Assembly (NCBI GenBank): GCA_013821665.1
Contig: JACDGI010000007.1
Coordinates: forward strand, 3,083 to 39,150
Length of the DNA stretch: 36,068 nucleotides
Source: Anaerolineae bacterium
GTDB lineage: Bacteria > Chloroflexota > Anaerolineae > Aggregatilineales > Phototrophicaceae
Reading direction: 5' to 3'
Part shown: piece by piece, positions 1 to 36,068 of the stretch
How positions within the stretch are numbered: position 1 is the first letter of the stretch
How the letters are laid out: every line of letters starts with the position of its first letter
Notes under the pieces: model-generated
Databases searched by the model: none
The model's input: only the letters and a program-made list of their open reading frames with translations
Told to the model about the DNA's origin: nothing
Translations under genes and position numbers: made by a program

Positions 1-42
1 GCCAACTCCTGCGCGCCCACTAACCAATAAGGAGTCTAGCAT

Positions 43-294
43 ATGTTACGCGAGTTGTGCAATAAGCTTTGCATAAAAATGAGCCAAATGGCCAGGCAGG
101 CGGTAAAAATGCCTAGCGTTTCAAAATACAAAACAATGTCATCAACCGCAATTAAGTTAATTCATTCGTTCGCAACGCCCGACATGCGCGGTATCGAAAA
201 GCATCTTCACACACTATTTGCTGGATATCGTCAACACGGGGAATGGTTCGCACTCGATACCAATGCGGTTGAATACATCAGGGGGTTAGCATGA
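43..294 (+). CDS. GIY-YIG (T5orf172/MUG113-like) C-terminal remnant
   Basis: An 83-residue protein with a good ribosome site (AAGGAG at 29-34) before ATG 43. The C-terminal half has the pattern of the T5orf172/MUG113 branch of GIY-YIG nucleases: LIHSF, then IEKHLHTLF, then HGEWFAL. The N-terminal half should carry the G-I-Y and K-I-G catalytic strands, but it shows only a degenerate trace (LCIKM) and no Y-I-G motif. In-frame stops at 28 and 37 rule out a longer protein here. It overlaps the next gene by ATGA, so it is probably still co-translated. The family assignment rests on the C-terminal motif alone. I infer that it is catalytically dead or a decayed homing-type endonuclease. Confidence 0.5.
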   Translation: MLRELCNKLCIKMSQMARQAVKMPSVSKYKTMSSTAIKLIHSFATPDMRGIEKHLHTLFAGYRQHGEWFALDTNAVEYIRGLA

Positions 295-1328
295 CCATTA
301 TTCGCGCCCCCCATGACACAGAACACCCTTTTTTTATTGTCAACCGGGCGACGGCTCAAGACGCTAGGCTGTCATATGAAGCCCTTGGAATGATGACCTA
401 CCTCCTGAGCCATCCCAATGATTGGGATATTATGGTGACTGATCTACAGCGCAGGTGTGGACGTGATAAGGTAAAGCGAATTCTTGCCGAACTGAAGGCC
501 GCAGGCTATTTACTGGTTGAACTCAAGGTTCACAATGCCGATGGTCAATTTGCAACCAATCACCTTGCGCTTCATGAAACACCGTTGACGGATTCACCGT
601 CAACGGGAAACCCGTCAACGGTTAATCCGCCCCTACAGTATATAGATCAACAGAATCAAGAATCACAAACAAAAGAAATAAAGAATCAATCTCAATCAGA
701 GAGAGAGAGATTTCTACCTGAAGGGGTTGATCCAGCAAAATTCATTCAGGACGATCCATACACAAGCCCGGATGATGCGCCACAATACCTGCGCCAAACC
801 GCGCCAACATCGGCAGTTCGCCAGCAGCTCGAAGCTTATTCGACCAAACTTGGGAGCAAAGTGTATGGCGAAGTAATGACTCGCTGTGGCAATGCGCACT
901 CATGGGAATATGTTCTGAAGGCGTTTGCAAACGAACCGATGCCATCCCCCTGTTCCACGCCGCCCCCTTCGCCGGCCGCCGATGACCCTACCGAGCCGGA
1001 TGGATCGTTCGAAGAGGTTCCGGGCAACGAGACTCCGGCCATCGATGAGCCAGTGCTGATCGAGAACCCTGATCCAAATACCAAGAAATGGGCCATCGCA
1101 ATGAGTCAGCTTGAAATCCAACTGGATCGTGCCAGCTTCGAGACATGGCTAAAAGGAGCAATTTTCCAGCGCGTTGAGGACGGCGTGTGGGTGATCCGCG
1201 TGGCGAATACCCACACGCGTGACATGCTCCAATATCGGCTGTATCGCGAAATCCGGCGCGTCCTAGGTGACGTGTTGGGCGAACGTGTCGAACTGACTTT
1301 TGAGATTTCGGCGGTGCAGCATGGCTAA
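291..1328 (+). CDS. Phage replication initiator: winged-helix N-terminus, DnaA domain I-like C-terminus
   Basis: A 345-residue protein starting in an ATGA overlap with the upstream gene. Residues 1-100 resemble the winged-helix N-terminus of phage replication (replisome-organiser) proteins: an opening like IRAPHDTEHPFFIVNR, then LSYEALGMMTYLLSHP and DWDIMVTDLQ. A Pro/Ser/Thr stretch (about 97-112) is encoded by repeats described separately as a candidate origin. A Gln/Lys/Glu linker and a Pro/Glu-rich segment follow. Residues 268-340 look like DnaA domain I (DnaA_N): LDRASFETWLKG, VANTHTRDML, then LGERVELTFEI. In DnaA this domain binds the replicative helicase and DiaA-type partners, so the fusion suggests origin binding and helicase recruitment in one chain. 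The first domain is supported by family pattern. The helicase role is inference. Confidence 0.75.
   Translation: MTIIRAPHDTEHPFFIVNRATAQDARLSYEALGMMTYLLSHPNDWDIMVTDLQRRCGRDKVKRILAELKAAGYLLVELKVHNADGQFATNHLALHETPLTDSPSTGNPSTVNPPLQYIDQQNQESQTKEIKNQSQSERERFLPEGVDPAKFIQDDPYTSPDDAPQYLRQTAPTSAVRQQLEAYSTKLGSKVYGEVMTRCGNAHSWEYVLKAFANEPMPSPCSTPPPSPAADDPTEPDGSFEEVPGNETPAIDEPVLIENPDPNTKKWAIAMSQLEIQLDRASFETWLKGAIFQRVEDGVWVIRVANTHTRDMLQYRLYREIRRVLGDVLGERVELTFEISAVQHG
582..715 (+). other. ori: Candidate phage replication origin inside the initiator gene
   Basis: The 10-mer CCGTTGACGG occurs at 582-591, and its reverse complement CCGTCAACGG occurs at 597-606 and 612-621, with starts exactly 15 bp apart. 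An A+T/A-rich tract with few C or G follows (about 640-715, ATATAGATCAACAG onward) and ends in a GA repeat. Iterons inside the initiator gene, between the DNA-binding and partner-binding domains and followed by an AT-rich tract, is the arrangement of lambda ori inside gene O. The 15-bp period could also come from the repeated Ser-Thr-x-x-Pro codons, so origin function is inferred. Confidence 0.5.
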
Positions 1329-1761
1329 GCAATCCACACCGGCGGCCATCCGCCGCAAGCAGCAGTTGCGCGTTAAAGGCATCGTCAAAGCCTACGCCGG
1401 TAACGATCCCTTCGGCGGGCTGGGTGACTGGGATCCGTCCGATGCACCTAAAACAGCCATCGCACGGGTGATCGCTCATCTGGCCGATATGAAGATCCCG
1501 AAGCCTAAACCAGCGGCCGCCAAACCGAAGACGGCCAAACGTGCGCCGAAGACGAAACCCGTGCCGAAGCCTAAGAAGGGCAAGCAGGTTGCCAAGGTGA
1601 ATGAGGTTTGTCTGAAGTCGCCCTTCACCGGCAAACCCCATTGGATGCCGATGGTGGCAGAACTGAGCGAATTATTGGCCGAGGGCTGGATCATCGTCGA
1701 TGCCGATGTGCCGGTCGATCAAGCCTATGCCTTTTTGGGACAGGAGCCTGAACATGCCTAA
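1321..1761 (+). CDS. Small basic protein with Lys/Pro/Ala tail-like centre, function unknown
   Basis: A 146-residue protein if started at ATG 1321, which overlaps the replication gene by 8 nt. An upstream in-frame TTG at 1300 would add seven residues but lies deeper in the previous gene. The centre (about residues 59-92) is strongly basic and low in complexity, built from repeats such as KPKP, AKPKTAK and PKPKKGK, resembling histone H1-like tails that bind nucleic acid non-specifically. The C-terminal 45 residues look folded (SPFTGKPHWMP, LSELLAEGWIIVD). I do not recognise the family. Its place in the replication/partition operon and its charge suggest DNA binding, which is inference. Confidence 0.6.
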   Translation: MAKQSTPAAIRRKQQLRVKGIVKAYAGNDPFGGLGDWDPSDAPKTAIARVIAHLADMKIPKPKPAAAKPKTAKRAPKTKPVPKPKKGKQVAKVNEVCLKSPFTGKPHWMPMVAELSELLAEGWIIVDADVPVDQAYAFLGQEPEHA

Positions 1762-1975
1762 CCTTTCAAATGCGCAGCAGGTGCAATCGACGACTAACAG
1801 TTGCCCGGTGTGCGATCACACGGCACGCCGGGACGAGGATCTGCTGGACGCGCTGCAACAGGCGCGTTATATCCTCAACGCCAAGGATTTGATTGAGGAT
1901 CCTCGTGAGCGTGTGGTGCGGGCGAAGTTGGCAATTGAAGAAGCTCTGCGGTTGATGCAGCCGCTGCGGTGGTAA
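1754..1975 (+). CDS. Small protein with a CPVC motif, function unknown
   Basis: A 73-residue protein. The start is set at ATG 1754, with CAGGAG at 1741-1746 as ribosome site and an 8-nt overlap with the gene before, the same geometry as at 1321. A C-x2-C pair (CPVCDHTARRDED) sits near residue 17. No second cysteine pair is visible, so a full zinc finger would need His ligands or a dimer. The rest is predicted helical (LLDALQQARYIL, VRAKLAIEEALRLM). It is the last small gene before parA. No family is recognised. Confidence 0.55.
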   Translation: MPNLSNAQQVQSTTNSCPVCDHTARRDEDLLDALQQARYILNAKDLIEDPRERVVRAKLAIEEALRLMQPLRW

Positions 1976-2007
1976 GTAATTCATTCAACTGTTGAGGAGA
2001 ACTATAA

Positions 2008-2823
2008 ATGCCACAGAAAATAAAGATCATAGCAGTCACGAATCGTAAAGGTGGCGTGGGTAAAAGCACCATGACAACCCACATCGCCGCCGGATTGGCG
2101 TTGGCCGGCTTGAACGTGGGCATCGTCGATACCGACAGTCAGGGCCATGCCGGGTTGATGTTCGGCTTGCCAGATGAAAATGGCCTTTATGAGGCACTGA
2201 TATTAAAAAAACCGCTTAGCGAGATTGTGCGGCTCGTGCCGTTCACCCGTTATGTCGAGGATGACAAAATGTATACCGGGGGGAACTTATATGTGCTCCC
2301 TTCGAGCGACCTGACCTATCGCGTGCCCTACGAACTTCAACAGCATGAAACCTTTCTGTTTCTTGAAAAGTTGGAGGAACTGGGCGATTGGCTCAGTCTT
2401 GATGTCATTTTGATTGATACTAATCCGACGCTCAACATGTTTGATGGCGCCGTGTACTTGGCTGCTGACGCTTATATCTATGTGACTGAATGCGAGCGCT
2501 TGAGCATGGACGGTGTTAAGAGCGCAATCGAGCAGATGACGCGCGCCCAGCAGCAACGAGAGAAATATCTCAACCGTGCCAGCCAGATTATGGGCATTAT
2601 CCCCAATAAGATGCGCCCCAGCACAACCGTCCACCGCTCGAACATCAGCATTATTGCGGAGGCTTTTCCAAGTCTCGTGTGGTCACCGGTGACACTGCGT
2701 ACGGCGTGGGTGGAAGCGGCGAACATGCAGGAGATGATTTACCGCTATGCGCCAAATGGACAGGAATGCCGAGATGCCTATGCAATCGTGACTAAGACCA
2801 TGGAGGCGCTTCGTGCCCAGTAA
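2008..2823 (+). CDS. parA: ParA-family partition ATPase
   Basis: A 271-residue MinD/ParA-type P-loop ATPase, about the usual length for the small chromosomal/plasmid ParA (Soj) class without an N-terminal helix-turn-helix. The deviant Walker A motif KGGVGKST is at residues 14-21 with the signature lysine K14. The A' motif (IVDTDSQGHAG) is near residues 38-48 and Walker B (ILIDTNPT) near 133-141. GAGGAGAA precedes ATG 2008. ParA dimers bind DNA on ATP binding and move the cargo bound by a ParB-type partner. The next gene starts inside its 3' end, so the pair is probably one partition operon. The family is secure. The role in low-copy maintenance of this phage genome is inferred. Confidence 0.93.
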   Translation: MPQKIKIIAVTNRKGGVGKSTMTTHIAAGLALAGLNVGIVDTDSQGHAGLMFGLPDENGLYEALILKKPLSEIVRLVPFTRYVEDDKMYTGGNLYVLPSSDLTYRVPYELQQHETFLFLEKLEELGDWLSLDVILIDTNPTLNMFDGAVYLAADAYIYVTECERLSMDGVKSAIEQMTRAQQQREKYLNRASQIMGIIPNKMRPSTTVHRSNISIIAEAFPSLVWSPVTLRTAWVEAANMQEMIYRYAPNGQECRDAYAIVTKTMEALRAQ

Positions 2824-3625
2824 AGCAGATCGCCTCAAGCAAAACCCCCCGACATTTGGGGACATGATGGATACCGCCGTCGGTGCCAAAGTCATTGAGA
2901 AACAGATCATTGTGCGGGACGAAAACGCGATACAGCGCAATGACGATGGCACGATGACTTACAAGCGTTTTACCATGACGGCCACTGGTCTAACGATTCC
3001 AGACGGGATCGAAGAGCCGGAATGGATAGAAGTTGGGAATGTCATCAAGTCATTGGAATCATCAATCTCTTGGGTGCTGGGGGATTGGGCTGAATACGCA
3101 AATCGTGTATGGCGATTTAGTTATGAGGACATCGCTAAGCACTTTGGCTACGAAGAAGAGACTTTGATGACTTACGGTTGGGTATGTCGATCCGTGCCCA
3201 CCTCGATTCGGAATCGAGGTGTGTATTTTGGTCACGCGCGACTTATTGCGCCGCTCGACAAAACACCCGATTTGCAATCAGCATGGCTCCAATATTCGGC
3301 TGTCTTGCGGCTACGCGTAAAAGACTTGAAAGATGAAATGGGCCTATTGGCTGTTATGCCAGTTGATGCAGCGATTGGGTGGCTTGATACGGCAATGACT
3401 GAGCAAAAGCGACTAATCGAATATGACCAATTCAAACCGAAGCAAAAGACGAAAAAAGCAAATGCAGAGAAGGAACGGGTGATGACCTTCCGTGCATATG
3501 TGGATAGCACCGTTGATAAGCTGCCCTACATGGATCGTACAGCGCGGGCAGCATTTATCGAGCGCACATCATGGCTGGCCGACTATTACGCCAAGTTAAC
3601 TGAGCAAGCTAAAGGAAGTCAATGA
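2813..3625 (+). CDS. DNA-binding protein in ParB position (LmbU/ParB-like helix-turn-helix family)
   Basis: A 270-residue protein from GTG 2813, overlapping parA by 11 nt. The central region (about residues 75-175) matches a family of helix-turn-helix proteins from actinobacterial and other plasmids/phages, including the LmbU-type regulators: WVLGDWAEYANR, YGWVCRSVPTSIRNR, then VYFGHARLIAPLD in the place of the usual FGHH-x-VA-x-L. The C-terminus is Lys-rich and helical. Its position directly after parA suggests it is the centromere-binding partner, though no canonical ParB box-2 (GERR) motif is visible. The stop codon lies at the edge of an IS-end hairpin (3626-3645), so the original C-terminus may have been trimmed. 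The partner role is inference. Confidence 0.6.
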   Translation: MPSKADRLKQNPPTFGDMMDTAVGAKVIEKQIIVRDENAIQRNDDGTMTYKRFTMTATGLTIPDGIEEPEWIEVGNVIKSLESSISWVLGDWAEYANRVWRFSYEDIAKHFGYEEETLMTYGWVCRSVPTSIRNRGVYFGHARLIAPLDKTPDLQSAWLQYSAVLRLRVKDLKDEMGLLAVMPVDAAIGWLDTAMTEQKRLIEYDQFKPKQKTKKANAEKERVMTFRAYVDSTVDKLPYMDRTARAAFIERTSWLADYYAKLTEQAKGSQ

Positions 3626-3646
3626 CCCCCGCCTAAAGGCGGAGGC
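3626..3646. repeat. IS200/IS605-type right-end hairpin (left border of IS scar)
   Basis: CCCCCGCC-TAAA-GGCGGAGG forms an eight-position stem with one mismatch and a TAAA loop, immediately after the stop codon of the ParB-position gene. On the minus strand it lies just downstream of the TnpB remnant at 3658-3873. That is where the imperfect palindrome at the right end of an IS200/IS605 element should be. It could also terminate minus-strand transcription, but no T-run follows on that strand. Confidence 0.55.
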
Positions 3647-3657
3647 TTGTAACTCAC

Positions 3658-3873
3658 CTAGCCGGACTTTTCCGGTCTACTGGCTACGATAGGCGGATTG
3701 ACAGCCGCCCAGAAAGCAATGTTTTTAGCGGCGTTGACATCGGCATGTGCCGCGTGTCCACACTGACAGCAAAGGAAAGTATCTTGGGTTTTACGGTTCG
3801 CCTTCTCAATATGCCCACACTCACAACATCTTTGGGATGTGTAACGCGGGTCAACCCGGAAACGTTTGCCCAA
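3658..3873 (-). pseudogene. tnpB: TnpB (OrfB) C-terminal remnant
   Basis: About 70 residues of the C-terminus of a TnpB/OrfB protein read on the minus strand. They carry the zinc-ribbon cysteine pairs (CCECG and CCQCG) and the last RuvC segment HADVNAAKNI, whose Asp is the third catalytic carboxylate. A full TnpB is about 350-450 residues, so most of the gene is gone. The frame stays open upstream to about 3949, but homology by eye fades beyond the PRYTSQRC segment (about 3858), where the opposite strand begins to look like a different gene. It is a non-functional scar of an IS200/IS605- or IS607-like element. Confidence 0.85.
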
Positions 3874-4122
3874 TCGGTGGCCGACTTCTTCCGCGCCAAG
3901 GATTATCCGATCCTTGGCGTGGAGGTGCAGTTCGGCGGCGCATTTCCGTTAGTGATGCTCTGGGACGACGATGCGCAGATCTCGCGTTTTATCGCCTGCA
4001 CAGTCAACGACGATCAAGTGCTGGACGCTTTGCTGTATGCAAAGGAAATTGCAGAACAAGAAGAAGCTGCTGGCAATGCACCCTGCGGCGCTCTCGGCAG
4101 CATGGCGTGGCCGGGTGGGTGA
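3811..4122 (+). pseudogene. 5'-truncated unknown phage gene fused to IS sequence
   Basis: The plus-strand frame from about 3860 to 4080 reads like real protein: VADFFRAKDYPILGVEV, FPLVMLWDDD, LLYAKEIAEQEE. Everything before about 3860 is antisense to the TnpB tail, so the apparent start (ATG 3811, no ribosome site) is not native. The last 15 residues (GNAPCGALGSMAWPGG) run into another IS-type end. I infer a phage gene that lost both ends to IS insertion or deletion. The family is not recognised. Confidence 0.45.
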
Positions 4123-4127
4123 CTACT

Positions 4128-4147
4128 CCGCCAGCTAAAGCAGGCGG
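4128..4147. repeat. IS200/IS605-type end hairpin
   Basis: CCGCC-AGC-TAAA-GCA-GGCGG: a five-pair outer stem, one A-A mismatch, two G-C pairs and a TAAA loop, followed by CTTCTCAAAC. The same AGC-TAAA-GCA core is in the 64-bp repeat that begins 25 bp later. I read it as the right end of a second IS200/IS605-like element. Confidence 0.45.
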
Positions 4148-4172
4148 CTTCTCAAACTACGCGTGACCTAAT

Positions 4173-4236
4173 AGTGAAGGAGGAAAGCGCATTCCGCTGT
4201 CAGCTAAAGCAGACAGTCCCCTGCGCGAGAATTTAT
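4173..4236 (+). repeat. 64-bp SD-hairpin-ATG repeat, copy 1
   Basis: This copy is identical by eye to two tandem copies at 34453-34516 and 34517-34580. Order: AAGGAGG (a full-strength Shine-Dalgarno site), AAA, GCGCA, then the hairpin CTGTC-A-GC-TAAA-GC-A-GACAG, then TGCGC, GAGAATTTAT. GCGCA and TGCGC can pair as an outer stem. The final AT of the unit plus the next G make the ATG of the gene at 4235. The hairpin and the GCGCATTCC context resemble right ends of IS200/IS605 (IS1341-type) elements, so I infer a MITE-like derivative. Confidence 0.8.
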
Positions 4237-5527
4237 GGTTGATATGACTGATATGCCTGAAGTCGTAAAACCGAAGAGCAAGTACACCCTGACCGATGTG
4301 CCAGGTGGATTTCTGGTGCAACGTGAAGGTGGCTTAGAGGTCGGGGTTACTTATGGCGACACCTACCTTCATGTGGGCACTCGCAATGTCGGCCTTTACC
4401 AGTATCCCCAGCTCGTCAACGAGGTCGGTGACTGGTTTATGGATCAGATCGTTTCTGGGTACCTGAACAAACGCAAGCGCGAAGAGGGCACGGAAATGAT
4501 CGCCCGCGCCCTATCCAAACGCATGAAGCCGCACTGGGAGCGGATCGTAAAGGAGATCGTGCCGGCCGATGTGAGTGAACTGGCGCGGCTCATGTGGTCA
4601 AGTGTGCATGGTGATGCGGATATTCTCCACCGGCCAGAGCTGTACACCGACGAATACAAGCACGTGCGCGGCGATCTGAAGAAATACCATGCCTGCCGGT
4701 TGATCGTTAAGAAGGAAGAGAATATTTATAGCATCGAAGTGCCATCATTGCTGGAGCGGGCCAAACTGTGGCGCCAGCTCTACGCTGCCAATGTCGTTTC
4801 ACCGAAGGCCTTCAATAAGACGCTCGATGCCATGCCCCGGGCGCTGAGCTTCCATTCGATTGATCAACTCGTTAACGTCCACCTCGATCAGCCGATCACC
4901 AACCGGTTGCATATGATTGCTGTCCTGTGCGGCGCCGAGCACTTCCATTGGTATATGCACGAACCGATTGTGCTGCACGCTACCGGCGACATGATTCGGG
5001 AAGCCTGCACGCGGGTCGAATGGATGCGGCCGCTGAAAACCACTTCCCGCACGCGCGATATTAAGGACTTCATTCAGTTTGTGTTGGATTACCCTGCACC
5101 TTTCAATGGCGATTTCCTTGGCCTGGCACGACGTAGCCAGGAATGGCATGGCGACAATCAGCGGCTGCCGGAAGAGGCCCGGTTGAGTGCAGATGAGAAG
5201 CTGCCGCTGCTGACTCTGGATTATGAAGCGCTGGCCGCGGAAGGTATTGAGCCGCTGCGAACGGTGGGCGATGTCGTCCAGGAAGGCGATACGATGCATC
5301 ACTGTGTGGCCTCCTACGCGCGACGTGCGCATAGGGGGCACTCGTTCCTCTTCCATGTCGAACATGAAAAGGAAAAGGCCACTATTGAGCTGTCGCCGGC
5401 AGGGTTTGTCCAACAAGCCTACGGGCCGCGTAATACCATTAACAAGGCCTGCCAATGGGGCACTGACAAGCTGCGGCAGGCCGCCAAGCATCCGGATCTG
5501 GCCGTTGTTCCGGCGATTCCGTTTTAG
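4235..5527 (+). CDS. PcfJ-like domain protein
   Basis: A 430-residue protein. The C-terminal third carries the PcfJ-like signature: EGDTMHHCVASYARRA, then SFLFHVEHEKEKATIEL, then FVQQAYGPRN, ending in a helical segment. PcfJ-like proteins are common on conjugative plasmids and phages next to ASCH-domain and replication genes, and their biochemical role is not established. The N-terminal 300 residues are not recognised. The start at ATG 4235 is created by the end of the 64-bp repeat. ATG 4244 and ATG 4253 are alternatives a few codons in. The only strong Shine-Dalgarno site is about 50 nt upstream, across the repeat hairpin. An ASCH-domain gene follows directly. Confidence 0.7.
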   Translation: MVDMTDMPEVVKPKSKYTLTDVPGGFLVQREGGLEVGVTYGDTYLHVGTRNVGLYQYPQLVNEVGDWFMDQIVSGYLNKRKREEGTEMIARALSKRMKPHWERIVKEIVPADVSELARLMWSSVHGDADILHRPELYTDEYKHVRGDLKKYHACRLIVKKEENIYSIEVPSLLERAKLWRQLYAANVVSPKAFNKTLDAMPRALSFHSIDQLVNVHLDQPITNRLHMIAVLCGAEHFHWYMHEPIVLHATGDMIREACTRVEWMRPLKTTSRTRDIKDFIQFVLDYPAPFNGDFLGLARRSQEWHGDNQRLPEEARLSADEKLPLLTLDYEALAAEGIEPLRTVGDVVQEGDTMHHCVASYARRAHRGHSFLFHVEHEKEKATIELSPAGFVQQAYGPRNTINKACQWGTDKLRQAAKHPDLAVVPAIPF

Positions 5528-5544
5528 TGCAAAGGATTTTGCAT

Positions 5545-5997
5545 ATGCCAATTGTTAAAGCCATCACCCTCTATCAGCCCTGGGCATCCTTGATCATTCT
5601 GGGTTTCAAGCGATTTGAAACGCGGAGCTGGGGCAGTCAGTACACTGGCTTGCTCGTGATCCATGCAGGAAAGACACTGGAGGTCAATACGGCGGATGCC
5701 AACTTTATGAACCACCTTTATGCCAGCGGTATCACCGATTATCGCAAACTGCCGTTGAGCGCGGCGGTTGGCGTCGTCTGGAAAGGGAAGTGTTACCGTG
5801 GTGCCAGCGTCCTGCCCCATATCGACGAGCGCGAAAAGGCGTTCGGCAATTTTAACGGTCCTGACCGTATCGCGTGGGAGTTAGCGAACCCGGTTGCATT
5901 CGATCCACCGGTACCGATGCGAGGAAAGCAAGGACTCTGGGATTGGCCGCTGCCGCTGCCGGATGATGTTCTGGCGATGCTCCAGTACGTGATTTAA
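5545..5997 (+). CDS. ASCH-domain protein
   Basis: A 150-residue protein from ATG 5545, with AAAGGA at 5531-5536 as ribosome site. An in-frame GTG at 5527 touches the previous stop and is less likely. It has the ASCH pattern: KAITLYQPWASLIILG near the start, the G-x-K-x-x-E-x-R-x-W signature (GFKRFETRSW), GLLVIHAG, and a late conserved KQGLWDW. ASCH domains form a beta-barrel related to PUA domains and are thought to bind RNA or modified nucleotides. Some members are nucleases or amidohydrolases. The partnership with PcfJ-like genes recurs in mobile elements. Domain assignment is firm and function is unknown. Confidence 0.85.
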   Translation: MPIVKAITLYQPWASLIILGFKRFETRSWGSQYTGLLVIHAGKTLEVNTADANFMNHLYASGITDYRKLPLSAAVGVVWKGKCYRGASVLPHIDEREKAFGNFNGPDRIAWELANPVAFDPPVPMRGKQGLWDWPLPLPDDVLAMLQYVI

Positions 5998-6005
5998 GGG
6001 GATAT

Positions 6006-6287
6006 ATGATCAAATCAATTCTATTCGGCAAATGGGCGAACCGGTGGCAAGTACCATTGATATGGCGCTTATTCTACCGGCTTAAGGCATTGTTGTGCTG
6101 CATTTTTAACCGTGAGCCGGATGTCAATGTCAATTTCTATGACTACACCCATGTCACATTGACCTACACCAATGGCGGTTCAGCCTGGTCAGAATTTGGC
6201 ACCAATCATTGGTCTGAAGCCATAGCAGTCGGCGGTGGAATATTTCGTAATTGGTGGTGTACCTATTATCAGGATTCGAGCGTTTAA
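6006..6287 (+). CDS. Small unknown phage protein
   Basis: A 93-residue protein with a strong ribosome site (AAGGGGAT) 5-6 nt before ATG 6006. The N-terminal 35 residues are basic and hydrophobic (FGKWANRWQVPLIWRLFY, LLCCIF) and could form an amphipathic or membrane-contacting helix. The rest is rich in Tyr, Thr, Trp and Asn. I do not recognise it. It lies between the ASCH gene and the nucleotidyltransferase with short spacers, so it is in the same transcription unit. Confidence 0.55.
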   Translation: MIKSILFGKWANRWQVPLIWRLFYRLKALLCCIFNREPDVNVNFYDYTHVTLTYTNGGSAWSEFGTNHWSEAIAVGGGIFRNWWCTYYQDSSV

Positions 6288-6289
6288 CG

Positions 6290-7120
6290 ATGATCGCACA
6301 ACCTAACACACCCATCCAACTAGCGGATGCCCGCGCGGTGATCGGCGAGCTGGTCGAGCTACTGCGGCCAGCCTGTGAACGGATCGAGATCGCCGGCAGT
6401 GTGCGGCGTGGTAAGCCAGAAGTACATGATGCAGAAGCGGTGATCATCCCAACGCCGGATCTGCTGCCGTTAACCGATACATTGATCGAATATGGCAAGG
6501 CAAAGTATGCCCTTTATGGTGAGAAACGAACGAAGCGCTGGGGCAATAATTATCGCGGCTTGCTCTTCGGCGGTATCAAGTGCGAGTTGTTTATGACGAA
6601 TGCCGAGAGCTGGGGCTGGCAGTACTGGCTGCGCACCGGCCCCGGCGATGCCAATGCTTATATCATGCGCTGGTTGGGTCTCTCGCACGTCAAAGCACCG
6701 GTGCGGTTCCAGGGTGGCTACGGCTGGTACAGCCGGAACTGGCGGCACAATGGCAAGGCGTGGGTGGCTGAGGATAAGCAGCGGCTGCGGATTGCCAGCG
6801 AGGAAGATCTGTTTGCGGTGCTGGGGATGCCGTTTATCCCGCCCAGCGAACGAACCGAGATGATGTACCGGAAGCTGACCAACAAGCGCGATTACAAGTG
6901 GCTGGATAATTATCTGCCGTACTTCGCGGTCGGCGCCCATCAACCCCATTTGATCGGCCAGCGCAATATAAGCCATTACTTCGATGGTGATGATGAAGGG
7001 GTAGTGGAGTCTGAACCAGATAAACGCTGGCGAGCTGAACGGCAGTATAACGCCTGGTTGACTGATCCCTACCGAGGGTCCTGGGAGGCATGGAAGCAAA
7101 GATGTGGGGAATTTTTGTGA
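6290..7120 (+). CDS. Minimal PolX/DNA polymerase beta-like nucleotidyltransferase
   Basis: A 276-residue protein from ATG 6290. An upstream in-frame TTG at 6251 lies inside the previous gene. The nucleotidyltransferase core is visible: IAGSVRRGKPEV at about residues 35-46, matching the G-S-x-R-R-x-x-x-x-V of PolX enzymes, then HDAEAVII, which replaces the usual D-x-D with D-x-E. Next comes GIKCELFMTNAESWGWQY and WLRTGPGDANAYI, matching the PolX segment V-D-L-x-x-x-x-x-E-x-x-G-x-x-x-x-x-x-T-G-x-x-x-x-N. N-terminal 8-kDa and helix-hairpin-helix domains are absent, and the C-terminal 120 residues are not recognised. Related stand-alone proteins occur in phages and plasmids. Terminal transferase, repair or RNA/protein nucleotidylation are all possible. 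Active-site function is not proven because of the D-to-E change. Confidence 0.7.
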   Translation: MIAQPNTPIQLADARAVIGELVELLRPACERIEIAGSVRRGKPEVHDAEAVIIPTPDLLPLTDTLIEYGKAKYALYGEKRTKRWGNNYRGLLFGGIKCELFMTNAESWGWQYWLRTGPGDANAYIMRWLGLSHVKAPVRFQGGYGWYSRNWRHNGKAWVAEDKQRLRIASEEDLFAVLGMPFIPPSERTEMMYRKLTNKRDYKWLDNYLPYFAVGAHQPHLIGQRNISHYFDGDDEGVVESEPDKRWRAERQYNAWLTDPYRGSWEAWKQRCGEFL

Positions 7121-7338
7121 CAGATATGTTATTTGCGGTGCAGTGTATCGACTATGCCAGAAGTTTTGTCCTACCGCTCTTGCGACTGCTCCAGCGGCAG
7201 CAGGCCGGGCGTCCAGTGCGTGCCGGTTTGGTGAGTGATCATTTGGGCTTACAGCGCCGGCAGACGTACAACTATTTGCGGGCGCTGGAAATCGCCGGAC
7301 TGGCGAGGCTGGAAGGGAGGCGGTGGAAGGTGACCTAG
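7117..7338 (+). CDS. Small winged-helix DNA-binding protein
   Basis: A 73-residue protein from GTG 7117, which overlaps the upstream stop as GTGA and has GGGGA at 7106-7110 as ribosome site. ATG 7090 and ATG 7102 are longer in-frame alternatives. A helix-turn-helix is visible: VRAGLVSDHLGLQRRQTYN, then YLRALEIAGLARLEGRRWKV, which reads like recognition helix plus wing. The beginning is hydrophobic and helical. It resembles compact phage-borne winged-helix regulators without a specific family. Two 12-bp repeats 22 bp apart lie just downstream (7358-7392) and are a natural candidate operator. Confidence 0.55.
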   Translation: MTDMLFAVQCIDYARSFVLPLLRLLQRQQAGRPVRAGLVSDHLGLQRRQTYNYLRALEIAGLARLEGRRWKVT

Positions 7339-7357
7339 GTCGCATTTTCCTGCCCCC

Positions 7358-7392
7358 TTTGCAAAAGTCATTGCCTATATTTGCAAAAAGTC
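7358..7392 (+). promoter_or_regulatory. Paired direct repeats, possible operator
   Basis: TTTGCAAAAGTC at 7358-7369 and TTTGCAAAAAGTC at 7380-7392 start 22 bp apart, about two helical turns. They sit in the short gap between the winged-helix gene and the next ORF. TTTGCAAA is itself palindromic. I infer a binding site for a dimeric regulator, most simply the product of the upstream gene. Confidence 0.4.
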
Positions 7393-7426
7393 GCCCACAA
7401 TGAAAAGAAAAAGGAAAGGCGACGGA

Positions 7427-7561
7427 ATGACAGACTATCCCTATGCATGGTCATTTAATTTAAGCATCTCCCCCCGGTTCATTATGATTCGTGTTTGGCG
7501 GGGTAAATACACCTGGTACGCGCATCAGCCACTGAAAATTGAACATGGGTATGGTGTTTGA
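7427..7561 (+). CDS. 44-residue small protein, function unknown
   Basis: A short ORF starting at ATG 7427 behind an AGGAAAGG ribosome site (7411-7418) and ending in a TGATG overlap with the next gene. Both signs point to real, coupled translation. The protein is aromatic-rich (MTDYPYAWSF, IRVWRGKYTWYAHQP) with no cysteine pairs or membrane segment. Family unknown. Confidence 0.55.
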   Translation: MTDYPYAWSFNLSISPRFIMIRVWRGKYTWYAHQPLKIEHGYGV

Positions 7562-8016
7562 TGCCGCGCGTTGAGGTATCGACACTCGACCATATCCTAG
7601 CCTTATCCAATGAACGCCAAGCGCTTTGGAGCATTGCCCATGTGCGTAAATTCAGCTACGACTGGCGGCTGCGGCATGATCGGATCGAAGCCATTAGCAA
7701 GCAGCTACATCGGCTGTGGCACATGCACCGGCTTGAACTGGCGGACCATCCAGATCGCCGGTCGAGCGTGATGGACCGCATTGGTAGTGATCACTTTGAA
7801 GATTATCGCGCGCGCGTGGGTGTCGATCCGGATGGCATTTGGCGGATCGAAGATGAGACCTACCACGAACGACATTACATGACAGTTGGGCAGGGCATTC
7901 AAGATAATGCGTACGCCAATGGTTTGAAAAATCCAACCAAAGAGCGCTCCAGCCGACCGAACGTAGGTGCCCGGCAGCGGAGAAAGCAGCAATTGTCAGC
8001 ACACAGCATGCTATAA
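7561..8016 (+). CDS. Unknown protein upstream of terminase
   Basis: A 151-residue protein from ATG 7561 (TGATG overlap with the 44-residue ORF). An in-frame TTG one codon earlier is possible. It is rich in Arg, His and Asp and mostly helical at the N-terminus (HILALSNERQALWSI, LHRLWHMHRLEL). The C-terminus is basic (GARQRRKQQL). By position it could be an HNH-less terminase-adjacent protein or a late regulator. No family is recognised and no nuclease motif is visible. Its stop codon lies within the extended -10 element at 8009-8017. Confidence 0.5.
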   Translation: MPRVEVSTLDHILALSNERQALWSIAHVRKFSYDWRLRHDRIEAISKQLHRLWHMHRLELADHPDRRSSVMDRIGSDHFEDYRARVGVDPDGIWRIEDETYHERHYMTVGQGIQDNAYANGLKNPTKERSSRPNVGARQRRKQQLSAHSML

Positions 8017-8017
8017 T
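8009..8017 (+). promoter_or_regulatory. Extended -10 promoter TGCTATAAT
   Basis: A TG-N-TATAAT box overlaps the 3' end of the preceding gene, followed by the AT-rich start region ATTAAATTAACAC. No -35 box lies at 16-18 bp spacing, which extended -10 promoters can tolerate. It is placed to transcribe the terminase and head operon. TG-C/G-TATAAT boxes recur at 16994 and 25648. Confidence 0.5.
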
Positions 8018-8092
8018 TAAATTAACACTATATGCATACTTCTAAGTTGCCTCTCATCCCCAAGGCTATTCGTCATGTGAACATCAAAAACC

Positions 8093-8116
8093 GCTCTGCA
8101 TCCGCAGGGCTTTTTT
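8093..8116 (+). terminator. Rho-independent terminator before the terminase genes
   Basis: GCTCTGC-ATCC-GCAGGGC forms a seven-pair stem (one G-T pair) with a four-base loop, directly followed by TTTTTT and preceded by AAAAA. It lies 84 nt downstream of the candidate promoter and 15 nt before the small terminase start, so it may end early transcription or act as an attenuator/antitermination target for late genes. Confidence 0.8.
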
Positions 8117-8130
8117 CGTAGGGTAACCCA

Positions 8131-8676
8131 TTGGACACCTCTCAAGAAGTCATGCTGCACGATCCGCAGCACCAGCTCTTCGTCGAAAAATACTTCGAGT
8201 TTACATTCAATCAGACGAAGGCAGCCATCGCCGCCGGTTATACCAAGAAATCGGCACGCAACCAGGCCTATCGTTTGATGAAAAATGACGACATTCGGAA
8301 AGCGATTGAGCTGCGTTTATCCGAGTTGGTCATGTCTAAGAATGAGGTGCTGGCACGGTTGGCCGACCACGCGCGTGGTGACATGGGTGACTTTGCCAAT
8401 GTGAAATCGGCTCGAACCCTTGCAAGTCATCCCAACAGTAACCTGATCAAGAAGTTCAAACGTACGATTACCACAACGACGACCGACAAAGATGATGCCA
8501 AAGAAACCACCACTGAAGAGAAGATCGAGCTTGAACTCTACGATGCTCAAGGTGCGATGATCCAGATCGGACGCTATCACAGCCTCTTTACCGACAAAAC
8601 CGATTTGACCACTGCCGGCGATAAATTGCTGGCGCCAATGGTGTTCCTGCCTGCTGTTGAGTCAGATGAGCCATGA
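8131..8676 (+). CDS. terS: Terminase small subunit (Terminase_2 family)
   Basis: The small terminase subunit recognises the packaging site and hands DNA to the large subunit. Residues 10-70 show the Terminase_2 pattern: HQLFVEKYFEFTFNQTKAAIAAGYTKKSA, forming the helix-turn-helix, then RLMKNDDIRKAIE. A middle segment MSKNEVLARLADHARGDMGDF and an acidic end follow, for a total of 181 residues if started at TTG 8131. ATG 8152, seven codons in, is the alternative and still keeps the domain intact. The large terminase follows with an 11-20 nt overlap, as usual. The family call is firm and the start is uncertain. Confidence 0.85.
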   Translation: MDTSQEVMLHDPQHQLFVEKYFEFTFNQTKAAIAAGYTKKSARNQAYRLMKNDDIRKAIELRLSELVMSKNEVLARLADHARGDMGDFANVKSARTLASHPNSNLIKKFKRTITTTTTDKDDAKETTTEEKIELELYDAQGAMIQIGRYHSLFTDKTDLTTAGDKLLAPMVFLPAVESDEP

Positions 8677-11074
8677 AGTTTGGCGACCGCATGCCGGGCA
8701 GCAAACCCGTTATCTAAGCAGCTCATCGTTTGAAGCCCTTTTTGGTGGTGCTGCTGGCCCTGGCAAAACGGACTGCCTGGTCATGGAGGCGCTGCGGCAG
8801 GTCGCAAATCCACGTTATAACGGGATCCTGTTTCGTCGAACCTTCCCACGTCTTGAAGCTGCCGATGGCATGATCGCCCGTTCGGAGCGCTGGTATCCGG
8901 CTTATGGTGGCCGTTTCAATGCCAGTAAATATTTTTGGCGTTTCCCCTCCGGCGCACGCATTTACTTCGGCCATATGCAGCGTGAAGCCGACAAACTCGA
9001 TTATCAGGGTTCGCAGTTTGGCTTTATCGGTTTCGACGAGCTCACCGAATTTGAACAGAGTCAGTATATGTACCTCTTCACCCGCTGTCGTGTTCCAGCC
9101 GGCAGTGGGCTGCGCGCTTACTCTCGATCAGCCACCAATCCAGGCAATATCGGTCATAACTGGGTGAAGCGGCGTTTTATCACCGTCGACATTGTCAACC
9201 GGTTGAAATATTTCGCACTGATTGATGAGGTCGATACGCTGGTTGACCGCAACCACCCGGATGCATTAAGTCGAGCATTTTTCCCCGCTTTACTAGCGGA
9301 TAACCCATCAGCCGATCCGGATTATCGCCGCCGCATCCTGATGAATCCCGATCCTGTTGAACGGGCGCGGTTGCTGGGTGGCGATTGGGACATTACGAGT
9401 TCAGCCGGCCAGATCTATCCCGATTGGTCATTTGAAAACATTAGTGATGAAGCAGACTACCATGCCGGTTGGGAAATTGTTTGGGGTGCAGATGATGGGT
9501 ATGCCGAAGGGCGAGGGCAGGGTACGGAAAGCTATCACCCACGGGTGATCTTGATCGGCCAATACACCCCCATTGGCGGCCTCAACATTTTTTACGAGTA
9601 TTACCGCACCGGTGTTGCTTCTTACCAACCGACGATCCATGAAGCCTTATCACAGCCGGTGGGGCTACCTGACAATTACAAACCAGAAAATTTCAAGCGT
9701 CCGCATGACGCTTATCCGATGCCCGAAATTGCTTACATCGACAGCAGCGCGGCCATGTTTAAAGGCGCGCTGCTTGAACAAGACATTCATGCGATTGGTG
9801 CCACTCATGCCGTTAGCGAAGGCATTAAAAACCTGCGGCGGATGGTGCGAGATGGCAACGGCATGAGACTGCTGAAGATCCATCCGCGCTGCAAGAATCT
9901 GATCCGTGAAATTGCCGGCTACCGTCATGCCGACTCCGCAGCCAGTCAAAATGGTGAAACGAAACCCCTAAAGGTTGACGATCACGGCTGTTTAATTGCC
10001 GGAACACTCATCACGACTGCGCGGGGCTTAATCCCGATTGAACATATATCCGCAGGTGATTTCGTACTGACGCGACAAGGATTTCGAAGGGTTATAGTGT
10101 CGGGCATGACTCATTCGCACGCTGAAGTTTATACCGTTTCCTTATCGAATGGTGCTTTATTGACAGGGACAGGGAATCATCCTGTATATGTCAATAGCAA
10201 GGGTTATATCGCATTGAGAAATCTAGCGGTAAATGATATACTTATTCCATCGAAAATCTATCAAAGAGGTAGCCGATGGACTTCCCTGAGCCAATCGTTG
10301 AGGAAATTGTATTTAACGGCATTAAATTCCGGCGGTATCCGCAATCAAAAAATTGGTCAGATGCCCATTATTTTCGCCCCCATTCGGGATACATCAAAAA
10401 AGGCATCAGGTCACTTCATTGTGAAATCTGGAAAGCAGCCTATGGGGATATTCCAGAAGGTTACGAAATTCATCACGCAGATGGCGATACCGGCAATAAT
10501 AGCCTCGATAACCTCATCTGCCTCTCGAAATCCGACCATCATCAGTTGCACGTTGCAACCTATCCCGAATGGAAAAAGAAGTGGTTACGCGACCGGATTT
10601 CCGTTATCCGTGTTCATGCCATTAACTGGCACAAATCAGCAGAGGGACGTGAATGGCATCGGCAGCAGGGCATACGACTGTGGAAAAACGCCGAGCCTGT
10701 GGGACGTATCTGCAAACAATGTGGCAAAACTTATGAAACGCTGGTTCGTTTCGATAGTGCAGTGTTTTGCTCCAATGCGTGCAGAACCAAATTCCGCTAC
10801 TTATCAGGTGTCGATAACGAAACTCGAACCTGTGAACAATGTGGATCGGCCTTTGAATGCAATAAATATTCCCCTAAACGATTCTGCTCCAATCGGTGCG
10901 CCGCTTTTGGAAGAGGAGCTGCCAAGCGTCGTTAGTATTGATCTCCAACCCCAAAAACAAGCGGTTTACAACTTAACTATTGATGCCGTTCCGGAATATT
11001 TCGCGAATGGCATTTTGGTGCATAACTGCGATGTTGCCCGTTATATGGCGTGGCCGTTGAGGATACCCGATTGA
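8666..11074 (+). CDS. terL: Terminase large subunit with intein in the nuclease motif
   Basis: DNA-packaging motor ATPase and headful nuclease. With ATG 8666 as start (TTG 8657 is three codons upstream) the precursor is 802 residues. Walker A GGAAGPGKT is at residues 27-35 and Walker B FIGFDE ends at E125. A 346-residue intein occupies residues 442-787 (9989-11026). Removing it gives a 456-residue terminase, a normal size. The splice junction falls in the C-terminal nuclease motif (DDHG | CDVARY), where terminases carry the last metal-binding Asp before A-x-R-Y. The precursor should therefore lack a correctly formed nuclease site until splicing. The N-extein nuclease acid around AYIDSSAA is also visible. 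Family and intein are both firm. Confidence 0.93.
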   Translation: MSHEVWRPHAGQQTRYLSSSSFEALFGGAAGPGKTDCLVMEALRQVANPRYNGILFRRTFPRLEAADGMIARSERWYPAYGGRFNASKYFWRFPSGARIYFGHMQREADKLDYQGSQFGFIGFDELTEFEQSQYMYLFTRCRVPAGSGLRAYSRSATNPGNIGHNWVKRRFITVDIVNRLKYFALIDEVDTLVDRNHPDALSRAFFPALLADNPSADPDYRRRILMNPDPVERARLLGGDWDITSSAGQIYPDWSFENISDEADYHAGWEIVWGADDGYAEGRGQGTESYHPRVILIGQYTPIGGLNIFYEYYRTGVASYQPTIHEALSQPVGLPDNYKPENFKRPHDAYPMPEIAYIDSSAAMFKGALLEQDIHAIGATHAVSEGIKNLRRMVRDGNGMRLLKIHPRCKNLIREIAGYRHADSAASQNGETKPLKVDDHGCLIAGTLITTARGLIPIEHISAGDFVLTRQGFRRVIVSGMTHSHAEVYTVSLSNGALLTGTGNHPVYVNSKGYIALRNLAVNDILIPSKIYQRGSRWTSLSQSLRKLYLTALNSGGIRNQKIGQMPIIFAPIRDTSKKASGHFIVKSGKQPMGIFQKVTKFITQMAIPAIIASITSSASRNPTIISCTLQPIPNGKRSGYATGFPLSVFMPLTGTNQQRDVNGIGSRAYDCGKTPSLWDVSANNVAKLMKRWFVSIVQCFAPMRAEPNSATYQVSITKLEPVNNVDRPLNAINIPLNDSAPIGAPLLEEELPSVVSIDLQPQKQAVYNLTIDAVPEYFANGILVHNCDVARYMAWPLRIPD
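9989..11026 (+). mobile_element. Intein in terL with interrupted frame use (346 residues)
   Basis: Protein-splicing element. The first residue is Cys (block A: CLIAGTLITTARGLIPIEH). Block B contains TGTGNHPVYV with the conserved H after T-x-x. The end carries block F/G: VYNLTIDAVPEYFANGILVHN, followed by the +1 Cys of the C-extein. The penultimate His, terminal Asn and flanking Cys residues needed for class 1 splicing are all present. About 94 residues of N-terminal and about 40 of C-terminal splicing domain flank a 220-codon insert, which shows no LAGLIDADG or HNH motif in the intein frame. The insert instead encodes an HNH enzyme in another frame (next entry). Base composition is more AT-rich than the terminase flanks, consistent with transfer. 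Confidence 0.92.
10276..10935 (+). CDS. HNH homing endonuclease nested out of frame inside the intein
   Basis: A complete 219-residue ORF in a different frame from the intein that surrounds it. It has its own ATG and ribosome site (AGAGGT ending 5 nt before ATG) and stops at TAG 10933-10935, exactly where the intein C-terminal splicing domain begins. Residues 30-85 have the phage HNH layout: SLHCEIWKAAYGDIPEGYEIHH (H66, H67), DGDTGNN (N75), LDNLICL (N79), then SDHHQLH. About residues 149-218 hold two repeated cysteine clusters of the form C-x2-C ... F-C-S-N-x-C, likely zinc-binding DNA-contact modules. By analogy it would cut intein-less terL alleles. Internal initiation on the terL mRNA is inferred from the ribosome site. 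Confidence 0.88.
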   Translation: MDFPEPIVEEIVFNGIKFRRYPQSKNWSDAHYFRPHSGYIKKGIRSLHCEIWKAAYGDIPEGYEIHHADGDTGNNSLDNLICLSKSDHHQLHVATYPEWKKKWLRDRISVIRVHAINWHKSAEGREWHRQQGIRLWKNAEPVGRICKQCGKTYETLVRFDSAVFCSNACRTKFRYLSGVDNETRTCEQCGSAFECNKYSPKRFCSNRCAAFGRGAAKRR

Positions 11075-13635
11075 CCGACAATTTACTTGAGCTTGAAGTC
11101 AAAGCAGCCGATCCATCACGCTTGAGCGTGCAGTCCCGTGCGGACGATTCACTATTCGCGCCGACCTCCGATGTCAATGGCAACGGCGGTCTGTTCTGGT
11201 TGACGATGGGGTCGGCACTCGATGAAGAGCCACAATGGAATGCCATTTATCCCAATTGGCGGGACCGGTATTTGCTGAACTTCTCACGCAGCGAGGGTAT
11301 GCTCGCCAGTGCTATTTATAGTATGAAGTCCCGCATCGGCACACTGGATTACACCGTCAATGGGCCGCCGCGTGCCAAGAAATTTGCACAAGACTTGCTG
11401 AAGTCGCCCGGTCTCGGCGAAGGTCTGCGCTCGACTGTTCAAAAGCTATCCGGCGATCTCAATTCCAGCGACAACGGTGCGTTCATTGAGTTATGGCGGC
11501 CCGGTAAACCCGACAGCGATGCCGGAGATCGGCCTGTGCTGGGATTTGCCCATCTCGACAGTCGGCAGTGCTGGCGTTCCTTTGATCCCGAATTCCCTGT
11601 CTGGTACACCCATCCGGTTACCGCCCAGATTCGCAAGCTGCATCGCAGTCGGGTGGTGATGGACTCGAATAATCCGCAGTCGGTGGAACTGGCACGGGGT
11701 ATCGGCTTCTGTGCGGTATCCCGTATCCTGCTCATGTCGCGTACCTTCCGCAGTATGCAGATCTTTCTTAATGAAAAGGTCAGTGGCCGTTTCACCCGTG
11801 CGATTGGCGCAGTCAACGGTCTTACTGCCAGCCAGTTCCGTAAGGCGCTGCAAGCCAACGATGCCGAGAGTGACGCGCGTGGCTTTCAGGTCTATAAAGA
11901 CATCCCGTTCTTCTTCAATCCCAGCGGCCAAGCCAACGATGAGATTAAGATCTTCCTGCAAGATTTGGCCTCGATCCCGGATGGCTTTGTCTTCCGTGAT
12001 GATGCCGATCTCTATGCCTATATACTGGCTTTTGCCTTCGGCGTCGATGCCCGTGAATTCTGGCCCGCCTCTCAGAGCGGTGCGACCAAGGCCGATGCCA
12101 GCGTACAGAACATGAAGGCGCAGGGGCGCGGCATCGGCGATCAGATTCAGACCATCACCGGCATGCTGCGCAAATGTCTTCCGGCAACGGTGGAGTTTGA
12201 ATTCGATTACACCGACGATGATCAGGATTTATTAGCCGCGCAAATCAATCAGGCGCGAGCCACCACCTACGATATGATGGTCAAAAACGGCTCAATCAGT
12301 GCGCAGGAATCACGTGCCATGTCTATCGCCGTCGGCATCCTTGATCAAACCGTTCTCGACACAATGGTTGCACCGGCGACCAGCGACAGCAACCCGGATA
12401 TGCCACCGGCAACGCCAGCGCTGCCGGACGGCAAACCCGACGATGCAGCACAGCCAGTGACAAAGGCCGGTCATACGGGTGTCATGGCCGCTCTATATCT
12501 ACCCAAGATGGCCGCCGATCTGCTGTATGAACAGGTAGCTCCCGGCCTTGTGAAAGCGGGTATTGTTCCAACCCAACCTGATGAGTATCACGTCACACTG
12601 GTATATGCCGGTGATACATCGTCTTATGATGCAGCCCAACAACGTGAACTCCAAAACGGCACAGCCGAAGTAGCCCTCCAATCCCAGCCCTTTAATGCCC
12701 TTTTGGGTGGAGTTGGCCGTTTCACAACCAATGAGGGCGATGGCACCAACGCCCTTTATATTTCCATTGACTCGGCCTATTTGCCTGAGTTCCGACAAAA
12801 ATTATTTGACCGGCTCAAATTTCATTTAGCAATTGAGCAAACTCACGGATTTACTGCACATATCACCATTGGTTACCTCTCCGCTGAGCAAGAAACGCCC
12901 AATATATTTTTGCAAATGTCCTCTGTGCAATTTGATCACCTGTCATTTGCATGGGGCAATACCGTTTGGCGTTATCCGCTCGGCACAGCCATTAGCGCTG
13001 CGAAGAAGTCCGTCAACATGTACCGCAAATCGATGCGTGATGCCACCCGTGGCCTATGGTCAGGCGCACTCACCCTGTATGACTTCCACGAAACGATGGG
13101 GTCAGCTATTCGCCGCCAATTCCCGCTGGCATGGAATGAAGGGGCTGCCAAGTTCGGCATCACAGACACCGAGCGCAGCGACGAGGAAGAGCAGCGCCTC
13201 ACGCTGGAGATCAATACCGAGATCAGCTATATCGCCGGATTTGGACTCGACATTATCGATGGCAGTAAAGCCAACGATGGTGCGCTCCAACCTTTGTTAA
13301 ACCGCGCCGAGCTGTGGGTCAACACCTACGAGCGCATCGTCAGTCTGGCCGGCACAATGGCGGCTGCCGATCAAAAGGGCGAATGGTTTTATGGTGACAC
13401 CAAAGATCATTGTCCGAGCTGCTCAGGGTATGCCGAACGTGTCTACCGCAATTCGACTTGGCGTAAATATCTCGAACCATACGACCTGATGCCCAAAGGC
13501 AAGGGGTTGGCCTGTGGGGGCTGGCTTTGTGATTGCTCGATTAAACCCACTGATAAACCCATCACGCGTGGGCGCCCGCCCATTATCCAAAAAATGCTGC
13601 ATATCCACATCCACCCGGAGGCGCCCAGTGCCTAG
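11071..13635 (+). CDS. Portal / 2H phosphoesterase / MuF-like minor head fusion protein
   Basis: An 854-residue protein if started at TTG 11071, which overlaps the terL stop as TTGA and has GAGG at 11059-11062. GTG 11050 is seven codons earlier. Residues 1-450 read as a phage portal protein (WRDRYLLNFSRSEGML, FGVDAREFWPAS, YDMMVKNGSISAQESR). Residues 470-640 form a LigT/2H phosphoesterase domain: two H-x-T motifs, HVTL at H507 and HITI at H597, spaced as in the family. Residues 650-854 resemble a MuF-type minor head protein ending in a Cys/His cluster (DHCPSCSGYAERVYR, then LACGGWLCDC). Portal-MuF fusions are known. The embedded 2H enzyme is unusual. The parts are seen and the joint function is inferred. 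Confidence 0.82.
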   Translation: MTDNLLELEVKAADPSRLSVQSRADDSLFAPTSDVNGNGGLFWLTMGSALDEEPQWNAIYPNWRDRYLLNFSRSEGMLASAIYSMKSRIGTLDYTVNGPPRAKKFAQDLLKSPGLGEGLRSTVQKLSGDLNSSDNGAFIELWRPGKPDSDAGDRPVLGFAHLDSRQCWRSFDPEFPVWYTHPVTAQIRKLHRSRVVMDSNNPQSVELARGIGFCAVSRILLMSRTFRSMQIFLNEKVSGRFTRAIGAVNGLTASQFRKALQANDAESDARGFQVYKDIPFFFNPSGQANDEIKIFLQDLASIPDGFVFRDDADLYAYILAFAFGVDAREFWPASQSGATKADASVQNMKAQGRGIGDQIQTITGMLRKCLPATVEFEFDYTDDDQDLLAAQINQARATTYDMMVKNGSISAQESRAMSIAVGILDQTVLDTMVAPATSDSNPDMPPATPALPDGKPDDAAQPVTKAGHTGVMAALYLPKMAADLLYEQVAPGLVKAGIVPTQPDEYHVTLVYAGDTSSYDAAQQRELQNGTAEVALQSQPFNALLGGVGRFTTNEGDGTNALYISIDSAYLPEFRQKLFDRLKFHLAIEQTHGFTAHITIGYLSAEQETPNIFLQMSSVQFDHLSFAWGNTVWRYPLGTAISAAKKSVNMYRKSMRDATRGLWSGALTLYDFHETMGSAIRRQFPLAWNEGAAKFGITDTERSDEEEQRLTLEINTEISYIAGFGLDIIDGSKANDGALQPLLNRAELWVNTYERIVSLAGTMAAADQKGEWFYGDTKDHCPSCSGYAERVYRNSTWRKYLEPYDLMPKGKGLACGGWLCDCSIKPTDKPITRGRPPIIQKMLHIHIHPEAPSA

Positions 13636-14122
13636 TATCCGATTAGATGCGATCAAACCCGGCAAGCTGCCGACCGGCCAGGAATATGTGACGGCCATGA
13701 AAAAAGCCGCACAAAAGACGGCTGACCTGACGAAGCGCGATTTGGAATCCACGACGCGCACATGGAAGCATAAGCCGAAGTTTGCGGTCGTCGTTGGAGA
13801 AAATGCAGCGGCTTATGTCGTCTTCGCCGGCACGAATGATCAGATCTACCGCTACGTGGATGAAGGCACGAAACCTCACGATATTAAGCCGAAGCGCTCG
13901 AAGTTCCTGCGTTTCTCCTCTGGCTATACCGCGAAGGGTAAAACCGGTGTGATTGGTTCGCAACCAGGCGGCAGCTCCGGAGACAACGTGTTCAGCCAGG
14001 GTGTCCATCATCCAGGCTTCGCCGGTCGACACTTCACGGTTCTGATCGCCAAACGTCGGCAGAAGACGATGGAACAAGAAATGAGTCAGGCGCTTGCAAA
14101 AGTTGCCCGGAAGCAGGGCTAA
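13628..14122 (+). CDS. HK97 gp10-like neck/tail-completion protein
   Basis: A 164-residue protein from GTG 13628 (GGAGG at 13617-13621, 6 nt spacing, 8-nt overlap with the portal fusion). An upstream open stretch from 13514 lies inside the previous gene. The central pattern YVDEGTKPHDIKPKRSKFLRF followed by VHHPGFAGRHF matches HK97 gp10-type neck proteins, where Y-x-E-x-G-T-x-P-H and H-P-G-x-x-x-x-x-F are conserved. Such proteins connect the head-closure ring with the tail. The ends are helical and charged. Its place before the protease and capsid genes is earlier than usual, but that order occurs in several siphovirus groups. Confidence 0.7.
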   Translation: MPSIRLDAIKPGKLPTGQEYVTAMKKAAQKTADLTKRDLESTTRTWKHKPKFAVVVGENAAAYVVFAGTNDQIYRYVDEGTKPHDIKPKRSKFLRFSSGYTAKGKTGVIGSQPGGSSGDNVFSQGVHHPGFAGRHFTVLIAKRRQKTMEQEMSQALAKVARKQG

Positions 14123-14133
14123 GGAGATCCAAT

Positions 14134-15504
14134 GTGGCTGAAGTGAAAGAACGTGACTCGAAAGCCTTTACCGGGCTGCTCGATCAAAAACAAGTCAACT
14201 ATTCACCGTTGTCCCCTGAACCCGGTGTAAAAGCTTGTGCTAACTGCCGTTGGTTCAAAGCAGCGAGCTGGGACAATGATCCGCCCGAATGCCATCTTGT
14301 TCGGAATTATCCTGAACCCATTCTTGCAACTGGCCTATCTGACCGATGGGAAGGCTCTTTGCCGACTACACCTGATATTTCCAATCCACTTCCAGTGGTC
14401 ATCGTGCCAATGGAAGAGGTGGCCGTTGAGGAAATGGCGCTGCCGACCTCCGGCAAGGGGTTGGTAGAAACCATCCGCACGGTAGTGACCAAGATGTTCC
14501 GCACTGAACCAGCGCCGCTCAAAGAAGACTCCTTCAGCGTCTTCAAGGCGACCAACGGCAAACATTATTGGTTGGCCCGGCACACCGGCAAATTCAAGGA
14601 TCGCGAAGCGGAAATTCTCGCCGACAAAGCGCACGAGGAATACGTAGATCGCGTGAGCAAGGGACTTGTCCCGATGCCCGAGCTGTGGACCTGGCACACC
14701 AAGGGCACCCGGCATGGACAGGCTGACATCGTTTGGAAGTCGGGCGGCTTCTTGCTGGCAGTCGGTCACTTCGACGACACACCGGAAGCGAAGTGTGCCA
14801 TTGAGTTCTACCAGAAGAATGCCGGCAATATCAAACTGTCGCACATGTTCAATTATCCCAAGTCGGCCAAGCAGAATGGCGTCTATTACGCCTACAACAC
14901 TATTGAGATTACCACTCTGCCCGATGGGGCGGAGGCCTTTCCATATACGAGTTTCGAGGAGTTTAAACCCATGCCATTGTCGGAACAGCAACGCGAGTTC
15001 ATCCGGGGCGTTGGCGGTGATGAGATGCTCAAACGGGCTGAATCCGCCGATACCAAAGCCATCACCGATACCAAGACGTTGGAAGCGCTCGGTGTCGAAT
15101 CCAAGGGGTTGGGTAACTTTGACAATGCAACCATCCCCGCTGCAAAGAGCGAACTAGAAGCCGTCAAGGCCGTTCAAGCCGACATCGAGACCCGGCTCAA
15201 AACGGTTGAAGGTCTGCCTGCACAGGTGAAAACCCTGAATGAAACCATTCGGGCACTCCAAGACCAGGTTTCGGCCAGCCAGCAAGCCGAAAGCCAGTCG
15301 CTGGCAAAGGCTAACGATCTGGAAAAGCAGCTTCTGGAACTCAAAGCGCTTCAGCCGCCGGCATCCCAATCGAGTGATACCTTGCTCAACACGCGCGAAA
15401 AAGCGCTGCTTGATACGTTGATGACTGAGGCAAAGGTGAATGATGCACCTTCCCTCGTTGACAGATTAGTTGGTGGGCAGCCCACCGTAGCAACAGGAGC
15501 CTAA
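14134..15504 (+). CDS. Prohead protease fused to coiled-coil scaffold
   Basis: A 456-residue protein from GTG 14134 with AAGGAG at 14121-14126. Residues 35-75 hold a cysteine cluster (CANCRWF ... PPECHLV) followed by DRWEGSL, as at the N-terminus of some phage protease-scaffold proteins. Residues 130-275 look like a U35/S78-type prohead protease: WTWHTKGTRHGQADIVW, FLLAVGHFDD, KLSHMFNYP (candidate Ser), YNTIEITTLPDGAEAFPYTSFE. Residues 345-430 form a heptad-rich coiled coil (LEAVKAVQADIETRL, LNETIRALQDQVSASQQ) typical of scaffolding regions. The gene directly precedes the major capsid gene, where a protease and scaffold belong. Which His/Asp completes the active site is not certain. Confidence 0.75.
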   Translation: MAEVKERDSKAFTGLLDQKQVNYSPLSPEPGVKACANCRWFKAASWDNDPPECHLVRNYPEPILATGLSDRWEGSLPTTPDISNPLPVVIVPMEEVAVEEMALPTSGKGLVETIRTVVTKMFRTEPAPLKEDSFSVFKATNGKHYWLARHTGKFKDREAEILADKAHEEYVDRVSKGLVPMPELWTWHTKGTRHGQADIVWKSGGFLLAVGHFDDTPEAKCAIEFYQKNAGNIKLSHMFNYPKSAKQNGVYYAYNTIEITTLPDGAEAFPYTSFEEFKPMPLSEQQREFIRGVGGDEMLKRAESADTKAITDTKTLEALGVESKGLGNFDNATIPAAKSELEAVKAVQADIETRLKTVEGLPAQVKTLNETIRALQDQVSASQQAESQSLAKANDLEKQLLELKALQPPASQSSDTLLNTREKALLDTLMTEAKVNDAPSLVDRLVGGQPTVATGA

Positions 15505-15508
15505 GACA

Positions 15509-16990
15509 ATGCCAAATCTCGTGGACACTGCCCTGAAAACAGAGGGCGCAGATACAGGGGTTGCAGCCAAAAACAACCCGCCACTCAGTCCGGTCGGCCC
15601 GTATTTACACGGCCCGTCTGGTCTTTTCAACCGCCGGGATCGCGAGAACCCGGTCTTCTCCGCCATTATGTCGCCGATGATGGGCGTGGCGGAATCACTG
15701 CCGGTGTTTAATGGGGCGCGCAACCTCGACAACAACTTCGGCGGGACAGATGCAGCGTTTGACACCTTGATTACCGGCACCTCCGCCGGGGCACTGGACG
15801 ATTTCACCCAGCAGCCAACGGCTCCCTGCGCCGATGGCCCCGTAGGTGGGTTGCTGTCAGTCGCTTCTATCGTCAACACCTTCGGCAATTACAAGATGTC
15901 TACCCGCGAAGTCTACATCGACCGTGCCGGTCGTGTCGCCGATATGACCGATGCCTTCAGTGTGCAGGTCGCCAATCAATTCCCGCAAGGTCTTTTCGGC
16001 ACGCCGTCGACCACCCCCAGCTTGCAGAATGCCGTCAACAACGAATTGGCCTCGCGCATCTGGGAAATGATCCTCTCCTTCCAGCGCATGTTTGCCCCGC
16101 GCGTCTTCACCGGCAGCCCTGCCAACAACAACGGCGAGGCCCGTGATATTGTCGGGTTGGATATTCATATCAACGCTGGCAACAAGCGCGATGCCACCAA
16201 CAACGTGCTTATCCCGGCGGCTAATTCAAACGTGCTGAATTTCGGCAGTGCCCTGATCGGCAGTGCCACCAACATCATGAGGATCATTGAAGCGGCGGAT
16301 GCTCAGGCGACATGGAAAGCGCGTCGTCAGGGACTCGGCACGCCGGAATATGAAATCGCCATGCGGCCCGAACTCTGGCAGGAAATCACCGATGTGATTC
16401 CCGCACAGAAATTGCAGAAGGTCATGGCTGTTATTGCGACCATCACCAGCGCGGTGGGCAACATCGACGCGGAAAGCATCTACGCTCAGCGTAATGCACT
16501 GCGTGACTCGCAGATGATCCCGGTCAATGGCCGGATGACCAAGGTGGTACTGGACGACACGATCACCGAGACCAACCTCGGCAATATCGGTGGCGTACCA
16601 CGCTATTCCAGCACCATCTACGGCATTCCCTTGACGGTTTTGGGTGGCTACCCGGTCACGTTCTGGGAATATTTCAACCACGGCAACAACCAAGCCAATG
16701 CCATTCAACAGTTGGTGGGTGGATTGACTTGGACAACGGATGGTGGGTTGTTCCGTTGGACAGCCGACTTCGCGCGCGGCTGCTTGAAGCTGAACGCCAC
16801 CTTTACCCCTCGCTTGCGGATGCGTACGCCTCAGCTCGCATGGCGCATTGATAACGTGGCTTATGCTCCTGCGCAGCACTTCGATAGCTGGAACCCAAGC
16901 AGCAGCTACTTCACTGCTGGCGGCGTGAGCACCGGCGAAAACCCGAAGTACTACTCCGAGTGGTCAAGTACCCCAACGCCGATCTGGTAG
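15509..16990 (+). CDS. Major capsid protein (HK97 fold, inferred)
   Basis: A 493-residue protein with AGGAG upstream of ATG 15509, directly after the protease-scaffold gene. The chain has the usual HK97-type layout by eye: a flexible N-terminal arm (first about 60 residues), an E-loop/P-domain region, a long helix SRIWEMILSFQRMF, and a C-terminal A-domain half with TPEYEIAMRPELWQEITD and GIPLTVLGGYPVTFWEY. No extra domain is visible. The position between scaffold and connector genes and the size support the call more than any single motif. A candidate promoter and a long hairpin follow the stop codon. Confidence 0.8.
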   Translation: MPNLVDTALKTEGADTGVAAKNNPPLSPVGPYLHGPSGLFNRRDRENPVFSAIMSPMMGVAESLPVFNGARNLDNNFGGTDAAFDTLITGTSAGALDDFTQQPTAPCADGPVGGLLSVASIVNTFGNYKMSTREVYIDRAGRVADMTDAFSVQVANQFPQGLFGTPSTTPSLQNAVNNELASRIWEMILSFQRMFAPRVFTGSPANNNGEARDIVGLDIHINAGNKRDATNNVLIPAANSNVLNFGSALIGSATNIMRIIEAADAQATWKARRQGLGTPEYEIAMRPELWQEITDVIPAQKLQKVMAVIATITSAVGNIDAESIYAQRNALRDSQMIPVNGRMTKVVLDDTITETNLGNIGGVPRYSSTIYGIPLTVLGGYPVTFWEYFNHGNNQANAIQQLVGGLTWTTDGGLFRWTADFARGCLKLNATFTPRLRMRTPQLAWRIDNVAYAPAQHFDSWNPSSSYFTAGGVSTGENPKYYSEWSSTPTPIW

Positions 16991-16993
16991 GCG

Positions 16994-17002
16994 TGGTATA
17001 AT
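16994..17002 (+). promoter_or_regulatory. Extended -10 promoter TGGTATAAT
   Basis: TGG-TATAAT starts four bases after the capsid stop codon, without a recognisable -35 box. Its start point would fall around 17009, just before the 12-bp inverted repeat at 17018-17049, which would then form the 5' hairpin of the transcript that carries the GIY-YIG gene and the glycosyltransferase fusion. Confidence 0.45.
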
Positions 17003-17017
17003 AGGCATATAAATGCA

Positions 17018-17049
17018 ATACGCCGACAAGCTCTAATTTGTCGGCGTAT
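17018..17049. terminator. 12-bp perfect inverted repeat after the capsid gene
   Basis: ATACGCCGACAA and TTGTCGGCGTAT form a perfect 12-pair stem around an 8-base loop GCTCTAAT. No T-run follows, so it is not a typical Rho-independent terminator. It may be an mRNA-stabilising 3' hairpin for the abundant capsid transcript, a Rho-linked stop, or a regulator binding site. Confidence 0.55.
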
Positions 17050-17078
17050 CTAGCTAACAAAAGCGAGGATAAGTCGCC

Positions 17079-17432
17079 ATGTCAGATGCCCCTGATATTA
17101 CCACAAAAAACTATTGCATATATCGAATTACCTGTTTCCGCACCGGAAAAGTGTATGTTGGGCAAACGATGTCTTTGCACATTCGTCAAAACCAACATTG
17201 GTGGCATTTAAAACGGGGAGTTCACCCAAACTTACATCTCCAATCCGCTTATAAACAATACGGCAGAAGTGCGTTCTATTTTGAGGTTCTTGAGAACGAC
17301 ATTCCGGAATCAAAAATCAATGACTATCCCACTTTAGTTGCTGCTGCAAAGGCGTACGGTATCACGGTAACAGGATTAAAGAACAGAATGGCTAAGGAAT
17401 ACACTGACAATGACACGCGGAGGCGCAAATAA
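17079..17432 (+). CDS. Free-standing GIY-YIG endonuclease, shortened
   Basis: A 117-residue protein with GAGGAT before ATG 17079. The GIY-YIG core is visible: YCIYRITCFRTGKVYVGQT (C-I-Y and Y-V-G), then QHWWHLKRGVHPNLHLQSAYKQYG and AFYFEVLEN. In typical members the next segment carries the conserved E-x-x-W-I helix. Here the protein jumps straight to a DNA-binding helix-turn-helix of the NUMOD type (YPTLVAAAKAYGITVTGLKNRM). The missing segment usually includes the catalytic Glu, so activity is doubtful. It sits alone between the capsid gene and the glycosyltransferase fusion, a common site for free-standing homing enzymes. Composition is AT-rich compared with its flanks. Confidence 0.75.
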   Translation: MSDAPDITTKNYCIYRITCFRTGKVYVGQTMSLHIRQNQHWWHLKRGVHPNLHLQSAYKQYGRSAFYFEVLENDIPESKINDYPTLVAAAKAYGITVTGLKNRMAKEYTDNDTRRRK

Positions 17433-20400
17433 GTGGGCGAGTATCACTTAAATAAAAACTACATCCCTCGCCTAACCCCCGAATATTTTCATGACGTATT
17501 AGATGATAGTGAACATTGGCAAGCGGATGTTTATCGTTTAGCTATAGGGCTGGCTAGAAAAACCAACGTAACGCGTCTGATTGATTTAGGTTGCGGTCGT
17601 GGTAAAAAGCTCACCCCCTACGCAAATGAGTTCGAAATCACCGGCATTGATTATCGGCAAAATGTTGAATATTGCCGTTCTAAATATAATTGGGGCACAT
17701 GGCTAAGTTGCGATTTTGAGAATGACGTTCCCGAAATAGCCACTGAAAACGCTATCGTCATTTGCGCGGATGTGATCGAGCATCTTATCAAACCTGATGC
17801 CCTGATCAAGACGCTGCGCAATGCTGCTGAAACTGCGGCCTATGTGCTGGTCAGCACGCCAGATCGGGAACGACTGTACAGAGATCCGGATCGCAGTCCA
17901 CCGGATAACAAAGCGCACGTCCGCGAATGGACCAACGCCGAACTCGAAGCATGGTTCGTGGATGAAGGGTTACCTGTTCGTTGGGCGGGTTGGACTGTGA
18001 GCTATGAACCACAACAAAACCTGAACACTTCCTTGATTATCCTATCGGCAGCCGACGCGCCGATTGACTTACCGCCCAACTTCCAACCGGCTTCGCACTG
18101 GCGTAAATCCGCCCGCGCGCGTACGTCCACAAGTAAGCCGATGCTCAAAGTCTGGATGACACCAACGCCTTCCGAAGCGGGGCGCGATCTCAGCAACAGT
18201 ATCAACAATATCGTGTGCCGGCTGGATAAACACTTACCGGATTATGGCGTTGAGTTGGTCGAAAACGAGCAGGGTGCCGACCTGCGCGCGGGCCATGCAG
18301 GGCAGGGGAGTCAAGAGCCGATTGATGTCGCGCATTATCACGGCCTTTACCCAACGAGCGACGGCATGGAAAGCAGCGGCTATTTCGCCATCAACAAGAA
18401 TGTCATCCGCAATTTGAAGACAGCGAAAGCGATCACTGCGCCCAGCGAGTGGATTGCCGATGTGCTCCGGCGCGATATGCACGTCAATCCGCACGTCATC
18501 GGTTGGGGTGTGGATACCCAAGAATGGACTCCCAGCCCAAATCCACAAGGCTATGTGCTGTGGAATAAAGCGCGGGTCGATCATGTAAGTGATCCGTCGC
18601 CGATGATTCAACTGGCTGGACGAATGCCTAAGACGCTGTTTCTGTCTACCTTCGGCGAAGGCACACCGAATATCAAAACCGTTGGCCGGCAGCCTTACGA
18701 GGTGATGAAGTCCTATGTGCGCAATGCCGGTGTCTATCTGTCGTTGAACGTGGAAACGTTCGGTATCGGCACATTGGAAGCAATGGCATCAGGCGTGCCG
18801 GTCTTGGGATTTAGATTGCCCAATACGGATCATCTGGTCGAGCACGGCGTGCACGGATTTCTAGCTGAACCCGGCGATATTGATGGACTGGCAGAGGGAT
18901 TAGCCTACTGTCAAAAACACCGTAAGACATTGGGCGAGAACGCGCGTGAAGCCGTGAAAGTTCATTCGTGGGACAAGGTCACCGAACAATTCGCAGCAAT
19001 CTATCGGGCGGTACTTGAACCGCACAAAGGTGCGAAGATCTCAGTGGTCATCCCGTGCCATAACTATGCGGCTTATGTCGGCGAAGCGATTGAAAGCGTC
19101 CTCAATCAGCAGGCAGCATTCAAGTACGAGATCATTGTCGTGCTGGATCGCTGTTCTGATAACAGCGCTGAAGTCGTGGCGCGATATGCCAACCGAGGGG
19201 TGAAAGCGATACTCGCCGATAATGGCAACCTGTCAGCAACGCGCAATCAGGGTATTGAAATGGCTACAGGTGAATTTATCTGCTGCCTCGATGCTGATGA
19301 TCGTATCGGCTCACCTCTTTATTTGCAGACCCTCGCGGATGCACTGGATAAAGATCGTACTTTAGGGATTGCCTTTACCAGCTTGCAGGTCATGAGCGCC
19401 GACGGCGTATTAGGGCATAGCCCCAGTTGGCCGGATGGTTGGGATTTCGATAAGCAGTACGCACGGATTAATCAAATTCCGTCGCTGTGTATGTTCCGCA
19501 AGGAAGCATGGCGACGTGCGGGCGGCTTCCGGCCTTACTACCGGTATGTCGAGGATGCCGAATTCTGGACGACTATGGGCGAAATCGGCTACGGCGCACA
19601 GCATGTCACCCATGAACCGTGGTTTCAATATCGCCTTCATGACAAGAGTGCTTCACAGGTACATCGCACCGGCGAAGTTCCCGAACCGGATTGGCTGGAA
19701 TGGCATCCGGGGGTGAAAGATGGGCAGCGGCCATTTGCAGCGGGAGGCAAAGCGCCTAAAGGTTCGTGGCCGGTGCGCTTCTACGATAAGCCGGAAGTCA
19801 GCATCATTATCCCGGTTGGTAAAGGTCATGAGGGTACTGTTACGGACGCGCTGCACAGTGTCGAAGGGCAGACCTTCCGCATGTGGGAGGCGATTGTCGT
19901 TAATGATAGCGGCAGCGATTTACACCTTGAAAACGGCTTCCCGTGGGCGCGCGAGATCAAAACCAAGGGGTGCATTGGGGCAGGGGCAGCGCGTAATCTG
20001 GGTGCGAAACAGTCGCACGCGCCATTTATTGTATTCCTCGACGCTGACGACATGCTCAAGCCGCGCTTTCTGGAAGCTACACTCAAAGCCTACCGGCAGC
20101 ATGGGCGCTATGCCTATACCGATTGGCTGACCGAAGAGAAGCAGACGAACTTCGTTGTTCATCCGACACCGGAATACAGTTTCCAAGCGGTTTGGGAACG
20201 GCCATCCATTCATCCTGTTACGACCCTGTTACCACGTGCCTGGTTTGATGCGGTTGGTGGGTTTGATGAAGAAATGACCGCTTTCGAAGATGTTGATTTT
20301 TTCATGAAGATGCTCGTACACGGCTTTTGCGGTGTACGGGTACCTGAACCGCTCCTGATCTATCACTTACAGAGCGGCTTTCGAAGAACCGCCGGCGAAG

Positions 20401-21005
20401 CGATTAAGGATCAGTTTAAGGTATTGCTGACCAAACGCTACGGCGGATATATGGAGGGAAGAACCATGTGCAATTGTGTTGAACCGCCGAAGGGCAAGCC
20501 TCGTGTACCACCGTCACCGGAGAATATTGCTGACTATCGCGAATCCTACGGTGAAATGGTCAAAATTCAATTGACGAGTGAAGAGTCGCCGGTAGGGCAG
20601 GTCATGTTTTTTGGCCCTGCCACACGGGTGCCTTACGGTCGTCGGGCGCGCAATGACGTGTTCTATGTTTGGGAAAAGGATGTCACCGAATCCGAAGGCA
20701 TCTTTACCGTCGTGAACGATTACGAGACCGTGCCGGAGCCAACGCTCGTTCCACCTGCGCCTAATGTGATCACCCCACCGGCAGTAATTGAGCCTGAACC
20801 TGAGCCGATTGACTCAGAAGAGGATACCAAGGAAGCACCCGCTGCACAGGATCCTGTTGCGGACGTGGCGAAAGCCGAAGCACCTACCGAGCATGGCACC
20901 GAGGCCGAAGCGCTCGACGAACCGGTTGTCGAAAGTAATGCAAAGAAAATTGCAGAAGCCGCAAAACCTGAAAAGAATGCCAAAACTTCGAAGTCCGGCA
21001 AGTAA
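17433..21005 (+). CDS. Methyltransferase-GT4-GT2-GT2 fusion protein
   Basis: A 1190-residue protein from GTG 17433, directly after the previous stop, with GGAGG at 17418-17422. About residues 30-210 form a class I SAM methyltransferase: LIDLGCGRGKK near residue 48, ICADVIEHL, LVSTPDRERL. About 235-530 form a GT4 glycosyltransferase: TAPSEWIADVL, then ETFGIGTLEAMASGVPVLGF near 440. About 533-770 form a first GT2 domain: ISVVIPCHNYAAYVGEAIES and the D-x-D-type LDADD near 618. About 787-1010 form a second GT2 domain: VSIIIPVGKGHEGT and FLDADD near 868. The last 90 residues are Pro/Glu/Ala/Lys repeats without fold. Position in the head module suggests glycosylation of virion proteins or host surface. 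Target unknown. Confidence 0.88.
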   Translation: MGEYHLNKNYIPRLTPEYFHDVLDDSEHWQADVYRLAIGLARKTNVTRLIDLGCGRGKKLTPYANEFEITGIDYRQNVEYCRSKYNWGTWLSCDFENDVPEIATENAIVICADVIEHLIKPDALIKTLRNAAETAAYVLVSTPDRERLYRDPDRSPPDNKAHVREWTNAELEAWFVDEGLPVRWAGWTVSYEPQQNLNTSLIILSAADAPIDLPPNFQPASHWRKSARARTSTSKPMLKVWMTPTPSEAGRDLSNSINNIVCRLDKHLPDYGVELVENEQGADLRAGHAGQGSQEPIDVAHYHGLYPTSDGMESSGYFAINKNVIRNLKTAKAITAPSEWIADVLRRDMHVNPHVIGWGVDTQEWTPSPNPQGYVLWNKARVDHVSDPSPMIQLAGRMPKTLFLSTFGEGTPNIKTVGRQPYEVMKSYVRNAGVYLSLNVETFGIGTLEAMASGVPVLGFRLPNTDHLVEHGVHGFLAEPGDIDGLAEGLAYCQKHRKTLGENAREAVKVHSWDKVTEQFAAIYRAVLEPHKGAKISVVIPCHNYAAYVGEAIESVLNQQAAFKYEIIVVLDRCSDNSAEVVARYANRGVKAILADNGNLSATRNQGIEMATGEFICCLDADDRIGSPLYLQTLADALDKDRTLGIAFTSLQVMSADGVLGHSPSWPDGWDFDKQYARINQIPSLCMFRKEAWRRAGGFRPYYRYVEDAEFWTTMGEIGYGAQHVTHEPWFQYRLHDKSASQVHRTGEVPEPDWLEWHPGVKDGQRPFAAGGKAPKGSWPVRFYDKPEVSIIIPVGKGHEGTVTDALHSVEGQTFRMWEAIVVNDSGSDLHLENGFPWAREIKTKGCIGAGAARNLGAKQSHAPFIVFLDADDMLKPRFLEATLKAYRQHGRYAYTDWLTEEKQTNFVVHPTPEYSFQAVWERPSIHPVTTLLPRAWFDAVGGFDEEMTAFEDVDFFMKMLVHGFCGVRVPEPLLIYHLQSGFRRTAGEAIKDQFKVLLTKRYGGYMEGRTMCNCVEPPKGKPRVPPSPENIADYRESYGEMVKIQLTSEESPVGQVMFFGPATRVPYGRRARNDVFYVWEKDVTESEGIFTVVNDYETVPEPTLVPPAPNVITPPAVIEPEPEPIDSEEDTKEAPAAQDPVADVAKAEAPTEHGTEAEALDEPVVESNAKKIAEAAKPEKNAKTSKSGK

Positions 21006-21022
21006 ACCGAGAGACTATTCGC

Positions 21023-21271
21023 ATGTCTGACCGTAAAATGCTTCAGCAGTTAGCCAACTTCCTCAATAAGCGCATCTTTATCCAAGGGGATGAGAAGAGC
21101 ATACGCGATATGGTCACTCGCTATGCCAATCCGCCGCTCACCCTTGTAAATAGAGTATCCATGCGGCTGACAGTGTCCGAACTCAATCAGCTCAACACCC
21201 TGATGCAGAAGGTCAACAGACATTTGCAATCAACTTTGCATAACGAGGAAAAAGCCGAAGATGTCCACTGA
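21023..21271 (+). CDS. Small helical protein, function unknown
   Basis: An 82-residue protein with only a weak GAGAG ribosome site. It is mostly helical and charged: KMLQQLANFLNKRIFI, then LTVSELNQLNTLMQKVNRHLQ. It overlaps the next gene by 11 nt, which supports translation. No family is recognised. By position it belongs to the connector/virion set. Confidence 0.55.
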   Translation: MSDRKMLQQLANFLNKRIFIQGDEKSIRDMVTRYANPPLTLVNRVSMRLTVSELNQLNTLMQKVNRHLQSTLHNEEKAEDVH

Positions 21272-21587
21272 GTTAATCGTCATCGCATTGCTCGCGACCT
21301 ATCGCCTGACGCAGATGTTCAACAATGAAGCTGGCCCGGCAGACATCTTTGGACGCTTTCGCACGCGCATCGGTGTGACATTTGACGCGTATTCGAATCC
21401 GGTTGCTTCGAATTGGGTAGCCGAAGGAATTTTGTGTTTTTACTGCTTGAGCGTGTGGATCGCGTTTGGGGTGTCCATGCTGATTGCGGCGGCGGCTTTA
21501 CTCAATCATATCGATGTGGCGCAGTGGATCTTGTTCCCGTTCGCGATCTCCGGCGCGGCTGTATTTATGAAGAAGTGGGCAGGTTAA
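21261..21587 (+). CDS. DUF1360-like membrane protein
   Basis: A 108-residue protein. It opens with IALLATYRLTQMF and then NEAGPADIFGRFRTRIG. A later LCFYCLSVWIAFGVS has the C-x-x-C-x-S-x-W-x-A signature of the DUF1360 family, whose members are small membrane proteins found in phages and sporulating Firmicutes. A transmembrane segment (about residues 64-80) and a second at the end (LFPFAISGAAVFM) are visible. Function is unknown. Its presence between head and tail genes recurs in phage genomes, so a virion or assembly role is possible. Confidence 0.7.
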   Translation: MSTELIVIALLATYRLTQMFNNEAGPADIFGRFRTRIGVTFDAYSNPVASNWVAEGILCFYCLSVWIAFGVSMLIAAAALLNHIDVAQWILFPFAISGAAVFMKKWAG

Positions 21588-21590
21588 CAC

Positions 21591-22778
21591 ATGGCACGAG
21601 CATCCACTCACTCCCTGCTTCCACTCGATACTTGGGCTGCTATTCTCGGCATCTCGCCTTGGGAGTTCAACGGAATGATCTATCCCGGCAAGAAGACCAA
21701 TCAATGCAAAGCCATTTTTCAGCAGTTCCAATGGCAACAAGACCACTTGAGCAGAAGTGAGGTGGCTCAAGCCATTGCCGACGCTGAGCGGATGATTGCT
21801 GACGAGCTGTTGTACTGGCCTGCACCTAAATATTTCGTTGATGCCGTTGTGCCATATCCCCAGCCTATCCGGCGGGGTGGTTACAGTGTCGAACCGAAAT
21901 CAGTGCAATTACCTTGGCATCATGTCATTTCTGGCGGCATGTTCAACCGCACCCTCATCAGCACGATTGCAGGGGCGGATCTTGCAGCGTCCGATCTGGA
22001 CGGCGATGGAGTCAAAGAAACGTTTACAGCCACCATCACGGATGCCGCAATCGGGGCTATTACCGACATCAACGAATTAGCATTGTATTTCGCTGATGGT
22101 GATCGGCACGGTGAAGACGTGAGCGAGGTGTGGCGTGTGCGCCCAGTCAAGGTTTCGATCAGCGGCAATACTGCTACCTTTACAGGGCATCGCACGCTGC
22201 TGGTTAATCCTGCGCTGGAATTCAGTGTATCGCCGGAAGATCTCAATGCTGCCACAGATACCAACTATGTCACATCGCTGCTTTGCTATCGGGCTTTTAC
22301 CAACACCCATTCCACCGATGACATGCCTTATCAGGGTGTGGCAATGTGGAACAATGTTCCCGGTTGCTCAGAAGGCTGCACCTTCAGCATCAAGGCAGTG
22401 TGTTTGGGTCAGTTCCAGAACGAGCAGGGGCGCGTTACGGCGTCCTATGGCTTGGACTGTCCGTTTAGCTACGAGCCGGAGCGCTTGCAGATCAACTATT
22501 TGGCTGGCTTACCACTGGTCAACGGCCAAATGGAGCCCGAGATGGCAAAAGCAGTAACGTACTTATCGACCTCATTGCTGGCACATGAAAAGTGCGGCTG
22601 TGATCAATCCAATCGTATTCTGGCCTATTACCGCGCACGGGTGATCAAATTCCAAGACAACAGCGCCAGTGCAACGGCCTATGCAAATTCAACTAACCCC
22701 TTTCCGGCCACTAACGGGGGCGCGTGGGCATGGGCACGCGTAAAAAATTGGCGAAACGTGGAGGCAGTAGGATTATGA
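21591..22778 (+). CDS. Virion-position protein, probable head-tail connector region
   Basis: A 395-residue protein, ATG 21591 three nt after the previous stop. The first 90 residues (LLPLDTWAAILGISPWEFN, VAQAIADAERMIADEL) read like a gp6/gp7-type helical connector protein. The middle contains a DLDGDGVKETFTATI segment like a calcium loop or beta-strand decoration, and cysteine pairs occur late (PGCSEGCTF, KCGCDQ). It overlaps the next gene as ATGA. I do not recognise a family over the full length. Assignment rests on position between capsid and tail tube genes. Confidence 0.6.
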   Translation: MARASTHSLLPLDTWAAILGISPWEFNGMIYPGKKTNQCKAIFQQFQWQQDHLSRSEVAQAIADAERMIADELLYWPAPKYFVDAVVPYPQPIRRGGYSVEPKSVQLPWHHVISGGMFNRTLISTIAGADLAASDLDGDGVKETFTATITDAAIGAITDINELALYFADGDRHGEDVSEVWRVRPVKVSISGNTATFTGHRTLLVNPALEFSVSPEDLNAATDTNYVTSLLCYRAFTNTHSTDDMPYQGVAMWNNVPGCSEGCTFSIKAVCLGQFQNEQGRVTASYGLDCPFSYEPERLQINYLAGLPLVNGQMEPEMAKAVTYLSTSLLAHEKCGCDQSNRILAYYRARVIKFQDNSASATAYANSTNPFPATNGGAWAWARVKNWRNVEAVGL

Positions 22779-23143
22779 CCGACCGTAGACCTAACAAGAA
22801 ACCCGAAATCGTTGAGAAGTCGTTTACCGACCCGGCAGGTATCCCGCGCGTGAGCCTGCTGCCCAAAGGTGAGACCGATGGGTCAATGGGTATTCCAGTG
22901 TCACTCGACATTTCTTCTCTGTACTCACATATGCCGACGGATTGGCTACGCGACTTTACGGTTGCTTTACACGCGCAAGGTTTAATAAAACCTGAAGATT
23001 TTTTCCGCCCCGGTGCATCAGATCGCTATAAGGCCGCAGTGCTCATGGTGATACGATCCGATTTTCTTTCAATTCAGGCGTTGGCTAAAGAGGAATCGCA
23101 TGTCGCGCTTAAACTATCAACCATTGTTCAATTAGGAGAGTAA
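22775..23143 (+). CDS. Unknown protein between connector and tail tube genes
   Basis: A 122-residue protein from ATG 22775, in ATGA overlap with the upstream gene, with GGAGG at 22760-22764. In-frame starts at 22724 and 22730 would add a short basic segment and are less likely. Composition is ordinary: RVSLLPKGETDGSMGIPV, then LYSHMPTDWLRDFTVALH. It lies where tail-terminator or neck proteins are usual, but no motif proves that. Confidence 0.55.
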   Translation: MTDRRPNKKPEIVEKSFTDPAGIPRVSLLPKGETDGSMGIPVSLDISSLYSHMPTDWLRDFTVALHAQGLIKPEDFFRPGASDRYKAAVLMVIRSDFLSIQALAKEESHVALKLSTIVQLGE

Positions 23144-23144
23144 A

Positions 23145-24638
23145 ATGCCAGACGATATAAGTTTAGCTAAAAGTTCTCAATTTCGAGTCTTCGTTCAGCA
23201 AGCCGGCAGCAGCCCGGTCAACCCCTATGTCTATGCCGGCTGCCTTTCGTTAGGCGGTTTCCAAGAGGATCTCGGTACAGGTGATCCAATCTACTGTCCG
23301 TCATCCGAAGTGCGCGGTGGCTATGACATCGTCGACACAACCGCACCGCCGCCAGCACTGCCCACCACCGATTTCACGCAGCATATGGGGCGTAACCTAC
23401 GGGATTTTTGGTGGGATCTGCGCCGTCGCCGCTGCAAGTTCAATATGGTCGTCGTTGGCTCGAACTGCGCCGCGCCGGACGACATCAATGATTTTCAATC
23501 CAAAATTTTGGTCAAGGGTGTGAGCTTAACCGCTTTCAACACAGGTGCCTTCAATACCACTGACGCTGATGCGGTGATTGACCTCACGGGTAGTTTGCAA
23601 ATCACCGCCTTTGATCGCTTCTTGCCGATGACCTTCGGCGAAAAGGCCGATACATCGGTCTTCGCCGAAGCGCTCGATGGGATCTTCGCCGACAAACTCC
23701 AATGTGGTGACTGCGGTGATCCGTCGGATGGCGCTCAGAAGATGTATGTACTGACGAGCACTATTGTTGCTTCGCCGGCACTGTCCTCGCAACTGGTCCG
23801 CACCAAGAACGGTGGCGCGACTTGGACAACCGATGACATCACCACACTGGCAACCAAAGTGGGCAGCGCACTGGCGAACGTCGGCACCCGGATCGTGGTC
23901 GTGTCGAATGCCGATCTGGCGCATCACTACAAGCAGCAATCCGCCTTGGATGCTGGAACTGCCGGTAGTTGGACGCGTGTCGCCAGTGGTTATGTGACAG
24001 CTAAAGGCCCCAACGCGATCTATAGCAAATCGCCCAGCGAGACCTATATCGCGGCCAATGGTGGTTATATCTATTTCATGTCCAACCCAACAGCCGCCGT
24101 TACCGTCCTGACTGATGGCAGTGTCACCGTGCAAAACCTGAACGACATTCGCGGCAAAGGCCGTACGATTGTCGCTGTGGGCGCTTCTAACGCTGTTGTT
24201 CTGTCTGAAAATGGCGGCTCAACTTTCTCACTGGTGACCGGTCCTGCTGTGGGCATTGTCCTCAAGACCGTCGAGGTCGTAAATGCTTCGACCTGGTTCG
24301 TGGGTACCGCTAACGGCAAAGTGTTCTACACCACCAACAAGGGTGTGAGCTGGACAGAATGCACGCCTGATAGCGCCATTACCGTTGTCGATAAAATCCG
24401 CTTTGTTGACGAACTGGTTGGCTATATGGCCGTTGAAACCAGTGGCAGCCCGCGTATTTATCGCACCAGCGATAATGGCTACAGTTGGTTTTCTGATCAA
24501 TCCTATGTTGGTGGTGTGCCTTCCACTGCGACACGCTACAACTTCGTCATACCTGCCGCGAAGAACTACAACGTTGTGTTGGCCGGTGGCCTGAAGTCTG
24601 TCGGCACCGACGGGATTCTAGCGATGGGTGCGGGCTAA
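23145..24638 (+). CDS. Major tail tube protein with C-terminal Asp-box propeller
   Basis: A 497-residue protein from ATG 23145 (AGGAG 8 nt upstream). Residues 1-190 fit a tail tube protein by position and by beta-rich make-up (SQFRVFVQQAG, YVYAGCLSLGGFQEDLG, DLTGSLQITAFDRF). After a Cys-containing hinge (LQCGDCGDP) the rest is a repeated beta structure with four Asp-box/BNR-type motifs: TKNGGATW, SENGGSTF, TTNKGVSW and TSDNGYSW, near residues 220, 355, 395 and 440. This resembles sialidase or Ycf48-like propellers. Tail tube proteins often carry an extra C-terminal domain that decorates the tail, and here it may bind glycans on the host surface. The gene is followed in TAATG overlap by chaperone G. 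Confidence 0.75.
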   Translation: MPDDISLAKSSQFRVFVQQAGSSPVNPYVYAGCLSLGGFQEDLGTGDPIYCPSSEVRGGYDIVDTTAPPPALPTTDFTQHMGRNLRDFWWDLRRRRCKFNMVVVGSNCAAPDDINDFQSKILVKGVSLTAFNTGAFNTTDADAVIDLTGSLQITAFDRFLPMTFGEKADTSVFAEALDGIFADKLQCGDCGDPSDGAQKMYVLTSTIVASPALSSQLVRTKNGGATWTTDDITTLATKVGSALANVGTRIVVVSNADLAHHYKQQSALDAGTAGSWTRVASGYVTAKGPNAIYSKSPSETYIAANGGYIYFMSNPTAAVTVLTDGSVTVQNLNDIRGKGRTIVAVGASNAVVLSENGGSTFSLVTGPAVGIVLKTVEVVNASTWFVGTANGKVFYTTNKGVSWTECTPDSAITVVDKIRFVDELVGYMAVETSGSPRIYRTSDNGYSWFSDQSYVGGVPSTATRYNFVIPAAKNYNVVLAGGLKSVGTDGILAMGAG

Positions 24639-25195
24639 TGACTGAATTCAGCGATTTCAGCCAGATACTCGAAATGACCCAACCCTCCAGCAATGGACAC
24701 GAGGTGGTGCCTGATCAGGGTGCCACCCCTCAAGTTGCACATATCGATGTGGATCGCGGCGTCTTTGTGACATCACGCGGTGAGGACATCGAATTGTCCG
24801 GCAAGCGTATCAGCTCTCTGATGCTGGAGCGACTTGTCAATGAGGGCAAGCCGCGCATTCCCATGAAGGAAGTCCTGATCCTCGGCAAGCATAAACAGAT
24901 GGAGGCTGCGCCAAATGATCCCGGCTATCTGGCAATGCTGGCCGAATGGGAATCCAATCAGAAGATCGCCACCCTGATCTATGTCTTCACGATTGGTGTC
25001 AAAGGGAAACCGGACGCCGAATTTGTCGAAGAGCAGCGGGCCTTCTTCCCAGATGCCAGCGATGTCATGATGAAATATTTATATGTCTGTTCGCTCGTTC
25101 CAGACGAAGATATAGACAAACTAACTGAGGCCATCATGGGTCAGTTCCTGCCGACCGCGAAGGGGATAGAGGAAGCGGGAAAATTTACGGCGTGA
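24638..25195 (+). CDS. Tail assembly chaperone, G-like
   Basis: A 185-residue protein starting in a TAATG overlap with the tail tube gene and ending at TGA 25193-25195. An acidic, disordered N-terminus is followed by a folded helical region: VLILGKHKQMEAAPNDP, AMLAEWESNQKIATLIYVF, FPDASDVMMKYLYV, DKLTEAIMGQF. Position between tail tube and tape measure genes is where lambda-type G proteins lie. The heptamer GGGAAAA at 25177-25183, four codons before the stop, allows a -1 shift into the following frame, which would produce a G-T fusion. The chaperones bind tape measure and tube subunits during tail assembly. Confidence 0.8.
   Translation: MTEFSDFSQILEMTQPSSNGHEVVPDQGATPQVAHIDVDRGVFVTSRGEDIELSGKRISSLMLERLVNEGKPRIPMKEVLILGKHKQMEAAPNDPGYLAMLAEWESNQKIATLIYVFTIGVKGKPDAEFVEEQRAFFPDASDVMMKYLYVCSLVPDEDIDKLTEAIMGQFLPTAKGIEEAGKFTA
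25177..25183 (+). promoter_or_regulatory. -1 ribosomal frameshift heptamer GGGAAAA (G/G-T)
   Basis: In the frame of gene G the heptamer reads G-GGA-AAA, the X-XXY-YYZ form required for tandem slippage. After a -1 shift the ribosome reads ATT TAC GGC GTG ATG and continues into the T frame (25195 onward) without a stop. Purine-rich AAGGGG (25160-25165) and AGAGGA (25168-25173) lie 3-11 nt upstream and could act as Shine-Dalgarno-like stimulators. Lambda uses GGGAAAG in the same place. Confidence 0.8.
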
Positions 25196-25482
25196 TGGCG
25201 AATGGTAGTCCTATCGGGGATTATTCATTTCAGCCATCCGCCGCGACGATCACTTACACGCTGGCCTATGAGGAAGAACAAGCGAGGATCTATTCTGGCA
25301 TGACTCCTGTCGAATACGATAATTTGCCCGGCACGCCGCTGTGGGTGAATATTGATGCCGACCAAAGTCGCTCCAAGTGTCACATTCTTGTCGTATACAG
25401 AATGTCGAATGCTATTCCAGCAGTGGCCAATGATGCGGCAGCTAGAGAGTCTGGGAGGCAATCGAGGCGGCCTCGGCATTAA
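25195..25482 (+). CDS. Tail assembly chaperone, T-like, 3' end disrupted
   Basis: A 95-residue protein starting in TGATG overlap with G, also readable as the C-terminal part of a G-T frameshift product. The first 80 residues look native: TITYTLAYEEEQARIYSGM, DNLPGTPLWVNIDADQS, SKCHILVVYRM. After residue 85 the sequence becomes ESGRQSRRPRH and stops. A different frame at 25449 reads VWEAIEAASALISP, which looks like the natural continuation, and a TnpB tail begins at about 25490. I infer a frameshift or IS-linked change that altered the C-terminus. The protein may still work, as C-termini of such chaperones vary. Confidence 0.65.
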   Translation: MANGSPIGDYSFQPSAATITYTLAYEEEQARIYSGMTPVEYDNLPGTPLWVNIDADQSRSKCHILVVYRMSNAIPAVANDAAARESGRQSRRPRH

Positions 25483-25489
25483 TCTCGCC

Positions 25490-25630
25490 ACTTCTTGCGC
25501 CTGTGGTCTGTCTCTGGATAGAGACCACAGAGCCGCTATCAACATTTTAATCAAAGCCGGGTGGGACACACCCTTACAACCTAACGTGGGCGACTGCGCC
25601 GTGCGTGTTGTAGAAGCCGCTGGTCTTTAG
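25490..25630 (+). pseudogene. tnpB: TnpB C-terminal remnant, second copy, different type
   Basis: The last about 45 residues of a TnpB: SCACGLSLDRDHRAAINI, carrying the final C-x-C of the zinc ribbon and the RuvC Asp, then DTPLQPNVGDCAVRVVEAAGL, a tail typical of IS1341/IS200-605 TnpB proteins. It is on the plus strand and differs from the remnant at 3658. Its stop codon is inside the terminal hairpin at 25621-25634. The rest of the gene is missing and its 5' edge joins gene T. Confidence 0.8.
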
Positions 25631-25634
25631 ACCA
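25621..25634. repeat. IS right-end hairpin of the second TnpB scar
   Basis: TGGTC-TTTA-GACCA, a five-pair stem with TTTA loop containing the TnpB stop codon, followed by TGCGGAGTGTCAC, a common terminal sequence type for this IS group. The extended -10 at 25648 begins directly after it. Confidence 0.55.
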
Positions 25635-25647
25635 TGCGGAGTGTCAC

Positions 25648-25656
25648 TGGTATAAT
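25648..25656 (+). promoter_or_regulatory. Extended -10 promoter TGGTATAAT
   Basis: TGG-TATAAT is followed by TATAGATAGAG. Transcription to the right would begin near 25663, read the inverted repeat at 25661-25687, run antisense through the minus-strand gene at 25703-26011 and reach the tape measure gene. It lies immediately after the IS end, so it could have been brought in with the IS. Confidence 0.4.
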
Positions 25657-25660
25657 TATA

Positions 25661-25687
25661 GATAGAGAAGTTAATGGCTTCTCTATC
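25661..25687. terminator. 10-bp perfect inverted repeat, likely end of the minus-strand gene
   Basis: GATAGAGAAG and CTTCTCTATC form a perfect 10-pair stem around TTAATGG. It is 15 bp past the stop of the convergent minus-strand gene, where a terminator is expected. On the minus strand an AT-rich but not T-only tract follows (TATAATTATA). It could serve both strands. Confidence 0.5.
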
Positions 25688-25702
25688 GTATCGTTATCCG
25701 GT

Positions 25703-26011
25703 TCAAGTCACATTTTGTTTTTGCTGCGTGGCAGCAAGCAGCTCCTCATGACGTTTTTTGTTGGTCAATCCAACACTGTTTCGCCAAGCCAGAAGCGCAA
25801 ATAAGAAGAATAGCGGCACGCCAATACAAAGAACAACGGTCGTTGATAATCCAGAGCCGATAGCTGTTCCGAGTTGAGCGGCGCTGCTTGATTGTACGTT
25901 CGGCTGTTGAAGCTGTTTACTGGCAACGTTACTGACGACCCCAAGACCACTAACGATCCACGCCAATGCCACAATCGCCAAAACCGTAAACAGATATTTT
26001 CTAAAACGCAT
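25703..26011 (-). CDS. Small two-helix membrane protein, candidate moron
   Basis: A 102-residue protein, the only convincing complete gene on the minus strand. A textbook ribosome site (AGGAGG, 7 nt spacing) precedes its ATG at 26011. Two hydrophobic segments are visible: LFTVLAIVALAWIVSGLGVV near residues 7-26 and TTVVLCIGVPLFFLFALLAW near 57-76, separated by a Gln/Ser-rich loop. The C-terminus is charged. With its own upstream -10 (TGCTATAAA) and a downstream hairpin, it is an independent cassette inserted between the tail chaperones and the tape measure gene, the layout of a phage moron. Superinfection exclusion or another lysogenic-conversion role is possible. No family is recognised. Confidence 0.75.
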   Translation of the reverse strand: MRFRKYLFTVLAIVALAWIVSGLGVVSNVASKQLQQPNVQSSSAAQLGTAIGSGLSTTVVLCIGVPLFFLFALLAWRNSVGLTNKKRHEELLAATQQKQNVT

Positions 26012-26039
26012 CGAAATTCCTCCTGTTACTAATAAGTTC

Positions 26040-26048
26040 TTTATAGCA
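26040..26048 (-). promoter_or_regulatory. Minus-strand extended -10 TGCTATAAA
   Basis: Read on the minus strand, TGC-TATAAA lies 29 bp before the start of the membrane protein gene. TTGAGT is 12 bp further upstream and TTGAGA further still, neither at ideal spacing. It fits the extended -10 type seen at 8009, 16994 and 25648, with one mismatch. Confidence 0.4.
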
Positions 26049-26104
26049 TAACACGCTACTCAATTCGTAAGTCTCAATATTTATTCCTAAGCCGAGCGTT
26101 CTTT

Positions 26105-29100
26105 ATGTCGAATTTGCCTCGTCATGGTATTCAGGCTGTTATCGAGGGCTTGCCCGATTTTCTCAAGGGCATGGACTCGATCAATAAAAAGATTAGTGAC
26201 TCCGCTAAAACCACGCAGGACGCGGCCAAGAAGGCTTCGCCCCTTGATGATGCGCTGGGTAAAGTCGGGACGACAGTAGACGGCATTCGGGATAAGCTGA
26301 AAGGTTTTGTTCAAGACAGTGTCCCCTTCGGCAACCAACTCGGCGGCTTCACTGATTTATTGGTGGCAATTCCATTACCCGCGCTGGCGGCGGTCGCGGC
26401 GATTGTGGCGCTGGGTGCTGCCTTTCTTGCGCTGGGCAACCGTGGTGCGCCGTTGCAAGAATTGGGTATCGCTTTCGACCATCTGACGGCCAGTGTCGGC
26501 TTGACCTCGCAGTCGCTTCTTAAAGACCTGCGCGCGGCCAGTGAAGGTACGATTGCTGATTTTGACTTGATACGCACGGCCAGTACCGCGCTTTTAGGTG
26601 TCACCGGTGACTTCGGCAAGAAGTTAGGACAATCGCTGCCGGAATTTCTGAAGATCGCCAAGGTGGAAGCCGATGCGACTGGGCGCAGTGTCAATGAGCT
26701 ATTCAACAATCTGGTGGAGGGTGTCAAGAAGGGTACTCCCAAGCTCATTGAGAACACCGGTCTGGTGATTGAACAGAAGGCCGCTTATCAGAATTACGCT
26801 CAATCACTGGGCATCACCGTCGGGCAGCTTTCCGATACTGATAAAAGTATGGCGCTGCTCAATGCCACCCTGACCGCCGGTTCGCAGGCGATTGATACGC
26901 TGAGCGGCTCGGTAGAGAGCAATGCTGATAAGCTCGACCGGCAGCAGGCTACCATCACCAACACCTTCGACGGCCTTGCCATCGCGGTGCAGCCTGCGTT
27001 TGGGGTGGTGCTGGATGCCACCCAAAAGGTTCTTGACATCTTTCAGCAGTTGGCGCAGGCGGTTGGCCCCATCTTCGGCGGCATTGCCTCCATTATCGCC
27101 ACTGTTTTCAGTACTGTTATTGATATTGTAACGGCCGTTGTTCAGCCGATTGTTAATATCATTTCCAGCATCGCGCCTTACTTCGCCTTAGCTTTCCAAA
27201 CTGTTGCCAACATTCTTGGTGGCGTGGGCAAGGTTATTGGTGCCATTGTCGGCCAGATTGTTACCTTTTTGAAAGATGTCGCCAAGAACTTCTTTGGCCT
27301 CGATTTAGATAACCTCGGCCCACAACTCTTCAACGGTGCAGCAGCAGCCTTCGGCAGCTTCGCCAATGGCATTATTTCGGTCGCCAATAAGCTGATCTTC
27401 CCGGCAGTCATCGCCATTGCCCAATTCATCGCCGACTTCCTGATCGGCTTCTCACCTCCCAAGGAAGGCCCATTGTCAGTGATTGACAAGGGCGGCGAAA
27501 ATATCATGATGGCGTGGCTGGACGGCATTGCCGGTGTATCCCTCGATCCAGTCAAACAGGTTGCCAAGGAAGTCAGCGATGCGCTGGGTAACATCGGCAA
27601 AGAGAACTTAGTTCAGGTCACGAACCGTCTGGCGCAGCTTGATAAATCCCTGCTGCCGTTCCAGAACCGGCTCGACATTATTAAGTCACAGTTCGATGCT
27701 TTGAACGAACCGGCCAAAGCCGCGCTGGATGCGATTGATCGTCAGACTGCCGCCTTGCAGGATGCGGTCGCGCAGGGCGATCCGGCGGCTGCCGAGCGCT
27801 TGCGCTTGCTCGATCAGCAGCGCGATGCTATCCAAGGGCAGGTCGATGCCCAACAATCATTAGTAGACCGGTCGCAGATTCAATTGGGTTTGGCGCAGGC
27901 CCAGCAAGCACCCGAACGCGCACTGCTGAATATCCGCAAAGCGTACTTAGATGCGCTGGCAAAGGCCCAGCCGAAAACCAGCGCGGCGGGCGGTGGCGCG
28001 GCAGCGCCGAAAGAACACAAGGCAGCGGGGGCAGGAGGTGTGAATACGCCTGCTGCGGGGGGTGCGGTGCCGACAGGAAAAGACGCCGGTCTTCCTTCCG
28101 TGCTGGACCTGATCGGTGGGCAAGATAAGGTTGATGCGGCGGCGAAGGGTATCAATGATGCCTTCATGGGTGCAATCGACCAAAGCGGCTTACAGGATTT
28201 AACACAGAACTCACTTGATCTGGGGGGGCAGATTGACCGCATTAAATCGGTTGATCTGGGATCGAAGATCAGCGACAAGTTCAAGGGGTTGACGGACGCC
28301 TTTAACCCGCAAGTGGCCGGTAGTGTTGCCAATAAGATCTTCATCTTTTTTAATGGCGATGCCAGTGTTGATGGTTCTTTTGCATCCCTTTTGGCTCATG
28401 CGGGTGATGTTATAGAGCCAATCATCAATGATCTCAAAACAAATATAGGCGTGCTGTTCGCTAGTATTTTTGATCCGACCGTTGAAGGCAGTCCGGCCAA
28501 TATTATTAGCGTGCTCACTGCCGGTGCAGACGTTGAAGGATCAGCCGCTTTTCTGTTTGCTCAACTCCCACAAAACATTAGTGATGCCGCCAGCGGGTTA
28601 CTTGATCTACTCAAAAAGGATATCTTTGATCCAGTAACCACCTTCCTTACAGGCACTACCCCCGGCACGCTCGGCGGGATTATCAACGATGCCGCAAATC
28701 TTTTCACCGCCCTGGGGCCTGGCATCGTCGGTGCCCTGCAAAACTTCGGCGGTATGGTCTATAACGCGATAGTTGTCCCTGTTATCAATGTTATGAATGC
28801 TGCTATAGGTGCTCTTGAAAGCGCCATCGATGGCATTGCTAAGACGTTCGCCGGTTTTCTGGGAAACATCATTGGCACCTTCGACAATGCGAAAATAGGC
28901 GACACGAACTTAGGCGGCCTCGTCCCGCAAGCACTCCGTGATTTTCAATCCGGATTAGCCAATTCAAACTTTAAGATTGCCCGTATCAGCACAGACCTCC
29001 CTGCGTTCTTGCAACCGCCTGCCGGTGCGAAGGGCGGATTGTTCGGAGAGGGATTATTCAAGGTCGGCGAGAAGGGGCCAGAATATCTCTTTTCCGGTCA

Positions 29101-29299
29101 AAAGTTTGGCGTATTGCCTAACCAGCTTGTGTCCGTGCTTAGTAGCTTGAGCAGTGTACTAGCGCAGCCAGCGCCGATGGCCCTTCCGGCAGGTGGCAAT
29201 ACCAGTAACACCAGTAATAGTTCATTTACGTTTAACGGGATACAGTCCGATTCGTCAGCAAGACAACGGTACAACACCTTAAGGGCAGGTATGCGTTAA
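26105..29299 (+). CDS. Tape measure protein
   Basis: A 1064-residue protein, the largest tail gene, in the position after the chaperones. It sets tail length and is ejected ahead of the DNA. The N-terminal 120 residues are helical. Hydrophobic stretches follow at about residues 85-115 (LVAIPLPALAAVAAIVALGAA) and 325-400 (IFGGIASIIATVFSTVIDIV, VVQPIVNIISSIA), as usual for tape measures. A Gln/Ala-rich helical repeat (LDQQRDAIQGQVDAQQSLVD) and a Gly/Ala/Pro linker occur near 590-660. The C-terminus contains AKGGLFGEGLFKVGEKGPEYL, a common tape-measure end motif. No lysozyme or peptidase domain is seen. At about 0.15 nm per residue a tail near 160 nm would be expected. Only a weak GAG ribosome site precedes ATG 26105. 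Confidence 0.9.
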   Translation: MSNLPRHGIQAVIEGLPDFLKGMDSINKKISDSAKTTQDAAKKASPLDDALGKVGTTVDGIRDKLKGFVQDSVPFGNQLGGFTDLLVAIPLPALAAVAAIVALGAAFLALGNRGAPLQELGIAFDHLTASVGLTSQSLLKDLRAASEGTIADFDLIRTASTALLGVTGDFGKKLGQSLPEFLKIAKVEADATGRSVNELFNNLVEGVKKGTPKLIENTGLVIEQKAAYQNYAQSLGITVGQLSDTDKSMALLNATLTAGSQAIDTLSGSVESNADKLDRQQATITNTFDGLAIAVQPAFGVVLDATQKVLDIFQQLAQAVGPIFGGIASIIATVFSTVIDIVTAVVQPIVNIISSIAPYFALAFQTVANILGGVGKVIGAIVGQIVTFLKDVAKNFFGLDLDNLGPQLFNGAAAAFGSFANGIISVANKLIFPAVIAIAQFIADFLIGFSPPKEGPLSVIDKGGENIMMAWLDGIAGVSLDPVKQVAKEVSDALGNIGKENLVQVTNRLAQLDKSLLPFQNRLDIIKSQFDALNEPAKAALDAIDRQTAALQDAVAQGDPAAAERLRLLDQQRDAIQGQVDAQQSLVDRSQIQLGLAQAQQAPERALLNIRKAYLDALAKAQPKTSAAGGGAAAPKEHKAAGAGGVNTPAAGGAVPTGKDAGLPSVLDLIGGQDKVDAAAKGINDAFMGAIDQSGLQDLTQNSLDLGGQIDRIKSVDLGSKISDKFKGLTDAFNPQVAGSVANKIFIFFNGDASVDGSFASLLAHAGDVIEPIINDLKTNIGVLFASIFDPTVEGSPANIISVLTAGADVEGSAAFLFAQLPQNISDAASGLLDLLKKDIFDPVTTFLTGTTPGTLGGIINDAANLFTALGPGIVGALQNFGGMVYNAIVVPVINVMNAAIGALESAIDGIAKTFAGFLGNIIGTFDNAKIGDTNLGGLVPQALRDFQSGLANSNFKIARISTDLPAFLQPPAGAKGGLFGEGLFKVGEKGPEYLFSGQKFGVLPNQLVSVLSSLSSVLAQPAPMALPAGGNTSNTSNSSFTFNGIQSDSSARQRYNTLRAGMR

Positions 29300-30408
29300 T
29301 GCTCCCAAATTATCAGATTACAGTTTACTCACCCCTTGACGGCAGCGCTAAAGCGGTATTCGATGGCGCGAGCTTTGACGATGTTAAATACTCCAAAATC
29401 TTAAATGACGTAGGACTTTTTGCCGCAACCATGCCCTACTCCGACCAACTCGCTTCTATTTTCACCCTCGACAGCCTCATTGAAGTGCAGCGGACATCAC
29501 CGTTAACAGGCCGGTTGCAGACCGAGGACGTGTATTTCTGCCGACTGACCCATCATTTTCGTGAAGGCAATGAGGAGAAATTTGTTGTCGGCGGCTTATC
29601 ACTGAATCACCTGCTGGCGCGGCGCCTGGTTGATCCTGCCGATGATCCTCTTGCTGCTGCCGGTTATTCAACCAAAGCGGGGCCAGCCGATGACATTCTG
29701 CATGATTACGCCAATGAGCAATGTGGCGTGAGTGCCAGTGCAGCCCGTCAATTCCCGAATTTCAGCGTCGCACCCTCTAGCAGCGTGGGTGCATCTGCCG
29801 GTCGGCGATTACGCTATGAAAACTTACTGGACATTTTTCAAAATGTTGCCAACCAATCCAATGTAGACTTCACGACTAGCCGTATAACGGGCAACACGTT
29901 GCGGCTCGTGATCGCGCCCATCGGAACAGATAAGACACGCTCCCGCAATTATCCCTTCGCGCCCTTTGTCGAGTTGAACCCGCTACGTGGCAACCTGAGT
30001 GATCCGTCACTCTTGTTTGATCGTAAACAAGAACAGAATTATGTTTACGCGCTAGCGCAGGGACCGGGTGAAAGTCGGATTGTGACGCGACTTAGCAGCG
30101 ACAGCATCAGCGATAGCCCCTATAACCGCATCGAATTCACAACCGATATTCGCAGTGCCGAGCGCGGCGATAACACCACCATTCTCACCAGTGCCCGCGC
30201 CGCCCTCTATGATAAACAGCCGCACAAAGAATTCACCTTCCGTCCGTCAGGTACTGAAGCGGGTGGAACCTACAGAATTGATTACGATATTGGCGATCTG
30301 GTGACCTGTACCTTTGGCAACGACAGCTTTGATCTCCGTATACGAGGCGTGGAAATCACGCTCTCCCCAAATAACGAAGAAATTTCGGTCACGGTGGCAC
30401 AGCGATGA
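29299..30408 (+). CDS. Siphovirus gp37-like tail hub protein
   Basis: A 369-residue protein in TAATG overlap with the tape measure gene. It has the pattern of the Siphovirus ReqiPepy6 Gp37-like family: an opening beta region ITVYSPLDGSAKAVFDG, FEV-type strands, GLSLNHLLARRLVDP, LLDIFQNVANQSNVDF, and an end segment IGDLVTCTFGNDSFDLRIRG-type VEITL. Members are baseplate/tail-tip proteins related to tail-associated hub proteins. The position right after the tape measure agrees. No peptidoglycan-degrading domain is visible. Confidence 0.75.
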   Translation: MLPNYQITVYSPLDGSAKAVFDGASFDDVKYSKILNDVGLFAATMPYSDQLASIFTLDSLIEVQRTSPLTGRLQTEDVYFCRLTHHFREGNEEKFVVGGLSLNHLLARRLVDPADDPLAAAGYSTKAGPADDILHDYANEQCGVSASAARQFPNFSVAPSSSVGASAGRRLRYENLLDIFQNVANQSNVDFTTSRITGNTLRLVIAPIGTDKTRSRNYPFAPFVELNPLRGNLSDPSLLFDRKQEQNYVYALAQGPGESRIVTRLSSDSISDSPYNRIEFTTDIRSAERGDNTTILTSARAALYDKQPHKEFTFRPSGTEAGGTYRIDYDIGDLVTCTFGNDSFDLRIRGVEITLSPNNEEISVTVAQR

Positions 30409-30722
30409 GTGCCGAACTCCTTGAGCTGGTTTGGCAGGGGCTTAAAAGCCAACTCAATGATCTCAACCAGCAAGTGGAAGATACGAAGCGGGTTGAGCGT
30501 GCGCTCATTGCCGACAGCACCCCTGCATTTACCGTAGCTAATTTACCGACTGCTGCGAATGGTGGGTTAGGGAATGGCAGCAGCTACGCCACCATCCTGT
30601 GGGCCAGTAACGGACGTAAATCAGGTGAAGGAGCTGGCACAGGTACAGGTGTACTTGTTGTTTGGCAGGCTTCGTTAGGGCAATGGCTCAGAACTTCCGA
30701 CTATACACAGGTATTAGCATGA
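30405..30722 (+). CDS. Small tail-tip protein
   Basis: A 105-residue protein in ATGA overlap with the hub gene and again ATGA with the next. Residues 1-35 are a coiled coil (LLELVWQGLKSQLNDLNQQV). The C-terminal half has ILWASNGRKSGEGAGTGTGV, then QWLRTSDYTQ, a beta motif that recurs at the end of phage tail and fibre-attachment proteins (N-G-R-K-x-G-E-x-x-G-x-G-T-G-V). A role as an adaptor between hub and fibres is inferred. Confidence 0.6.
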   Translation: MSAELLELVWQGLKSQLNDLNQQVEDTKRVERALIADSTPAFTVANLPTAANGGLGNGSSYATILWASNGRKSGEGAGTGTGVLVVWQASLGQWLRTSDYTQVLA

Positions 30723-31624
30723 CAGAACAACTAGGTGATTTGATTCACATTGCAACCGCCGATGGGAATGAACTTTTTTTCGGCGATCCCGATTTCCGGT
30801 TGCTGACTTACAGCGGCTTAGGCGCTGCTGATACACAGTTCATCACCCGGCGCGGCTATAAGCAAAATGGTTCTACCGAGATCGATTACCTGCTTCAGCC
30901 GCGCACAATTACAGTTGAGTTGTGGCGATCCCCCGCCTGTGATCGCCAAACTTATTGGAATAACCGGGCCGAGCTACATAACTTTTTACGTCCCAACCGA
31001 AATGGCCCAATTACCTTCACCCTGCGGACTCCAAACGGCGATCTGCGCTCGATTGTCGTGCGTGCCGATCCGGGGCTGGCTCTGCCGTCGCAGAGCGGGA
31101 ATAACAATTGGAATATTCAGGAGAGCCTGGATTTCATTGCGTTCGATCCTCTGTTTTTCAACAGCGCTCAAACGGCGATTACCTTATCGAGTGCAGTCCA
31201 AACGCAGCTTGTGTTCCCAATTACCTTCCCAATTTCCTTCGGCACGTCGGATGTTTCTCTCACGACCGGCACGATTACCTATACCGGCACATGGAAATCC
31301 TATCCGATCATCACGCTGGCCGGGCCTTATACCCGCGCTGTCCTTAACCAACAATCCGGGGTAACGATTTATATGAGCGTCGCGATTGCAGCCGGCGAGA
31401 CGCGCATCATCGACCTTACACCGGGTGCGCAGTCGATCACCGACGGCAATGGTGTCAATAAGTTCAGTGATTTAGGCGTAGGATCGAACCTGATTGATTT
31501 TGCCATCCTGCCGGATCCTGAAATAGCCCACGGCATTCAAGCAATCACCATCCAACTTGTGGGCGGAACCAACGGCGTGAGCGGCGCGAGTCTGAATTAT
31601 TACGAAAGATTTTTCGCGCTTTAA
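30719..31624 (+). CDS. Distal tail (Dit-like) protein
   Basis: A 301-residue protein from ATG 30719 (ATGA overlap). An in-frame TTG at 30662 lies within the previous gene. The N-terminal half looks like a Dit/sipho_tail domain: FFGDPDFRLLTYSGLG, EIDYLLQPRTITVEL, NRAELHNFLRPNRNGPITFTL, LDFIAFDPLFFN. The FDPLF-type end of the first domain is characteristic. The second half is a beta-sandwich (TGTITYTGTWKSYPIITLAG, GETRIIDL), as in two-domain Dit proteins. It would form the ring joining tail tube and fibres. Confidence 0.75.
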   Translation: MTEQLGDLIHIATADGNELFFGDPDFRLLTYSGLGAADTQFITRRGYKQNGSTEIDYLLQPRTITVELWRSPACDRQTYWNNRAELHNFLRPNRNGPITFTLRTPNGDLRSIVVRADPGLALPSQSGNNNWNIQESLDFIAFDPLFFNSAQTAITLSSAVQTQLVFPITFPISFGTSDVSLTTGTITYTGTWKSYPIITLAGPYTRAVLNQQSGVTIYMSVAIAAGETRIIDLTPGAQSITDGNGVNKFSDLGVGSNLIDFAILPDPEIAHGIQAITIQLVGGTNGVSGASLNYYERFFAL

Positions 31625-31649
31625 TGTGAGATGAAAGGTATTTTGCACT

Positions 31650-32735
31650 ATGTCAGAGTACGGAATCCCCTTCGACAGCGTTATCACTGGCGATGCTTCA
31701 GTTGCCCCTTACACTGCCGCCGAATGGGCGCGTATGTGGAAACTCATGCATGGCGCTGGCACACCATTCCCGAATTATGGTGTGTTTGCTGGCAGCGGTG
31801 TTGGAACCTACGGACCTCTTGAAGTGCGGGCCACTGCGGTTTTATCTTCCAATGTGGATGTTCAGGTCGGCGCAGCGCTGGTTGATGGTCGATTTTACGA
31901 ATCGACTGCTGTTAAAACACTGGCAATCAACGCCAATTCCTCAGGGAACGCACGCATTGATACCGTGATTTTAAGACTTGATTATGCGGGGCAAACCATT
32001 CGTTTGGCGGTTAAGCAGGGCACACCAGCCGCCAGTCCGGCGCGCCCGTCCCTACAACAAGACACGGTCTATTGGGAAATTCCACTGGCCGATATTGCTG
32101 TCGCTAATGGTTTTACGACGCTGGCACAATCGACCGTTACGCAACGTCAACGATTTATGGGTACACAATCGAGGGGGTGGCAAGTATTTGCTTTTCCTCA
32201 GTATTTTACTTTTGGCGGATCTGAATCGAACTCGTTTGTTATCACACCTGCACAAACCTTTTTAATCCCAATAAGCTTAAGTGCGAACATGTTATTGCAA
32301 GATGTGGTATTTACAGGCTTAACAGCGCCAGCTTATCAATGGGGATGGGATTTATATATTGAAGATACAAACGATGGTAATGCATCTGAAAATTTCCTGC
32401 GAAGGGTTGCACAATCAGCCGGTGATGCATCCGGAGCAACTGGACTAGCTGTTCTTAATCTCGGAGTTCAGGGAGGTACAATCCCACTTGCACCCGGTAT
32501 GTATTGGCTGGCCCTTCAAAATCGTCATGCAACAAACAATTTAGGGTTGAAATCACAAATTGCCAGCGGGTTCCCGTTTGATGCTTCCCTTTTTACTATA
32601 AAGGGGAAAGTAACAACGAATCCCAATGGGGCAACTATCGACGCAGCTAATGGATGGACTACATTCATTCAATATAACCCTTGTGTCGTATTACGTGGGC
32701 GTGTCTATGGAATGTCAACGGTAATTATACCCTGA
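31650..32735 (+). CDS. Tail fibre / receptor-binding protein 1
   Basis: A 361-residue protein. Residues 1-165 are closely related to the same region of the next gene: shared AINANSSGNARIDTVI, then TIRLAVKQGTPA and WEIPLADIAVANGF. This is a conserved attachment/upper-baseplate domain. Residues 175-361 are unrelated to the neighbour and beta-rich (YFTFGGSESNSFVITP, LYIEDTNDGNASENFL, GMYWLALQNRHATNN), likely the receptor-binding part. This C-terminal half is visibly more AT-rich than its surroundings, suggesting replacement by recombination. Calls rest on position, paralogy and composition. Confidence 0.7.
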   Translation: MSEYGIPFDSVITGDASVAPYTAAEWARMWKLMHGAGTPFPNYGVFAGSGVGTYGPLEVRATAVLSSNVDVQVGAALVDGRFYESTAVKTLAINANSSGNARIDTVILRLDYAGQTIRLAVKQGTPAASPARPSLQQDTVYWEIPLADIAVANGFTTLAQSTVTQRQRFMGTQSRGWQVFAFPQYFTFGGSESNSFVITPAQTFLIPISLSANMLLQDVVFTGLTAPAYQWGWDLYIEDTNDGNASENFLRRVAQSAGDASGATGLAVLNLGVQGGTIPLAPGMYWLALQNRHATNNLGLKSQIASGFPFDASLFTIKGKVTTNPNGATIDAANGWTTFIQYNPCVVLRGRVYGMSTVIIP

Positions 32736-32745
32736 GGATTAATCA

Positions 32746-34071
32746 ATGTCGCAAACTAGCCGCCCCTGGCAGTCTACCTCACCCGGCGATGCTGGCCCTT
32801 ATAGCGCACAGCAATGGCAGCAGCTCTATCAGTCCCTCATCGGCTTGGGTGCTTCACGTCCCAATGTTGGTCCGCTACTCGGCAGCGGAACACAACCCAA
32901 CGACGGCTTGAAGGTACAGGTGCAAAGTCCGGCTACGACCTCTATTGACGTGCTGGCAGGTTCAGCGCTGATACAGGGGATTGCCTATATCAATACCACG
33001 ACCGTTTCCTTTGCTATTGCCGCCAACTCATCCGGTAATCCGCGTATCGATACCGTTATCGTGCGGGCTGATTATGCGCTCCAGACTGTGCGGCTGGCTG
33101 TGTTGCAGGGCACACCTGCTGTCACTCCGGCGGTGGCGGGTTTAACCCAGAGTGCCAATGTGATGTGGGAAATCCCGCTGGCCGATATTGCCGTTGCCAA
33201 TGGCTTTAGTTCAATAACCAACGCCAACATTACCCCACGGCATGAATGGGCCAACGCGGCATCAGGCGTGTATCTCGACAACATCTTCAATAATTCCGGC
33301 GGCACGCTGGTCACTGGGGATGTGGTCATTTGGGATACCAGTACGGATCGCGCAGTAACCACAACCACGACGGCTAATAATTCACTGATAGCAGGTGTTT
33401 GGGTCGGGCGGACTGCAAATGGCAGCTATGGACGGCTGCTGCGATTAGGGGTCGGTTATGTCAACGCCGGTGCTGCTGTAACACGTGGTGACATACTCGT
33501 CAATTCGACCACTGCCAAACAGGCTACGGCGAATAACAATCTCGTCGGTACGCGTGTCGGGCAAGCACTGGAAACCACCAGCGGATCAGGTCTTGTTCTA
33601 ACATTCGTCAATGTCCATCTCAAAAGCACGTATCCGGTGCTGATACAGGATTTGAAAAACAGCGGCACAGCCCCAGCCAGCCTCACCGCTGGCGCATGGC
33701 GCACGCGTGAATTGACGACTGAAGTCACCGATTTAAGTAATCTGGCAACGCTGGCCTCTAATCAGATCACCTTGCAGCCGGGTAATTATCTGGCCTGGTG
33801 TGTGGCTTCGGGAACACTGCCGGCAGTTATCCATCTTAACCGTTTGCGGCTGCGTAACATCACGGATGGAGCAACGTTGTTTCAAGGAGTCAACGATTCA
33901 CTTCCTGCAAGTAATGGTGCCAATTTATCGGCCTTTGGTTTCTTCACCATCACGGCAGCCAAAGTCATTGAACTACAACATTACCCAAGCCAGACCAGCA
34001 TTGCCGGAGCAGCAATGACAACCGGTGATCAGGAATGCTACGCGTCCGTATTTCTGCAAAAGATCGACTGA
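32746..34071 (+). CDS. Tail fibre / receptor-binding protein 2
   Basis: A 441-residue protein with GAGGA 9 nt before ATG 32746, paralogous to the previous fibre over its first 165 residues (FAIAANSSGNPRIDTVIVRA, WEIPLADIAVANGF). The middle 130 residues are a repeated beta segment (SGGTLVTGDVVIWDTSTD, GAAVTRGDILVNSTTAKQA), like the bead domains of other phage fibres. The C-terminal 130 residues (GNYLAWCVASGTLPAVIHLN, RNITDGATLFQGVNDS, then VIELQHYPSQTS) resemble jelly-roll fibre tips. Together with fibre 1 this suggests either two receptor specificities on one virion or a duplicated gene in the process of exchange. Confidence 0.75.
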   Translation: MSQTSRPWQSTSPGDAGPYSAQQWQQLYQSLIGLGASRPNVGPLLGSGTQPNDGLKVQVQSPATTSIDVLAGSALIQGIAYINTTTVSFAIAANSSGNPRIDTVIVRADYALQTVRLAVLQGTPAVTPAVAGLTQSANVMWEIPLADIAVANGFSSITNANITPRHEWANAASGVYLDNIFNNSGGTLVTGDVVIWDTSTDRAVTTTTTANNSLIAGVWVGRTANGSYGRLLRLGVGYVNAGAAVTRGDILVNSTTAKQATANNNLVGTRVGQALETTSGSGLVLTFVNVHLKSTYPVLIQDLKNSGTAPASLTAGAWRTRELTTEVTDLSNLATLASNQITLQPGNYLAWCVASGTLPAVIHLNRLRLRNITDGATLFQGVNDSLPASNGANLSAFGFFTITAAKVIELQHYPSQTSIAGAAMTTGDQECYASVFLQKID

Positions 34072-34073
34072 CG

Positions 34074-34454
34074 GTGGTGACATCAAGCGACACCAAAATC
34101 GATATTCCGCGCGTTCTTGGACGCTTAGCACCGACCGCTGAATATCACTGGAAGGGCAACGGTTGGGGAACCTATGCCGACATCGGCGAATGGCGCTCGC
34201 CGCTTATCCCGAAGCCGTCCGAAGTAGCAGTGTACGCCGAGTGGGATCTGTGCCTGGCAGAACAGGCGAAGACGGCCAGTGAAGATGATGCCTCGCGACA
34301 CCGAATTGTGACACTGGCACAAAGCGCCGTCGGCGTACAGGTTGAGCAGTTGAGCGCCATACAGGTACGGGCACTGATCGCGCTGCTGCTGCGGAAAGAA
34401 GGGGCGCTCACTGCCGATGGTTCGATCAAACCACTGACTACATGGGCAAAATAG
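34074..34454 (+). CDS. Small protein after fibres, possible fibre assembly factor
   Basis: About 126 residues from GTG 34074. GTG 34077 and ATG 34035 are in-frame alternatives, and no start has a clear ribosome site. It begins DTKIDIPRVLGRLAPTA and contains HWKGNGWGTYADIGEWRSP and PKPSEVAVYAEWDLCLAE, a pattern reminiscent of short proteins that follow fibre genes and act as fibre chaperones. The C-terminus is helical (VEQLSAIQVRALIALLLRK). No family is certain. Its stop codon is two bases before the tandem 64-bp repeats begin. Confidence 0.55.
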   Translation: MVTSSDTKIDIPRVLGRLAPTAEYHWKGNGWGTYADIGEWRSPLIPKPSEVAVYAEWDLCLAEQAKTASEDDASRHRIVTLAQSAVGVQVEQLSAIQVRALIALLLRKEGALTADGSIKPLTTWAK

Positions 34455-34516
34455 TGAAGGAGGAAAGCGCATTCCGCTGTCAGCTAAAGCAGACAGTCCC
34501 CTGCGCGAGAATTTAT
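34453..34516 (+). repeat. 64-bp SD-hairpin-ATG repeat, copy 2 (tandem)
   Basis: First of two head-to-tail copies of the unit also found at 4173-4236, identical by eye. Here the unit is followed by AG of the next copy, so its terminal AT is not completed to an ATG. It lies within two bases of the previous stop codon. Confidence 0.85.
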
Positions 34517-34580
34517 AGTGAAGGAGGAAAGCGCATTCCGCTGTCAGCTAAAGCAGACAGTCCCCTGCGCGAGAATTTAT
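34517..34580 (+). repeat. 64-bp SD-hairpin-ATG repeat, copy 3 (tandem)
   Basis: Second tandem copy. As in copy 1, the last two bases (AT) together with the next G form the start codon of the downstream gene (34579), with AAGGAGG about 50 nt upstream across the hairpin. If GCGCA/TGCGC and the inner stem pair, only about 11 unpaired nt separate the Shine-Dalgarno site from the ATG. Confidence 0.85.
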
Positions 34581-35406
34581 GGAAGCAAATTGGGCCGGCA
34601 TACTACTCGCAATACTTGGCATTGCGGGAATGGTCGTTGGTGCATGGGCAACGACGACTAAAGACAAAAGCAAAGCTGAAGCCGAACAGCTCATCACTAA
34701 CGCTAAGATACAGGCGACGGATGCGGAGATGGCAAATAAAAAATCTGAAGCCGAAATCAAAGAGCGAGATGATTTGTTTGGCATGATCAAAGAATTGACC
34801 GGCCAGAATAAAGAGCAAACCAAGCAGGGTAAAGACTTCCTGGACTCGCTCGGCAAAATCCGCGAAGAAAAAGAGGCGGATTACCAGACGCTCAAGAATC
34901 TGAGTGATAGCAATACGCAGATCGTGATCAGTGAAGTGCAAAGGGCACATAGCGCCATGATCGCCGAAATTAGGGCACTGGACACGACCATTCAATCGAG
35001 CAAAAACAATTGGATCGAAACGGTGGCCTCTGAGTTTGCGTCCGTCCTTGCTAGTAAGTTCAACGAGCAGATGATGCTGCAAACCCAATATCCATTCCCG
35101 TCGTCCAGCGATGCAGATTGGACGGAAGACTTTGTTAAGCCCATCGTCAACCATGCCTGGCTTTATAACCGGCCCCTCGCCAGTGAGGGCACACGATCCC
35201 CGGTTGAGATTAAGGTCGAGGGCGAGAACTTGGAATTGATTCGCGGCTGGAAGAAGGATTGGATTGCCGTGCGTTTCGCGCGGAGCAATAAAGCGGTATT
35301 TGGCTGGGTGCAGGAGCATGAGATCCGCATCGGCTTAGCAGCGATCCGGTCAACCGGTGAAACGCCGGTGGTGACCGCAATGAATCCGCTGGCAGCAGCA
35401 ACCTAA
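34579..35406 (+). CDS. Membrane-anchored coiled-coil protein with SH3-like C-terminus
   Basis: A 275-residue protein whose ATG is completed by the 64-bp repeat. A single N-terminal membrane anchor (WAGILLAILGIAGMVVGAW) is followed by a long charged coiled coil to about residue 150 (KAEAEQLITNAKIQATDAEM, KERDDLFGMIKELTGQ). The C-terminal region (WLYNRPLASEGT, LELIRGWKKDWIAVRF, FGWVQEHEIRI) has the rhythm of an SH3-like beta-barrel. Anchor plus coiled coil plus small terminal domain is the general build of spanin-like or lysis-accessory proteins, but it is not a recognised spanin. Location after the fibres fits a lysis module. Inference only. Confidence 0.6.
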   Translation: MEANWAGILLAILGIAGMVVGAWATTTKDKSKAEAEQLITNAKIQATDAEMANKKSEAEIKERDDLFGMIKELTGQNKEQTKQGKDFLDSLGKIREEKEADYQTLKNLSDSNTQIVISEVQRAHSAMIAEIRALDTTIQSSKNNWIETVASEFASVLASKFNEQMMLQTQYPFPSSSDADWTEDFVKPIVNHAWLYNRPLASEGTRSPVEIKVEGENLELIRGWKKDWIAVRFARSNKAVFGWVQEHEIRIGLAAIRSTGETPVVTAMNPLAAAT

Positions 35407-35420
35407 TCGAAAGGGTATGC

Positions 35421-36068
35421 GTGGAATTCACAATCGACGAACTGACAGCGTTGGTTTTGCAGCATGGTCGTATGGCAATGCAACTGCGGAAGGCTGCCGC
35501 TGAGCATGATAAGGTGGCTCAGATTTATCTAGAAGCGGGTAAGCGAATTCGAAGAGAAGAAGAGGAGCAAGAAAGCAAAATGAACATCCGGAAGATCATT
35601 TCAGGCATAAGTGTACTGATGTTAATAGTGGTGGTTTTCGGCTTCGCGCTGAGCAGCCAGACGCGCACGCTCGCGCAGGATGTGCCGGCCGCGACGGTCG
35701 AGGCCACGGTCAACGGTCAGCCGGTCGAAGCGACACTGATCGCGCCAGCTCTGACACCGGTTCCCGAACAATCTCCAACACCTGCCGACAATGGAACGGC
35801 TATCGTCCATGAAATCGGGCAAGAACTTGTGATTTTGGTGCTGATTGTGGGCCTTGTCTTATTGGCGTTCAAATGTGCCGGACTCGTGCCTAAAGAAACC
35901 TTTGACAGCGCGTTAAGCAAAGGGTTTGGCATTCTCACCGGCTTGGCTGATAGGTCACCGACGCCGATTGATAACACCCTTCTTGAAACCTTCGGGCCGA
36001 TGTTGCTTACCTGGCTCGATAAAGAACTGGACAAACGGCAAGGCATAGCGATTGTGCCAATACCCCCG
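35421..36068 (+). CDS. Two-helix membrane protein, partial at window end
   Basis: An ORF open for 216 codons from GTG 35421 (AAAGGG 6 nt upstream) to the last base, with no stop seen. The first 53 residues are helical and charged (LVLQHGRMAMQLRKAAAEHD, KRIRREEEEQESK). Then, from an internal ATG at 35580, comes a signal-like segment IISGISVLMLIVVVFGFAL ending TLAQ, a Pro/Thr/Val-rich stretch, a second membrane helix ELVILVLIVGLVLLAF, and a charged tail. ATG 35580 has a GAGGAG 13 nt upstream and may be the real or a second start, giving a holin-like protein. Holin function is inferred from two membrane helices and position. The product could equally be a surface protein. Confidence 0.55.
   Translation, partial: MEFTIDELTALVLQHGRMAMQLRKAAAEHDKVAQIYLEAGKRIRREEEEQESKMNIRKIISGISVLMLIVVVFGFALSSQTRTLAQDVPAATVEATVNGQPVEATLIAPALTPVPEQSPTPADNGTAIVHEIGQELVILVLIVGLVLLAFKCAGLVPKETFDSALSKGFGILTGLADRSPTPIDNTLLETFGPMLLTWLDKELDKRQGIAIVPIPP

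Follow-up and report, generated by a model that had tools for sequence, protein, structure and literature searches.

An HNH endonuclease gene overlaps, out of frame, the intein of a terminase large subunit gene, a layout that recurs in related inserts

We analyzed a stretch of 36,068 nt from the forward strand of contig JACDGI010000007.1 of an Anaerolineae bacterium (the window); all coordinates are positions within it. A sequence-only reading had described a terminase large subunit gene (terL) interrupted by an intein, with splicing blocks in the terL frame that begin with Cys and end with His-Asn-Cys, and with a complete HNH gene of 219 codons, equipped with its own AGAGGT site, ATG, and TAG, in a different frame between them. 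The blocks are borne out by the sequence as well as by Pfam and TIGR profiles, and the coordinates and frame of the HNH gene by the sequence and Pfam. The terL open reading frame (8657-11074, plus strand) encodes 805 amino acids without an internal stop. Codon position 1 of the HNH gene is codon position 3 of terL, that is, the two are read in separate frames, with HNH in the -1 frame relative to that of the intein, and the HNH frame is open from position 10273 (Table 1). Only the statement that the HNH stop codon falls exactly at the start of the C-terminal splicing domain was too strong: the TAG (10933-10935) is near this point, the profile match beginning at 10919.

Table 1. Features of the terL locus
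Feature	Position	Strand	Basis
TerL N-extein, terminase large subunit, 444 aa	8657..9988	+	Pfam Terminase_6N 6e-13; PHROG terminase large subunit 8.6e-53
Intein, 346 aa, terL frame, Cys1 ... His-Asn	9989..11026	+	Pfam, TIGR01443, invariant residues, AF2 Hint fold
N-terminal splicing domain, blocks A and B (Cys1, T61xxH64)	9989..10246	+	HMM match, alignment A6, pLDDT
AGAGGT, Shine-Dalgarno-like, 5 nt upstream of the HNH ATG	10265..10270	+	sequence
TAG in the HNH frame, one codon upstream of the HNH ATG, shuts the frame upstream	10270..10272	+	sequence
Intein frame where HNH overlaps it; spacer of low confidence	10273..10918	+	AF2 pLDDT; substitution pattern in relatives
Out-of-frame HNH endonuclease gene, 219 aa, ATG/TAG; HNH_3 and two zinc-ribbon-like Cys modules	10276..10935	+	
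C-terminal splicing domain, blocks F and G (...EYFANGILVHN)	10919..11026	+	HMM match, TIGR01443, pLDDT
TerL C-extein CDVARYMAWPLRIPD and stop	11027..11074	+	sequence

The insert is a class 1 Hint intein: it starts with Cys1 at position 9989, contains the block-B TxxH motif, ends with ILVHN at 11026 followed by Cys+1 (Cys, Ser, or Thr being accepted here), and is modeled with a Hint fold. The Pfam profiles Intein_splicing (1.3e-9) and Hint_2 (1.1e-6) match the terL frame. TIGR01443 (intein_Cterm) scored above its cut-off (1e-4) on the intein and TIGR01445 (intein_Nterm) below (0.011). C1, T61, H64, and N346 are invariant across alignment A5, which comprises 45 rows picked from 63, rows with unclear ends (e.g., L086, L106, L107, and L138) being excluded. 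In the AF2 model, the Hint fold is interrupted by a low-confidence spacer of ∼210 residues: block-mean pLDDT is 91-98 for residues 1-90 and 96-98 from residue 311, while 178 of the 346 residues are below 50 and 39, including a weak helix (153-178), are at 50-70. A Foldseek search with this model returned 30 chains at E <= 0.001, among them the gp41-1 intein at 5.3e-7. That the intein splices autocatalytically is inferred from the chemistry of the family. The insertion point lies in the DH/CDxxRY motif of TerL (the slash marks the junction), and many junctions of relatives show a similar motif.

The HNH frame of the window matches Pfam HNH_3 (1.1e-15). The conserved His and Asn of this domain are present as invariant columns in the HNH alignment A4 (51 chosen rows), as are eight Cys. 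AF2 models the protein with a pLDDT of 96.5. Among PDB sequences, the homing enzyme I-HmuI matches it best, though weakly (E 0.0053), and Foldseek did not find any match of the model in the PDB at E 0.001.

The nested layout reaches far beyond the window, with more than 100 related inserts. Searches keyed to the HNH protein gave 118 scored loci, 78 of them with the HNH gene nested out of frame. A search keyed to the N-terminal intein domain, for which 8 closer N domains were used instead of a 29-sequence alignment that was too diverse, gave 80 loci (67 nested and 13 mini-inteins). After pooling, 107 non-redundant nested loci including the window remained, all at one frame offset. Homologues with an in-frame HNH had been named as an observation that would refute the proposal, but not a single one was present among the 118 HNH-keyed and 80 N-domain-keyed scored loci. 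The placement of the HNH gene out of frame inside a terL intein is therefore well supported by homologues. The layout occurs in TJE1, Highwayman, LS06-2018-MD07, the gut contig MT838676, and a Halobacterium plasmid, and in genomes of bacteria and of one archaeon that come from isolates or were assembled from metagenomes. Since it recurs in records labeled as complete genomes or plasmids and in isolate genomes, a sequencing frameshift is ruled out. Eleven further relatives, CL2 included, apparently have a split-intein layout with this HNH family between the halves. The gene tables of TJE1, Highwayman, LS06, and the Halobacterium plasmid (the latter table being incomplete) list only the long open reading frame and miss the HNH gene.

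The open intein frame had been assigned a chance figure under a uniform model. When synonymous codons were redrawn at the local base composition over the 211 HMM-matched codons, leaving the HNH protein unchanged, none of 2000 sequences was free of stops (mean 5.4), but 4.2% stayed free of them when the codons of the gene itself were permuted. Under this stricter control the window alone is therefore only moderately significant, and the question is settled by the relatives. Stops in the intein frame number zero in the nested loci versus a mean of 5.5 in 12 split loci and 5.7 in 18 intein-less HNH genes (1-12 each in the corresponding frame); synonymous resampling of the nested HNH genes predicts 5.7. 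The nested class is defined by its open frame, and zero is thus built into the definition, so that the evidence lies in the contrast with split, intein-less, and resampled genes. At this offset, intein-frame stops arise only from HNH codons NTA and NTG before certain bases. Nearly all of them are synonymously avoidable, so that the locus can preserve both readings. Nested HNH genes often use NTG and NTA codons, other than in contexts where a stop would form, which rules out plain codon bias behind the openness. That selection for splicing keeps the second frame free of stops is accordingly well supported by the homologues.

Comparisons of close pairs show that the HNH protein is under purifying selection in the relatives. 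Substitutions cluster at HNH third positions (3/10/35 by codon position for L058/L059), and observed-to-expected ratios are 0.40 for HNH-nonsynonymous and 1.36 for intein-nonsynonymous changes. Against this, the weakest pair (L061/L068) gave 0.84 for HNH-nonsynonymous and 1.24 for intein-synonymous changes. The substitutions between close pairs gave no sign of purifying selection on the overlapped intein residues; within the overlap, selection on the intein frame apparently acts only on its staying open. The nested layout as such is apparently maintained by selection.

Support for homing by the HNH protein is only indirect and consists of sporadic presence and decoupling from TerL; cleavage is inferred. 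The pair L091/L124 shares 68% identity in HNH and 64% in the intein N domain, but only 30% in TerL. Intein-less TerL homologues exist, and two viral loci (L004 and L010) align 6-7 residues beyond the joined junction in one intein-less open reading frame at 28-29% identity, providing a host homologue with an intact site. The other 14 viral alignments and L021 stop short of the joined junction, and the longest open reading frame of L022 had no match in the empty-site alignment. Mini-inteins without HNH are interspersed with nested ones in a weakly resolved tree; both trees are weakly resolved, and gain versus loss of HNH is not polarized.

Separate translation of the HNH protein by internal initiation is favored by start codons and Shine-Dalgarno-like sites in the relatives, although translation itself remains an inference. 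An ATG lies close to the HNH start in 94 of the 107 nested loci versus 36% of random windows, and a Shine-Dalgarno-like match of at least 4 nt accompanies 53 of 105, against 18% of the 2100 control ATGs. Such a site is missing from half of the nested loci, and two of the 107 have no start codon at all in the stretch searched. These data also bear on the idea that ribosomes enter the HNH frame from that of terL by programmed -1 frameshifting, which would yield a TerL-IntN-HNH fusion and no free nuclease. HNH does sit in the -1 frame of the intein frame, and an X_XXY_YYZ heptamer occurs in the small possible region at 6 of 107 loci, but the background rate predicts 2.9. The conserved HNH start is preceded by an HNH-frame stop at a median distance of 30 nt (one codon before the ATG in the window). 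Together with the frequent ATG, this leaves frameshifting a very improbable source of the protein.

Large inteins usually carry their endonuclease in frame, and the locus might be taken for such an intein, decaying after frameshifts had split it, or for chance openness; one relative (L126) indeed has a frame break in its N domain. Given the identical offset in 107 non-redundant loci, the lack of any in-frame homologue among the 118 and 80 scored, and the purifying selection on the HNH frame, this account is hardly tenable. We attach just as little weight to an RNA intron with an intron-encoded HNH and merely incidental intein-like peptides. Group I introns are well known to harbor HNH genes, as stated in one report (PMC11855218), but the Hint catalytic residues and fold are conserved in the long frame, full-length openness in the host frame would be needless, and no Rfam family reached the gathering threshold in the window, the nested L035 and L037, or five intein-less loci. 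Less easily dismissed, though still unlikely, is an HNH protein kept for the benefit of the phage as a packaging partner of TerL rather than as a homing nuclease. Relatives adjoin terminase genes in many phages, packaging-aiding HNH proteins are mentioned in the portions available of PMC11855218, PMC12613952, and PMC4422536, and the last of these suggests a functional association of its overlapping HNH with the terminase. The sporadic presence with interspersed HNH-less mini-inteins, the decoupling of element from TerL similarity in some pairs, and the weak match to I-HmuI argue against a packaging partner.

In the best explanation, to which we assign a probability of roughly 0.8, the homing endonuclease of this terL intein is encoded by an overlapping gene instead of forming one of the intein's domains; splicing, translation of HNH, and cleavage remain inferences, with no expression, splicing, or cleavage data. 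The long frame would give one precursor consisting of TerL-N, Hint-N, the unstructured spacer of ∼210 residues, Hint-C, and TerL-C, from which the Hint domain, judged by its family's chemistry, would excise itself and ligate TerL. Ribosomes would also start at the HNH ATG within the intein, as suggested by start sites and selection, and release a free HNH protein of 219 amino acids. This may then cut intein-less terL alleles, and repair would copy the whole element in.

The usual view of an intein is that of one chain whose nuclease and splicing domains evolve in concert. A nuclease residing as a second gene over a spacer that the need for splicing keeps free of stops would allow independent expression, gain, or loss, and such a gene is easily overlooked in annotation. 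The ∼100 natural overlapping gene pairs, with only one frame's protein apparently constrained, offer a clean system for studying overlap evolution. A broader proposal, somewhat short of an even bet, is that inteins with out-of-frame endonucleases form an old, widespread TerL class in bacterial and archaeal viruses, with the permitted offset set by codon geometry, and connect mini-inteins, free-standing homing endonucleases, and natural split inteins in evolution. If so, a nested intein that acquired a stop in the overlapped frame would become three genes, TerL-IntN, HNH, and IntC-TerL-C. This is a concrete way in which split inteins could originate.

The layout itself is already mentioned in passing for brucellaphages in a 2015 paper (PMC4422536), the accessible part of which refers to an HNH, putatively encoded by an intein, that lies in terL but not in its frame: as in the window, an HNH gene lies over the middle of terL and is ascribed to an intein. 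That account, as far as available, takes up a few sentences on one phage group and offers neither splicing motifs nor frame statistics, nor does it give relatives or a model of expression. What appears to be new is the conserved class, together with its selection and its split-intein relatives, but a fuller prior description (Gorbalenya 1998, "Non-canonical inteins"; Dassa 2009; the Gosselin 2025 preprint on non-canonical actinobacteriophage intein architecture) is not excluded. For the out-of-frame HNH of ShiLan, no splicing domain of an intein was found by the authors, in whose view the insert stays in the protein; in the window, HNH is enclosed by a complete Hint domain and TerL is the host protein, so that the locus is not of the ShiLan type. 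An insertion of that type is noted for phage Applejack in the part of PMC12613952 available. Canonical bifunctional inteins, such as the mycobacteriophage TerL inteins (PMC5050341) and the CL131 dCTP deaminase intein with HNH_3 (PMC6293099), resemble the window in having a Hint domain with an endonuclease between the N and C blocks and, going by the accessible text of these reports, have been shown experimentally to splice. Their nuclease is part of the intein chain, whereas in the window it is a separate overlapping gene, and the requirement for one chain and one frame is not met. Moreover, the TerL inteins of mycobacteriophages are located in the ATPase domain (PMC5050341, as far as accessible), the window intein in the DH..DxxRY motif near the C-terminus.

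Free-standing HNH genes beside phage terminase genes (e.g., the BP10, EauM-23, and PAE1 loci) encode the same HNH family, the window protein being 37% identical to that of BP10 and 39% to that of EauM-23, but, unlike the window HNH, lie outside inteins. In the "fractured genes" reportedly described by Dassa et al. in 2009, split inteins have a free-standing endonuclease gene between their halves. There, as in the window, the endonuclease has a gene to itself, placed between Hint-N and Hint-C. The fractured genes are split, whereas in the window, whose open terL frame does not qualify as a split intein, and in the 106 other loci the intein frame runs open and unbroken across the whole HNH gene.

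The terminase large subunit gene (terL) of the window contains an intein, and an HNH gene lies inside it in another frame (table). The terL frame matches, in order, terminase and then Intein_splicing and Hint models; terL codon position 3 is HNH position 1. This bears out the sequence-only reading of an out-of-frame HNH gene within a terL intein. Both residues and fold identify the insert as an intein, and its predicted structure matches gp41-1 and other inteins; splicing itself is inferred. It is not a canonical bifunctional intein, because the nuclease is encoded in another frame. The large ORF after terL gave no Pfam match at E 1 beyond its 2H phosphoesterase domain.

Features of the window and of individual related loci (L-numbers)
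Feature	Coordinates	Strand	Remark
terL ORF	8657-11074	+	stop-free throughout
Intein, 346 aa	Cys1 at 9989, ...GILVHN up to 11026		Cys+1 directly after
HNH ORF	10276-10935	+	inside terL ORF, other frame; HNH_3 match 1.1e-15
PcfJ-like protein	4235-5527		terminase genes downstream of its gene
861-aa ORF	11050-13635		directly after terL, 25-nt overlap (mechanical call); embedded 2H phosphoesterase (LigT / 2'-5' RNA ligase) domain
1190-aa ORF	17433-21005		among phage genes; methyltransferase, one GT1 and two GT2 glycosyltransferase stretches
L052	227-2701		in-frame LAGLIDADG domains upstream of nested HNH intein, same ORF
L117	509-2713		as L052
L054	605-2728		second Intein_splicing match upstream of nested HNH intein, same ORF
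L106	230-2740		as L054
L133	2571-3546		HNH relative immediately downstream of some 130 N-terminal aa of a TerL-like ORF

This nested layout is found elsewhere. In tblastn searches, the HNH and intein queries landed at shared sites in Tetrasphaera phage TJE1, gut contig MT838676, Acinetobacter phage Highwayman and Rhodobacteraceae phage LS06. All four have a terL frame that stays open across the entire HNH gene, with N- and C-terminal splicing motifs present, and a Halobacterium plasmid also shows the layout. Scans with the HNH alignment gave viral loci (the best 80 of 535 relatives) and 37 genome loci. From all HNH- and TerL-keyed searches, we classified the 118 loci with a plus-strand HNH HMM score > 60, excluding those that scored lower as well as L001 and L020, both copies of the window. 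Within this set, 78 loci are nested with one offset between the frames (67 after dereplication at 90%), 12 have the N and C parts on different ORFs, 23 have no detected intein and 5 are partial. A second scan, keyed to the intein N domain, was blind to the HNH, yet it was seeded from nested inteins and is therefore confined to this intein family. Its best 80 of 497 loci comprise 67 nested cases, again with identical offset, and 13 mini-inteins lacking the HNH. Homologues with the HNH in frame, which would have refuted the sequence-only reading, were found neither among the 118 loci (viral part from the best 80 of 535) nor among these 80 of 497, where other long inserts were absent as well. Pooling both searches yields at least 145 nested entries, some being the same contig found twice, and at least 107 non-redundant ones.

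The N-terminal extein could be scanned in 66 cases (one of 67 was too short). It matched the phrog_2 terminase large subunit in 58 and Pfam Terminase_3 in 45; two additionally matched a primase family, and the host gene was not resolved as terL for every locus. Four nested loci (L052, L117, L054, L106) suggest two inteins per polypeptide.

Is the intein frame open by chance? Since openness defines the nested class, the evidence is the contrast with other genes, not the zero itself. Nested genes would be expected to contain 5.7 intein-frame stops if synonymous codons are resampled with the HNH protein fixed, and 2.1 if each gene's own codons are permuted; none were observed. Taken by itself, the window yields no stop-free sequence in 2000 synonymous resamples, but 4.2% of own-codon permutations are stop-free. 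The 12 split HNH genes average 5.5 stops, and 18 intein-less ones 5.7 in the corresponding frame (4 of 22 were too short and uncounted). The only gene without a contiguous intein and with zero stops is L126, from a Prevotellaceae MAG: its HNH is nested in an open intein frame, but its N splicing domain is read in another one; either the intein has lost its frame or the assembly contains an error. Nested genes hold 353 NTG codons other than ATG (followed by C, G or T), 146 ATG and 299 NTA (followed by C or T), and none of them stands in a stop-forming context; for the control genes, split or intein-less, the share in such contexts is 33/165, 25/72 and 117/212, respectively. About 19 stops per gene are both observed and expected in the other alternate frame; therefore, in practice synonymous choice can keep only a single offset open. 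The proposal that selection keeps the second frame stop-free is thus supported by both resampling and controls.

Substitutions were counted in 14 nested pairs with at least 8 differences each, excluding 9 near-identical pairs; the pairs are not independent and some rows are near-duplicates. Changes silent in the HNH but altering the intein were in excess (919 observed, 467 expected), whereas the reverse class (391 versus 511) and changes altering both (696 versus 1051) were depleted; 34 were silent in both frames (11 expected). Changes in L058/L059 fall 3, 10 and 35 times on HNH codon positions 1, 2 and 3, and the weakest pair, L061/L068, has HNH-nonsynonymous changes at 0.84 of expectation. 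From this pattern, the HNH appears to be a maintained protein, while the overlapped intein residues give no sign of constraint except staying open. AlphaFold2 confidence agrees: mean pLDDT is 96.5 for the window HNH, and in the intein it is high for residues 1-90 and 311-346 but mostly < 70 in the overlapped part (178 residues < 50, one weak helix). The HNH model had no significant match among PDB folds, and its profile picks I-HmuI only weakly (E 0.0053).

The HNH could be made by internal initiation, as the sequence-only reading proposed, or by frameshifting. Start codons, chosen blind to SD sequences, were ATG in 94 of the 107 non-redundant nested loci, GTG or TTG in 11 and missing in 2; for comparison, 36% of length-matched random windows contain an ATG. 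SD-like matches of 4 nt or longer precede 53 of 105 starts, against 18% of 2100 control ATGs. Upstream, a stop closes the HNH frame at a median distance of 30 nt from the conserved start, and slippery heptamers occur in 6 of 107 loci (2.9 expected). In the window, 5 nt separate AGAGGT from the ATG, and a TAG closes the HNH frame one codon upstream of this start. These features favour internal initiation over frameshifting, although half of the nested loci lack a recognisable SD; translation of the HNH is inferred.

The element may be decoupled from its host gene in some pairs, judging from sequence comparison: L091 and L124 share 68% identity in the HNH and 64% in the intein N domain but only 30% in TerL, and for L050 and L061 the values are 59% and 52%, their TerL sequences giving no match. 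HNH and TerL similarity are still correlated over all 5235 pairs (Spearman 0.33). Cleavage and homing remain inferences. TerL-like ORFs occur in 16 of 20 examined intein-less loci (23 in total), and L004 and L010 provide intein-less TerLs that align across the insertion site. In L133, where no intein was detected, terL looks as if interrupted. In a weakly resolved tree that rests on only 87 columns, mini-inteins turn up at several positions among nested inteins (10 changes, of which starred branches force at least 3). In the HNH tree, nested, split and intein-less genes cluster, yet do not form separate clades (12 changes of the nested state versus 28 when shuffled, at least 3 forced). Excluding L126, 11 relatives (L040, L083, L085, L098, L110, L128, L129, L130, L135, L137, L139) are apparently natural split TerL inteins, with separate ORFs for TerL-IntN, HNH and IntC-TerL-C. 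Here the HNH gene lies between the halves, and IntC is a short ORF overlapping its end; the annotation of Lactobacillus phage CL2 (L040) lacks the IntC-TerL-C gene. The scattered mini-inteins, the mixed HNH groups and the split relatives suggest that the four states (nested, mini, split and free) may interconvert, the direction not being proven.

The layout itself is not new. A 2015 paper mentions in passing that brucellaphage terL harbours an out-of-frame HNH gene, putatively encoded by an intein, and reports no group I or II intron signature (PMC4422536); the window shares this layout, but a common family is not established. Mycobacteriophage TerL inteins are located in the ATPase domain (PMC5050341). 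The closest case examined at length, ShiLan, likewise encodes its HNH in the host gene's third frame but, unlike the window, has no splicing domain (PMC11855218). Further prior description is possible; what is new relative to these systems is that the class is conserved and keeps a single offset, is under selection in both readings, and has mini and split relatives.
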